DNA of 49,860 nucleotides from the NCBI GenBank assembly GCA_030549855.1, contig JAUQQP010000024.1:1-49860 (forward strand). The letters run 5' to 3'. The translations under genes were made by a program, and so were the position numbers. Source of the stretch: Cyanobacteriota bacterium SRBZ.bins.94.201705 (GTDB taxonomy: Bacteria > Cyanobacteriota > Cyanobacteriia > Cyanobacteriales > Cyanobacteriaceae). Every line of letters starts with the position of its first letter. The stretch's first letter is position 1. Below, piece by piece: positions 1 through 49,860 of this stretch. The notes beneath the pieces are model-generated. The model was given only the letters and a program-made list of their open reading frames with translations, did no database searches and had not been told where the DNA came from.

Positions 1-1
1 G

Positions 2-1963
2 GGAAAGGCCACCAGGGAAGATTGCTATTCCCTGGCTTTGGCCTACTTTTTGGCTGGACAAGAGGAAGCCTCCCAGTCTCTATGGATGTCGTTGTTGTTG
101 GAGGCGGAGGATTTTCAAGGGGAGTTGGAGGCTATTATCTCCTTTTTGGATGAGGTGGGGAGGGAAGTACTAAAAAGAGGATCTCCTCAAACTGCCCTTG
201 GGGTTTATACAATCCTAGAGGAGTTGTTGTCTAACCGGGAAGAGGAAAGGGAAGAAGACGCTATATACTATCATCGGATAGGGTTGGCGGCAGAGTTGGC
301 GGCAGATTTCCCCCGTGTGGAGAGGTGTTACCTTAAGGCTGTCCAGTTGGGGAAGATAGTAGAGTGTTATAACCGTCTCGGGCTATTATACATGCAAGGG
401 GGAATGACGGAAAAGGCAATAGAAATCTTCCGACAAGAAGTATCCGACTATCCCCATGGCTACGCTGGTTATTTAAATCTATTCGCCGCCTATCACAAAA
501 GTGGTAGAATAAAAGAGGCTATTGAGGTGGCGGAAATAGCCGAAAGGGAATGCCCCGATTATACTCTCCTCTGGAAGATAAGAAAATATCTGATACTCCC
601 CCCTCTATATCACAGTCGGGAGGAGATGGAATACTACCGTCAAAGGTATGTCGAGGGATTGAATAGGCTGACGGAAGAGGTTTCTAATCTTGATTTAAAC
701 AATCCAGAGGTAAAACAAAAGGCTTTTGAGTGTTTTAGATGTAATGTCAACTTCGAGTTAGCCTATCAACGCTTCAATCATAAAGACTTACAGAAACAAT
801 ACGGAGACTTGTTAGCAAAAGTCTTGGCGGCTAACTATCCCGAGTGGGTAAAGCCAAAACCAAAGAAACCTGTTGTCAACCGCAAGATAAAAGTAGGATA
901 CGTATCCGAATGCATGTGTAGACATGTGGTTGCCAGACTCACTTCCGGCTGGTTACGCCACCACAATCGGGATAAGTTTGAAATCTACTCTTATTATACT
1001 GGTACCACCTACGACGAGGTAACCAGAGTCTACGAGGAAAACAGTCATTTCTTCTACCAGATAGACGGATTTGAGGCTGTTTGTCGTCAAATTCTCCAAG
1101 ATGACTTAGATATTCTGGTGTTGATAGAAATAGGCATGTCTCCCCAGATGGCTTTTCTGGGTAGTCTTAGACTCGCCCCAGTACAGTGTACCACATGGGC
1201 TCACCCGGAAACCTCTGGCCTTTCTCAGGTGGATTATTTTCTCTCTAGTGATTTAATGGAACCTGAAAACGCACAAGAGCACTACACAGAAAAGTTAATC
1301 CGTCTGCCAAACATCGGTGTCTCTTTCCAAAAGCCTTCTTTTCCAGAAAACCCTAAAGGTAGAGACTACTTCGGTTTACCCCAAGACAGTATTATATTCT
1401 TCTGTGGACAGAGTATTTTCAAGTATCTACCGGAAAACGATTATCTGTTAGCTACCATAGCCTCTCAAATCCCCAATAGTAAGTTTGTGTTCATCAGTCG
1501 TCCTAATCCGGAGTTAGCCAGTCAATTCCAACAACGTCTGGGTAAAGCCTTTCAACAGTTAGGACTAGACGTACGGGATTATACCATTTTTCTTCCCCAG
1601 TTGGGTAAAGAGGACTACTTGAACTTAAACCTAGTTTGTGATATATTCCTGGATAGCCTGGGATGGTCAGGAGGTGGCACAACCCTAGAAGCCTTGGCTT
1701 GTCTGCTGCCAGTGGTGACTATGCCCGGCGAATTCATGCGTGGCCGACACTCCTATGCTATCCTTACTATGCTGGGAGTAACAGAAACCATTGCCCACTC
1801 TCAACAAGAGTATATTGATATTGCTGTCAGACTGGCAAAAGACAAACACTGGCGTCAGACTATTAGAGACAAAATTGCCCAAAACCACCACCGTCTCTAT
1901 GACGATGTAGAATGTGTTAGAGGATTGGAACAATTTTTTTCACAGGTGGTAGAATGTCCTTAG
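2..1963 (+). CDS. TPR / O-GlcNAc transferase-like glycosyltransferase (5' partial)
   Basis: The reading frame is open to the first base of the window, so the start lies upstream; a TTG at 38 is unlikely to be the real start because TPR-like sequence (ALAYFLAGQEE) runs through it. The N-terminal ~270 residues are helical TPR-type repeats. The C-terminal half (from KIKVGYVSE) is the catalytic region of the SPINDLY/OGT type (GT41 family). It shows the LAPVQ..WAHPETSG segment, the SGGGTTLEAL sugar-nucleotide loop and a GRHSYAIL segment. Such proteins transfer a sugar from a UDP/GDP donor to protein or glycan acceptors in the cytoplasm; the substrate cannot be read here. A paralogue follows 91 nt downstream on the same strand, so the two are probably co-transcribed. 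Confidence 0.85.
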   Translation, partial: GKATREDCYSLALAYFLAGQEEASQSLWMSLLLEAEDFQGELEAIISFLDEVGREVLKRGSPQTALGVYTILEELLSNREEEREEDAIYYHRIGLAAELAADFPRVERCYLKAVQLGKIVECYNRLGLLYMQGGMTEKAIEIFRQEVSDYPHGYAGYLNLFAAYHKSGRIKEAIEVAEIAERECPDYTLLWKIRKYLILPPLYHSREEMEYYRQRYVEGLNRLTEEVSNLDLNNPEVKQKAFECFRCNVNFELAYQRFNHKDLQKQYGDLLAKVLAANYPEWVKPKPKKPVVNRKIKVGYVSECMCRHVVARLTSGWLRHHNRDKFEIYSYYTGTTYDEVTRVYEENSHFFYQIDGFEAVCRQILQDDLDILVLIEIGMSPQMAFLGSLRLAPVQCTTWAHPETSGLSQVDYFLSSDLMEPENAQEHYTEKLIRLPNIGVSFQKPSFPENPKGRDYFGLPQDSIIFFCGQSIFKYLPENDYLLATIASQIPNSKFVFISRPNPELASQFQQRLGKAFQQLGLDVRDYTIFLPQLGKEDYLNLNLVCDIFLDSLGWSGGGTTLEALACLLPVVTMPGEFMRGRHSYAILTMLGVTETIAHSQQEYIDIAVRLAKDKHWRQTIRDKIAQNHHRLYDDVECVRGLEQFFSQVVECP

Positions 1964-2054
1964 GAATAGGAGGGTGTAAAGCTTCTCTTGTCTCTAACCG
2001 TAGGGGGTTATAATAGCAACGATTGCCCCTTTGTTAGCCAAAATTTGGGATAAA

Positions 2055-4226
2055 ATGACAGCAGAAGAAATAACAGAATTTCTAACAACAGGAGATTATC
2101 CTTCGGCTATCGGTTTCTATGAGAAAAGAATAACAGAAAATCCAGAAGAAGTCACTAATTACTGGTATTTGGGCTTAGCCTATCTGTTAAATGGAAATGA
2201 GGAAGAAGCTGCTGCTACCTGGTTAATTCCCTTTGTACAGTTACAACCGGAAAATGTTGATAGCCTCAACGAGAGTCTGGTTAGTATTTTGGCGGCAGAA
2301 GCGAAAAAACAAGAGGAAATTAGTCAACCACATCAGGCTTTGGCCATAAGGGAAAAAATAGCAGAATTCGCCCCAGACAACTTGGAAAATATTTTAAGAC
2401 TGCTGCTACTTAAATTCCACCTAAACCAGTTTCATATATCCCTGTTGGAAGAATATAAATTGGCTGAAGTTATAAGAAAAAGTAATCTGAAGGGGAGGGA
2501 GAAACTCTTCCTGAAATTGTTAGATAAACTTCTAGATATACCTGATAGCCTCCTTGTGGGTTTTTTAGAGGAAATTCAGGAGACTTTCAGAGACAACAAG
2601 GATTTTTATGAATTACTCTTCGCCAAGGCTACCATAATAGCAGAAAAGAGATTTTTTTTTAAACAGGGGGCAATGCTTTTAGAAAAAACCCTCTCTTACC
2701 CCTGGCAAACTGAAGAGGAAAAAATGGAAAAATTATACCTCCTCTTCCGCTACTACTTCCGCGCCTTTCAACATAGAGAAGCAGAAAAAATCGCCCAAAT
2801 ATACAAGGAAAATAGCAACACCCTCATGGAAAAACTTATAGCCAGCCACATGTTTGTCTATAACAGCATCGTGAAAGGAAATTGGCTGGATGTAGATAAA
2901 TGCGTCGAGGAATATAAGAATAGTCTAAAAGCAGTAATCAACTCCCCAGAGAAAATTCAGAAAAAGTACCTTAAGGAAAGACTAATAGACCCATTGTACT
3001 CTCTATTCTACCTCCAAGATAACCCCCGAGAAAATAGACTGTTCGTCAATAGTTTAACTGAAATATTTCAAGAGGGAACACGAAGTATATTTAGTTGCCC
3101 AATTCCCCTGTGTAGGCCACAAAAAAGACAAAAAAAACTGAAAATAGGTTATATTGGACACACTCTTAGAAGTCACTCTGTGGGTTTACTCAGTCGCTGG
3201 TTAATCAGCCATCATGATAGGGAGAATTTCTCCATCTATGTTTACCTCGTCTGTCAACCGGAAGACTACATCACCCAGGTATTCTTTAAGGATAGAGTAG
3301 ATAAAACCTATAGTGGTGGCAGAGATGTAAATGAATACATCACCGAAATAGAAAAAGACGAAATAGACATATTAGTAGACTTAGATAGCTTCACCCATGA
3401 CATCACCGCTATTATAATGTCTCTTAAACCCGCCCCTATCCAAGTAAGTTGGCTGGGGATGGATAGTAGTGGCATCCCTGGTATAGACTATTTTATCGCT
3501 GACCCCTACGTTTTACCAGAAAATGCCCAGGAATATTACAGAGAAAAAATCTGGCGTCTACCCCATACCTATGTGGCAGTAGACGGTTTTGAAACTGACA
3601 TTCCTACCCTTAAACGACAACATTTGGGAATCGACGAAAAGGCAGTTGTTTATCTCAATATCCAAAACTCCTTCAAACGCAACCCCCACATCATCCGTCT
3701 GCAAATGCAAATCCTAAAGGCTGTGGCAAACAGCTATCTACTCATCAAGGGTTTTGGTGACGAAAAGGCTACTGTTGACTTGTTTACCACCATCGCTACC
3801 TCTGAAGGCGTCAACCCCGACAGAATTATACTCCTCCCTCGCACCCCCACCGAGGCTATCCACCGTGCTAACCTTAAAATAGCAGATGTTGTCCTCGATA
3901 CCTACCCCTACAACGGTGCTACCACCACCCTGGAAACCCTATGGCAGGAAATACCAATAGTTACAAGAGTAGGGGAACAATTCGCCGCCCGTAACAGTTA
4001 TAGTTTTATGATGAATGTAGGGGTAAGGGAGGGAATAGCTTTCAGTGACGAGGAATATGTAGAATGGGGGATACTCCTGGGCAAAGACGAGAATTTACGT
4101 AAACGAGTAAGTTGGAAACTAAGACAGGCTAAACATACCTCCCCCCTGTGGAATGCTAAACAATTCGCAATAGACATGGAAAACGCCTATCGTCAAATGT
4201 GGGAAATCTATGCCAGTAACTGTTAG
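2055..4226 (+). CDS. TPR / O-GlcNAc transferase-like glycosyltransferase
   Basis: About 723 residues from the ATG at 2055; an in-frame TTG at 2031 is the alternative, but the ATG has GGGA six nt upstream and gives a normal MTAEEITEF start. Residues ~1-350 are degenerate TPR helices. The rest is a GT41-like catalytic region with KIGYIGHTLRSHSVG, PAPIQVSWLGMDSSG, LPENAQEYYREKIWRLP and YNGATTTLETLW (donor-binding loop). It is paralogous to the upstream partial gene. A TATAAT at 2009-2014 in the 91-nt gap could give it its own promoter, but I see no good -35. Its stop codon overlaps that of the converging glycosyltransferase by 4 nt. Acceptor unknown; a role in cell-surface glycan or protein glycosylation is inference from the neighbouring glycosyltransferases. 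Confidence 0.85.
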   Translation: MTAEEITEFLTTGDYPSAIGFYEKRITENPEEVTNYWYLGLAYLLNGNEEEAAATWLIPFVQLQPENVDSLNESLVSILAAEAKKQEEISQPHQALAIREKIAEFAPDNLENILRLLLLKFHLNQFHISLLEEYKLAEVIRKSNLKGREKLFLKLLDKLLDIPDSLLVGFLEEIQETFRDNKDFYELLFAKATIIAEKRFFFKQGAMLLEKTLSYPWQTEEEKMEKLYLLFRYYFRAFQHREAEKIAQIYKENSNTLMEKLIASHMFVYNSIVKGNWLDVDKCVEEYKNSLKAVINSPEKIQKKYLKERLIDPLYSLFYLQDNPRENRLFVNSLTEIFQEGTRSIFSCPIPLCRPQKRQKKLKIGYIGHTLRSHSVGLLSRWLISHHDRENFSIYVYLVCQPEDYITQVFFKDRVDKTYSGGRDVNEYITEIEKDEIDILVDLDSFTHDITAIIMSLKPAPIQVSWLGMDSSGIPGIDYFIADPYVLPENAQEYYREKIWRLPHTYVAVDGFETDIPTLKRQHLGIDEKAVVYLNIQNSFKRNPHIIRLQMQILKAVANSYLLIKGFGDEKATVDLFTTIATSEGVNPDRIILLPRTPTEAIHRANLKIADVVLDTYPYNGATTTLETLWQEIPIVTRVGEQFAARNSYSFMMNVGVREGIAFSDEEYVEWGILLGKDENLRKRVSWKLRQAKHTSPLWNAKQFAIDMENAYRQMWEIYASNC

Positions 4227-7200
4227 ACTATCCTGTCTAATTTCTCCCCCTCCACCACTGGTAACTCTTTGAATAAATCTCCCTCAGCCTTTTGTTTATC
4301 CTCCAACGGAAAGGAAATTCTGGCTTTTATTTTTGGCAACAACTTCCGCCACTGTCTTTCATTTAAATCCCCCACCAATACTATGTTTAGATATTTTTCC
4401 AAGTCTAACCCTCCCTGTAACATCAATTCCATCACTACCCCAGACACCAGTAGGTTAGCATCCTCCTTACTGTAACCACTGGTATCTACAATCAGAGTAA
4501 CAGTCTTGTCAGTCTTGCCGGCATATACAGTCAGTTTTTCTATAATACCAGTCAATGCCCCAGTCAATTCCTCTTCCCCCTGCCACTGGGGAAATATCAC
4601 ATAATTGCAGTCTGTCAGCTTGACGGGAAGGGAAACAACGTCTAAAATAGTGTCCTTGACAATTGAAGCAGTGGTAGCCCAAGAAAACTGTTTTGCCCTT
4701 TTTATCCCCTCTTTTATCAGTCTTTCCCTGACGCTGGGTTTTTGTATCTCACATAAGGCTTCTGCCATCCCCTCCACATCATCCTCCTCTACATAAATTG
4801 CTGCCTCCCCTGCTACTTCTGGTAAAGATGCATTTGGGGTGGTAATTATAGGACAACCACAAGCCATTGCTTCCAAAAGCGGCAACCCAAAACCTTCATA
4901 TCTTGAAGGATACACCAGTGCTACAGCCCCACTATATGCCACCCTTAACTCCTCATCCTCTAAATATAAACTATGCACACTACATCCTGTGGTATACTCC
5001 CGCCATTCCGGTGGTAACTGGTTGCCTTTACCGGTAGTGACAATGTCAAAACTCTCCCTATTAGCCAGTTTACTAAAAGCCCTGAAAAAAAGAATGGTAT
5101 TTTTGTATGTGCCTTCCCCCAAAGGACTAGTAATGAGAAAATAGGGTTTATAGATACCATATTTGTGTTTGAATCTAACAATCTCCTCTACTGTTGCCGG
5201 ATAAAATTCCTCTCCCACCCCATTGTAGGCAATAGTGATGTCTGTTTCTTTGATGTGGGGATAAATCTGCCGTAGACAAAGGGCAGTATTTTTAGAAACG
5301 CATATATAATGGCTAGCATAGCGGATAGCATCTGTTTTTCCCCGCCAGGAGGGATGATTCAAATCTAGTCCTAGTAATTCCGGAATCATGTCGTGTACCA
5401 TTAAAATGGAAGGGGTAGTCTGGGGAATGGTGTAGTAGGTAGATATAAACAATTCTGCCTCTTCCTCGTCACAAACAAGTTGCAACAGACGACGATCCTC
5501 TTCTATATTGTTTACATTGTAGGCGGGAATGGTGCGATAACGAATCCCCTCTATTCTCGGCGCCGTGTTGGCCCTATCCAGTACTATAATATGACTGGCA
5601 AACTCCCCCTTCGCCCATTCCCTTAACAAACTATACCACACCCGGGCAATCCCCGTCTGCCACAGTTGGAAAAAGACTCCGTCTATTACAATTATCGGCG
5701 ATTTGGGCTCAAAAGTTCTGGTGGTTTTTTGCCTGCCTGTAATCTTACTAATAAGTATCTCATAATCTCGCCCTAATAGGGACTCTTTATTTGGGGGTTT
5801 TACCTCCCCTCTTTTTATCAAATTAAATAGATTTTCCGGCAGGTTTCTCTTAACAGTCAAAAGATGTAAAGATTCCCCGTCAGTGTAGAGTTTTAAGTTA
5901 TATTTCTCTGCCAGTATTTCCAAGGCTTTTCTAGTATAAATTACAACGCGTTGCCCCTCGTGGGGCGCATAATACCACCACTCATCTGGCTTGGGATTAT
6001 TCTCGGGTAACAGCTGGGTAGAAATGAATAAATTTCGGGAATACTGCAGGATATTTTCTAATTCTTCAAGGGGGTTATTCAAATGCTCAAATACTTCTAA
6101 AGCCGTCACCAACTCAAAGTTTTTATCCTGGCATTCTGCTAGCTCAAACCCGGTAGCAAATATATTCCGGCAAAACTTATCATACCAGTAAAAGTCAAAA
6201 CCCCTATCTCTCATCAAACGCACAAAAACTCCATAGCCACCCCCATAATCCAAAAATTTACCTTCATGATTAAAATAGTTAAACAACAATTTTGCGGTAA
6301 TTTCAGCCAGAAAATTATTCCTATACAATAACCCTATGTCACTGGCGGCTATTGCCTCCGCATATGCCTCCTCCAACCAGTAAGGATTCTCGGTTTGGAC
6401 AAAGCCACAATTGCTACACCGATAGTATTTCACATTGTATTTCTGCAATACCCTGGCTGTGGCAAAATAGTAAGAATCCCACTGACAAATTTTACACTCT
6501 GTTGGACAAATTGCCCCACTAAATTGCGTTTCTTCTGTAAAATTATCTGCTTCTATGTGACGAGTGATAGTTGGCGGGTGTTTTAAGGGGAAATCCATCG
6601 CCGCCACTGGCATGTTGGCAAAAATACTCTCCCTTTGAATAGTATGAGTCGCCTCTACCCCAAAACCAATATTGGTGACTAAATTAACTTCTGGTAAAAT
6701 ACAAAGACCATTGTTATTCCATAAGGCAAACACCCAAACATAATCCCAAGTATCAAACCCATCATAGACTGCCTGGAATACTTTTGACCAGTAAGCTGCT
6801 GCCTGGGTGTTTTTTAAAAACTCATTCAGCCAACCACTATCCCTCAATTCTGGCCATTTTCTCATAGCATCATCATATTTTTGCCATGCCCGACGCCAGG
6901 TTGCCCATCCCCAACAATGGCCATAACGAGAGAAATAATAGCTATATCCTGTTTTATTGCGGCCAAACTGGAAATTATCTCCAGAAATCATCATTATTCT
7001 CTCATTTTCCCTATATTTCTCCAGTAACTCCTCACAATAGCGGAAAAAACTGGGGTGAGGAATACAATCGTCTTCCAGAATAATAGCCTCCTCTACCTGG
7101 GAAAATACCCAATCTAAACCACTGCTAACCCTTTTTCTACAACCTAAATTTACCTCCGAATAGTTAGTCAAAATCTCACAATCCCAATCTACCTCCTTAA

Positions 7201-7378
7201 TAACCTCCCTAGCTTGCCAACATCTTTCCCATTCTCCCGGCTTGTCTTCTCTCGCTCCATCTGCTATTACTAGCAAGTAGGGGGGTTTTACCTTTCGTAT
7301 TGCGTTAAGTACTCTTCTTGTAGTCTCCGGCCTTTTGAAAATAATTAGGGCTACCGGTGTTTTTATTTTTTGTGTCAT
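4223..7378 (-). CDS. Trifunctional GT2 - SAM methyltransferase - GT4 fusion protein
   Basis: A 1051-residue protein with at least three modules. Residues ~1-280 look like a GT2-fold glycosyltransferase: LIIFKRPETTRRVL at the start, then EAIILEDDCIPHPSFF with the acidic EDD metal/nucleotide site and a GHCWGWATWRRAW segment. Residues ~290-540 begin with a CxxC...CxxC zinc-ribbon-like segment (CKIC and CSNC) and continue into a class I SAM methyltransferase (LDYGGGYGVFVRLM, then TALEVFEHL). Residues ~560-920 are a GT4/GT-B glycosyltransferase with YPSRYEGFGLPLLEAMACG and PEVAGEAA. The last ~125 residues match nothing I recognise. The order resembles large enzymes that build or cap surface polysaccharides (inference). 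ATG at 7378. It converges on the preceding gene with a 4-nt stop overlap. Confidence 0.85.
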   Translation of the reverse strand: MTQKIKTPVALIIFKRPETTRRVLNAIRKVKPPYLLVIADGAREDKPGEWERCWQAREVIKEVDWDCEILTNYSEVNLGCRKRVSSGLDWVFSQVEEAIILEDDCIPHPSFFRYCEELLEKYRENERIMMISGDNFQFGRNKTGYSYYFSRYGHCWGWATWRRAWQKYDDAMRKWPELRDSGWLNEFLKNTQAAAYWSKVFQAVYDGFDTWDYVWVFALWNNNGLCILPEVNLVTNIGFGVEATHTIQRESIFANMPVAAMDFPLKHPPTITRHIEADNFTEETQFSGAICPTECKICQWDSYYFATARVLQKYNVKYYRCSNCGFVQTENPYWLEEAYAEAIAASDIGLLYRNNFLAEITAKLLFNYFNHEGKFLDYGGGYGVFVRLMRDRGFDFYWYDKFCRNIFATGFELAECQDKNFELVTALEVFEHLNNPLEELENILQYSRNLFISTQLLPENNPKPDEWWYYAPHEGQRVVIYTRKALEILAEKYNLKLYTDGESLHLLTVKRNLPENLFNLIKRGEVKPPNKESLLGRDYEILISKITGRQKTTRTFEPKSPIIVIDGVFFQLWQTGIARVWYSLLREWAKGEFASHIIVLDRANTAPRIEGIRYRTIPAYNVNNIEEDRRLLQLVCDEEEAELFISTYYTIPQTTPSILMVHDMIPELLGLDLNHPSWRGKTDAIRYASHYICVSKNTALCLRQIYPHIKETDITIAYNGVGEEFYPATVEEIVRFKHKYGIYKPYFLITSPLGEGTYKNTILFFRAFSKLANRESFDIVTTGKGNQLPPEWREYTTGCSVHSLYLEDEELRVAYSGAVALVYPSRYEGFGLPLLEAMACGCPIITTPNASLPEVAGEAAIYVEEDDVEGMAEALCEIQKPSVRERLIKEGIKRAKQFSWATTASIVKDTILDVVSLPVKLTDCNYVIFPQWQGEEELTGALTGIIEKLTVYAGKTDKTVTLIVDTSGYSKEDANLLVSGVVMELMLQGGLDLEKYLNIVLVGDLNERQWRKLLPKIKARISFPLEDKQKAEGDLFKELPVVEGEKLDRIV

Positions 7379-7600
7379 TTCCCCTTCCTACTAACAATTC
7401 ACTCCCTATTTATTCTACTCTATTCCCTGAATTTTATTTTTTATTAATACTAGTGTAACATAATAAATATTAATGCCTCCATCTCTCCAATTTAAGATTA
7501 ACAATAATTGGCCACATTGTCCTATTAATTGAAGCCCCTATAAGTTATAATATCAAAATGTACTTCTTGCTAAATCTAGGGGTCGCCCAGGAAATAATGG

Positions 7601-9598
7601 ATGATTATATTCAAACAATTGGTTTTAGAAAACTTTGGCCCTTATAAGGGAAGAAATGTTATCAATCTTTCCCCCAGAGAAGATTTGGGGAATCCCCCTA
7701 TTATCCTCATCGGCGGCATGAATGGAGGAGGAAAAACCACATTATTGGATGCTATTAAATTAGCCCTATACGGCAAACGCGCCGAAGGCTGTAACCGTCA
7801 TAATCTCAATTATAGGGAGTTTTTGTTAGACTGTGTTAATCGGCAAATCAATGTCGGTGAATATACTCGGATAGAATTGGCTTTTGACTATCTATTCGAT
7901 AAGGAACATTATCCTATAAGGGTCATCCGTTTCTGGGATAAAATTATAGCGAATGGCTGCGAGCATCTCTCCGTTATGATGGGAGATTATCCCGACGTAG
8001 AATTAACAGACAATTGGGAGGAATATGTAGAGACAATTTTACCTGTTGGCTTGTCTAATCTCTACTTCTGTGATGGCGAAAACATAAAAGATTTGGCAGA
8101 AAAGGACTTGGTTTCCCCCACTATAGTAAAGGCTATTAAATCCATTGTCGGTTTGGATATTGTTGATAGACTGGTAGTGGACTTGGATGCCTTGGCAAGC
8201 CGCAAAAAAAGGGAAGTTTTAGAAAATAACATGGGTGACATTCATTCCCTGGAAAACCAGTTAAGGAAATTGGAAGAAGAAAGGGAAATTTTACTCAGGG
8301 AAGAATCGGAAAAAAAGGCGGCTTTCTACCAAATCCAAGAAGAGTACAATAAAATTTCTAAACAGTGGCGAGATTTTGTTTCAAGGCATGAAGCTAGGAA
8401 ACAAGAGTTGAATCAAAAAATTCGTTATACCGAAAAGCAAATCCATAATCTAGAGTTGGAATTAAAACGTTTGGCTTATCAATATCTTCCCCTGGGTTTC
8501 ATCAAGACACTGCTAGAAGAATTAGAAGCGGAATTGCAACATCAGTGGCAACTAAAACAGCTAGAGATGTCCTATAATTTAGTGGGGGAAAGAGACAAAA
8601 AACTTATATCATTCCTGGAAGAAATTAGGGCAACACCAGAAATAATATCAGCGGTGGATTGCTATCTGGAAAAACAACGCCATCTGGACAGAATGCGGCT
8701 ACAGTCCAAAAGAATTTACTTACCCATAAAGACTAAAACCATAGCCAATTTTACCTCTATCGTAAACCACCTATTACCCCCCCAACTGGAAAAGGCTAAA
8801 ACTATTCTTGAATCCCTGGAGATTCTGGAAGAAGAATTGCTAAACACCGGTGAGGAATCCCAAGGTAATTTTAATGGCCAAGATGAAACATTGGAGCAAA
8901 AATTTCAAGCATTACAACAGCAACTGCTTCGGGCAAAAAGTGACTATGAAGCAATAAAAAAAAGACTGGATGAAGTGGAGGCTTCCATTGAATCCCTGGA
9001 GGCAAAATTGGACAATTGTAGCGAGAGAAAGGCGGAAGACTGTCCCTCCCAATATATACTAGAAACTGTACCTGTGATAAAGGAAACTCTTACCATTTTC
9101 CAAGAAAGGCTTGCTGATACTAAACTTAACAAACTAGAGTTAGAAGTCACTACTTGCTTCCGCTATCTCCTCCACAAAAACAATCTCATTGGCAGAGTGT
9201 GTTTGGAGGGAAATTTGATAAACCCAGAAGAGGATAACCTTAACATCCAATTATACGACTTGGAAGGAAAATTAATACCTAAACAAAGACTTTCTGCCGG
9301 AGAAAAACAAATCCTAGCTGTTTCCCTATTATGGGCATTGACTAGGATGTCTGAAAAAAATCTACCCGTTGTGATAGATACTCCTTTGGCAAGATTAGAC
9401 TCCTCCCACCGCCAAAATTTAGTACAACGTTATTTCCCTTCTGCCTCTCATCAGGTTATCCTTCTTTCCACTGACACGGAAATCGGTGAGGAGGAGGTGA
9501 CATTTTTCAGGGAAAAACAACTTATCTCCAGAGAATATCTGCTAAACCATGACAGCAAAAATCATCGCACCTCCATCCAAAGAGGCTATTTTTGGTAA
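7601..9598 (+). CDS. dndD: DndD-like SMC/Rad50-type ATPase
   Basis: 665 residues with the layout of an ABC/SMC ATPase. The N-terminal head has GGMNGGGKTT (Walker A, residues ~38-47) and a Q-loop region (LYFCDGENI). The middle is long coiled coil (~210-300 and ~400-500). The C-terminal head has SAGEKQILAVSLLWAL (ABC signature) and PVVIDTPLARLD (Walker B). NFGPYKG and YFCDGENI are typical of DndD of DNA phosphorothioation systems, where it acts with DndB, DndC and DndE. None of those is in this window, so the gene is an orphan here and may act elsewhere or in repair. There is no CxxC zinc hook, which argues against SbcC/Rad50 proper. A TATAAT lies near 7546 upstream. Its stop is four bases from that of the converging transporter gene. 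Confidence 0.8.
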   Translation: MIIFKQLVLENFGPYKGRNVINLSPREDLGNPPIILIGGMNGGGKTTLLDAIKLALYGKRAEGCNRHNLNYREFLLDCVNRQINVGEYTRIELAFDYLFDKEHYPIRVIRFWDKIIANGCEHLSVMMGDYPDVELTDNWEEYVETILPVGLSNLYFCDGENIKDLAEKDLVSPTIVKAIKSIVGLDIVDRLVVDLDALASRKKREVLENNMGDIHSLENQLRKLEEEREILLREESEKKAAFYQIQEEYNKISKQWRDFVSRHEARKQELNQKIRYTEKQIHNLELELKRLAYQYLPLGFIKTLLEELEAELQHQWQLKQLEMSYNLVGERDKKLISFLEEIRATPEIISAVDCYLEKQRHLDRMRLQSKRIYLPIKTKTIANFTSIVNHLLPPQLEKAKTILESLEILEEELLNTGEESQGNFNGQDETLEQKFQALQQQLLRAKSDYEAIKKRLDEVEASIESLEAKLDNCSERKAEDCPSQYILETVPVIKETLTIFQERLADTKLNKLELEVTTCFRYLLHKNNLIGRVCLEGNLINPEEDNLNIQLYDLEGKLIPKQRLSAGEKQILAVSLLWALTRMSEKNLPVVIDTPLARLDSSHRQNLVQRYFPSASHQVILLSTDTEIGEEEVTFFREKQLISREYLLNHDSKNHRTSIQRGYFW

Positions 9599-9602
9599 CT
9601 GT

Positions 9603-10274
9603 CTAATTGTCTCTGAAAAACTGCGGATTAAGTAGCCACACACTCAGATAAAAAAAAGGAGTATCAGCCAAGGCAAACAGGATTTTATAAGTCAGGCTGT
9701 TGCTGAATAAATCCCCAAATCTATCCCAGGAAACCACACCAAACAAACACAAAACCCCCAACAGCAAACAGGTATCTATAATCTGGGAGAATATAGTAGA
9801 AAAATTGTTTCTCACCCACAAATACTTCCCCCTAGTCAAGTCTCTCCAAAAATGGAATAATCTAATATCCACAAACTGGGCAACTAAATATGCTAACAGT
9901 GAAGCTATCACCGCCGGCGGAAACAAGCCGAATACCCTATTAAAAGTTTTATCATCAACGGGAGACCAACTAGTGGCATCCACCCAGTTAGCAATGGAAA
10001 TTATACCCAGGATGAAGATGTTGGTAATAAAACCTGCAACTACCACCTGATTGGCTTTCGTTTTCCCATATATCTCTGAAATTATGTCGGTACAAAGAAA
10101 GGTTATAGGATAGGGAATAATCCCCACAGAAACCTCTAAAGACAGGGAAAAAATCTGAATAGCAAAAAACTTCTGAAAAATCAGATTTGAACAGACTAAA
10201 CAACCAATAAAAATACTGGATATGGTCAAAAAAATCAAATTGGCATCCGCCTTAACAATTCCTTCTCTCCCCAT
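9603..10274 (-). CDS. yhhQ: YhhQ/VUT-family queuosine precursor transporter
   Basis: 223 residues, nearly all hydrophobic, with about six membrane segments. The conserved core of the vitamin-uptake-like YhhQ family is visible: PYPITFLCTDIISEIYGKTKANQVV, here split by helices, and a VAQFVDIRLFHFWRDLTRGKYLWVRNN region followed by IIDTCLL. Members import queuine or pre-Q bases through the inner membrane for tRNA modification. The ATG at 10274 has no strong Shine-Dalgarno. No queuosine pathway genes are adjacent. It converges with the DndD-like gene at a 4-nt gap, leaving no room for a conventional terminator. Confidence 0.85.
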   Translation of the reverse strand: MGREGIVKADANLIFLTISSIFIGCLVCSNLIFQKFFAIQIFSLSLEVSVGIIPYPITFLCTDIISEIYGKTKANQVVVAGFITNIFILGIISIANWVDATSWSPVDDKTFNRVFGLFPPAVIASLLAYLVAQFVDIRLFHFWRDLTRGKYLWVRNNFSTIFSQIIDTCLLLGVLCLFGVVSWDRFGDLFSNSLTYKILFALADTPFFYLSVWLLNPQFFRDN

Positions 10275-10349
10275 AATCCACGTCGCCTGCCATTATCCTA
10301 GACTAGTGTCTGTTTTAATAATCCCCCCCGCCATCATACCCCCTACCCG

Positions 10350-10372
10350 CAGCTACTGTCACCAGCTACTGT
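10350..10372. repeat. Tandem 10-nt repeat CAGCTACTGT
   Basis: CAGCTACTGT occurs at 10350-10359 and 10363-10372 (13-nt period) in the gap between hisS and the transporter gene. A T8 run follows at ~10384. It could be part of a hisS terminator or the transporter promoter; nothing decides between them. Confidence 0.5.
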
Positions 10373-10426
10373 AGAAGACTAGCATTTTTTTTACCCCACC
10401 CCCCACACAGACAAGCCTTCTGGTTA

Positions 10427-11692
10427 CTAATCCCTAATCCCCCCGCCTCCCAAAAAACCAATCAATTGCGACTGAGAGAGGGTTTGTTGTTGTCCTGTGG
10501 TTAAATCTTTCAATTGGATAGTGTTATTTTCCACCTCCTCGTCTCCTATTATTAAACACCTCTTTGCCCCACTCTTGGATGCCCTTTTCAACTGTTTGGC
10601 AAAATTACTACCGCTTAAATCTAACTCTACCCTAAAACCTGCCTGACGCAAATGTTGGGCAACAATCAAGGCTTGTCTTTCCGCTTTCTCCCCCCGACTG
10701 GCAATATAAATATCTACGCCTGGGGGTGTCATAGGACGAATGTTTTGTAATAATAGAATAAGACGTTCCATCCCCATCGCCCAACCAACAGCTGGCGTGT
10801 CATTACCCCCCAACTGCGACACCAACCCATCATATCTGCCACCACCACATACTGTAGCTTGTGCGCCTAAATCCGCTGATTGGATTTCAAAAGCAGTATG
10901 AGTATAATAGTCCAAACCTCTAACTAAATGGGGATTTAACTGATAAGCAATCCCTAAATCCGTTAGGAGACTACATACAGTGTCAAAATGGCGTCTGGAA
11001 TCCACACTCAAATAGTCTAAAATACTAGGAGCACCCTTTACAATCTCCTGAGTTTTACTATCCTTGCTGTCTAGAATTCTAAGGGGATTCCGAGTCAATC
11101 TCTCCTGGGAATCTTTATCTAAATCCCCCTTATAGGGGGTTAAATAATCCACCAACGCCTGTCTGTATCTCTGTCTATCCTCCACACTGCCAACAGAATT
11201 CAACTGCAAACTCAAACTCTCCAACCCCAATGCCTTTAATATCTCCGTCGCCAAGGTAATAACCTCTACATCCGCGCGAGGGGAATCACTCCCTAATAAC
11301 TCCAAGCCTATCTGATGAAACTGCCTCTGCCTCCCCGCCTGAGGGCGTTCGTAGCGAAACATAGCACCACAATACCACAACCTCTCCACCCCCCCACTGG
11401 CATATAATTTGTTTTGTATGTACGCTCTTACTACACCCGCAGTCCCCTCAGGGCGAAGGGTAATACTTCTGTTACCTTTGTCAATAAAAGTATACATTTC
11501 TTTACCTACTACATCGGTGGTTTCGCCAATGCCCCTTTCAAAAAGATGAGTATACTCGAAAATGGGGGTACGAATTTCACGATACGCCGCCTTTTCCAAT
11601 ATCTCCGCTGCTACCTTCTCCACATACTGCCAATAGACTACCTCTTCCGGTAATATATCTTTTGTGCCTCTTATAGCCTGTATCGCTTCCAT
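10427..11692 (-). CDS. hisS: Histidyl-tRNA synthetase
   Basis: Class II aminoacyl-tRNA synthetase charging tRNA-His. The start chosen is the ATG at 11692 (MEAIQAIRGTKDILPEE), because family members begin just before the IRGTKDILP motif; an in-frame TTG at 11716 would add eight residues. Motif 2 (FRYERPQAGRQRQFHQIGLELLG), read here in two parts, the HisA-type LVRGLDYYTHTAFE and the motif 3 GGGRYDGL..LGG..TPAVGWAMGMERL are all present. The C-terminal anticodon-binding domain follows. About 421 residues is the usual length. The last residues (GGGGIRD) are encoded by a GGGGATTAGGGATTAG-type repeat, suggesting that a short dispersed repeat has altered the C-terminus. Confidence 0.95.
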   Translation of the reverse strand: MEAIQAIRGTKDILPEEVVYWQYVEKVAAEILEKAAYREIRTPIFEYTHLFERGIGETTDVVGKEMYTFIDKGNRSITLRPEGTAGVVRAYIQNKLYASGGVERLWYCGAMFRYERPQAGRQRQFHQIGLELLGSDSPRADVEVITLATEILKALGLESLSLQLNSVGSVEDRQRYRQALVDYLTPYKGDLDKDSQERLTRNPLRILDSKDSKTQEIVKGAPSILDYLSVDSRRHFDTVCSLLTDLGIAYQLNPHLVRGLDYYTHTAFEIQSADLGAQATVCGGGRYDGLVSQLGGNDTPAVGWAMGMERLILLLQNIRPMTPPGVDIYIASRGEKAERQALIVAQHLRQAGFRVELDLSGSNFAKQLKRASKSGAKRCLIIGDEEVENNTIQLKDLTTGQQQTLSQSQLIGFLGGGGIRD

Positions 11693-11811
11693 ATATCTGA
11701 TTTCCTCTGCCGACAAACACTGTTACATTTTTACAAAAATCCCCATCCTAGGCAATCATAACCTCTTTTCAGCCCCCAGGTTCATTCTATAATGCCAATA
11801 GAATCAATACT

Positions 11812-14613
11812 ATGAATTTCATGTCCTCCCCACCACCCTTTCTCAGACGACTGTGGTTGAATTTTACCCTCAAGGAGAAACTAGGTTTTTGTTTCGGGGG
11901 TAGTATTTTTCTTCTCTCCCTCTTGTATAGCTACATAGTATCCCAATCGGTTCAAAATCGTCTAGAGGCAGAAAAACTCATTTTCCTCCGGCAAGTGGCA
12001 ACGGAATTAGTCTATACCTTTTCTCGTGGTATGTTTGAGCGGTATAATGATATTGGTAATCTAACTGTATTGGACGTTTTTCGTCAGGCTGGGAAAGACA
12101 AAGATAAACGCCGTCAATACCTGGAGAAACTCCAACAGACATATCAATACTACGCCTGGATTGGTTTTGCCACCACAGATGGCATCGTGGAAGTTGCTAC
12201 CCAACGACTGTTGGAAGGGGTGGACGTCAGTAAACGTCCTTGGTTTCAAGAGGGATTAAAACGCCCTTTTGTAGGCGATGTCCATGAAGCTGTATTGCTG
12301 GCAAAGAAATTGCCTCCCCTCCCTAATAATGAGCCTTGGCGTTTTTTAGACATTGCCTTCCCAGTGTATAATCACAATGGGCAGCTAATCGGTGTTTTGG
12401 CAGCTCATCTCAGCTGGGAGTGGGTGAAGGAAGTTAATAATTCCCTCCTTTTGCATCTTCCCCCGGCACAAGGGTTTGAGATTATTATTCTTAACAGGGA
12501 GGGCGTCGTTATCCTCCACACTGCTAAAACCTCCCCACAAGAAGTCTTACCTCAAGCCTCCCTTTCCTCCCTCCTCAATGATTCCCGTTTTTTCACCTTT
12601 TCCCGGCAAGACACCGGTTATTATGATTATCCCGGCTTAGGGTGGCATATTCTTGTCCGTCAGCCGAAACAAACTGCACTACAGCCCGCCTTTCAGCTAC
12701 AACGGGAAATAATCCTCTGGGGGTTGTTACTGGCTAGTCTCTTTTCCTTCCTTGGCTGGTGGATTGCCCACTCCATCACTCAGCCTCTCCTCAGTATAGC
12801 ACAACAGGCCCATCGTCTTTTGCAAGGTGAACGACAAATTCCCCTTATCACCTTCCCCCTCCCTCCTCACTCTACCCCCAGAAACGAAATTCTACTTCTC
12901 TCCCTAAGTCTCAGAGATTTGGTTAATAATCTTATCCAACAGGAAAAATTATTACAAAATCTCAATCAACAATTAGAAGAAAAAGTCAGGGAAAGGACAA
13001 AAAAACTAGAGGAAGCCAAGGAAATTGCTGAAAAGGCCAGTAAGGCTAAAAGTGTCTTCCTTGCAAGTATGAGTCATGAATTTCGTACCCCTCTCAATGC
13101 TATTTTGGGTTTTACTCAGATTTTATTAGACAACAACAATTTAGACGACGACGCTAGAGAAAATCTTAAAATTATTCTTAATAGTGGCGAACACCTCTTA
13201 TCTTTAATAAACGAGGTATTGGAAATATCAAAAATCGAATCCGGTAAGATTGAATTGAGGGAAAATTCATTTTCTTTGTCTGATTTAATCTACTCCCTCA
13301 AATCCATGTTGCAGATTAAGGCTACAGAAAAAAACCTCCAGTTAATTTTTAACGTGGCGGATAATTTGCCCAGATATATCATTGCCGATGAAGGCAAACT
13401 AAGACAAGTGTTATTAAATCTCATCAGTAATTCTCTTAAATTCACCCAATCTGGTAGCATTACTGTTACCGCCAAGCTGGAGGGGGAAAACCGATTATAT
13501 TTTGCCGTCTCAGACACTGGCAGGGGTATGAAGCCAGAAGAATTGCAAAGACTATTTACCCCCTTTTTTCAAACTCAGTCGGGTATAGAATCAAAACAAG
13601 GCACAGGTTTAGGACTAGTAATCTCCCGTCAATTTGTTAGAATGATGGGGGGAGATATACGAGTTACTAGTGAGTTTAATAGGGGTACCACCTTTGAGTT
13701 TACCATTCAATTTACCCCCGCACAATCCTCCCCCGAAAAAACCTTCCCTCTAACAGAAAAAATCATTGGTTTGCCACCCAACACCCCCCCTCATCGCATC
13801 CTGATAGTAGATGATGAAGACAATAATCGTCTCCTCTTAAAAAAACTACTTCAACCCCTTGGATTTCCCCTACAAGAAGCCACCAATGGCAAAGAGGCTT
13901 TGGAAAAGTGGAAAAACTGGCAACCAACACTCGTCTTCATGGATATTGGTATGCCAGAATTAGACGGTTGTCAAGCCACTCGTCTCATCCGCCAACAAGA
14001 TACCCGTCACACTACCACTATTATTGCAGTAACCGCCCATGCCTTCATGGAAGAAAGAGAAAAAATCCTTGCCGCCGGCTGTGACGACATCATTAGTAAA
14101 CCTTTTGTCAAGGAAATCCTTTTTGAGAAAATCAAACAACTCCTCCAATTGGAATACCTCTACGAATCCACCCCCCCACTCTCCCCTTCTTCCCAACCCC
14201 CAACTCCCACTCACCAAACTCCCATCTCCGCCTCCCCAACCATTCTAGTGGCAGAAGACAACAAAGTCAATCAAAAATTAATTCTCACTCTCCTGACAAA
14301 GCTGGGTATTGCCGCAGAAATAGCTAACAACGGCAAAGAAGCCATCCACAAAGCCACCACAAAACCCTATAGTCTCATCCTCATGGATATAGAAATGCCA
14401 GAAATTGACGGTATAACTGCCATCAAGGAGATTCGACGCCTCCTTCCCCCCAACTCCCTCCCCCCTATCATTGCCATGACCGCCCACGACGATACCACAA
14501 CTCGGCAAATCTGTCAAGAAACCGCAATCCAAGACTACCTCTGTAAACCCATCCGACAGGCAACTCTTAAATCCCTCCTGGAAAAATGGCTACACCATTA
14601 CAGGTTTCCCTAG
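11812..14613 (+). CDS. Hybrid sensor histidine kinase with two receiver domains
   Basis: 933 residues. A transmembrane helix at ~25-46 is followed by an extracytoplasmic dCACHE-like sensor domain (~50-295), a second helix (~300-322), a HAMP-like linker and a coiled coil (~375-415). The HisKA domain has SHEFRTPLNAILGF, with His422 as the expected phosphorylation site. The ATPase domain shows N (NLISNSLKFT), G1 (DTGRGM) and G2 (GTGLGLVISR). Two REC domains follow, with Asp711 (VFMDIGMPELDG) and Asp859 (ILMDIEMPEIDG). A proline/serine-rich linker joins the RECs. There is no separate response regulator beside it, so signalling probably goes through an unlinked phosphotransfer partner. The ligand is unknown. 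Confidence 0.92.
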   Translation: MNFMSSPPPFLRRLWLNFTLKEKLGFCFGGSIFLLSLLYSYIVSQSVQNRLEAEKLIFLRQVATELVYTFSRGMFERYNDIGNLTVLDVFRQAGKDKDKRRQYLEKLQQTYQYYAWIGFATTDGIVEVATQRLLEGVDVSKRPWFQEGLKRPFVGDVHEAVLLAKKLPPLPNNEPWRFLDIAFPVYNHNGQLIGVLAAHLSWEWVKEVNNSLLLHLPPAQGFEIIILNREGVVILHTAKTSPQEVLPQASLSSLLNDSRFFTFSRQDTGYYDYPGLGWHILVRQPKQTALQPAFQLQREIILWGLLLASLFSFLGWWIAHSITQPLLSIAQQAHRLLQGERQIPLITFPLPPHSTPRNEILLLSLSLRDLVNNLIQQEKLLQNLNQQLEEKVRERTKKLEEAKEIAEKASKAKSVFLASMSHEFRTPLNAILGFTQILLDNNNLDDDARENLKIILNSGEHLLSLINEVLEISKIESGKIELRENSFSLSDLIYSLKSMLQIKATEKNLQLIFNVADNLPRYIIADEGKLRQVLLNLISNSLKFTQSGSITVTAKLEGENRLYFAVSDTGRGMKPEELQRLFTPFFQTQSGIESKQGTGLGLVISRQFVRMMGGDIRVTSEFNRGTTFEFTIQFTPAQSSPEKTFPLTEKIIGLPPNTPPHRILIVDDEDNNRLLLKKLLQPLGFPLQEATNGKEALEKWKNWQPTLVFMDIGMPELDGCQATRLIRQQDTRHTTTIIAVTAHAFMEEREKILAAGCDDIISKPFVKEILFEKIKQLLQLEYLYESTPPLSPSSQPPTPTHQTPISASPTILVAEDNKVNQKLILTLLTKLGIAAEIANNGKEAIHKATTKPYSLILMDIEMPEIDGITAIKEIRRLLPPNSLPPIIAMTAHDDTTTRQICQETAIQDYLCKPIRQATLKSLLEKWLHHYRFP

Positions 14614-15162
14614 AGAGAAGACTAGTCCTCCCCCCATATGATGAGAGGAGGATGGTTGATTTTGTGCCCAAGCTTTAATTGACAAAAAATCTTACGATAG
14701 TGAAAGGGAAAAAAAGGGCAAAAAATGGCAGTTTACGCAATTTTAGTGATAAAAAGAATCAACATAGGCGTGGATGGAGTTGTAAATTCTTAGGAGGAGG
14801 GAAAGGTGTAAGAATAGGCTAAGGAGGGAGGATGGGTTAGCACTTTACAATATGTTAGACAGTGTTGGCTGCCAGCGAGCGGCGGATAGACTCGTTTCAC
14901 CCCTAGTTTGAGGATGTATGGGGTTGTAGTGGAAAAAAAAGCAAATATCCCCTGTCTGTCTAAATTAGCAAAAACAACACCGGGACAAAGGGATTCAAGT
15001 CTTTTTTTCTGTTATCCTCCCCGAGGCAAAGGAGAGTCGTTTTACCTCGCCGTCAAGAGGGTTTTGTCCTATCTTGCCCCGGTTACGATTATTGTACCCT
15101 GACCTGCCTGCCAACTGTACAACCCCATACACCCCAAAATCCAAAAATTCCCCTCTTATCCC
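14614..15162. other. Intergenic stretch, no convincing gene
   Basis: Just after the kinase there is a TCCTCC/GGAGGA inverted repeat (14626-14631 and 14647-14652) without a T-run. A TTGACA at 14679-14684 followed by an AT-rich TTTTAGTGATAAAAAGAATCAAC (~14738-14761) resembles the 3' block of the RNA module family described below. The hexamer spacing is wrong and no hairpin is evident, so this may be a decayed copy. Several short frames exist but none has coding character. Confidence 0.5.
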
Positions 15163-15250
15163 TTGACAAAACCCCCATCTCAGAGATACAATGTGATTGT
15201 ATTGTGGGGGTATTGTGCGAATTTTTTAAATTATAATGATTACTATCATC
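15163..15250 (+). ncRNA. Promoter-hairpin RNA module, copy A
   Basis: TTGACA (15163-15168), 18-nt spacer, TACAAT (15187-15192). A perfect ATACAAT/ATTGTAT inverted repeat overlaps the -10. Then comes a T6 run and the AT-rich block TTTTTTAAATTATAATGATT, ending in ATCATCAAAC. It is the most divergent member of the family (see copies B to G and I). It shares the 18-nt spacing and 3' block but not the usual hairpin. No gene follows on the plus strand; the converging exported-protein gene ends at 15399. Confidence 0.35.
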
Positions 15251-15398
15251 AAACTGGTGGTAGGAGAGGATGATACGCCCCATTAGGGCATTTTCCGGGG
15301 AATAAATGAAAATGTTATGCATTAACAAATGTACGCGGAGGCGGGGGTGAGGGGAAAGGAGTATAGCAGTCAATATACCCGTACTAGGGGGATAATGT

Positions 15399-16199
15399 CT
15401 AGGATTGAAGTTTAACCCTGAGGGAAAGGATTTTGATGCCACCATTACGGATAAGGATAGCAGAATACAAGTGGTCGGGGGAGGGGGTAGGGATTTTAAC
15501 CCGCTTAAATATGCCGCCGGAGGAAATGGAATTCAATTCAATGGAGGGGGATTGAAGATAGAGGGAGGGGGATACTGTAGACTCAGACACCCCTGCCAAG
15601 ACAATATCACCTGCTAATGGCTCTTGTAATATTACGTCAAAGTCGAACTCTTGTCCAGGACGTACCTTTTCTGGAAGTCTTACAATCACTTGAGGGGGAT
15701 TGTCGCCACTGGTAATTTCAGTTTTTTCCCTCAAAATTTCCTGTTTTGCCAACATGCCATTTTCAAAATCCTGCCTTGAGGTTATCTCCGAGTTTATTAC
15801 AAATTCCCGGCCATTTTCCTCATATTTTCCCTTTATGGTGGTAGTTGTTTCCACAGTATATTTCCCTCCCCTTCCCTTATAACTATTTATTTTCGTTTCA
15901 TATTGCATCCCCGGGTATTTTTGCCATAAATTTGCCAAAGCCTGAAGAAACAAGTCGCCATTGAAACCATCTTGGCTTACAAATTGAGGAGATATAAACC
16001 CCCTAAGTTTTTCAATATTCCTCTCATTTGCCGCTTCATCAATAGCTGATACCAATTTACTCAAATCGGGGGGAATTTTTGTGTTATCCTCAGCCTTCAC
16101 TGGGGATGGTGAAGCCACTGGGAATACTGAAAACACAAACAAGGAAACAAAAAAAGACAAATAAAAATTCCCTACTCCCCCCTTTCTCTCTCTTGACAT
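15399..16199 (-). CDS. Exported protein with NTF2-like domain
   Basis: The ATG at 16199 is chosen: GGGAGGG lies just upstream and it places a clear signal peptide at the N-terminus (MSRERK, then a hydrophobic stretch FYLSFFVSLFVFSVF, then ASPSPVKA as likely cleavage region). The longer open frame to 16370 has no signal and runs into the divergent module B. The mature protein (~230 residues) begins with a helical/NTF2-like part (LVSAIDEAANERNIEKL..FISPQF), often seen in cyanobacterial exported proteins, then a beta-rich C-terminal part (VIVRLPEKVRPGQEFDFDV). No catalytic residues are recognisable. It probably resides in the periplasm or thylakoid lumen; function unknown. Confidence 0.75.
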   Translation of the reverse strand: MSRERKGGVGNFYLSFFVSLFVFSVFPVASPSPVKAEDNTKIPPDLSKLVSAIDEAANERNIEKLRGFISPQFVSQDGFNGDLFLQALANLWQKYPGMQYETKINSYKGRGGKYTVETTTTIKGKYEENGREFVINSEITSRQDFENGMLAKQEILREKTEITSGDNPPQVIVRLPEKVRPGQEFDFDVILQEPLAGDIVLAGVSESTVSPSLYLQSPSIELNSISSGGIFKRVKIPTPSPDHLYSAILIRNGGIKILSLRVKLQS

Positions 16200-16288
16200 A
16201 ATCTTTCCCTCCCTACACACCTCTAGTCTTGTTCCTGTACCCAATTTATCATATTGGCTCCCCTTTAAAGAAATTTTGCCCTTTTTCC

Positions 16289-16395
16289 TTGACAAAAAGA
16301 GACTGTTGAGGATAGGATTAGGGAAAGGAGAGGGGCAGGTGATATGACTGCCAGTGGCTTGCCTGACCAAAATTCAAATACAAATAATTAGCAGC
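16289..16395 (+). ncRNA. Promoter-hairpin RNA module, copy B
   Basis: TTGACA (16289-16294), 18-nt spacer, TAGGAT (16313-16318). The transcript would begin near 16325 with purine-rich sequence. A stem GGCAG (16334-16338) / CTGCC (16348-16352) encloses the nine-nt loop GTGATATGA. The AT-rich 3' block AAAATTCAAATACAAATAATTAGC follows, with no T-run. A CCCCTC/GAGGGG hairpin lies at 16403-16421. It is divergent from the exported protein gene (start 16199), and no gene follows it directly. Confidence 0.45.
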
Positions 16396-16505
16396 AATAA
16401 ATCCCCTCAGGGCAGGAGGGGAAGAGGAGTCAGAGAAAGGCCATTCGGGATAGTTTTTTCGCTAGGTAGTAAAAATCGCCGCTTTTCCCAACTTCTTTCC
16501 ACCGG

Positions 16506-16542
16506 CGAAGTCTGCGCCGATTTGGACATAGACGGCTTTCGA
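16506..16542 (+). other. 35-nt fragment nearly identical to part of chlI
   Basis: From about 16507 the plus strand reads GAAGTCTGCGCCGA, then TTGGACATAGACGGC. This matches the chlI coding strand (minus strand, ~20037-20072) at 32 of 35 positions by eye and encodes the same EVCA(D/E)LDIDG residues. The flanks do not align. It looks like a small duplicated or recombined remnant of chlI in the wrong place. Confidence 0.6.
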
Positions 16543-16573
16543 TTTTTCTTCCATGAAAATCTCCGTCTAGTCC

Positions 16574-16680
16574 TTGACAATAGGCTCTTTTGTATGGCAC
16601 AATGGTTAGAGTTGGGGCCCAGAGTCAGATACTGGGTTGCTTGTCCTGCTTAATTTTTAAATGAAAAAAATAATCAAGTA
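16574..16680 (+). ncRNA. Promoter-hairpin RNA module, copy C
   Basis: TTGACA (16574-16579), 18-nt spacer, CACAAT (16598-16603). Stem CCCAG (16618-16622) / CTGGG (16632-16636) with nine-nt loop AGTCAGATA. Then a T5 run and TTTTTAAATGAAAAAAATAA, ending in TCAAG. It is closest to copy D. A small membrane-protein frame starts at 16707, so this copy may be the promoter and leader of that gene. Confidence 0.5.
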
Positions 16681-16706
16681 AATCCGGGAGGAATGAAACA
16701 AAAGGA

Positions 16707-16886
16707 ATGGCTGATGGATGGCAACAACAGTCGCCTGCCGTTTATGCCATTATTCCTAATCCAGCAGATAACAACAAACTTAAGGCTATTGGTTTCACAT
16801 TTCTTTTCTCAATTGCTGGGTGTTATGTTATTTTTCTCCCAGCAGTCTTTTATTTGCCTGTCACTGGGGTTTTATTCTACTACTAG
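16707..16886 (+). CDS. Small predicted membrane protein (59 aa)
   Basis: ATG GCT GAT at 16707 opens a 59-codon frame ending TAG at 16884. The N-terminal ~25 residues are polar (MADGWQQQSPAVYAIIPN and so on), followed by two hydrophobic stretches split by a proline: AIGFTFLFSIAGCYVIF and LPAVFYLPVTGVLFYY. AAAAGGA lies directly upstream and GGGAGG 15 nt upstream; a competing frame starts at 16693. The composition is that of a real small membrane protein rather than chance. A GTTAAGA/TCTTAAC inverted repeat followed by TTTATTG (~16889-16926) could terminate transcription. I do not recognise a family. It sits ~100 nt after the promoter of module C. Confidence 0.5.
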   Translation: MADGWQQQSPAVYAIIPNPADNNKLKAIGFTFLFSIAGCYVIFLPAVFYLPVTGVLFYY

Positions 16887-17292
16887 CTGTTAAGATAAAG
16901 CGGGGAAGTCAGTCTTAACTTTATTGCCACTGTTGCCTGTAGTCAAGGGGAGAAATTTTCCCACACTCAACAATCCAACACCATGCCCAACACGCCCAAA
17001 CTATTAGATTATAAGAAATCTCCTGCACAAAGGCCCAGGAATTTTCAACAAAACTGACATCAGGGGAAATACAATCTCCCCACCAATCCCATCAACTTTT
17101 CCAATTTCCAATACCCGCCATCTTGACCAGGAGGCTAGTTCTGCAGGAGAATGAGAGGGTTTGGCTATTTACTTTACTAGAAGCAAGACAATCAATACAT
17201 TTTCCGTTTTTCCTTACCGCTTACTTCCCTTGTCCAACTTTTTCTTGGTTGTTTTCTTCTCCTTTTCCCTTGTAAAAAACTTCTGTCGGGTC
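16887..17292. other. Intergenic stretch between small gene and module D
   Basis: Apart from the possible terminator hairpin at ~16889-16926 I see no gene, RNA or repeat. The last ~80 bases before module D are pyrimidine-rich. Confidence 0.4.
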
Positions 17293-17403
17293 TTGACAAA
17301 GGGCGCCCTTCTGTGGCAGAATGAGTATCATGGGGCGCCAGGTAGAGATACTGGAAGGGTTGGTGCTGGGCACATAATAAATGAAAAAAATAAGCAACTA
17401 TAG
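17293..17403 (+). ncRNA. Promoter-hairpin RNA module, copy D
   Basis: TTGACA (17293-17298), 18-nt spacer, CAGAAT (17317-17322). Stem CCAG/CTGG (within 17337-17355) with nine-nt loop GTAGAGATA, then TGCTGGGCAC and AATAAATGAAAAAAATAAGCAAC, almost identical to the 3' block of copy C. A purine-rich stretch of ~100 nt follows (17404-17500), like the leaders after copies F and I. No convincing gene lies after it. Confidence 0.5.
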
Positions 17404-17966
17404 AAAATAAAAAGGAGCAGACAGAGGCAAGACATAGAAGAAGCAAAGATTTAAGGACTAGACAAGACAAGGAGTAGAAGTGGTAGAGAAGACAAGAGGG
17501 GGACCAACCAACAGACACAATTGGGACGTCATCTAACACAGGGTTATATGGGGGAAGAGAATTACTTTCCAACTGGAGAAAACAGCAAAAAAAGAGGAAA
17601 GGCGCAAAAGAAAAAGGAGGGAGTGAGGGAATTTTTCTGGGATGGAAAAAAAGGCAGCTATGATTGCCTTCGTCTGGGTGTATTTGTCAAACTTTCCTTA
17701 ACGGTAACACACACCTGGAAGCGGTAAATCACGTAACAATGGGGTATGAAACCAGGTTGCTTTACTCTAAAAAATAAGCGCTAGAAAACAAGTATAACCC
17801 CGGAAAAAAAGCCAGGCAACCATTACCAAAAAAGCCAAAACAGGCCAAAAAAAACTAAGGAAAATACAACACACCAGAATAACCAGTAGTCTAGTCCAAT
17901 AACAGGTAGTCCTCTCGCGGGCAAAGGGGGAGACAGAAGACAATAGAAATTATCCTCCCCTGCCCC
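17404..17966. other. Intergenic stretch between modules D and E
   Basis: The first ~100 nt are purine-rich on the plus strand, as in a leader. Frames of 60-130 codons exist on both strands but have no hydrophobic pattern, motif or credible ribosome site. A 19-codon frame at ~17644 (MEKKAAMIAFVWVYL start) is hydrophobic but too short to support. I see nothing else here. Confidence 0.4.
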
Positions 17967-18075
17967 TTGACAAAAAGGGGGATTTCATGATAGGATGGAG
18001 AAAATGGACGGCGGGTAGCTAGAGACCGCCAGGGCCGGACCTGGGCACTTTTTAAATGATAAAAATATTCAACAA
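17967..18075 (+). ncRNA. Promoter-hairpin RNA module, copy E
   Basis: TTGACA (17967-17972), 18-nt spacer, TAGGAT (17991-17996). The first stem GGCGG/CCGCC has an 11-nt loop. It is directly followed by CCAGG/CCTGG with loop GCCGGA, then GCACTTTTT. The two stems share two C residues, so they would compete, and the second plus T5 looks like an intrinsic terminator. The usual 3' block follows (TTTTTAAATGAT, then AAATATTCAAC). The downstream gene on the opposite strand ends at 18092, so this RNA would converge on the moaD-like gene. Confidence 0.5.
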
Positions 18076-18091
18076 ATGGGGATTGAGAACA

Positions 18092-18367
18092 TCAACCCCC
18101 AGCAACGGCGGGAACAATGCTAACCTCGTCGCCGTCGGAGAGGGGGGTGGCAGTGTTGTTTAAAAAGCGGATGTCCTCACTGTTGACATAGAAGTTGAGG
18201 AAGCGACGGGGGTTGCCGTTTTCATCGCAGAGGCGAGACTTGATGCCAGGGAATTTGCTTTCCAAAACGTCGATCAATTCCTGAATGTTGCTGGCATCAC
18301 ACTCTACTACAGCCTGATCTTGGGTAAACTTTTGGAGGGGAGTTGGAATTAGTACTTTTACAGACAT
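18092..18367 (-). CDS. MoaD/ThiS-family ubiquitin-like sulfur carrier
   Basis: 91 residues from the ATG at 18367 ([15 protein letters not shown]), which has AGGA upstream; an open frame to 18418 adds 17 unlikely residues. The beta-grasp fold pattern and the C-terminal ...SIVPAVAGG with terminal Gly-Gly are typical of MoaD/ThiS/CysO carriers, which are adenylated and thiocarboxylated at that glycine. It lies 69 nt after the thrC stop on the same strand, a pairing known in other cyanobacteria and actinobacteria. This suggests a link with sulfur transfer to amino acids, as in CysO, rather than molybdopterin; that assignment is inference. Confidence 0.85.
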
Positions 18368-18436
18368 TTTTCCTACTAACAAATCAAAACACGACAAGGG
18401 CAAAAAAGGCGAAAACAAGAGAAAAACCTATACAAA

Positions 18437-19726
18437 TTAGACAATAACTTGTTGCCATTCCAGACGCTCGAGGGTGCGGGAACGTTCCAACGCCCGCTCA
18501 AAACTTTCCAGTTTGGGTTCGATGACCAAGGGCTCACAAAGATAGCCCTGCACCGCCTCTTGGGTTTTGAGGCCGTTGCCGGTAATATAAACCACTACAG
18601 TTTCCTCAGGGTCGATTCTCCCGGATTCTACCAATTTCTTCAGGACAGCGATAGTACTACGTCCCGCTGTTTCGGTGAAGATGCCCTCAGTCTCTGCCAA
18701 CAGTTTAATCCCCTCGATTATCTCCGCATCCGTGGCGGTTTCTATATAGCCGTTGGTTTTACGGGCGATTTCGAGGGCATATATGCCATCTGCTGGGTTG
18801 CCGATGGCAATGGACTTGGCAATGGTATTAGGTTTGACTGGGGCTACAAAGTCTCTTCCCTCCTTGAAAGCCTTGGCAATGGGGGCACACCCCTCTGCTT
18901 GGGCGCCACTGCAACGGACTGGCTTATCCTCTACCAGCCCCACTTTCACAAACTCTTGGAAGCCTTTGTAAATTTTTGTGAAGAGGGAACCAGAGGCCAG
19001 AGGGGCAACGATATGGTCTGGCAGGCGCCACCCCAACTGTTCGGCCACCTCAAAGGCCAGTGTTTTTGAGCCCTCTGAGTAGTAAGGGCGCAAATTAATA
19101 TTCACAAACCCCCAGCCATAGGTATTGGCAATTTCACAGCAAAGACGATTCACCTGGTCATAATTCCCTTTTACCGCCATTACCGTTGGATTGTAAATCA
19201 GAGTTCCTAGGATTTTGCCGGCTTCCAAATCCGCTGGGATGAAGACACAACAATCCAACCCTGCATGGGCGGCGATAGCGGCGGTGGAATTAGCTAGGTT
19301 ACCAGTACTGGCACAGGAAACGGTGGTAAAGCCTAACTCTTTTGCCCTGGTCAAGGCCACAGACACCACCCTATCCTTGAAACTGAGGGTGGGCATGTTT
19401 ACGGCATCATTCTTTATGTAGAGATGCTTCAACCCCAACCGACGGGCCAAACGGTTAGACTTGATAAGGGGGGTCATTCCCGTGCCCAAGTCGATGGGAT
19501 TTTCGCTTTCCACGGGCAAGAAGGGCTTATATCGCCATATGGAATTAGGCCCTTGGGCAATTTTCTCCCTACTTACCTGGGCTTTGATGGCCTCATAGTC
19601 GTAGGCTACCTCTAAAGGCGCAAAGGTTTCCTCGCAAACGTGGATAGCCTTCAGCGGGTATTCTGCACTCCCTTCTTTAGACACCAGCTTGGTGAATGTC
19701 GGCTTGTAGCTGAGGGTTTGTGTCAT
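18437..19726 (-). CDS. thrC: Threonine synthase
   Basis: PLP enzyme converting O-phosphohomoserine to threonine in the cytoplasm. The ATG at 19726 (MTQTLSYKPT) is preferred because AGAAGAG precedes it; the frame stays open to 19792 without a better start. The PLP lysine lies in PTLSFKDRVVSVAL, the phosphate-binding loop in STGNLANSTAAIAAHAG, and the C-terminal ETAGRSTIAVLKKL is conserved. 429 residues is normal for the cyanobacterial type. The moaD-like gene follows directly, and the two are probably co-transcribed. Confidence 0.93.
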   Translation of the reverse strand: MTQTLSYKPTFTKLVSKEGSAEYPLKAIHVCEETFAPLEVAYDYEAIKAQVSREKIAQGPNSIWRYKPFLPVESENPIDLGTGMTPLIKSNRLARRLGLKHLYIKNDAVNMPTLSFKDRVVSVALTRAKELGFTTVSCASTGNLANSTAAIAAHAGLDCCVFIPADLEAGKILGTLIYNPTVMAVKGNYDQVNRLCCEIANTYGWGFVNINLRPYYSEGSKTLAFEVAEQLGWRLPDHIVAPLASGSLFTKIYKGFQEFVKVGLVEDKPVRCSGAQAEGCAPIAKAFKEGRDFVAPVKPNTIAKSIAIGNPADGIYALEIARKTNGYIETATDAEIIEGIKLLAETEGIFTETAGRSTIAVLKKLVESGRIDPEETVVVYITGNGLKTQEAVQGYLCEPLVIEPKLESFERALERSRTLERLEWQQVIV

Positions 19727-19793
19727 CTCTTCTGTTTCTCCTGTGCTCAGTCCCCTACCAGTATAACAACTCCCCCCCTTCTTGGCAAACAAT

Positions 19794-19812
19794 CCCGACC
19801 TTTTTAGTCGGG
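19794..19812 (-). terminator. Hairpin after chlI
   Basis: CCCGAC (19794-19799) and GTCGGG (19807-19812) form a perfect 6-bp stem with a seven-nt A/T-rich loop. In the minus direction it follows the chlI stop by about 12 nt and is followed by ATTGTTT. The U-tract is weak, so termination may be partial. Confidence 0.5.
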
Positions 19813-19824
19813 TTTCCTTTAACT

Positions 19825-20901
19825 CTAGGAATTGACCTCCAAACCGAAGACGCGATTGACAGACTTTTCCACCTTGTAGCCGGAGTCGATGGTCTCCAGA
19901 GGGTCTTTGCGGAGACGGTGACGGAGACAGAGGGGCATAACGCGGCGAATGTCCTCTACGGTTACCTCAGTCCTTCCCTCAAAGGCGGCCAGGGCTTTGG
20001 CGGCACGGTTGGTGACGATGTCCCCCCGTAGGCCGTCTATGTCCAACTCGGCGCAGACTTCAGAGATTTTCAAGCGTAATTCATAGTCAATATTAACCTG
20101 GGGGAGGATTCGCTGGGCTTCTACAATCCGGCGCTGTAGAGCTTCTTGTTTGTCTTGGTATTTAGCGATAAAGGCCTGGGGGTCACGATCGAATTCGATT
20201 CTCTGCTCCACAATTTGTACCCGTAATTGGGGGTCTTTGACTGTCTTAATTTCGGCGTGCATGCCAAAGCGATCCAACAGTTGTGGACGGAGTTCCCCCT
20301 CTTCTGGGTTACCTGAGCCTACTAGCACAAAACGGGCGGGGTGTCTAACTGAAATACCCTCTCTTTCTACTGTATTCCAGCCACTGGCAGCGGAGTCCAG
20401 GAGGACATCTACCAGGTGGTCGTCTAGGAGGTTGACCTCATCTACGTAGAGGATACCACGGTTAGCCTTAGCCAAAAGGCCGGGTTCAAAGGCTTTGACC
20501 CCCTCAGTGAGGGCCTTTTCGATGTCGATGGTGCCACATACTCTATCTTCCGTGGCGCCGAGGGGCAAGTCTACCATGGGAACTTTTTTGCGGGTGACGG
20601 GGACTGTTTCACCGCGGAGGATTTTTTCTCTTACCTCTTCCCCCATAAGGTCAAAATCAGTGGGAGAGGAGTTATAGGGGTCATTTTCCACTACCTCGAT
20701 TTCGGGCAACAAGTCGGCGAGGGCCCTAATGGTGGTAGATTTGCCAGTGCCCCTATCCCCCATGATCATAACGCCACCGATTTTCGGATCGATGACGTTT
20801 AGAAGGAGGGCCAGTTTCATCTCTTCCTGGCCGACGATAGCGGTGAAGGGAAAAACAGGACGACGATTCTGTAGTTTGGCTGCCTCTACAGTTGCTACCA
20901 T
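19825..20901 (-). CDS. chlI: Magnesium chelatase ATPase subunit I
   Basis: AAA+ subunit of the Mg-chelatase that inserts Mg2+ into protoporphyrin IX, with ChlD and ChlH. About 358 residues from the ATG at 20901 ([11 protein letters not shown]); a GTG three codons upstream is possible. Visible are [19 protein letters not shown], Walker [29 protein letters not shown] (Walker B), [18 protein letters not shown] (sensor 1 and arginine finger region) and [11 protein letters not shown] at the C-terminus. It has its own promoter overlapping the end of clpX and a hairpin terminator after it. Part of its sequence ([10 protein letters not shown]) is duplicated in an intergenic region at ~16.5 kb. Confidence 0.96.
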
Positions 20902-20940
20902 GATTGCCACAGGATAAAGGAATCTAATTATGACACATCC

Positions 20941-20969
20941 ATCATATTGATTTGCCTGACGTCAGTCAA
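20941..20969 (-). promoter_or_regulatory. chlI promoter with overlapping palindrome
   Basis: On the minus strand, TTGACT (20964-20969), a 17-nt spacer and TATGAT (20941-20946) form a SigA-type promoter whose start would lie ~33 nt before the chlI ATG. The -35 is immediately next to the clpX stop codon. A perfect palindrome CTGACGTCAG (20956-20965) overlaps the -35 and could be an operator (inference). Confidence 0.6.
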
Positions 20970-22301
20970 CTAGGCAGACTCGGACTTAGGCAGGGAGGTG
21001 GGATGGATGAGCAACTGGGCGGTGCTACGTTTTTCTACCATTTCCTTGGTGATGACACAGTGGTGGACGTCTTGACGGGATGGCAACTCGTACATCACAT
21101 CTAACATGATTTCCTCTACAATGCTGCGGAGGGCCCTAGCGCCGGTTTGACGACGATAGGCTTCTTGAGCTATAGCCCGTAAGGCTTCCGGCTCAAACTC
21201 CAACACTATGTTGTCCATGCCTAACAATTTCTGGTATTGTTTTACCAGGGCATTGCGAGGACCTGTTAGAATTTCCATTAGTGCTTCTTCACTGAGGGGT
21301 TCTAAAACAGCCACCACCGGCAGACGTCCCACAAACTCGGGGATAAGGCCGAAACGCACCAGATGTTCTGCTTCCAACTGACGGGCGGCCCTTGCCAGTC
21401 TCTTTTCTCTGCTATTGTCCTCTGGCACGATTTCAAAGCCAAAGGCCCTCTTGCCCTTGTCCTGTTCTACTATTTTCTCCAATCCCACAAAGGCCCCACC
21501 ACAGATGAACAGAATATTCTTGGTGTCAACGGGGATACAATCCTGATAGGGGTGTTTTCTTCCACCTTGAGGGGGTACATTAGCGATGGTCCCCTCTAAC
21601 ATTTTGAGCAAGGCCTGTTGGACTCCCTCTCCAGAAACGTCCCTGGTGATAGAGGGATTTTCCCCTTTTCTTGCTATCTTGTCTATTTCATCGATATATA
21701 CAATGCCCCTTTGGGCCTCCTCTACGTCGAAATTGGCCACCTGGAGCAAACGAAGAAGGATATTTTCTACGTCTTCTCCCACGTAACCTGCTTCCGTGAG
21801 GGTGGTGGCATCGGCAATGGCAAAAGGTACATCCAGAATCTTCGCCAGGGTTTGGGCTAGGAGGGTTTTACCAGAACCTGTGGGGCCTATCAACAGTATA
21901 TTGGACTTTTGTAGCTCTACCTCTTCGTCATCTCCCCTTCCCATCAAATTAGCATTAATACGCTTGTAGTGATTATACACTGCTACGGAAAGGATCTTCT
22001 TGGCTTCCTCCTGGCCGATGACATACTGGTCTAACTGAGCTTTGATTTCCTTGGGTTTGGGGAGTTTGGCCAGATAGCTTTTGCTGTAACTACTACGTCT
22101 GGAGGAGGAGTAGGAGTGGCTGCGGGAGTAGGATTTGGAGCTTCTATTATTGGGAGGCCCCAATTCTTCCTCTAGAATTTCGTTACACAGCTCTACACAC
22201 TCGTTACAAATGTATACCCCAGGGCCAGCAATGAGTTTGCGGACTTGTTCTTGGGATTTGCCGCAGAATGAGCATTTGAGGTGAGAATCAAATTTGGACA
22301 T
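20970..22301 (-). CDS. clpX: ATP-dependent Clp protease ATP-binding subunit ClpX
   Basis: AAA+ unfoldase that feeds substrates to ClpP. 443 residues, starting [17 protein letters not shown], with the N-terminal zinc-binding domain (CSFC...CNEC). A serine/tyrosine/arginine-rich linker (~55-80) is typical of cyanobacterial ClpX. Also present are [15 protein letters not shown] (Walker A), [13 protein letters not shown] (Walker B), [19 protein letters not shown] and [12 protein letters not shown] (sensor and pore-related region). It lies 50 nt after clpP on the same strand, and the two form an operon. Confidence 0.97.
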
Positions 22302-22351
22302 AAGCTCAAATATAGGGTAATGGGGAAAATCTGAAATGGTGTGTCATAGGG

Positions 22352-23068
22352 CTATAACAGTTCATTCCAGTTGAGGGAATTACGGCTGAGGGGGAGACTA
22401 ACTCCTTCTCGCAGGATGACCTTATCTATAAGGCCATATTCTTTTGCTTCTACGGAGGACATATAAAAGTCTCTTTCGGTGTCAGCGGCGATTCTTTCTA
22501 TAGGCTGTCCTGTGTGTTCAGCTAGTAATTCATTAAGTCTTTGTTTGATATAGAGGATTTCTTTCGCCTGGATTTCAATGTCACTAGCTTGACCTTGGGC
22601 GCCGCCTAGGGGTTGGTGGATCATAATGCGGGCGTTGGGCAATGCCATTCGTTTCCCTTTTGCCCCACCAGACAATAGAAAAGCCCCCATACTGGCAGCC
22701 AATCCGTAACAAATGGTGCTGACATCCGGCTGGATTTGTTGCATGGTGTCATAGATGGCCAGCCCGGCATATACCGAGCCCCCGGGGGAGTTAATATACA
22801 GATAGATGTCCTTTTCCGGGTCCTCAGCCTCCAGGTAGAGTAACTGGGCTACTATAGTATCTGCCACCTTGTCGTCAATGGGGGTGCCAAGAAACACAAT
22901 CCTTTCTCGCAACAAACGGGAGTAAATATCAAAAACCTTTTCTCCCACCCCCGAGGTTTCTACCACCATGGGCACAGTGGCCGACCAAATCTCCTCTTCC
23001 TTTTGGGAGATGATGTCAAAACGGTAAATACTCTCTATATCGGGCAAATTGGACCTAGATTCTACCAT
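22352..23068 (-). CDS. clpP: ATP-dependent Clp protease proteolytic subunit
   Basis: Serine protease subunit. From the ATG at 23068 ([10 protein letters not shown]) it has 238 residues; a GTG at 23077 is possible. The catalytic residues are Ser126 ([10 protein letters not shown]), His151 (MIHQPLGG) and the Asp in DTERD (~196-200). The N-terminal extension of ~40 residues before [13 protein letters not shown], and its position directly upstream of clpX, match the cyanobacterial ClpP2 type. A TATAAT (minus strand, 23132-23137) ~65 nt upstream is the likely -10. Confidence 0.95.
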
Positions 23069-23131
23069 AATACGCACAACTGACCTCGCCGGACGGGTTT
23101 TCTATCCAGCCCACTATTTTCCTTTTCCTCT

Positions 23132-23137
23132 ATTATA
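23132..23137 (-). promoter_or_regulatory. Likely -10 box of clpP-clpX
   Basis: TATAAT on the minus strand in the 86-nt gap between pap and clpP, preceded by TTGGTAT. I see no strong -35. The short gap and lack of a hairpin mean readthrough from pap is also possible. Confidence 0.4.
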
Positions 23138-23154
23138 ATACCAACCCGGGGGGT

Positions 23155-24651
23155 TCATTCCTCTAGTTTCCTTTTGATGGCTCCGATGGTGGTTTCTAGG
23201 ACCTGTATTCTGGCATAATACTTGCTGTTGGCAGAGACGATGTGCCAGGGGGCGAGGGCAGTACTGGTTTGGGCCAGGGCTTGGTTGACGGCGACGTAAT
23301 ACAAATTCCACTTTTCCCGGTTGCGCCAGTCTTCCTCAGTTAGTTTATACTGCTTGTAGGGGTCATTTTGACGCTCTTGAAAACGTTTTAATTGTTCCTC
23401 TGGGCTAATGTGTAGCCAAAACTTGAGCACCAGATAATTACAGGTGGCCAACTGGGCTTCAAACTCGTTAATTTCTCTATAGGCGCGACGCCATTCACTT
23501 TCGGTAGCAAATCCCTCCACCCTCTCTACCAAAACTCGGCCATACCAACTACGATCGAAGATAGCAATTTTGCCCAGAGGTGTCAGACTACGCCAGAAAC
23601 GCCATAGGTAGTGGTATTGTTTTTCTTCCAGGGTAGGTGCGGCAAAAGCATGTACCTCGTAACTGCGGGGGTCTAAAATATCTGTTACCCTTTTTATAGT
23701 GCCTCCCTTGCCGGCGGCATCCCATCCTTCAAAAACCATTACCACGCCAATATTCCTTTCAAAAATTTCCTTTTGGAGACGACGCAGTTTTACCTGATAT
23801 TCTTTGAGTCTTCTTTTGTATTCTTCCCTAGGCAGACTGACATTCAAATCCACTTGGGCGAGGAAGTCTGGTTCAGTGGGTGATAGTTGTTCTTGATGAC
23901 AAGCAGGTATATGTTCTTTCTCTAATTCCAAAGAGATTTGTTTTTCTGCCAAAGCCGCCTTAATTCTAGCCACCATCTGCGTAAGGATTTTAACCCTTGC
24001 CCATCTTTGACAATTAGCTTCCACTACAGTCCATGGGGCTACGCCGGTGCTAGTATATACTAACATTTCCTCTGCCAGTTGTTTGTACTTGTCGTAGTTT
24101 TTCAGTTGTTGCCAGTCTTCTTTTCTTACCCGCCAGGATTCTAATTCGTCCTTTTCGTATCTTTTTAGACGCTTTTTTAACTCCTTTTCGCTCAGATGTA
24201 GCCAAAACTTGATAATTACATATCCCCCGTCTGCCAGTTGTCTTTCAAAGGCGTTTATGTCTCGCATGTACAGTGGCACCTGTTGTGGTTTTACCCTGCC
24301 AAAGAGTCTATCTTCTAAAACATGAGTATACCAACTGTGGTAGAATACATCTATTCTGCCCTGGGGGGGTAATTTTTGCCAGAAACGCCATAGAAAGGGG
24401 TATTTTTGCTCCTCTGGTGTTGGTGGCAAGGTAGGATGTACTCTAAAACCCCTTGGATCCATATATTTTGTCATTTTCTTTACTGCTTTGCCTTTTCCTG
24501 CCGCCGCCCATCCCTCCAATACCACTATCACCCCCAGTTTCTCTTGCCAACATCTCTGTTGTAACAGGTGTAACTCCCACATTAACTCCCTTGCTTTTTC
24601 TCTGTAGCTTTCCTTCTCCAACTCCACACTCAAGTCCACATTGTCCAACAT
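23155..24651 (-). CDS. pap: Double-domain PPK2 (polyphosphate:AMP phosphotransferase-like)
   Basis: 498 residues made of two tandem PPK2 domains. The C-terminal domain (~270-498) has an intact Walker A (GWDAAGKGGTIKR, from 309) and the FDRSWYGRVLVERV motif (365-378). The N-terminal domain (~1-235) is altered at the same places: GWAAAGKGKAVKK (from 47; Asp replaced by Ala) and FYHSWYTHVLEDRL (Asp-Arg replaced by Tyr-His). This matches two-domain PPK2 class II enzymes, where only the second half is catalytic and AMP is phosphorylated to ADP with polyphosphate. The leader is a purine-rich stretch (~24652-24740), preceded by RNA module F. Confidence 0.88.
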   Translation of the reverse strand: MLDNVDLSVELEKESYREKARELMWELHLLQQRCWQEKLGVIVVLEGWAAAGKGKAVKKMTKYMDPRGFRVHPTLPPTPEEQKYPFLWRFWQKLPPQGRIDVFYHSWYTHVLEDRLFGRVKPQQVPLYMRDINAFERQLADGGYVIIKFWLHLSEKELKKRLKRYEKDELESWRVRKEDWQQLKNYDKYKQLAEEMLVYTSTGVAPWTVVEANCQRWARVKILTQMVARIKAALAEKQISLELEKEHIPACHQEQLSPTEPDFLAQVDLNVSLPREEYKRRLKEYQVKLRRLQKEIFERNIGVVMVFEGWDAAGKGGTIKRVTDILDPRSYEVHAFAAPTLEEKQYHYLWRFWRSLTPLGKIAIFDRSWYGRVLVERVEGFATESEWRRAYREINEFEAQLATCNYLVLKFWLHISPEEQLKRFQERQNDPYKQYKLTEEDWRNREKWNLYYVAVNQALAQTSTALAPWHIVSANSKYYARIQVLETTIGAIKRKLEE

Positions 24652-24740
24652 TTTTTCTTCTCCTTTCTTTTTCTTCTTTCCCCGCCTTTCTTTTCTTCCA
24701 TTCTACTTCTCTCTCCTTTTTTGTTTTCTTTCTTTTCTAT

Positions 24741-24850
24741 TGCTATATCTTCTCAATTAAAAAATGCGCTGCCCAAGTGTCTTGGCAGTCCATCCGCCTG
24801 CCGCCCACTTCCATAGCCCTATTGTAGCGCAAAAAAATGGGATTTGTCAA
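24741..24850 (-). ncRNA. Promoter-hairpin RNA module, copy F (upstream of pap)
   Basis: On the minus strand: TTGACA (24845-24850), 18-nt spacer, TACAAT (24821-24826). Stem GGCAG/CTGCC with nine-nt loop GCGGATGGA, then AAGACACTT, GGGCAG and CGCATTTTTT (T-run at 24759-24764). The GGCAG after AAGACACTT could pair with the same CTGCC, so two mutually exclusive hairpins are possible, the second followed by T6. The block ends TTAATTGAGAAGATATAGC. A purine-rich leader and pap follow. Confidence 0.5.
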
Positions 24851-24939
24851 GGAGATGTGCCAAAAGTGGATTATCCTGCTAGAAATTGAGTATGTGCGGA
24901 TTTTGGGGTTGGTGGAGGTGTTGGAGGGCAACAGGGACA

Positions 24940-24968
24940 TTGTCATGGCCGTGTGATTGTGTTATAAT
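24940..24968 (+). promoter_or_regulatory. htrA promoter
   Basis: TTGTCA (24940-24945), 17-nt spacer, TATAAT (24963-24968). This gives a ~100-nt 5' leader before htrA that contains a CAGTC/GACTG inverted repeat. It is divergent from module F. Confidence 0.6.
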
Positions 24969-25075
24969 GAGGCAGTCAAGGGAAGGCCGCTGTCCCGGGA
25001 CTGTGTGCGATATCCCTAGAGGTAGGGAGCTGTAGTTTTGTAGGTAAAAGGACTGGATGGGGTAGGGTATGAGTT

Positions 25076-26281
25076 ATGAGTAAGGCTTCCCCCTTGGGTA
25101 TAGTAGGCAGGTTGTTGACGGGTGCTTCTCTTTTCCTGGTAGGGGCGGGAGTGGGATTTGGCGCCGGCTACTGGTATCATCCCTCCTGGCTGTTTGCTTT
25201 TAACCAGAGTAGGCAGGAAAGTTTAGCAGGGGGGGGAGAGTCTAGCAGTACAGGTGTTATTGCCCCTCTAAGGGAGAATAATGATTTGAATTTTGTGGCA
25301 AGGGTGGTGGAAAGGGTAGGGGGTGGGGTAGTCCGCATCAATGCCTCTCGCACCGTGGCCACCAATTTGCCTCCCATATTTGATGATCCTTTCTTCCGTC
25401 GGTTTTTTAATATACCCGATTTGCCCCGACAACAAATTCAACAGGGTACTGGTTCGGGTTTTATTATCAGCAAAGATGGTATAATTCTGACCAATGCCCA
25501 CGTGGTAGAGGGGGCAGATAGAGTCACAGTCACCCTGAAAGACGGTCGATTCTTTGAAGGCAAGGTGTTGGGCGCAGATCCAGTAACGGATATAGCTGTG
25601 GTTAAGATCAATGATCAGAATCTGCCCGTGGTACCCCTAGGAGATTCTGACAAGGTTGTAATCGGGGAATGGGTTATTGCTATAGGCAACCCTCTGGGTT
25701 TGGATAATACTGTGACTACGGGTATAGTAAGTGCTACAGGACGTTCTAGTGCGGAAATAGGGGTAGGGGATAAGAGGTTGGACTTTATTCAAACAGATGC
25801 AGCCATAAATCCCGGCAATTCTGGAGGCCCTCTTTTAAACGCCCGGGGGGAGGTTATCGGCATCAATACTGCTATTATTCAAAATGCCCAGGGTTTGGGT
25901 TTCGCTATCCCCATCAATAGGGCCAAACAGATAGCGGATATTCTCATTGCCCAGGGGAAGGTGGAACATCCCTATATGGGTATCCAGATGGTCACCCTTA
26001 CTCCTCAGGTAAAGGAGCAACTGAAACAAAACAAGGGGGTTAACTTAGAATCTCAAGAGGGGGTTTTAGTGGTTCAGGTGGTGCCTAATTCTCCCGCTGC
26101 TCAAGCTGGCCTTAAACCTGGAGACATCATCGTCCGCATTGACCAGGAGGACGTCAAAACCTCTTCCCAGGTGCAAAAAATTGTAGAATCCCGCAAGGTA
26201 GGTGACACTCTTACTATTCATCTTCTCCGTGAAGGGCAGCCCCTCCAAATCCCCCTCACCCTTGGTCTCCTCCCTTCTTAG
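25076..26281 (+). CDS. HtrA/Deg-family serine protease
   Basis: 401 residues. The N-terminus has a single hydrophobic anchor or signal (LLTGASLFLVGAGVGFGAGYW), placing the protein in the periplasm or thylakoid lumen. The trypsin-like domain (~80-285) carries His142 (TNAHVVEG), Asp172 (PVTDIAVVKI) and Ser249 (INPGNSGGPL). One PDZ domain (~290-398) follows, with GVLVVQVVPNSPAAQAGLKPGDIIV. It is one of the HhoA/HhoB/HtrA paralogues of cyanobacteria that degrade damaged proteins under stress; which one I cannot say. The start is the ATG at 25076. RNA module G converges on its 3' end. Confidence 0.94.
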   Translation: MSKASPLGIVGRLLTGASLFLVGAGVGFGAGYWYHPSWLFAFNQSRQESLAGGGESSSTGVIAPLRENNDLNFVARVVERVGGGVVRINASRTVATNLPPIFDDPFFRRFFNIPDLPRQQIQQGTGSGFIISKDGIILTNAHVVEGADRVTVTLKDGRFFEGKVLGADPVTDIAVVKINDQNLPVVPLGDSDKVVIGEWVIAIGNPLGLDNTVTTGIVSATGRSSAEIGVGDKRLDFIQTDAAINPGNSGGPLLNARGEVIGINTAIIQNAQGLGFAIPINRAKQIADILIAQGKVEHPYMGIQMVTLTPQVKEQLKQNKGVNLESQEGVLVVQVVPNSPAAQAGLKPGDIIVRIDQEDVKTSSQVQKIVESRKVGDTLTIHLLREGQPLQIPLTLGLLPS

Positions 26282-26329
26282 CGAGGGACTAGCCGCAGAT
26301 GGACTGGCCCCCTCTCTTCTGGACCGTTG

Positions 26330-26438
26330 CCGTTGCTATTTACTTTCAATAATTTTAAAGGCAAGACAAGTGTCTGAGCGCGCTATCCAGCCCACCCCAT
26401 CCTCCTACCATCCTATCAAAAAAAAGTCCCCTTGTCAA
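26330..26438 (-). ncRNA. Promoter-hairpin RNA module, copy G
   Basis: On the minus strand: TTGACA (26433-26438), 17-nt spacer, TAGGAT (26410-26415). The RNA would contain GGGCTGGATAGCGCGCTCAG, then AGAC/GTCT around ACTT, then TTGCCTTTAAAATTATTG and AAAGTAAATAGCAAC. AGACACTTG and the ending are shared with copy F. It lies just after the gamma-carbonic anhydrase gene and points at the 3' end of htrA, so the RNA could be antisense to htrA if it extends 50 nt further. Confidence 0.45.
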
Positions 26439-26453
26439 TACCCTGGGGGAAAT

Positions 26454-26966
26454 TTATCTCTCTGGTGTCCTGTGGGGGCGGCCGGAATGGAGGAGGGCGA
26501 GGTGGTAGTATTTGAGGGCATGTTGGATAAGGTCATCGGTTTCGGGGGGGGATAAGTCTCTGGTTTTACGGGCGGGGATGCCCATCATGAGGGAGTGGGG
26601 GGGGACGTCCTTGGTGACGACACAGCCGGCGGCGATGATAGAGCCTTCGCCGATGGTAACCCCGTTGAGGATGATGGCGCCGATGCCAATTAAACAGCCC
26701 TTTTGGATGTGGGCGGAGTGGATGACAGCACGATGGCCGACGGTAACATAGTCTTCTACAAGGGTAACCTGACCGGGGTCGCCGTGGAGGATGGCACCGT
26801 CTTGGATATTGGTGTAGGCGCCGATTTCAATTTTCTCGAAGTCGCCTCGAAGAACAGCATTATACCAGACACTAGCCCCCTCTTTGATAATTACATCCCC
26901 CATGATGGAGGCGTTAGGGGCGATAAAGGCAGCCTGAGGAAAATCGTCAGCAGTGAGTAATCTCAT
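26454..26966 (-). CDS. Gamma-carbonic anhydrase-like hexapeptide protein
   Basis: 170 residues forming a left-handed beta-helix of hexapeptide repeats ([20 protein letters not shown] and onward). Conserved features of the gamma-CA/YrdA family are [36 protein letters not shown] and [11 protein letters not shown] near the end. The three metal-binding His (in LHGDPG, VGHRA, IHSAH) are kept, so zinc or iron binding is likely. Whether it hydrates CO2 or has another role cannot be read here. It differs from CcmM, which has RuBisCO-small-subunit-like repeats. Start ATG 26966. Confidence 0.88.
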
Positions 26967-27025
26967 GAGGGGTTTGTAGAGTAAGAGAATACAAAACTGG
27001 GAGTGGGAGGGGGGGAGTGTTAGGG

Positions 27026-28036
27026 TTATAGGGAGTTTTGGGGATGGCCTTCTAAAAAGCCTTTAAGGTTGTCAAGGGTGATGTCTAGAATCCTATAAAG
27101 GGCGTCTTTGGTGTTATAGGCATTGTGGGGGGAGACTAAAACATTTTCAGACTGTAGGATGTAGAAAGCTTCCATGGCTTTTTTGAGTTTGACAGCGGGG
27201 ATGTCATCCCTTTTGAGGTATTCTTCTTCTATCCAGATGTCTTCAGCCTCAAAGGTGTCTAAGCCGACGCCACCGGTGAGTCTGCCTTCTCTGAGGGATT
27301 GAACTATGGCCTCTATCTGTACTACTGGCCCTCTAGAAGTGTTGATTAGCATGGCATCGGACTTCATCAGCCGGATGTTAGAGGTGTTTATCAGGTGGTG
27401 GGTGGATTGATTGTAGGGCACATGTAGGGTTACAATGTCTGAGTTTCTCAGCAAGTCTTCTAGGGGTACATATTGGGCGTTATATTTGGATACTACCTCT
27501 TCATTTTTGACTTGGTCATATACCAAAATGTTCATGCCGAAACCATGGGCTATCCTGATAACATGTCTACCGATTCTACCAGAACCTATGACACCAATGG
27601 TTTTCCCCATCAAGTCCATCCCAGTAAGGCCATCCCGGGAGAAGATTCCCCTAGAAGTCCTTTCTATCATAGGCCTAATTTTCCTTGCCAGGGCCAGGAT
27701 GAGGGCGAAGGTGTATTCTGCTACCGTATTATCTCCATAGCCGGGGACGTTACAAACAGTAATCCCCCTCTCCTTAGCAAGGGGAATGTCTATATGGTCA
27801 TAGCCGGTGGAGCGAGTTATGATGAGTTTTAGGTAGGGAAGGCTGTCAAGGACTTGTTTGTTGAGTTTTGAATAGATGAAGACTATGGCGGCTTCTGCCT
27901 CCTTATAGAGATGTACATTGGTTTCATCCAGCGGTTGGAGGGAAAAATCCAACTGGGCGTCAATATTCAACTCTCTGATTTTTTTTTCAAAGTACAATTT
28001 TTCCCAGTCTTCTACCTCAAAAAAATGGAGTTTCAT
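27026..28036 (-). CDS. D-isomer-specific 2-hydroxyacid dehydrogenase (D-lactate dehydrogenase-like)
   Basis: 336 residues of the D-LDH branch. The NAD-binding loop is [16 protein letters not shown] (~150-165). The catalytic set is Arg in [10 protein letters not shown], Glu in LDTFEAEDI and His in VSPHNAYNT. The start [16 protein letters not shown] and the insert with [13 protein letters not shown] before the last domain are typical of D-lactate dehydrogenases rather than phosphoglycerate dehydrogenase. The probable reaction is pyruvate to D-lactate with NAD(P)H. An ATTATAATTTAAAAG stretch just upstream (minus strand, ~28052-28066) may hold its -10. aroK diverges from it. Confidence 0.85.
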
Positions 28037-28143
28037 GGCTTGGCCTCCAGCAGCTTTTAAATTATAATAACACTGTTCAAGGAAAGGGTGACTGTCTGGA
28101 TAACTGTTTTGGAATTTGGAGCAAAAGGAGACGGGAAGAGTTG

Positions 28144-28689
28144 ATGAAAGAGATTTTAAGGGGTATAAACATATATCTAATTGGGATGATGGGGGCAGGC
28201 AAAACCACAGTGGGGAAACTACTAGCCCAAAGGTTAGGATATCGTTTTTTGGACACAGATAGCCTGATTGAAATAATTACTGGAAAAACCATAAATCAGA
28301 TTTTTGGGGAGGAGGGAGAGAGTAAGTTTCGGGATTTGGAAAACAGGGTATTACAGGAGGTAGCTGCTTATGTGCGCACAGTGGTAGCCACTGGAGGGGG
28401 GATTATTCTCCGGAGGGATAACTGGAGTTATCTGCGAGACGGGATGATAATTTGGTTAGATGTACCCATTCCCCTGTTGGTAAACAGACTGAGGGGGGAT
28501 AGCAGTCGTCCTTTGTTGCAACAGGAGGATTTAGAGGCTAGACTGACACAGTTGTATCAACAGAGGGTATCCCTTTACCAAGAGGCAGACATTACTATTA
28601 GGGTGTCGGAGGGGGAGACTCCCCCCCAGATTGTGGAGAGAATCTTGACGGCAATACCCGGGAAAATCAAACCACCTCGAGGGATTTAA
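28144..28689 (+). CDS. aroK: Shikimate kinase
   Basis: Phosphorylates shikimate at the 3-hydroxyl in the chorismate pathway. 181 residues from the ATG at 28144; GGGAAGAG lies five to twelve nt upstream and a TTG immediately before is an alternative. Walker A is GMMGAGKTTVGK (~14-25), shikimate binding is in LDTDSLIE and SKFRDLE, and ATGGGIILRRDNW gives the GGG motif. The lid has RPLLQQED. Its end overlaps the converging NDH-2 gene by 23 nt. Confidence 0.93.
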   Translation: MKEILRGINIYLIGMMGAGKTTVGKLLAQRLGYRFLDTDSLIEIITGKTINQIFGEEGESKFRDLENRVLQEVAAYVRTVVATGGGIILRRDNWSYLRDGMIIWLDVPIPLLVNRLRGDSSRPLLQQEDLEARLTQLYQQRVSLYQEADITIRVSEGETPPQIVERILTAIPGKIKPPRGI

Positions 28690-29872
28690 GCAAATTAGTC
28701 AGGGGGGTTGTCATCCAACTAAAAGCCACTGCCATTTGGTGTTCAATAGAAGGAAGACGGTATAGATATATCAGCCTTCTTGCTAGATAGGCCAAACTGC
28801 CACTGAGGGGAAGCCCTAAAGCCTGTATGGTAGCATTATCTACCCCCAAGGCCAGCATTTCTCCCAGGGGTTGGTATTTGAAAGGCAAAAGCGGCCTATT
28901 TTCGATGGTAGCCCAAATATTCCAGGCACAGTAATCGGCTTGTTGAATAGCCACTTGGGCAGTGGCAGGCAGTCTGTTGCCCTTTTCATCCTGACAAGCC
29001 GCCAAGTCTCCTATTGCCCATAGGTGGGGCATACCGAAAACCTGGAGGTAGGGGTTTATTTCTATTTTGCCGTCAAGGGTGGTGGGGAGGGTCAACCTAT
29101 TGGCCAAACTGGGGGGTATAGCAGGCTTAGTTCCCACCGTCCATACTACTATGTCTGCGGGTATGGTGTCAATTTGGTTTTTGTAGCAGAGACTTACTTC
29201 TCCCTCTTTGACTTCCACCACCTCGGTTTCTAAATCAATCCAGCATTTGGCCTTGGATAAGGCATCGGAGGCAGTTTTGCGGTTGAATGGGGAGAGATGA
29301 CGCAGGAGGGTGTCGTTTCGCTCAACTATTCTGATTTTCCCCCTTTTACCCAGTCTTGCAGCTATTTTCAGGGCCAATTCTACACCACTACAGCCCCCAC
29401 CCACTATTACCACCCGGATGTATTCCTTGTGGGAATTTTCCAGGCTTCTGAGTTTTTCCTTCAGTCTATAGGCGTCGGAAAGGGTGCGGAAGGGGATAGC
29501 ATATTTATCTACTCCCTTGACTTGATTGGTAGGGGTTTGGCCTCCGAGGGCTATTACCAGATAATCATAACTAACAGTCCCATTATTTTGGAGGGTTACT
29601 TGATTTTTTCCCTCACCTGCCTCTATATCTGTCACCTTGTCTTGGAGGAATCTAATGGTAGTATTGGCAAGGATGTCGAGATAGGGGGGGGCTATTTCCC
29701 AACTTTGTACTTCATCTGTAATTAATTCATATAACAGAGGTGAAAACAGAAAGCGATCGTGTTTTTCCACTAGGACAATTTCAGGGGGGCGATCAGTCCA
29801 GGGAAACTGACTAAGTCGTAGGGCAGTATATAAGCCGCCGAAGCCCCCACCGAGGATAACTACTCTTGTCAC
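28667..29872 (-). CDS. Type II NADH dehydrogenase (NDH-2)
   Basis: 401-residue flavoprotein, single-subunit and non-proton-pumping, at the cytoplasmic face of the membrane. The FAD-binding motif VVILGGGFGGLYTALRL lies at the start; the NAD(P)H-binding motif VVIVGGGCSGVELALKIA at ~150; and WAIGDLAACQDEKGNRLPATAQVAIQQ is the second FAD site with the quinone-side TAQVA segment. Cyanobacteria have several paralogues (NdbA/B/C); I cannot assign which. It probably passes electrons to plastoquinone. Its 3' end overlaps aroK tail to tail. Confidence 0.9.
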   Translation of the reverse strand: MTRVVILGGGFGGLYTALRLSQFPWTDRPPEIVLVEKHDRFLFSPLLYELITDEVQSWEIAPPYLDILANTTIRFLQDKVTDIEAGEGKNQVTLQNNGTVSYDYLVIALGGQTPTNQVKGVDKYAIPFRTLSDAYRLKEKLRSLENSHKEYIRVVIVGGGCSGVELALKIAARLGKRGKIRIVERNDTLLRHLSPFNRKTASDALSKAKCWIDLETEVVEVKEGEVSLCYKNQIDTIPADIVVWTVGTKPAIPPSLANRLTLPTTLDGKIEINPYLQVFGMPHLWAIGDLAACQDEKGNRLPATAQVAIQQADYCAWNIWATIENRPLLPFKYQPLGEMLALGVDNATIQALGLPLSGSLAYLARRLIYLYRLPSIEHQMAVAFSWMTTPLTNLLKSLEVV

Positions 29873-29951
29873 TTTTCCCTCTTTGCACTCCTCTGGATGT
29901 CTCTCATTGTAGCTAAAAGAGGGGGTGGGATGTTCAAATTAATTAATAATT

Positions 29952-29975
29952 GTCCTGGGGGAAAGACAATAAAAT
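29952..29975. repeat. ATTGTC/GACAAT inverted repeat
   Basis: ATTGTC and GACAAT flank CTGGGGGAAA in the divergent region between NDH-2 and pdxH. It could be an operator or small hairpin for either gene; coordinates are approximate to a few bases. Confidence 0.35.
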
Positions 29976-30037
29976 TTATGTGTGGGCTTATAAGTATGCC
30001 CCTCCCATGATGGTATGTTAGCAGGAGAGTAAAGGGT

Positions 30038-30685
30038 ATGAACATTCCCATTTCCCAGCTAAGAAGAGAGTATACTAGAGGAGAGCTAACAGAAGACAAA
30101 GTCAGCAAAAATCCCCTAGAACAGTTTAGAATCTGGTTTCAGGAGGCGGTGGAGGCGGAGGGAATACTTGAACCAAATGCCATGACACTAGCTACCGTCA
30201 CAGGAGAGGGGAAACCCAGGGCAAGGACAGTATTATTAAAGGAGTTGGACGAGAGGGGATTTACCTTTTTCACCAACTATGAGAGTCGAAAGGGGCTAGA
30301 GATGGAGAAAAACCCCTGGGTATCACTGGTATTCTGGTGGGCGCCTTTGGAAAGACAAGTGTGTATTGAGGGGAGGATTGAAAAACTAACCCCGCAAGAG
30401 TCGGATGAGTATTTCCAAACTCGCCCCCGAGGCTCACAATTAGGGGCATGGGCTTCCCGCCAGAGTGAGGTGGTGCCCAACCGACAGTTTTTGGAAAATC
30501 GCCTAGCCGAGGTGACAAAACAATACGAAGGGAAAGAGGTACCTCGCCCTCCTTACTGGGGGGGATATAGGGTAATTCCCTACAGGATAGAATTCTGGCA
30601 GGGGAGAGAAGACCGTCTCCATGACCGTCTAGAATACTACCTGGACGAAAACCAACAGTGGCAGATGGTGCGTCTGTCTCCCTAA
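30038..30685 (+). CDS. pdxH: Pyridoxamine 5'-phosphate oxidase
   Basis: FMN enzyme oxidising PNP and PMP to PLP. 215 residues. The FMN-binding segments ARTVLLKELDERGFTFFTNYESRKG, here in one block, and a PRGSQLGAWASRQSEV signature are present. The C-terminal GYRVIPYRIEFWQGREDRLHDR is the family's substrate-binding end. The ATG at 30038 (MNIPISQLRREYTRGEL) is the usual start. It overlaps the stop region of nagA by 4 nt, converging. Confidence 0.94.
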   Translation: MNIPISQLRREYTRGELTEDKVSKNPLEQFRIWFQEAVEAEGILEPNAMTLATVTGEGKPRARTVLLKELDERGFTFFTNYESRKGLEMEKNPWVSLVFWWAPLERQVCIEGRIEKLTPQESDEYFQTRPRGSQLGAWASRQSEVVPNRQFLENRLAEVTKQYEGKEVPRPPYWGGYRVIPYRIEFWQGREDRLHDRLEYYLDENQQWQMVRLSP

Positions 30686-31818
30686 AAGACGCGTTGCCAG
30701 TAAAGGGTTTTACTAGTCTCGTCGCCACGCCACCGCAGTAAATTAACCGCCGGCGCCCCCAGTATAGAAACGGGCCAACCTAGGGCCTTTCTTGGGGATA
30801 CTGTCACCAAGGATATAGCCTGTTGTAAATCACATATGCCCCAGGCAAAAAGGTTTTCTGCCCCCTTTAACAGAGGTTGGGTGGTGCCGGCAAGGGTGCC
30901 ATCTGGAAGACGGGCTGTGCCATTTTTAACTTCAATAGTGCTACCCTCCCAGGGATAAACACCGTCATTCAGCCCAAGGGGGGATAGGGCGTCGCTTACC
31001 AGAAACACTCCCTTGTCAAAACCGCTGGCTTTTAGTAAAACCGCCATCATCCGCGGTGATACATGTACTCCATCTGCTATCAAACCACAATACACGGCCG
31101 GATTAACAATGGCCTCTGCCAGCAATCCCCCCTGGCGGTGGTGAAGACTGGGCATGGCGTTGAAGGCGTGGGTAACCATGGTAGCCCCTTGTTGGAAGGC
31201 CTTTTCTGCTTCCTCTGCGGTGGCCAAAGAATGTCCCAAACTGACTGTTATGCCCAAGGAGCGCAAATAGGGTATAATGTCGCCCCTGGGATCTAATTCT
31301 GGGGCCAGAGTGATAATCTTTACTAAGTCTGTGTAGTCTGCCAAAACAGTTTTCACGTTGTCTAGGGTAAGGGGTAATAAATACTCTGCCGGGTGTGCCC
31401 CCCTTTTCTCGGGGTTTAAAAAAGGCCCTTCTAGGTGGACACCTAAAATTTCTGCCTCCCTTTGCCTGGGGGGTTGTTGTTTGAATTTCCTGATTACCTC
31501 CAACGATTGGTGAATATTGGCCACAGGGGCGGTTATAATAGTGACCAGGAACTGATCCACCCCCGTTTGCCACAGATAACGACAAATTTCGTGGAGTTTC
31601 TCTAGGTTTTCCTCCCTTAACTCAGTAAAGGCCAAACCCAAGGCGCCATTTATTTGTAAATCCACCCCCCCCAACGAAACATAATCCCCTCCCATATCTA
31701 CTCCCTCTTGGGAAACCCAGTCACTGATGGCGGTTATTCTTCCATCTTCCACCACAACATTCTGTAGTCCTGAGTAACCTATTAGTCTTACATTCTTGAG
31801 GACAGTACTTACCGTCAT
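30682..31818 (-). CDS. nagA: N-acetylglucosamine-6-phosphate deacetylase
   Basis: Amidohydrolase removing acetate from GlcNAc-6-P in amino-sugar recycling. 378 residues. Motifs are DLQINGALG near the start, HLEGPFLNPEKRGAHP (metal and substrate site), SLGHSLATAEEA, VTHAFNAMPSLHHR and LVSDALSPLGLNDG (catalytic Asp). The start is the ATG at 31818. No nagB or transport genes are nearby. Confidence 0.92.
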   Translation of the reverse strand: MTVSTVLKNVRLIGYSGLQNVVVEDGRITAISDWVSQEGVDMGGDYVSLGGVDLQINGALGLAFTELREENLEKLHEICRYLWQTGVDQFLVTIITAPVANIHQSLEVIRKFKQQPPRQREAEILGVHLEGPFLNPEKRGAHPAEYLLPLTLDNVKTVLADYTDLVKIITLAPELDPRGDIIPYLRSLGITVSLGHSLATAEEAEKAFQQGATMVTHAFNAMPSLHHRQGGLLAEAIVNPAVYCGLIADGVHVSPRMMAVLLKASGFDKGVFLVSDALSPLGLNDGVYPWEGSTIEVKNGTARLPDGTLAGTTQPLLKGAENLFAWGICDLQQAISLVTVSPRKALGWPVSILGAPAVNLLRWRGDETSKTLYWQRVF

Positions 31819-32017
31819 GACTCTTTAACCCCTATCCTTACAAGCCCATCATTATATGCCCCCTTCGTTCACCTATCTACTCCTGTTGGTATAAACCTCA
31901 AAGGCTTGTCAGTTTGGCATCCCCTGTGTGACAATTAAAATTCCCCTGGGTAAAGGCAAAACATTCTAGTAGTTAATAGGTGCGGTAATAGAAGTAGAAA
32001 TTTTGGCCGTTAGAACT

Positions 32018-33424
32018 ATGAAAAATATTCCCATCGGAGACAAACTTTTGAGGAAACAAGGACAGGAGCATATTATTACGTAGACAAAACAAACCCTGGG
32101 GGAAAAACTAGTACCTGAAAGAAAATATTATTTCCCCTCCCCCCCCTCGTTGGCAAATCTCTGTTTGGAGACATTAAAGCAAGCCTTCCTGGGAAAAAAA
32201 GGATCTTTTTGAGGGATTAAATATGTGCCAAAATTGGTATTGGAATGTTACCTACCCCCGTCATCCTTACTGAGGCAGAAACGCAGCCTTGAATGATTTG
32301 GAAGACTTAGAAAATTATATCAAGGAGCATTTGGAAATAAATTAGCAGCTAAAAATCCCAGGGATTTATATAGAGTAATAGGCTATTTGTTTAGAAGAAT
32401 TAACTAAGAAAATACTCTGAAAAATATAAACAAAAAGCGGTGGGATTGGGGGATGAATATCATAAGCCAATTTTAGACCATCTGGACCACAGGAAAAAAG
32501 CTAAAGCTGTCAGAGAAATCCTTAAAAAACCTATATAGTGTCTTAAAACCCCTGGATGTGTATCTTAGATTCGTATTTTTGACGGGCGTGTCTTAGATTT
32601 TCCAAGGTGTCTATCTTCTCTGGGTTAAATTAGCTTAGGGACATAACCCTGTCCCAAGAGTATTCTACCATCTGTGGCCACACTCAAACAGACCTGGAAA
32701 CAGTCTTTGCCGAGGAGACTGGAACAGTTGGACCTACAACAGATGAAAGAATGGTATAATGGCACTGTTGGCTAGGGGAGTCTGTCTATAACCCCTTTGA
32801 CATCTTGTTATACCCCACAGAAAAACAATTTGAACATTCCTAATAAAACTGTTGATAGGTAAAAGACTCCCCCTCCCCGAAACGGAAAACCTACCAGCCG
32901 TCGGCAGACTCCTTGATAGCTTTGATGTGGGTTTCATCCAGCCAGAAAACCTGTTATTCCAAAAGGGGCAAAACTCATTATCTCACCTACCCTAACAAAA
33001 TAGCACTTAACGTCATAACTGACTCAATCATAGCAGGTAGATGGAAAAACTAAAGGAAGTATTCCAGTCTCTCTTTGCCAGTATACCCTGTGATTGGCCC
33101 AGCAGAGGGGAAATATCACACTACGAAGGCTACTATGCCTCTGTGGTTTACAGTTTTTCAGCCTCACTAGGATTTGTGCTAATCCCAGAAGATACTACCA
33201 ACACTGGCAAGATTGATTTAACCATTCTCTACCATAACAAGGCAATCATAATAGAGTTTAAAGTGATAGAAAGCACAAAAGAGGGAGAAGGCTTAAAACA
33301 AATAGAGGAGAAAAGGTATTGTCAGAAGTATATTGGCCAGTATCAAGACATATATCTAGTAGGCATAGAATTTAGCGAAAGGGAAAAAGATGTGGTCAAT
33401 TTTCAGACTAAAAAAGTTTTATAA
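32018..33424 (+). pseudogene. Decayed AAA-ATPase / PD-(D/E)XK (DUF1703-type) protein
   Basis: Starting at the ATG at 32018 (MKNIPIGDKLLRKQ) the region can be followed through several frames as one gene of the AAA-ATPase-like plus PD-(D/E)XK nuclease family. Recognisable are YYYVDKT after a frame change, KQAFLGKKDLFEGL, LEDLENYIKEHLE, RFVFLTGVS, LPLPETENLPAV and DSFDVGFIQPENLLFQ. At least several stops and frameshifts interrupt it. The C-terminal 127 codons (33041-33424) stay open: ISHYEGYYASVVYSFSASLG, IDLTILYHNKAIIIEFKV and YQDIYLVGIEFSE form the nuclease core (D, E-x-K). The function of intact members is uncertain. They are often multicopy in cyanobacteria and linked to mobile or defence regions. 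Confidence 0.8.
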
Positions 33425-33700
33425 GCTAATTGTTGTATTTGATATTGAGGCAAAATTATAGTATTTACTATGAAAAATCTATAACGTCTCGGAATTTAGT
33501 AAAAGTTGTTTCCAATAGTAGTAGGACGCCCCACCTACGAGTATCATAGAAGTAGATGCTAAAAAAACTGGTCTAAATCCCTCTGTAGGGGTTTCTGATG
33601 ACTGATTCCTAATTACCTTTTACGGGATTCCCCCTGTAGGGAAAAGCCTTCCCCCTACTACCCCCTAAATTCCATTCTGGTTTGGCTACTCTATTCTCCC
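33425..33700. other. Gap before the PP2C gene with two small hairpins
   Basis: Two related short hairpins with CTGTAG in common: CCCT-ctgt-AGGG near 33576 and TTCCC-cctgta-GGGAA near 33629. Otherwise I see nothing. Confidence 0.35.
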
Positions 33701-35560
33701 ATGACGGCTTGTTTTCCCCAGATTCGTTGTATTGTCAAGAAGTGTAAAACCTTTAACCCCCTGACGGAGAAATTTTGTCGCCGCTGTAATACACCCGTGG
33801 TTAAGCGTTATCTACGCATCGGCGGGAAGTTGTCTCGGGATTATTCTGTTGGGGATATATTGGCAGACCGCTTTTTTTTGTTGGATAATAACATAGTTTT
33901 GGATACAAGGCCGGATTTATTGCCTACCCCCGCCGATGAAATTTCCCCCATTATGGCGTCTTATCTACGTCTGTTTAGTCATCGCCTTCACCTGCCGCAA
34001 GTCTACGGCTGTATTGAGGGGGAAAAGGATGCCTTCCTCTTGGAGTATGACGGAATCCCTCTAGATGATAAGGGAAAACCACTATATCCACGCTTGTTTC
34101 CTCTCCTTCAAGACGAATTGGAAAAAGCCTCCCCCCTCCGACAAGTCAACTGGCTATGGCAAATGCTTCATCTTGTCAAGCCATTGGCTAAGCAAAGGGT
34201 TTTATCTAGTCTTATGACTGCCCATAATCTTGGCACCTGTGGTGGTATTCTTAAAATAATTGAGCTTTTAAGTGACGGAGACTCTTCCCCCACCATCAAA
34301 GATTTGGGCAGACTCTGGGCTACTTTTTTACCTAAATTTCACCCCTCAATTAGGGATATAATAGAGAAAATTGTTGCTTGTATAGAACAGTATTTGCTAA
34401 CGGATTTTGATAAGGTTTTGGAAATTTTAGACCAGGTGGCTTTTATACTGGGGAAAAACTGTTATAATCGCCGCTTTGAAATAATCACAGCTACGGATGC
34501 AGGAAAAAAAAGAAAACACAACGAAGACTCTTGTTATCCCCCGGCCAATCAAATAAAACAAACTAAGGAGGGGATTGATACTCTGGTAATAGTATGTGAT
34601 GGACTAGGGGGACAAAAATCGGGCGAAGTGGCCTCTAATATGGCTATAAAAATAGTACAAGAGGAACTGAAAAAAAGCTACGAAAAAACCCTCAAAAAAA
34701 ACTTAAACGGTAACAGTTGGCTACCCCTAATCGACGCCGCTAAAATTCACAAAGCCATAACCATTGCTAATGATCATATTACCGCCTTAAATGACCAACA
34801 AAAGCGCCAAGACCGAGAACGCATGGGTACTACAATAGTAATGGCAATGGCTTGTGGCCATGAGGTGTATTTAGCCAGTGTCGGTGATTCCCGGGTGTAT
34901 TGGATTACTAAAGACGCCTGTCATCAGCTGACGGTAGACGACGACTTGGCTACCAAAGAGGTGAGAATGGGTTGTGGTTTCTATCGCCCCATCGCCGCCA
35001 ACCCCCGCACCGGTGCACTTCTCCAGGCTTTGGGTATGGACTCCTCCCGTAGGTTAACTGTCCATATCCGCCGCTTCATCTGTGATGAGGAATCTGTATT
35101 TCTGTTGTGTTCCGATGGTCTTTCCGATTATGAGAGGGTGGAACAGTACTGGCACTCCCACATACTCCCCATTATAACCGAGGGAGCCGACTTAAAGACC
35201 ACTGCTGACAAACTCATAGAAATCGGTTTGGGAAAAAACGGACATGACAATATTACTGTGGCCTTGCTTCATGCCAAACTGGAAGAGAAAACCCCCCAAG
35301 AAGGAGAAAAAGTCCTGTCTTGGCAACACCTCACGGAGATTATTCCCTCTCTCGTTTCCCCTCAGCCTCCCTCTCACTCCCCTAAGCAGCAGCCAAACAG
35401 TCTCACCCCCCTCTTCCGCAAGGAAATAGGCTTACTGGTGGCTATTGCCGCTGTTTTATTGGCTTTTTCTCTCTGGTGGTATCACAAGTCTAATAATAAT
35501 AAGTCCAGTTTCTGGCATTATACACCTCTTTTAGCTATCAATAAAGGGCCTATGACCTAG
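33701..35560 (+). CDS. PP2C-type protein phosphatase with zinc ribbon and C-terminal membrane helix
   Basis: 619 residues. A zinc-ribbon-like N-terminus (Cys10, Cys15, Cys26, Cys29) leads into ~220 residues with no clear catalytic motif. The PP2C domain (~258-545) has ITATDAGKKRKHNEDS, VCDGLGGQKSGEVAS (Asp300, metal site), MGTTIVMAM, SVGDSRVYW, LLCSDGLSD and GHDNITVAL, so the acidic metal residues are intact. A proline/serine-rich linker and a membrane helix (LLVAIAAVLLAFSLWWY) follow near the end, anchoring the enzyme in the membrane facing the cytoplasm. It dephosphorylates Ser/Thr; the partner kinase is unknown. An FHA protein (phosphothreonine reader) is encoded ~0.9 kb downstream, a possible functional link. 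Confidence 0.9.
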   Translation: MTACFPQIRCIVKKCKTFNPLTEKFCRRCNTPVVKRYLRIGGKLSRDYSVGDILADRFFLLDNNIVLDTRPDLLPTPADEISPIMASYLRLFSHRLHLPQVYGCIEGEKDAFLLEYDGIPLDDKGKPLYPRLFPLLQDELEKASPLRQVNWLWQMLHLVKPLAKQRVLSSLMTAHNLGTCGGILKIIELLSDGDSSPTIKDLGRLWATFLPKFHPSIRDIIEKIVACIEQYLLTDFDKVLEILDQVAFILGKNCYNRRFEIITATDAGKKRKHNEDSCYPPANQIKQTKEGIDTLVIVCDGLGGQKSGEVASNMAIKIVQEELKKSYEKTLKKNLNGNSWLPLIDAAKIHKAITIANDHITALNDQQKRQDRERMGTTIVMAMACGHEVYLASVGDSRVYWITKDACHQLTVDDDLATKEVRMGCGFYRPIAANPRTGALLQALGMDSSRRLTVHIRRFICDEESVFLLCSDGLSDYERVEQYWHSHILPIITEGADLKTTADKLIEIGLGKNGHDNITVALLHAKLEEKTPQEGEKVLSWQHLTEIIPSLVSPQPPSHSPKQQPNSLTPLFRKEIGLLVAIAAVLLAFSLWWYHKSNNNKSSFWHYTPLLAINKGPMT

Positions 35561-35661
35561 GGGATGTTTTTGTCCTGTTGCCCCGGTTTGAACTTTTGGT
35601 TAACATGTTTATTGGGCATTTACCTGTTGACTAAAGGCTGACTGAATCAGACGGATAAACC

Positions 35662-36477
35662 TTGACTAGTAGGGAGAGACTAGACCTGTTGTTGGTAAAA
35701 TTACAACTGTGTGAGGGGAGAAGCGTTGCCCAAAGGTTGATTCGTGCAGGTAGGGTGAAGGTGGGGGGACAAATTGTCGATAAACCTGGCACTTCTGTCC
35801 CAGTTGATAGTAAAATCGAACTGTTGGCCCCATCTCCCTTTGTCTCCCGAGGAGGAGAAAAGCTACAAAAGGCTTTGGATGAGTTTCAAATACCCGTGGC
35901 GGGTAGGATTTGTATTGATGGCGGCATCGCCACTGGTGGCTTTACTGACTGTCTGTTGCAAAGAGGGGCAAAAAGAGTCTACGGTATAGATGTGGGTTAC
36001 GGACAGGTGGCATGGAAACTTAGACAAGATAGTCGCTTGGTTTTGCTGGAAAGGACAAATTTCCGTTATCTTACACCCCAACTCCTCTACGGCAACAGTC
36101 AACCCCCGGCAGATTTGGCAGTGATGGACTTATCCTTCATCTCCCTTACCAAGGTTTTGGCTACCCTCTGGAATCTACTAGTCTCCCCTAGGGATGCTAT
36201 CCTTCTAGTAAAGCCCCAATTTGAAGTGGGTAAGGGGAAAGTGGGCAAAAATGGTGTTGTAAGGGACTGCCAACTACAGGCTGAAGCGGTTTATAATGTA
36301 CTACAGTGTGCCCTAAGTCTGGGGTGGTACTATCAGAATCTAACCTTCTCTCCTATAAAAGGCCCTGCTGGCAATATAGAATACCTCCTCTGGTTAAACG
36401 ACATCCACAACACCAAAAGTCCACCCTCCTTGGCAGAAATCAGACAACTGGCCGAATACAGCCAGAAAGTTTTATAG
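35662..36477 (+). CDS. tlyA: TlyA-family rRNA 2'-O-methyltransferase / hemolysin-like
   Basis: 271 residues. The N-terminal S4 RNA-binding domain has RLDLLLVKLQL and AQRLIRAGRVKVGG. A FtsJ/RrmJ-like SAM methyltransferase follows (FVSRGGEKLQKALDEF, ICIDGGIATGGFTDCLLQRGA, DLAVMDLSFISL, LVKPQFEVGKGKVGKNGVVRD). In other bacteria TlyA 2'-O-methylates rRNA cytidines. The start is TTG at 35662, as no ATG gives the S4 N-terminus. The gene ends six nt before the converging FHA stop. Confidence 0.9.
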   Translation: MTSRERLDLLLVKLQLCEGRSVAQRLIRAGRVKVGGQIVDKPGTSVPVDSKIELLAPSPFVSRGGEKLQKALDEFQIPVAGRICIDGGIATGGFTDCLLQRGAKRVYGIDVGYGQVAWKLRQDSRLVLLERTNFRYLTPQLLYGNSQPPADLAVMDLSFISLTKVLATLWNLLVSPRDAILLVKPQFEVGKGKVGKNGVVRDCQLQAEAVYNVLQCALSLGWYYQNLTFSPIKGPAGNIEYLLWLNDIHNTKSPPSLAEIRQLAEYSQKVL

Positions 36478-36483
36478 GGTGGA

Positions 36484-36918
36484 CTACTCGCTTATTACTG
36501 TCTCCTTACTCATAACCGTGTCCTTGTTTAACATAGTCTCTTTAGTAGAATCCCTACCGGTGACGCGACGTTGTGGCCGTTGCGTCGTATCCCCACCGGC
36601 AGTGTCTGGGGATTCGCTGATATTGATTTTTATTTTCGGTCCTGAACTTGCCAGCCGAATCACCATCCCGTCTTTCAGGATGACCTTGTTCACCTTCTTG
36701 CCGTTAATGAAGGTCCCATTTGACCCCAAATTTATCAGTGCCCATTCCTTCCCCCACGGACGTATTTCTAAATGATGTCTTGAGACAACTGCACTATATA
36801 GTATTACATCGTTGTCGCTAGCACGCCCCACCCTGATCACCGTGTTAGGATCAAACTGCCACTTCTGGACTGCCACCGATTTTAGGGGATGTAACAGAGT
36901 TAGGGTAATCACTGACAT
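36484..36918 (-). CDS. FHA-domain protein
   Basis: 144 residues. The forkhead-associated domain (~10-95) shows TVIRVGRASDNDVIL, SAVVSRHHLEI and LINLGSNGTFINGKKV, with the Arg, Ser and Asn that bind phosphothreonine. After it lies a polar tail whose last ~25 residues are built from repeated short units (KETMLNKDT, VMSKETVIS), encoded by an imperfect tandem DNA repeat. It has no other domain, so it may act as an adaptor. It lies close to a PP2C phosphatase gene. Start ATG 36918. The region upstream is structured (see inverted repeat). Confidence 0.88.
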   Translation of the reverse strand: MSVITLTLLHPLKSVAVQKWQFDPNTVIRVGRASDNDVILYSAVVSRHHLEIRPWGKEWALINLGSNGTFINGKKVNKVILKDGMVIRLASSGPKIKINISESPDTAGGDTTQRPQRRVTGRDSTKETMLNKDTVMSKETVISE

Positions 36919-36965
36919 TATGTGTTAGTTATAACTGCTAACAAAATGGGAGCAACCGGCGCTCT

Positions 36966-37008
36966 CCATGACTAAATCTACCCTTTATTCTACCCGACTT
37001 AGTCATGG
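36966..37008. repeat. Perfect 10-bp inverted repeat with 23-nt spacer
   Basis: CCATGACTAA (36966-36975) and TTAGTCATGG (36999-37008) are exact reverse complements. They lie ~50 nt upstream of the FHA start on the minus strand. They could form an operator, a long hairpin in the FHA leader, or the end palindrome of a small mobile element. Confidence 0.7.
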
Positions 37009-37009
37009 A

Positions 37010-37110
37010 TGGTTACAAAACAGACCCAGTTTTCGGCCTTCGGGAAACTCCCACCTCCTAGCGGGCAGGATTCCCCAACCGGCTACGGTTTAAGAGGGAG
37101 CTTTTGACTG
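37010..37110. other. Structured, GC-rich stretch between psaK and FHA gene
   Basis: The stretch contains several nested complementary segments: GTTT...GAAAC around CGGCCTTCGG (~37031-37050), CCTCCTAGCGGGCAGGATTCCCC, and AACCGGCTACGGTT (~37078-37091). On the minus strand a TATAAT at ~37129 would start a transcript through it. It is either a structured RNA or leader for the FHA gene, or, together with the inverted repeat beside it, a remnant of a palindrome-ended element of the IS200/IS605 kind. I cannot decide. Confidence 0.4.
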
Positions 37111-37172
37111 TTACACATCCAAGTACATTATATCTAAATTTCTCTATTGTTACCCAACAGAACTATTCTGGG

Positions 37173-37439
37173 CTACAACAAACCGGCGTTGGCCATTCCC
37201 AACACTAATCCTACCCCCAGAATATGACCGAAACTCATGGTAGCCAACAACTCCGGAAAGCCGTAATTCTTCCACAAAGCTGGTTTTTCTATGGGTAAAT
37301 CAGGCCCACTGCCTGGATTTTTTATGGCAAACCGACCTATAAAAATCGCTGTCAGATTCGCTGCCATCATCACAATTGCCACGTTTGTATTCCAACTTAC
37401 CGTCTGTGGAACTTTTGTAAGTAAGTATGTTATAAACAT
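37173..37439 (-). CDS. psaK: Photosystem I reaction centre subunit PsaK
   Basis: 88 residues, usual for PsaK. Two membrane helices lie at ~18-38 (NVAIVMMAANLTAIFIG) and ~64-86 (LLATMSFGHILGVGLVLGM), with a loop carrying GSGPDLP and WKNYGFPELLAT, all conserved in PsaK. It is a peripheral thylakoid subunit of photosystem I involved in antenna binding. It is transcribed alone from an AT-rich upstream region of ~150 nt with no clear -35/-10 pair. Confidence 0.93.
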   Translation of the reverse strand: MFITYLLTKVPQTVSWNTNVAIVMMAANLTAIFIGRFAIKNPGSGPDLPIEKPALWKNYGFPELLATMSFGHILGVGLVLGMANAGLL

Positions 37440-37591
37440 CTCTTGACGACTCCCAAACTACAATATTATTAATTATTTTTGCGAGGCCCCTTGGCCAACA
37501 GGAGAACTTATGTCTATTATCTTAAATTAAATCCTGTTTTTTTTTTATCACAAATTGTTAATTTTTATTACTAATAGCCTCCCTCCGATTT

Positions 37592-38246
37592 ATGCGTCTG
37601 AAAATATGTGGTATAACAAAACTAACCCAGGCATTAGCTATCACTGAACTGGGAGTGGATACCTCTAGGTTTTGTCTGTGTTGCTAACTCCCCCCGCTAC
37701 CTACCAGCAGCCCAAATACGACAAATAACTAGCCAGCTGCCAAAACAGGTGAGCAAAATAGGGGTGTTTGTCAATGAGACCATAGAGACCATTTTAACAG
37801 TGTTGGAAATAGCAGGGCTGACGGGTGTTCAACTCCATGGAGACGAAACCCCCAGCTACTGCGCCCAACTTAGGGAAGTGTTACCCCCAGTGGAAATTAT
37901 TAAGGCTTTTCGTTATCGTGACAGCCAATCCCTGGCTTTTCTCCAAGATTATCTCCCCTATGTGGACACTATTATTGTGGATACTTATCAGAAAAATGTC
38001 TATGGGGGCACCGGTAAAACCTTTGATTGGCAACAGTTGAGGGATTTCCGCCCCAAAAAGCCCTGGTTGTTGGCAGGAGGCGTCAATGCTGACAATATTC
38101 TCCTCGCACTACAAACTCTCCACTGTGATGGCTTCGACGTCTCTAGTGGCGTGGAAGTTACTCCCGGTAACAAGGATTTGAACAAAGTCCAACAGTTAGT
38201 CTCTCTCCTCAACTCCTATAAATCCTCCTTACCCTCTTCCCACTAG
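37592..38246 (+). pseudogene. trpF: Phosphoribosylanthranilate isomerase interrupted by a frameshift
   Basis: ATG at 37592 opens MRLKICGITKLTQALAITELGVD, the family's N-terminus, but that frame stops at 37689. Moving to the frame shifted by one base at ~37661-37668 (ACCTCTAGGT, seven bases where six are expected) gives GFVCVANSPRYLPAAQIR and continues without a break through KIGVFVNE, GVQLHGDE, FRYRD, DTYQKNVYGGTGKTFDW, LAGGVNADNI and FDVSSGVEV to the stop at 38246. All the family motifs, including the catalytic Cys and Asp, are present. The result is a complete tryptophan-pathway gene with one extra base: a recent mutation, a sequencing error, or frameshifting. Confidence 0.88.
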
Positions 38247-38278
38247 CTACCTAATGGCCTTCAACTTGTCGTCTTACT

Positions 38279-39166
38279 ATGGATAAAAAACTGGCTTTCC
38301 TGGGATTGGGGGTGATGGGTAAACCCATGGCAGAAAATCTACATAAGGCTGGCTGTCATCTAAAAGCCTGGAATCGCACCCCTAATCGCCCCCACCTCCA
38401 AAATACCTCCCTGCCACTGGTAAATACCATAAAGGAGGCTGTGGCAGACGCTGACATTATTTTCACCTGTCTGGGAGATGTACCTGATGTGGAAGAGGTG
38501 TTGTTAAAAGAGGCAGGTGTCCTTTCCCATGCCCGCCCCGGCAGTCTAATAGTGGATTTTAGCACCATTGGTCCCAAAGCCGCACGGGCTATTGCCCTCT
38601 CTTTGGCTACAAGGGGATTTCGTTTTCTGGATGCCCCTGTTTCTGGCGGTGATATTGGCGCACAACAGGGCACTTTGACTATCATGGTTGGAGGCGATAA
38701 ACGGGATTTTGAGGAATGTCTCCCCTACCTCCAGATACTGGGTAAAAATATAACCCATTGCGGCCCTGTGGGCAGTGGTCAAGCCGTCAAATTGTGCAAT
38801 CAGGTTTTGGCTAGTCTCCATATGGTCGCCCTTTGCGAAGCTATCACCCTTGCCAAAATCCAAAACATTGACCCCTACCTGGTAGTTCGAGTTTGTAGTA
38901 CCGGCGCCGCCTCTTCCTGGGCTTTGACTAATTTGGGCCCCAAAATCCTACAACAAGACTACCAGCCCGGTTTTATGCTCAAACATATCCTTAAAGACTT
39001 GCGTCTAGTCACAGAAGCCCTCCAGGGCAACAATCTCCCCGGAATCCAGCTTGCCCGTCAACTGTTTGAAACTGCCGCCCGTCTCCAGAAAGAGGGTTAC
39101 AATCTTGGCACCCAGGCTATGATTCTTGCCTACCAAGAGGAAAATAAGGACAATTCCCCGGGCTAG
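38279..39166 (+). CDS. Beta-hydroxyacid dehydrogenase (3-HIBADH / glyoxylate-succinic semialdehyde reductase family)
   Basis: 295 residues. The N-terminal NAD(P)-binding loop is FLGLGVMGKPMAENL. The substrate-binding DAPVSGGDIGAQQGTLTIMVGG follows (~115-135), and GSGQAVKLCNQ carries the catalytic lysine (~170). The helical C-terminal domain includes KDLRLVTEA. Known members reduce glyoxylate or succinic semialdehyde, or oxidise 3-hydroxyisobutyrate; the substrate cannot be fixed from sequence. Start ATG 38279, 32 nt after trpF, so co-transcription is possible. Confidence 0.88.
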   Translation: MDKKLAFLGLGVMGKPMAENLHKAGCHLKAWNRTPNRPHLQNTSLPLVNTIKEAVADADIIFTCLGDVPDVEEVLLKEAGVLSHARPGSLIVDFSTIGPKAARAIALSLATRGFRFLDAPVSGGDIGAQQGTLTIMVGGDKRDFEECLPYLQILGKNITHCGPVGSGQAVKLCNQVLASLHMVALCEAITLAKIQNIDPYLVVRVCSTGAASSWALTNLGPKILQQDYQPGFMLKHILKDLRLVTEALQGNNLPGIQLARQLFETAARLQKEGYNLGTQAMILAYQEENKDNSPG

Positions 39167-39211
39167 GACGTACAACCTCTACGCCTCCTTAGCCCAAAGG
39201 ATAGCCCTACC

Positions 39212-40204
39212 CTAGAAGGTGACTTCGTTTAACCAACGCACTGCATCCTTCGCATGGTAGGTCAAGATCAAATCCGCCCCTGCCCTTTTCAATCCCAATA
39301 GGGTTTCCATTGTCACCCTCTTCTCATCTATCCACCCGTTTAGGGCCGCGGCCTTGATCATTGAATACTCCCCTGAGACATTATAAGCCGCCACCGGCAA
39401 ATTGGTTGCCTGCTTCACCTGCCAGATTATATCCATATATGCCAAGGCCGGTTTTACCATCAACATGTCCGCGCCCTCTTCCACGTCCAACTGTATCTCC
39501 TTCAACGCCTCCCTTGAATTTGCCGGACTCATCTGATAGGTCCTCCGATCGCCAAAACTCGGTGCCGACTCCGCCGCCTCTCTGAATGGCCCATAATAGG
39601 CTGATGCATACTTCGCTGCGTAGGACAGAATCGGTACGTGACTAAAACCATTGGCGTCCAACGCCTCCCTTATCGCCTTCACCATTCCGTCCATCATCCC
39701 CGACGGTGCTATTATATCCGCCCCGGCTCTCGCTTGTGATACCGCTGTCTTCTTTAGTAACTCCAAAGTCGGGTCATTCAAAACCCTCCCCACTAAATCT
39801 CCCACCTCCAGATACCCGCAGTGGCCATGGGTGGTGTATTCACACAAACAGGTATCGTTAATTACAATCAAATCCGGTACCGCCTTCTTCACCGCCTCTG
39901 TCGCCCTTTGTACTATCCCGCAGTCGTGCCATGCTCCAGTCGCCTTTTCGTCCTTCTCTTCCGGTATCCCAAATAGTATTATTGCCGGTATCCCTAAATC
40001 GTATACCTCCTTTGCTTCCTCCACTATCTTATCCACCGACAGCTGATATACCCCCGGCATTGACTTTACCTCCTTTGCTACCCCCTCCCCCGGCACCACA
40101 AACAGTGGATACACCAGGTCATTCACTGTCAACACTGTCTCCTGCACCATCCTTCTTATCTGCCAATTCTGACGCAGACGCCTCGGCCTATTTACTGGAA
40201 ACAT
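39212..40204 (-). CDS. hemB: Porphobilinogen synthase (delta-aminolevulinic acid dehydratase)
   Basis: Condenses two 5-aminolevulinate molecules to porphobilinogen, feeding heme, chlorophyll and bilins. 330 residues. The Schiff-base lysines lie in [20 protein letters not shown] and [26 protein letters not shown] is the cysteine-rich metal site, which indicates the zinc-type enzyme rather than the Mg-type. Start ATG 40204. The leader is a purine-rich run (GAAGAGAGAAAAAGAAGAG-like on the minus strand). chlI, another gene of chlorophyll synthesis, is at ~20 kb but not linked. Confidence 0.96.
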
Positions 40205-40317
40205 ACCTCTCTTCTTCTCTTCTTTTTCTCTCTTCTTTTTGCTGTTTTTCTAGTTTACGTCCTTCTTCCCCCCTCCTTTTCCCCCCGGCAATATTTTGTT
40301 ACTTTTTGCCCCAGGGG

Positions 40318-40435
40318 TTGCCAAAGAGGGACCGGCCGTGCTAGGATAGTAATAGGGGTGGGGTTGCGTCAGCAACGTACTCAAACACTTGGGCTGGAAA
40401 CATTTTTGTTGAGAATTTAGTTCAATATATGAGGT
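40318..40435 (+). ncRNA. Promoter-hairpin RNA module, copy I (upstream of gldG-like gene)
   Basis: TTGCCA (40318-40323), 18-nt spacer, TAGGAT (40342-40347). Stem GTTGC/GCAAC with a four-nt loop, then AAACACTTGGGCTGG, a T5 run and TTGAGAATTTAG. ACACTTGGGC, T-run and TTGAGAA match copy F in order. A purine-rich leader (~40436-40533) and the GldG-like gene follow. Confidence 0.45.
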
Positions 40436-40533
40436 AAAATAAAAGAGAAAGTAAGGGGGAAAAAAGGAGGATAGGCGGAAGGAAAGAAGAGGGATAAAAT
40501 AGAAGGGGAAAAAAGAGAAGTAGAGGGGAACAG

Positions 40534-42132
40534 ATGTGGTGGGTTATATTGGTAGTAATAGCGGCGGTGGGGGCGGGAGTTGCAGGTTTTCTGTTTTTAA
40601 GGGGATTAAAAGGGGATTTTTGGCAAAGACGAGCCACAGAAGTGGACGTAAACTTGTTAATATCCACCACAGCTATGGTGGTGATACTAATTCTGGTAAA
40701 CCTACTGGCAAATAAGTACTCATGGAGAATAGACCTAACAGAAACAAAACTATACACCCTATCCCCGCAAACACAACAGATTCTTAAGAATCTTTCTGAC
40801 CCAGTAAAAGTATATGTCTTCGACTCGCCTCCCAATAATTATGACCGTCAATTGCTGAAAAATTATGGGCGCTATAGCAAATATTTCTCATTTGAATTCG
40901 TAGACCCGCAAATAAATCTGAGTCTGGCACAAAAATTCAAAGTAGACAGAAGGGGAAATGTATATCTCCAATGGCGAGATAAGCAGCAACTGGTACAAAC
41001 TGTCTCCCCCCAAAGTCGTCTGGAAGAAAATAAACTTACTAATGCCATTTTAAAGATAAAAAGGGAAACCGCCCCAGTGATATATATTATCCAAGGACAT
41101 GGTGAACCCCCCCTCGAACCGACAACACAACCAACACAACCTAGTTTCTCCCAAGCAGTAAAAGCCCTCACTGATAACGGTTATGTCGTCAAACCCCTCA
41201 ACCTGGGACAATCCCCCCTTATCCCCCCCGACGCCTCTGTTTTAATCGTAAGCAGTGGTGAAAGAAATCTACTCCCCGGTGAGGAAAAAATTATCCAGCA
41301 GTATCTAGAAAAAGGTGGCAATCTCCTAATTATGGTCAATGCCTCTAGTGAGGTGCCATTGGCCAAAACCCTCAGCCAATGGGGTGTCAAATTCCATGAC
41401 AGTGTGGTAGTCGACTCCTCCGGTAGCGGTGAAGCCCTCGGTTTGGGCCCCTCTGTTGCTATTATTACTAACTATGGTCAGCATCCCATCACCCGCGATT
41501 TTAACAATGGCCTGACTATTCTCCCCTGGGCTAGACCAGTTATAACCGAAAATAAACCCTCCATAGAAAAAACTCCCCTCCTTATCACCAATAATCAGTC
41601 TTGGGGTGAAACCAATTTAGAGGGAGAAAAAGTAGTTTTTGAGCCTACAACCGATAAACAAGGCCCCCTGGAAATCGCCGTCGCCTTGGTTAGAAAAAAC
41701 CCTCCCCTCCCCCCACACAATAATAACCCTCCCTCGTCTCAGAAAAATCCCCCCTCCCCTCCACAAACAGAAACTAAAGGAGACTTGCCTCCCCCCCCTA
41801 CCTCCCCCTCCCCTCCTCCCTCCTCCCCCATTGTCACCACCAAGCCCCCCAGAGGTACTACTAAAATGGTCGTAGTGGGTAATGCTAATTTCGCTACCGA
41901 CGGCTGGCTGTTGCAACAACTCAATCAGGACTTCTTCTTAAATACTATCTCCTGGTTGGCCGATGAGGATGAACAACTCCTCTCTATCCGCCCCCAAGAA
42001 GCTGTCAATCGTCGTCTCCGCCCTACCCCCCTTCAAGTCCAACTTCTTTGGTGGTTAGCCCTCATCCTTCTCCCACTTCTGGCCCTTCTTATGGCCTTTT
42101 TTACCTGGTGGCACAGAAATCGACTCTTATAA
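40534..42132 (+). CDS. GldG-like ABC transporter auxiliary protein
   Basis: 532 residues. Two N-terminal membrane helices (WWVILVVIAAVGAGVAGFLF and STTAMVVILILVNLLAN) are followed by RIDLTETKLYTLSPQTQQILKNL, the hallmark start of the GldG/ABC-transport auxiliary domain. Further on are YIIQGHGEPPL and LLPGEEKIIQQYLEKGGNLLIM. A low-complexity Pro/Ser/Lys-rich insert (~385-435) precedes the end of the domain (MVVVGNANFATDGWLL) and a last helix (LALILLPLLALLMAFF). Partners are normally an ABC ATPase and permease; neither is adjacent. Probably a membrane complex component; transported molecule unknown. Confidence 0.85.
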   Translation: MWWVILVVIAAVGAGVAGFLFLRGLKGDFWQRRATEVDVNLLISTTAMVVILILVNLLANKYSWRIDLTETKLYTLSPQTQQILKNLSDPVKVYVFDSPPNNYDRQLLKNYGRYSKYFSFEFVDPQINLSLAQKFKVDRRGNVYLQWRDKQQLVQTVSPQSRLEENKLTNAILKIKRETAPVIYIIQGHGEPPLEPTTQPTQPSFSQAVKALTDNGYVVKPLNLGQSPLIPPDASVLIVSSGERNLLPGEEKIIQQYLEKGGNLLIMVNASSEVPLAKTLSQWGVKFHDSVVVDSSGSGEALGLGPSVAIITNYGQHPITRDFNNGLTILPWARPVITENKPSIEKTPLLITNNQSWGETNLEGEKVVFEPTTDKQGPLEIAVALVRKNPPLPPHNNNPPSSQKNPPSPPQTETKGDLPPPPTSPSPPPSSPIVTTKPPRGTTKMVVVGNANFATDGWLLQQLNQDFFLNTISWLADEDEQLLSIRPQEAVNRRLRPTPLQVQLLWWLALILLPLLALLMAFFTWWHRNRLL

Positions 42133-42152
42133 TAACCATTGAAAAATCTTGT

Positions 42153-42158
42153 TACAAT
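42153..42158 (+). promoter_or_regulatory. Likely -10 box before the ABC1 kinase gene
   Basis: TACAAT within TTACAATATTTAACAAAAAA. The same arrangement (TTACAATACTTAACAAAAAA) occurs before grx at ~46410. No good -35 is visible here. Confidence 0.4.
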
Positions 42159-42193
42159 ATTTAACAAAAAATAAGGGCCGCACCGAAATTCCC

Positions 42194-44263
42194 ATGACAT
42201 CCACTAAAACCCCTCCACTCAACCAGGATACGCCGGATACCCTAGAGGAAATCCATGTACAACCTCGAGTAATACCTAAGAAACACAAAGAGGATTTGGG
42301 GCCAGTTAGTGACCTTTCCCCCGAAAGTTGGCGATACCACCCAGAAAAAATAATGGAATACTACGGCCAGAGAAAGTGGCTTGTCTTCACTAGGATGGTG
42401 GCTATCATCTTCCCTCTCCTCTCCTTTTTTTTAGCCCTCCTCTGGGACTCTTTTCGGGGAAAAACAAAACAAAATGAGGCAAAGAGAGCTGTACAATTAA
42501 GAGAACTGCTTACACGACTGGGCCCTGCTTATATTAAAATAGGCCAGGCCCTCTCTACCCGTCCGGATTTAGTACCCCCCACCTATCTCAACGAATTAAG
42601 TCAACTACAAGACCAATTGCCCCCTTTTGACAATGAAATCGCCTATCAGTTTATCGAGGAAGAATTAGGTGCACCCCCCCTGGAAATCTACCAGGAAATA
42701 TCCCCCAACCCCATCGCCGCCGCAAGTCTCGGACAGGTCTATCGGGGAAGACTCAAAACCGGCGAGGAGGTTGCTATCAAGGTACAACGTCCTGACCTGG
42801 TACGACGTATCACCCTCGATATCTATATTATGCGCTCCCTCGCCATCTGGGCAAAGGGTTACTTCAAACGCATCAGATCCGACTTGGTGGCTATTGTCGA
42901 TGAGTTGGCCTCCCGTATCTTCGAGGAGATGAATTACCTTCAGGAAGGGGAAAATGCTGTCAGGTTTAAAAAGTTATATGGCCACCTCCCAGAAATCTAT
43001 GTGCCCAAAATCTACTGGGAATATACTGGCCGTCGGGTTTTGACCATGGAGTGGATAGAGGGGATTAAACTCACAAAAATTAAAGAAATTCAGGCAAGGG
43101 GTATTGATGCTACTCATCTGGTGGAAGTGGGCGTCCAATGTTCCCTACAACAGTTATTGGAACACGGTTTTTTCCATGCTGATCCCCACCCCGGCAACCT
43201 CCTGGCTATGCCCGATGGTAAGTTGGCCTATCTCGACTTCGGCATGATGAGTACTATCGAACCCTATCAGCGTTATGGTCTTATACAGGCTATCGTACAT
43301 CTTGTCAATAGGGACTTTGAAGCACTCGCCCAAGACTATGTCAAATTGGGATTCCTCTCCCCTGACACCGACCTTACCCCCATTGTCCCCGCCCTTGCTA
43401 ATGTTTTCAACAATGCCCTTGGCGCTAGTGTAGCTGAACTTAACTTCAAAAAAATTACGGACGAAATGTCCGCCATAATGTACGAGTTTCCCTTCCGTGT
43501 GCCCGCCTACTATGCCCTTATTATCCGCTCCCTCGTTACTCTCGAAGGTATTGCCATCAACATAGACCCCAATTTTAAAGTCCTAAGTAAGGCTTACCCC
43601 TATGTTGCAAAAAGACTACTGACAGACCCGGCCCCCGAACTCCGCGATTCCCTCAGAGATTTACTTTTTAAAGATGGTCGCTTCCGTTGGAACAGACTCG
43701 AAAATCTTTTACGCAATGCTAAGGACTCCCCTGACTATGACTTTGACAAGGTTATAACCCAAGGTCTTGATTTTTTATTGTCTGACAGAGGCGAATTTAT
43801 TAGGGAGTTTTTGGCTGATGAAATTGTTAACTACCTGGATTATATCGGTCAACAAGCCTGGTCTAATCTCACCCATGCCCTCCGTCAGACTTTTGGCTTC
43901 GGCAACAACCATTACCAACCAGTGGCAGAAAATGGTCAAAAACCCTCCCCCACCTCCTGGCAGCATATTAGCAATATCATCCAGACCCTACAACAAACCA
44001 AGGGCTATGATCCCCTCAAGTTAATTCCCGTGGTTACCACTATTCTCCAAAGCAAGGAAACTCACAAACTAGGACAGCGTATTGCAGAGGGTTTAGCCGA
44101 AAAGGCCACTGTTAGACTAATCCGTGCACTCCTACTGACAAATAATTCCAACAACAGAGGCCACCATTTGGCTAACCCACACTATAATAATGGCAGAAGC
44201 CCTAATCCGGAGAAAACACCCCAACAAGAAAATAATAAGATCCCCCATCCAACAGAAAAGTAA
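42194..44263 (+). CDS. ABC1/UbiB-family atypical protein kinase
   Basis: About 689 residues from the ATG at 42194; a TTG at 42149 would start inside the likely -10 box. A membrane-like segment lies at ~70-90 (IIFPLLSFFLALLW). The kinase-like domain carries the family's KxGQ motif (AYIKIGQALSTRPDL), the alanine-rich loop (AAASLGQVYRG), EVAIKVQRP (ATP lysine), HADPHPGNLL (catalytic) and LDFGM. The C-terminal ~250 residues are a variable helical extension with a polar tail. Members in plants and cyanobacteria affect quinone and lipid metabolism under light stress. The exact role is unknown. Confidence 0.9.
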   Translation: MTSTKTPPLNQDTPDTLEEIHVQPRVIPKKHKEDLGPVSDLSPESWRYHPEKIMEYYGQRKWLVFTRMVAIIFPLLSFFLALLWDSFRGKTKQNEAKRAVQLRELLTRLGPAYIKIGQALSTRPDLVPPTYLNELSQLQDQLPPFDNEIAYQFIEEELGAPPLEIYQEISPNPIAAASLGQVYRGRLKTGEEVAIKVQRPDLVRRITLDIYIMRSLAIWAKGYFKRIRSDLVAIVDELASRIFEEMNYLQEGENAVRFKKLYGHLPEIYVPKIYWEYTGRRVLTMEWIEGIKLTKIKEIQARGIDATHLVEVGVQCSLQQLLEHGFFHADPHPGNLLAMPDGKLAYLDFGMMSTIEPYQRYGLIQAIVHLVNRDFEALAQDYVKLGFLSPDTDLTPIVPALANVFNNALGASVAELNFKKITDEMSAIMYEFPFRVPAYYALIIRSLVTLEGIAINIDPNFKVLSKAYPYVAKRLLTDPAPELRDSLRDLLFKDGRFRWNRLENLLRNAKDSPDYDFDKVITQGLDFLLSDRGEFIREFLADEIVNYLDYIGQQAWSNLTHALRQTFGFGNNHYQPVAENGQKPSPTSWQHISNIIQTLQQTKGYDPLKLIPVVTTILQSKETHKLGQRIAEGLAEKATVRLIRALLLTNNSNNRGHHLANPHYNNGRSPNPEKTPQQENNKIPHPTEK

Positions 44264-44370
44264 TATTAGCCTTCAATCCCCAGTAGTCTTACTCTCCACC
44301 CTTTTGTTGTCCTCATACTTGTCCTCTCACTCCCTACAGTCGTTCCAACCCAGTGGATACCGGCCTATCA

Positions 44371-44393
44371 GGGATAGAGACGAAGCCTATCCC
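44371..44393. terminator. Hairpin between ABC1 kinase and pyruvate kinase genes
   Basis: GGGATAG (44371-44377) and CTATCCC (44387-44393) form a 7-bp stem in the 144-nt gap between two converging genes. There is no T-run on either side. It may slow or end transcription from one side or the other. Confidence 0.4.
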
Positions 44394-44407
44394 CACCCTG
44401 ATTTCCG

Positions 44408-46228
44408 TTATATTTGGCCTTCACTCCCAGCCGCAGCCCCAAGATATACTAGCCCCTGTTCTATCTTCAGGGTTATAAAACTTGCGTCTCTAATCATCTT
44501 GGTGGCATCCTTAACCCCCACTATGACAGGGATGTTTAGTCTCATGCCAATTTGCGCCGCATGGGATCTCACTCCCCCCTCCTCTGTTACTATGGCTGAG
44601 GCTACCCTCATTGCCTCTACATATCTACTGTCAGTACTATAAGTTACAAGTATATCTCCAGGACGAAAACTGCTCAGTTGAGAGGGCTCCAAAATAACCC
44701 TGGCTCGGCCTGTGATGGTACCCTGTCCCAACCCAACACCTGGCGAAAGTGCTCCCTTCACAATCTCCACTTTGATCAGGTCTGTGGAACCAGACACCCC
44801 CTGGAGGGTACCGGCCGTAATCACCACTAGGTCTCCATCTTTTAGCAACCCCTTCTCCCTCGCCAGATTTATTGCCCCCTCAAAGGCCTGTTTCAACCCG
44901 GGAAGGTCCAATAGTAGCAAAGGTCTAACTCCCCACACCAGCTGTAGTTGACGAGAAACACTTACATGGGGAGTCACTGCAAAAATCGGCGTAGAGGGCC
45001 TAAACTTGGATACATTCCTCGCCGTCGCCCCGGTTTTAGTCAGGGTCATAATAGCCGCTGCCTTCAGCTGTTGCGCTATTTGTCCCACCGCCTCGGCTAT
45101 GGCATTAGGAATATTTTGACTCAACCCCTCACTCACAGGACTTTTGGGGACAAAGCCAGTATAATAACGCGGCCCCCTCTCCATTTCACTCTCTATGCGC
45201 ATGGCTATTTTAGCCATAGTCTTCACTGCCAACACCGGATAGTCTCCCACTGCTGTCTCATTAGACAACATCACCGCATCCGTGCCATCCAATATGGCGT
45301 TGGCCACATCTGATACCTCCGCACGGGTGGGACTTGGATTTTTCACCATACTGTCCAACATCTGGGTGGCCGTGATAACCGGTATCCCCAGACGATTGGC
45401 TGTATAGATCAGTCGTTTTTGCAGAATAGGTACCTCCTCCGGCGGTAACTCCACCCCCAAATCCCCCCTCGCCACCATCACCCCGTCACACAACGACAGG
45501 ATTTCCTCCATCTGTTCTATCGCCTCATGTTTCTCTATTTTCGCAATCACCGGGGTCGACTTGCCGGCACTACTAATTAAATCCTTTATCTCCAGCACAT
45601 CCTGAGGGTTGCGCACAAAACTCAAAGCAATCCAGTCCACCCTCTGGTCCAACCCAAACATCAAATCCCTTTTATCCTTCTCCGTGAGAGCCTTTACGGA
45701 CAAACTCACATCGGGAAAATTTACCCCCTTATTGCTGGACAGCACCCCCCCTACCACCACCTGACAGTGCAATTCCCCTCTCTCTAAATCCACCTCCTTT
45801 ACTACCATCTCCACTCTGCCGTCATCCAGCAGAATTCTTGCCCCTACCGGCACCTCTTCCGCCAAAAGGTCATAACTCACATAACCTATCTCCTGATTAC
45901 ATTCCACCTTCCTGCTGGTTAAAATATAGTGGTCACCCTTCTCCAACTTGATCGAACCACAGGCAAATCTCCCCAAACGAATCTTTGGCCCCTGTAAATC
46001 CTGAAGAATCCCAATCGGCCTATTCAACTCATTCTCCGCCTGACGGATTAGACGAATGCTTCTTTGATGGTCTTCATGAGACCCATGGGAAAAATTCAAC
46101 CTAAAGGTACTTGCCCCTGCCAAAATCATCTCCCTTATTATTTCAGGCTTCGCACAAGCCGGCCCTACCGTCGCCACTATCTTTGTGCGAGGCAGAGGAC
46201 AAGCCCCAATCTCCACCTTCTCATTCAT
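44408..46228 (-). CDS. pyk: Pyruvate kinase with PEP-utilising C-terminal domain
   Basis: Transfers phosphate from PEP to ADP, the last step of glycolysis. 606 residues. The (beta/alpha)8 core has TKIVATVGPA, FRLNFSHGSHEDH, VDWIALSFVRNPQD, IAKIEKHEAIEQMEEIL (active-site Lys) and MVARGDLGVELP. The C-terminal domain includes TKTGATARNVSKFRP. An extra ~110-residue PEP-utilising mobile domain at the end has EEGGVRSHAAQIGMRLNIPVIVG, where the His is the phosphorylated residue in other enzymes. This extended form is known in cyanobacteria and Bacillus. Start ATG 46228. The upstream gap contains GACAAGCC repeats. Confidence 0.95.
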   Translation of the reverse strand: MNEKVEIGACPLPRTKIVATVGPACAKPEIIREMILAGASTFRLNFSHGSHEDHQRSIRLIRQAENELNRPIGILQDLQGPKIRLGRFACGSIKLEKGDHYILTSRKVECNQEIGYVSYDLLAEEVPVGARILLDDGRVEMVVKEVDLERGELHCQVVVGGVLSSNKGVNFPDVSLSVKALTEKDKRDLMFGLDQRVDWIALSFVRNPQDVLEIKDLISSAGKSTPVIAKIEKHEAIEQMEEILSLCDGVMVARGDLGVELPPEEVPILQKRLIYTANRLGIPVITATQMLDSMVKNPSPTRAEVSDVANAILDGTDAVMLSNETAVGDYPVLAVKTMAKIAMRIESEMERGPRYYTGFVPKSPVSEGLSQNIPNAIAEAVGQIAQQLKAAAIMTLTKTGATARNVSKFRPSTPIFAVTPHVSVSRQLQLVWGVRPLLLLDLPGLKQAFEGAINLAREKGLLKDGDLVVITAGTLQGVSGSTDLIKVEIVKGALSPGVGLGQGTITGRARVILEPSQLSSFRPGDILVTYSTDSRYVEAMRVASAIVTEEGGVRSHAAQIGMRLNIPVIVGVKDATKMIRDASFITLKIEQGLVYLGAAAGSEGQI

Positions 46229-46386
46229 TCCCCATATTCCCTCTCAACTTGAGCGCTTGCTATTATATCTTATTCTTGTTCTCCCCTACACCGGTTGAAG
46301 GAAGACAAGCCCTCTCTCACAAGGGGAAAGACAAGCCCTATTTTTCCCTAATCCCTAACCCCTAACCCCCCCTTTCTGGTAGGCCA

Positions 46387-46416
46387 TAGACATATTTAGA
46401 TATACTAGTTTACAAT
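46387..46416 (+). promoter_or_regulatory. Promoter of grx-gshB
   Basis: TAGACA (46387-46392), 18-nt spacer, TACAAT (46411-46416), followed by ACTTAACAAAAAA. This gives a ~32-nt leader to grx. Confidence 0.5.
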
Positions 46417-46454
46417 ACTTAACAAAAAAACTGCTAGTCACAGAGAGGGAAAAA

Positions 46455-46721
46455 ATGGCTGCCAAAGTGGAAATCTACACCTGGAGTAGATGCCCTTTTT
46501 GTCAGAGGGCAAAGAATTTGCTTAGACAAAAGCAAGTGGATTTCATCGAGTACTGTATAGATGGAGATGAAGAGGCAAGAATGAAAATGGCCCAGCGGGC
46601 CAACGGTCGTACTACCGTGCCTCAAATTTTCATTGATGGTCTACACATTGGCGGTTGTGATGACCTCTACCAGTTGGAACTAGAAGGGAAATTAGATAGA
46701 CTGTTACAGGGTGACAGCTAA
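46455..46721 (+). CDS. grxC: Glutaredoxin 3-type
   Basis: 88-residue dithiol glutaredoxin. Active site Cys13-Pro-Phe-Cys16; TTVPQIFIDG gives the cis-proline loop, and GGCDDLYQLE binds glutathione. It reduces protein disulfides and glutathione mixed disulfides in the cytoplasm. Start ATG 46455 with GAGAGGGA upstream. It is followed by gshB, 68 nt later on the same strand, the same pair as in other cyanobacteria. Confidence 0.95.
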   Translation: MAAKVEIYTWSRCPFCQRAKNLLRQKQVDFIEYCIDGDEEARMKMAQRANGRTTVPQIFIDGLHIGGCDDLYQLELEGKLDRLLQGDS

Positions 46722-46789
46722 TTCCACTTTCTTGGCATTGAAAGGAACAGACAAGCCCTTCTTCTACTACCGTAAGACTAGGAAATAGA

Positions 46790-47770
46790 ATGAAGTTTTT
46801 GTTTATAATCGACGACATCGCCTCCTTAGACCCCACCCATGATAGTAGTGTGGCCATGATGGAGGCCGCCCAGCTCCTCAGTCATGATGTCTACATTACC
46901 ACCATTGAAAGACTGAGTGTAGTAAAGGGCAGGGGCTACGCCCATGTCTCCCCCGTATCTCTCAAGCCGGTTCAAAAAATAGACAACCACTGGTATGCCG
47001 AAAGGGATTGGTACAGGTTGGGAGACTGGGCTTTTGTCCCTATGGATTCCTTTGACGCCGTTTTAATGCGCAAAGACCCCCCCGTCACCAGTGCCTATCT
47101 CTACGCTACCTATATTCTAGACCTGGTAGACCCCCAGAAAACAAAAGTAATCAACTCCCCCCGCGGTATCCGTGCCGCCAACGAAAAAATGTACGCCCTC
47201 CAATTTACATCTGTAATCCCAGATACCATTGTAAGTCAGGACAAGGAAATCATAAGAGAGTTTTTACGGGAAAAAAAAACAGTGGTAATTAAGCCCTTGG
47301 GGGGCAAGGCTGGCGAGGGTATTCTCCTTCTCCACGAGGGAGACAAGAACTTTAACTCTCTTGTTGAAATCAGTACCAAACAGGGGCGAGAACCTATTAT
47401 GGTACAAGAGTACTTGCCAGCGGCACAACAGGGAGACAAGAGGATCATTATTGTCAATGGCAGGCCAGTGGGTGCGGTCAATCGTATACCTACCAAGGGC
47501 GAATTCCGTGGCAATATGGCAGTGGGAGGCACTGTCGCCCCCACGGAAATTACCCCCCGAGACTGGGAAATATGTCACACCGTGGGGCCTCAACTCTTAC
47601 AAGACGGTCTATTCTTTGTGGGAATTGATGTTATCGGTGGTTATCTCACAGAAGTCAATGTTACTAGCCCTACCGGTATCCGCGAAATTGATCTGCTTTA
47701 CAACTCCACTGTTGCCCAGACTACCATCCTCGAAATAGAACGGTTTTGTCGGAGTCACAGTCACCTGTAG
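46790..47770 (+). CDS. gshB: Glutathione synthetase
   Basis: ATP-grasp enzyme joining gamma-glutamylcysteine and glycine. 326 residues. The N-terminal domain has FIIDDIASLDPTHDSSVAMM and VLMRKDPPVTSAYLYATYIL. The ATP-grasp part has VVIKPLGGKAGEGILLL, MVQEYLPAAQQGDKRIIIVNG, NRIPTKGEFRGNMAVGG and VGIDVIGGYLTEVNVTSPTGI (metal site). Start ATG 46790. It forms an operon with grx, linking production and use of glutathione. A bidirectional hairpin terminator lies just after it. Confidence 0.96.
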   Translation: MKFLFIIDDIASLDPTHDSSVAMMEAAQLLSHDVYITTIERLSVVKGRGYAHVSPVSLKPVQKIDNHWYAERDWYRLGDWAFVPMDSFDAVLMRKDPPVTSAYLYATYILDLVDPQKTKVINSPRGIRAANEKMYALQFTSVIPDTIVSQDKEIIREFLREKKTVVIKPLGGKAGEGILLLHEGDKNFNSLVEISTKQGREPIMVQEYLPAAQQGDKRIIIVNGRPVGAVNRIPTKGEFRGNMAVGGTVAPTEITPRDWEICHTVGPQLLQDGLFFVGIDVIGGYLTEVNVTSPTGIREIDLLYNSTVAQTTILEIERFCRSHSHL

Positions 47771-47785
47771 GTCCATAAAAAGCCC

Positions 47786-47807
47786 AAGGGGGAGACGAAT
47801 CCCCCTT
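47786..47807. terminator. Bidirectional terminator between gshB and the ABC ATPase gene
   Basis: AAGGGGGA (47786-47793), loop GACGAA, TCCCCCTT (47800-47807): an 8-bp perfect stem with A-rich sequence on one side and TTTCT on the other. It serves both converging genes, which end at 47770 and 47809. Confidence 0.75.
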
Positions 47808-47808
47808 T

Positions 47809-48507
47809 CTACATTTTGATTTTTCCGTCTGCAAAGTGGATAATGCGCGAAGTTTGGCCCGCTACATCCGCTTCATGAGTTACTAGCACTATTGTCATCC
47901 CCTCTTTATTTAGGCTTTGGAATATAGCAAGAATCTCCCTGGTGGTCTCCGAGTCTAAAGCCCCGGTGGGCTCGTCTGCCAGCAGTAATAGGGGCCTATT
48001 CACAATAGCCCTGGCAATGGCTACCCTTTGTTGTTGTCCTCCCGATAGTTGATTGGGCCTATAGTTTAGCCGGTGCCCCAGTCCCATTTTCTCTAGTGCC
48101 TCTACTGCCCTCTCCCTTCGCTCCCTCTCCGGAATGCCACTGTAAATCATTGGTAACATTACATTTTCCAGAGCAGAAAGGTGGGGCAAAAGATAAAATT
48201 GTTGGAAAACAAACCCTATATAGCGGTTGCGCAGTTCCGCCAATTGTTTAGCAGAAAGACTGCTCACATCTTGTCCGTTGAAAAAATAGTTCCCTGTCGT
48301 CGGTCGGTCAAGACAACCCATTATGTTCATCATAGTGGATTTCCCCGACCCCGACGCTCCCATTATGGCACAATACTCACCCCTTTTAATCTTTAGGCTC
48401 ACTCCCGCTAACGCTTGGACCTGATTTTCCCCCTCTCCATATATCTTGTACACATTGTCCAACTGGATTAGTGGTTTTTCAGTCTCACCTTCTTCCCTCC
48501 ACCGCAT
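47809..48507 (-). CDS. MacB/LolD-type ABC transporter ATP-binding protein
   Basis: 232 residues. Walker A is GASGSGKSTMMNIMGCLDRP, Q-loop is FVFQQFYLLPHLSALENV, signature is LSGGQQQRVAIARA, Walker B is LLLADEPTGALD and the switch His lies in VTHEAD. This set is typical of ATPases that pair with MacB/LolC/FtsX-type permeases. No permease is adjacent in the window. The ATG at 48507 makes a 40-nt overlap with the end of the upstream gene in another frame; a later start would lose little. It is probably translated in coupling with the upstream gene. Confidence 0.9.
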   Translation of the reverse strand: MRWREEGETEKPLIQLDNVYKIYGEGENQVQALAGVSLKIKRGEYCAIMGASGSGKSTMMNIMGCLDRPTTGNYFFNGQDVSSLSAKQLAELRNRYIGFVFQQFYLLPHLSALENVMLPMIYSGIPERERRERAVEALEKMGLGHRLNYRPNQLSGGQQQRVAIARAIVNRPLLLLADEPTGALDSETTREILAIFQSLNKEGMTIVLVTHEADVAGQTSRIIHFADGKIKM

Positions 48508-49460
48508 TCCCTATACACTAGAACTTCTTTCTGGCTATGGTTAGGACGAGCCCCCCTTACTACTAAAACCAAACCCGCCCCCTCGGGAAAGCGAATCGTC
48601 ACCCCTCCCCCGGGCCTCCTCTCCACTCGCGGCCCCCCCCACCATTGTGACAAACAAAGCCTACTTTTGTCAAGGTCAAGGGGACATAGACTGTTCCTCT
48701 GTCTGGCCAAGGCAATTAATAGGACTGCCGGGATGTAAATTTCCCATTTCCTCCTGGGAGTAGCCATGGCCAGTGCAAATAATATGGCCGTGGTTATCCC
48801 CCCCAGTCTGCTAGAAATAATAGACACTGTTATAGGAATGTTGAAGAAAGGAGGTAAGAAATTTCCCCTTATGGCCTTGGCTATAATGTTCAATAGAACC
48901 GCCGCTATTAGCTCTAACTGAAAACCTACCATTGGACGGAAAATAGTAAACCCGCCGGTGACAAATGCGGCAGCTAGTACTCTGGCACTGTCTTTTTCCT
49001 CTGTCCCCTTGGCAAGTAGTTTCTCCCTCAATTGTGCCGTTAGTTTCTCCACAGACACCTCTGACCAACTTGGCAGTCCGACAGAATTTTCCAATAGCCA
49101 TTTTTCCCTCTCAACAATACCTCTCATTGTCTCCTTGTCTTCCAAGAAGACGGGGCTTTCACATTCAAACTCCTTGACTAACAACGCCACCGTTTTTTCC
49201 AGTTGCTCCCCATAGTTGTCTACCACTTTTTTGTCCAAACTCCAGATGCTCTCTACAAAAACCTTGTTGAGTAGGCGGGCTATTTCTTCTGCTTTTGTTT
49301 TCTCTCCTATTTCTCTCAACTGTCCCCGGGAAGGACAAGCTCCCCCCCACACAGACAAGCCCTCCTCTCTACCATCCTTTAACAAAAGATACAGAGCCGC
49401 CCTTTCCTCTAGAGTCAGTTTTGCAAAGGGAGCTCTAATGGCCTCAATTGTCTTAACCAT
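48468..49460 (-). CDS. Membrane-associated protein, weakly YaaW-like
   Basis: 330 residues. The N-terminal ~180 are helical and charged. A hydrophobic part follows (~190-260: LELIAAVLLNIIAKAI, FFNIPITVSIISSRLGGITTAILFALAM). It ends in WEIYIPAVLLIALARQRN, which resembles the IPAVLxIAxLR ending of the YaaW/UPF0174 family; the match is by eye and weak. The final ~60 residues are arginine- and glycine-rich and may be poorly conserved. Near the start, codons for about residues 32-45 contain two copies of the dispersed GACAAGC repeat (49330-49366), so that stretch is probably an insertion. It overlaps the ABC ATPase gene. Function unknown. Confidence 0.6.
   Translation of the reverse strand: MVKTIEAIRAPFAKLTLEERAALYLLLKDGREEGLSVWGGACPSRGQLREIGEKTKAEEIARLLNKVFVESIWSLDKKVVDNYGEQLEKTVALLVKEFECESPVFLEDKETMRGIVEREKWLLENSVGLPSWSEVSVEKLTAQLREKLLAKGTEEKDSARVLAAAFVTGGFTIFRPMVGFQLELIAAVLLNIIAKAIRGNFLPPFFNIPITVSIISSRLGGITTAILFALAMATPRRKWEIYIPAVLLIALARQRNSLCPLDLDKSRLCLSQWWGGPRVERRPGGGVTIRFPEGAGLVLVVRGARPNHSQKEVLVYRECGGGKKVRLKNH
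49330..49366 (+). repeat. GACAAGC repeat pair inside a reading frame
   Basis: Two GACAAGC units, the second within CCCCCCACACAGACAAGCC, which is identical to the stretch before hisS at ~10400. Further units lie at ~46300, ~46330, ~46750 and ~49605. Here the pair lies within the N-terminal coding part of the YaaW-like gene. Confidence 0.6.
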
Positions 49461-49631
49461 ACCTCCACTCTGTTTCTCCCTTAAGCCCTTATTCTATTGT
49501 AATATAACATGTATTATCTCCCCAGCTTGAAGAGTTATTTCTTTGTCTCCCACACAATGTTTGAAATATTTTTGTCATTAATTTAAAGACAAAAGCCGCG
49601 GTAAGGACAAGCCTCCCCCCTTTTTGTCTTA
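49461..49631. other. Upstream region of the YaaW-like gene
   Basis: An AT-rich stretch (~49495-49590) could hold the promoter for the minus-strand gene. TTTGAAATATT occurs here (~49560) and again at ~49733. One GACAAGCC unit is at ~49604. No gene seen. Confidence 0.4.
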
Positions 49632-49816
49632 AAAACCCAACCTGTGTTGTGTTTTCACTCCCTCCTTATCCGGTCTCTCTTTATTCTTTTGCTACAAAAA
49701 CCCAACTTTTGTTGTGTTTTCCCCGTAAAATATTTGAAATATTCCTTGCTACAAGATTACCTATCAGTGGCAGCTCACCTCTTGTCACTGCAAAAACCCA
49801 ACCTGTGTTGTGTTTT
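49632..49816. repeat. Three copies of a 24-nt hairpin repeat
   Basis: Units at 49632-49655, 49697-49720 and 49793-49816 each read AAAACCCAAC, four bases, GTTGTGTTTT. The arms are complementary except one position, so each unit forms a 9/10-bp hairpin with A-rich and T-rich ends. Two units have loop CTGT and one TTTT. Spacers are 41 and 72 nt. The irregular spacing and short palindromic unit do not fit a CRISPR array. The series may continue past the window edge. Confidence 0.75.
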
Positions 49817-49860
49817 TATTGTTTGTTGTACCTGTTTTTGAAACCTTTAGAACTACAGTA

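Follow-up and report, generated by a model that had tools for sequence, protein, structure and literature searches.

A dispersed family of promoter-plus-hairpin units, probably small RNA genes, in a cyanobacterial genome

The window, the whole 49,860-nt stretch of DNA analysed here, carries seven copies of a unit in which a promoter is followed by a hairpin, a linker that is either type A or type B, then a T-run and finally an AT-rich box (Table 1). The original prediction had listed eight copies, and the promoters, spacers, stems and AT blocks that it described are all present; 26438 has a 17-nt promoter spacer and the other seven have one of 18 nt. The four loops of nine bases, at 16289, 16574, 17293 and 24850, also read exactly as given. 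Seven of the eight are matched by R1 or R2, two covariance models of the repeat family, and form one family. R1 matches copies 17293 (E=4.3e-11) and 17967 (E=3.4e-13), which are in its training set, and R2 matches copy 24850 (E=8.6e-11), which is in its own; copy 16574 is part of both training sets and is matched by both models (R1 E=7.5e-7, R2 E=1.2e-4). Copies 16289 (E=1.8e-4 in the genome) and 40318 (E=0.002) are found by R1 though they lie outside its training set, and copy 26438 is a borderline match to R2 (E=0.008 in the genome). At 40318 the promoter, linker and AT box fit, and in the alignment the family hairpin is absent, with an unrelated hairpin (4-nt loop) in its place.

Table 1 Units in the window and their parts; the copies are named by their start positions.
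Copy	Extent	Strand	-35 box	-10 box	Hairpin	Linker	AT box	Assignment
15163	15163-15192	+						sigma-70-type promoter only; non-member
16289	16289-16397	+	TTGACA 16289-16294	TAGGAT 16313-16318	GGCAG-GTGATATGA-CTGCC 16334-16352	16353-16368	16369-16397	type A linker, class 1 promoter
16574	16574-16681	+	16574-16579	CACAAT 16598-16603	CCCAG-AGTCAGATA-CTGGG 16618-16636	16637-16653	16654-16681 (with T-run)	type B by alignment
17293	17293-17400	+	17293-17298	CAGAAT 17317-17322	CCAG-GTAGAGATA-CTGG 17338-17354	17355-17372	17373-17398	type A
17967	17967-18075	+	17967-17972	TAGGAT 17991-17996	GGCGG-11 nt-CCGCC 18010-18030	18031-18048	18049-18075 (with T-run)	type A
24850	24737-24850	-	24845-24850	TACAAT 24821-24826	GGCAG-GCGGATGGA-CTGCC 24784-24802	24766-24783	24737-24765	type B
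26438	26332-26438	-	26433-26438	26410-26415	26376-26393	26360-26375	26332-26359	degenerate type B, 17-nt promoter spacer
40318	40318-40428	+	TTGCCA 40318-40323	TAGGAT 40342-40347	GTTGC-GTCA-GCAAC 40363-40376 (unrelated)	ACACTTGGGCTGG	40398-40428	degenerate

The eighth candidate, 15163, has a good promoter and is matched by neither model when both are searched to E<=1; its inverted repeat is a different one and overlaps the promoter itself. Hence the five copies in 3 kb of the original prediction are reduced to four. The cluster nevertheless exceeds chance, with 12 promoter-like sites between 14900 and 18300 against 5.2 (sd 2.2) expected.

The family extends throughout the genome. A blastn search with the stretch containing copy 17967 gave the first genome-wide copies, and at E<=0.01 R1 finds 82 and R2 finds 90 copies in the 2.87-Mb genome (G000). 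One congener (G001) has 50 R1 matches at E<=0.01 and 63 matches at E<=1 in a finer covariance-model search; the loci analysed below comprise 147 copies, 92 from G000 and 55 from G001. Further copies in the genome and in relatives had been anticipated, and about 80 more exist in the genome, with the congener also carrying the family. Coarse searches at E<=0.001 gave no match among 289 other genomes of the order (15 candidates per genome scored, strict filters) or among 385 genomes of a phylum sample that overlaps the first (11 candidates per genome, likewise under strict filters). A finer search of 13 other family members returned two single matches (E 0.42 and 0.99), which are taken as chance, as is one 43-nt blastn match in a further genome (G017), in which R1 has no match. 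R1 also had no match at E<=0.1 in the best 80 thrC-matching loci of other cyanobacteria. In the genomes sampled so far, the copies are thus restricted to the genus.

The hairpin has 5 bp and a loop of mostly nine bases in which G1 and A9 are near-invariant, and its pairing is under selection. Across 139 sequences, 97.3% of stem cells are paired, with 146 double-change cells, compared with 36.8 after shuffling and no more than 21 in slid controls, and a covariation score of 0.484 against 0.178 shuffled and at most 0.088 slid; these counts were made on an alignment (A5) fitted to the four stem pairs of R1 and lean towards those pairs. In the control slid by -3, 92% of 293 cells are paired, but there are 4 double changes and the score is 0.043. 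A covarying Watson-Crick pair that no model assumes joins loop bases 2 and 7 (C-G 45, U-A 40, A-U 36; MI z=30); neither this pair nor the outermost stem pair is in R1. Mismatches in the stem are G-U in 36 and A-C in 6 cases (P=1.4e-6; alignment A6, fitted to R2), an excess that points to the predicted transcript strand. Selection for RNA structure, proposed from stems that differ and stay paired on a constant loop, is therefore borne out by family-wide covariation of the stem and by the loop-internal pair, which had gone unseen; the loop itself is structured and mostly nine bases long instead of constant in sequence, and the GTTGC/GCAAC stem at 40318, counted among the varying stems, is unrelated to the family hairpin. 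Of the three checks proposed with the original prediction, two were run, further copies and covariation, and both came out in its favour.

For 32 copies a positional partner in the congener was hand-picked from a list, one per copy; both flanks match in 26 pairs and a single flank in 6. Across the 32 pairs, the stem arms are 88% identical and the spacer between promoter and hairpin 44%, and among 183 cells 14 changes are compensatory and 4 cells are unpaired in one species. Overall identity is 69% compared with 59% for random pairs, only a modest gain, and a few partners have lost the hairpin. Within the window, copy 26438 has a partner at L123:2501 of the congener, and the genes downstream of copy 24850 match those of a congener copy (L111) on one flank only.

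Upstream of the hairpin, which starts about 13 nt after the -10 hexamer, the copies carry one of two promoter classes. Class 1 is of sigma-70 type, TTGACA-N18-TGNTANNAT; class 2 has no -35 box and instead a TTTACATTTCTTAA repeat 30-44 nt upstream of the -10 hexamer. Both were counted in the 119 copies that lie outside the training set and have their full upstream DNA; R1 itself does not cover the part before the -10. TTGACA (at least 5/6) occurs at a spacing of 18 in 46 and of 17 in 14 of them, against a background of about 1 per position, and the TTTACATTTCTTAA motif is concentrated at two neighbouring positions (32). The classes are nearly mutually exclusive, with class 1 in 60 copies, class 2 in 38, both in 2 and neither in 23, so that about a third (38/119) carry the different motif. 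Exact TTGACA-N18-TANNAT sites number 59 in the genome, 33 of them inside copies. TTTACATTTCTTAA has 16 exact sites, of which the 5 outside the copies found precede what we take, by eye from the translations, to be genes for HU, a gamma-glutamylcyclotransferase-like protein and others; at up to 2 mismatches it is not rare alone (125 sites, compared with 88 when the motif is reversed as a control). Neither a Pho pattern nor a high-light pattern was recognised in the class 2 motif. Of the HLR1 definition, as given in an excerpt of PMC9241938, the first half-site, TTTACATT, fits and the second (TTAATTTT) partly.

Downstream of the hairpin, the distance to the T-run is tight, at 18 or 20 nt in 130 of the 133 copies used (of 139; copies gapped in the stem were left out), and the stem-to-T-run stretch differs by 2 nt between the two linker types. 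The purine share of the strand switches at the promoter, from 0.32-0.41 over the 100 nt that precede the -10 region to 0.66-0.77 just after the AT box. A second stem (CCAGG/CCTGG; CCAAG/CTTGG in type B) is frequent; it does not covary in either linker type and was rejected as a conserved helix. As terminator-like sites are also not in excess (7 against 5.1 expected in 14900-18300), we see no canonical terminator; one such site, at 18029-18044, lies inside a copy. The AT box was likewise rejected as an RNA hairpin, its opposed columns showing no covariation. The box is a loose palindrome, TGANAAT-A-ATTNTCA, and resembles the Anabaena FurA consensus AAATAAATTCTCAATAAAT given in an excerpt of PMC4005646, which would suit a Fur-family operator making the RNAs iron- or zinc-regulated. 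This we consider improbable, given that the 7-1-7 pattern occurs at up to 1 mismatch in only 6 copies of the genome, that Fur-like sites having G/C at the centre are clustered elsewhere, and that the spacing between box and hairpin is more constant than that between hairpin and -10.

With genes taken throughout as mechanical ORFs, 112 of 139 copies overlap no ORF of at least 80 aa by more than 40 nt; the other 27 do, 4 of them with an ORF of more than 130 aa. The next downstream gene is on the same strand in 53 copies, on the opposite strand in 79 and undetermined in 7, and it is very unlikely that the units are 5' leaders (riboswitches or attenuators) of downstream genes, as the 53 would allow and the 79 contradict. 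Slightly less probable still is that they are genes for very small proteins with a peptide encoded in the hairpin region, for example MEVGGRRMDCQDTWAAHFLIEKI at 24850. In 108 of 139 copies at least one of the three frames does have a start codon and stays open through the linker, but the open frame varies by copy (73, 32 and 28 copies for the three frames), the 2-nt difference between linker types and the 10- and 11-nt loops shift it, and the covariation couples a silent Gly codon position with amino-acid-changing codons (partly by inspection). The promising peptide at 24850 was rejected, as there is no common frame and no conserved peptide downstream from the AT box.

The main rival, which we regard as unlikely, is a promoter-carrying miniature mobile repeat of the REPIN or MITE kind, in which a transposase recognises the hairpin as DNA, convergent pairs transpose, single copies are remnants and the RNA is incidental. 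Excerpts of PMC3116915 and PMC3733652 describe REPs as extragenic hairpin repeats in many copies, often between convergent genes, in cyanobacteria among others, and REPINs as inverted doublets, commonly spaced by 71 and 110 bp. The arrangement of the 147 copies is similar: neighbours within 600 nt are convergent in 17 cases, divergent in none and tandem in 11, with gaps of 64-151 nt in 15 of the 17 convergent pairs. Ten cross-contig copy pairs also share 80% identity or more over 100 nt or longer; the top values are 91% over 149 nt, in a pair whose two copies lie at contig ends, and 86% over 132 nt. However, REPs measure 20-40 bp, compared with a unit of about 130 nt here that includes a promoter whose spacer is unconserved in sequence and fixed at 18 nt in length, and the units have two linker types, strand-specific G-U pairs and positional partners in the congener with compensatory changes. 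In several type A pairs of paralogs similarity starts at the upstream motif, and in type B pairs near the -35 box, a pattern that fits constraint on promoter plus RNA and less so fixed transposon ends. Of the two tags that mark the foot of REP hairpins, GTAG and CGTC, GTAG is absent among the 12 commonest hairpin feet (5' feet GGAC 44, GGGC 30 and TGGC 18 of 147), and in GGAC copies the opposite strand reads CGTC at the stem-foot junction. A motif screen of the copy flanks in all six frames, run without a positive control, detected no HUH motif paired with Y..NP.

Our preferred reading, from sequence comparison, is that the units are probably a genus-restricted family of paralogous, standalone sRNA genes (rough probability 0.7). 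As in multicopy sRNA families, the copies are paralogous loci, mostly outside genes, with a common promoter and RNA segment. We count against it that convergent pairing fits a mobile repeat equally well, the copies in neither promoter class (23/119), that no canonical terminator is recognised, and the copies overlapping an ORF of at least 80 aa (27/139).

An undescribed family is supported by copy number, covariation and the comparison with Rfam 15, which has no match at the copies examined, in line with the expectation that known cyanobacterial RNAs would not obviously fit: there was no match at gathering score in the window plus 13 loci, and at E<=1 across 16 loci only two tRNAs and one weak match, none at a copy. 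GGAAACA, the typical Yfr2 motif, is as rare as first noticed (1 of 147 copies). An excerpt of PMC6778093 describes Yfr2 as a multicopy cyanobacterial sRNA at unconserved loci with up to nine copies. It is near-universal in cyanobacteria, in contrast to one genus here. NsiR1 of heterocystous cyanobacteria shares many copies with a promoter each, 12 of them in tandem upstream of hetF (PMC9045159, excerpt). Its single array includes seven identical copies and has a DIF1 motif, whereas the present copies are dispersed, divergent, mostly outside arrays and mostly under TTGACA or TTTACATTTCTTAA promoters. By description, a further likeness is to FopS of Bacteroides, dispersed paralogous sRNA genes (14 copies, 12-15 per genome) with a common conserved segment and promoter, bound by the RNA-binding protein RbpB (PMC11697453, excerpt); FopS belongs to another phylum, and the units here number about 90 and stand apart by two classes of promoter, a 5' hairpin that covaries and convergent pairing. 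An expansion of RRM proteins as partners, by analogy to RbpB, was not seen (2 in the genome, 2-4 in 14 relatives), and no partner protein was found.

If the units are sRNA genes, RNA polymerase would make an RNA with the hairpin as its 5' end, which would be shielded by it; the hairpin may serve as a handle bound by one partner common to all copies, most likely a protein. Each RNA may find its own targets through base pairing with its variable 5' leader and with the purine-rich tail that follows the AT box. One promoter class would give a constitutive set and the other a conditional set, the latter possibly under an OmpR-type activator. The genome has about 45 predicted type-B RNAs, mostly with TTGACA promoters, and about 47 predicted type-A RNAs, of which over half have the activator-type motif. 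A rather doubtful extension is that the genus runs a dispersed two-input RNA network in which type-A and type-B RNAs would compete through the hairpin for one limiting partner, so that type-A activation reallocates it genome-wide; convergent A/B pairs would be local antagonistic switches, and spread of a mobile unit, later converted into regulatory RNA genes, may underlie the set. Having REPIN-like features yet two promoter kinds, the family makes its origin, by duplication or from mobile repeats, testable. If the sRNA reading is true, so many related regulatory RNAs would be unusual for a single bacterium, the published multicopy families compared reaching about 15 copies in the excerpts cited above (FopS 12-15, NsiR1 12, Yfr2 at most nine). 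About 90 copies in 2.87 Mb, unseen outside the genus in the sampled genomes, would be a rapid, recent invention, and more than 100 natural variants of one covarying hairpin would offer a direct substrate for a partner search.

The original prediction had placed eight promoter-plus-hairpin units of the window in one family. Direct reading and placement group seven of these together, whereas the unit at 15163 falls outside the family (Table). The source genome (G000) is a cyanobacterial assembly of 51 contigs and 2.87 Mb, in which the window is contig C10. A blastn search with 16560-18090 returned nine further pieces in G000 and three in the only congener genome compared (G001); a 43-nt piece in one distant genome was not confirmed by R1, a covariance model built from 17 copies. 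R1 gave 88 matches in G000 at E<=1, 82 of them at E<=0.01, and 50 in G001 at E<=0.01, with no match in the 58 other genomes of the same search. Training on 139 matches produced a second model, R2, with which G000 had 93 matches at E<=1 (90 at E<=0.01) and G001 had 63 (E<=1). At E<=0.001 it had no match in 289 other genomes from the order or in 385 other genomes sampled from the phylum, under coarse scoring that distant or single copies could escape. Over the 99 loci searched, R2 at E<=0.1 defines 147 copies, of which G000 contributes 92 and G001 55.

The suggestion that the family is undescribed held at the copies examined. At gathering score, Rfam had no match in the whole window or in 13 copy-bearing loci; the interval 14900-18200 gave only four weak hits (E 0.18-2.3), and 16 loci searched at E<=1 gave two tRNAs and a single weak hit, all away from the copies. 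Searches of Rfam 15 and of the open PMC literature, which omits most subscription journals and preprints, turned up no description of the family.

The hairpin carries a signature of selection for RNA structure, as proposed from its covarying stems. The 5-bp stem starts about 13 nt past the -10 element and closes a nine-base loop in 115 of 133 copies. Across 139 sequences, standard pairs fill 97.3% of pair cells, and double-change cells number 146 versus 36.8 in shuffled and at most 21 in slid versions (covariation score 0.484 versus 0.178 and at most 0.088, respectively). In a mutual-information scan of all columns the top pair, which no model assumed, lies inside the loop (z=30; C-G 45, U-A 40, A-U 36), followed by the stem pairs. 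Of the 124 nine-base loops, 119 start with G and 123 end with A, and these two bases could form a sheared G-A pair. Mismatches are G-U in 36 cases and A-C in 6 (P=1.4e-6), an excess that favours the predicted sense strand.

Given that R1 starts at the -10 region, the DNA upstream of it offers an independent test of the promoter, for which we used 119 copies that lay outside the training set and whose upstream DNA is complete. TTGACA (at least 5 of 6 bases) occurs at a spacing of 18 in 46 copies and of 17 in 14, against a background of about one per position. A second motif, TTTACATTTCTTAA (at least 10 of 14 bases), has its maximum at two neighbouring positions, which hold 32 copies, and precedes the -10 hexamer by 30-44 nt. 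The first motif is present in 60 copies, the second in 38, both in two and neither in 23. Genome-wide, exact TTGACA-N18-TANNAT occurs at 59 sites in G000, against 7 for the reversed control; 33 of the 59 fall inside the family. The TTTACATTTCTTAA promoters suggest a candidate target of an OmpR-type activator: the first half of the motif agrees with the half-site that an excerpt of PMC9241938 gives for HLR1, the element of RpaB, and the second half fits poorly.

Downstream, the distance between stem and T-run is 18 or 20 nt in 130 of 133 copies, in keeping with linker types A and B; type A accounts for 34 of the 38 TTTACATTTCTTAA copies and type B for 47 of the 60 TTGACA copies. Neither a second stem nor the two halves of the AT-rich box, which is palindromic on average, show covariation. 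Past the box the purine share is 0.66-0.77 over the first 25 nt and declines to about 0.5-0.6 by 300 nt, compared with 0.32-0.41 in the pyrimidine-rich 100 nt that precede the -10 region; for the genes of the window the share is 0.53 within coding DNA and 0.59 across the 60 nt preceding a gene. This composition might mark a transcribed strand, short of proof.

Most copies (112 of 139) share at most 40 nt with any ORF of 80 aa or more; 23 overlap an ORF of 80-130 aa further, many of these ORFs being likely spurious, and four overlap a longer one, mostly near its end. The next downstream ORF is on the opposite strand in 79 cases, on the same strand in 53 and unassignable in 7, so that as a class the copies are not leaders of the next gene.

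Further features of the window, G000 and G001 (G000, source genome; G001, congener; C, contig; L, extracted locus)
Feature	Position	Strand	Observation
Inverted repeat	window 14907-15139		22-nt arms, 86% complementary, 189 nt apart; directly upstream of the 15163-18075 array; resembles a small MITE and seems to have no relation to the family
Strong sigma-70-type promoter, not a family member	window 15163-15230	+	Inverted repeat (CCCCCATCT ... GTGGGGG) starts in spacer and overlaps -10
Fur-like boxes	G000:C14:41522-44749		Clustered within 3.3 kb (e.g. AGAGAATGATTATCA); possibly an iron-uptake locus
TTTACATTTCTTAA outside the family	L215:1001 (G000:C14:69633)		Followed by a -10-like element, with a 77-aa ORF at a greater distance
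TTTACATTTCTTAA	L216 (G000:C17:49190)		Upstream of a gene for an HU-like DNA-binding protein (named by eye)
Dense cluster of copies	G001:C58 (L121, L122)		Six copies in about 18 kb

Judged by flanking proteins, many copies are placed alike in G000 and G001. In the window, 24850 corresponds to L111 and 26438 to L123, and the genes upstream of the array match L110. Among 32 chosen pairs, 26 with both flanks matching, identity is 88% in the stem arms and 44% in the promoter-hairpin spacer; of 183 pair cells, 154 are unchanged, 14 double-changed, 11 single-changed and 4 unpaired in one species. Overall identity is 69% between positional partners versus 59% between random cross pairs, and in a few partners the hairpin is missing.

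Most simply, the units can be read as a large predicted family of small-RNA genes that stand alone. Its main rival is that the units are REPIN-type mobile repeats, whose hallmark, inverted doublets in extragenic DNA (excerpt of PMC3116915), the family shares; REPs known from cyanobacteria are mostly inverted dimers (excerpt of PMC3733652). Neighbours within 600 nt form 17 convergent, no divergent and 11 tandem pairs among the 147 copies, with convergent gaps of 64-151 nt in 15 of 17. Folded without a shuffled control, the read-through transcripts of seven convergent regions form one long stem in most, L122 not among them. Mobility would also suit the ten cross-contig copy pairs at least 80% identical over at least 100 nt (the two best reach 91% across 149 nt and 86% across 132 nt). 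The 91% pair, G000:C16:75 and G000:C19:38424, lies at contig ends and may reflect a recent duplication at which the assembly broke. However, several type A pairs are similar from the upstream motif onwards, and type B pairs from about the -35 box, a pattern that fits constraint on promoter and RNA better than fixed transposon ends. Further points against the rival are that 11 of the 17 convergent pairs unite a type A with a type B unit, that tandem pairs occur, that positional partners exist in G001, and that an unvalidated motif screen found no transposase motif in the flanks examined. Both readings may hold together, as a repeat that spread and then turned into a set of RNA genes.

Multicopy small-RNA families have precedents, according to excerpts of the cited papers, in FopS of Bacteroides (14 copies, bound by RbpB; PMC11697453), NsiR1 (12 tandem copies, each with its own promoter; PMC9045159) and Yfr2 (up to nine copies; PMC6778093). 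RRM proteins, the class of RbpB, number two in G000, with no expansion. What distinguishes the present family is its number of copies, its apparent confinement to a single genus, its two classes of promoter and the convergent pairs. By analogy, the hairpin would be a handle for a partner common to all the RNAs, and their variable ends would choose the targets.
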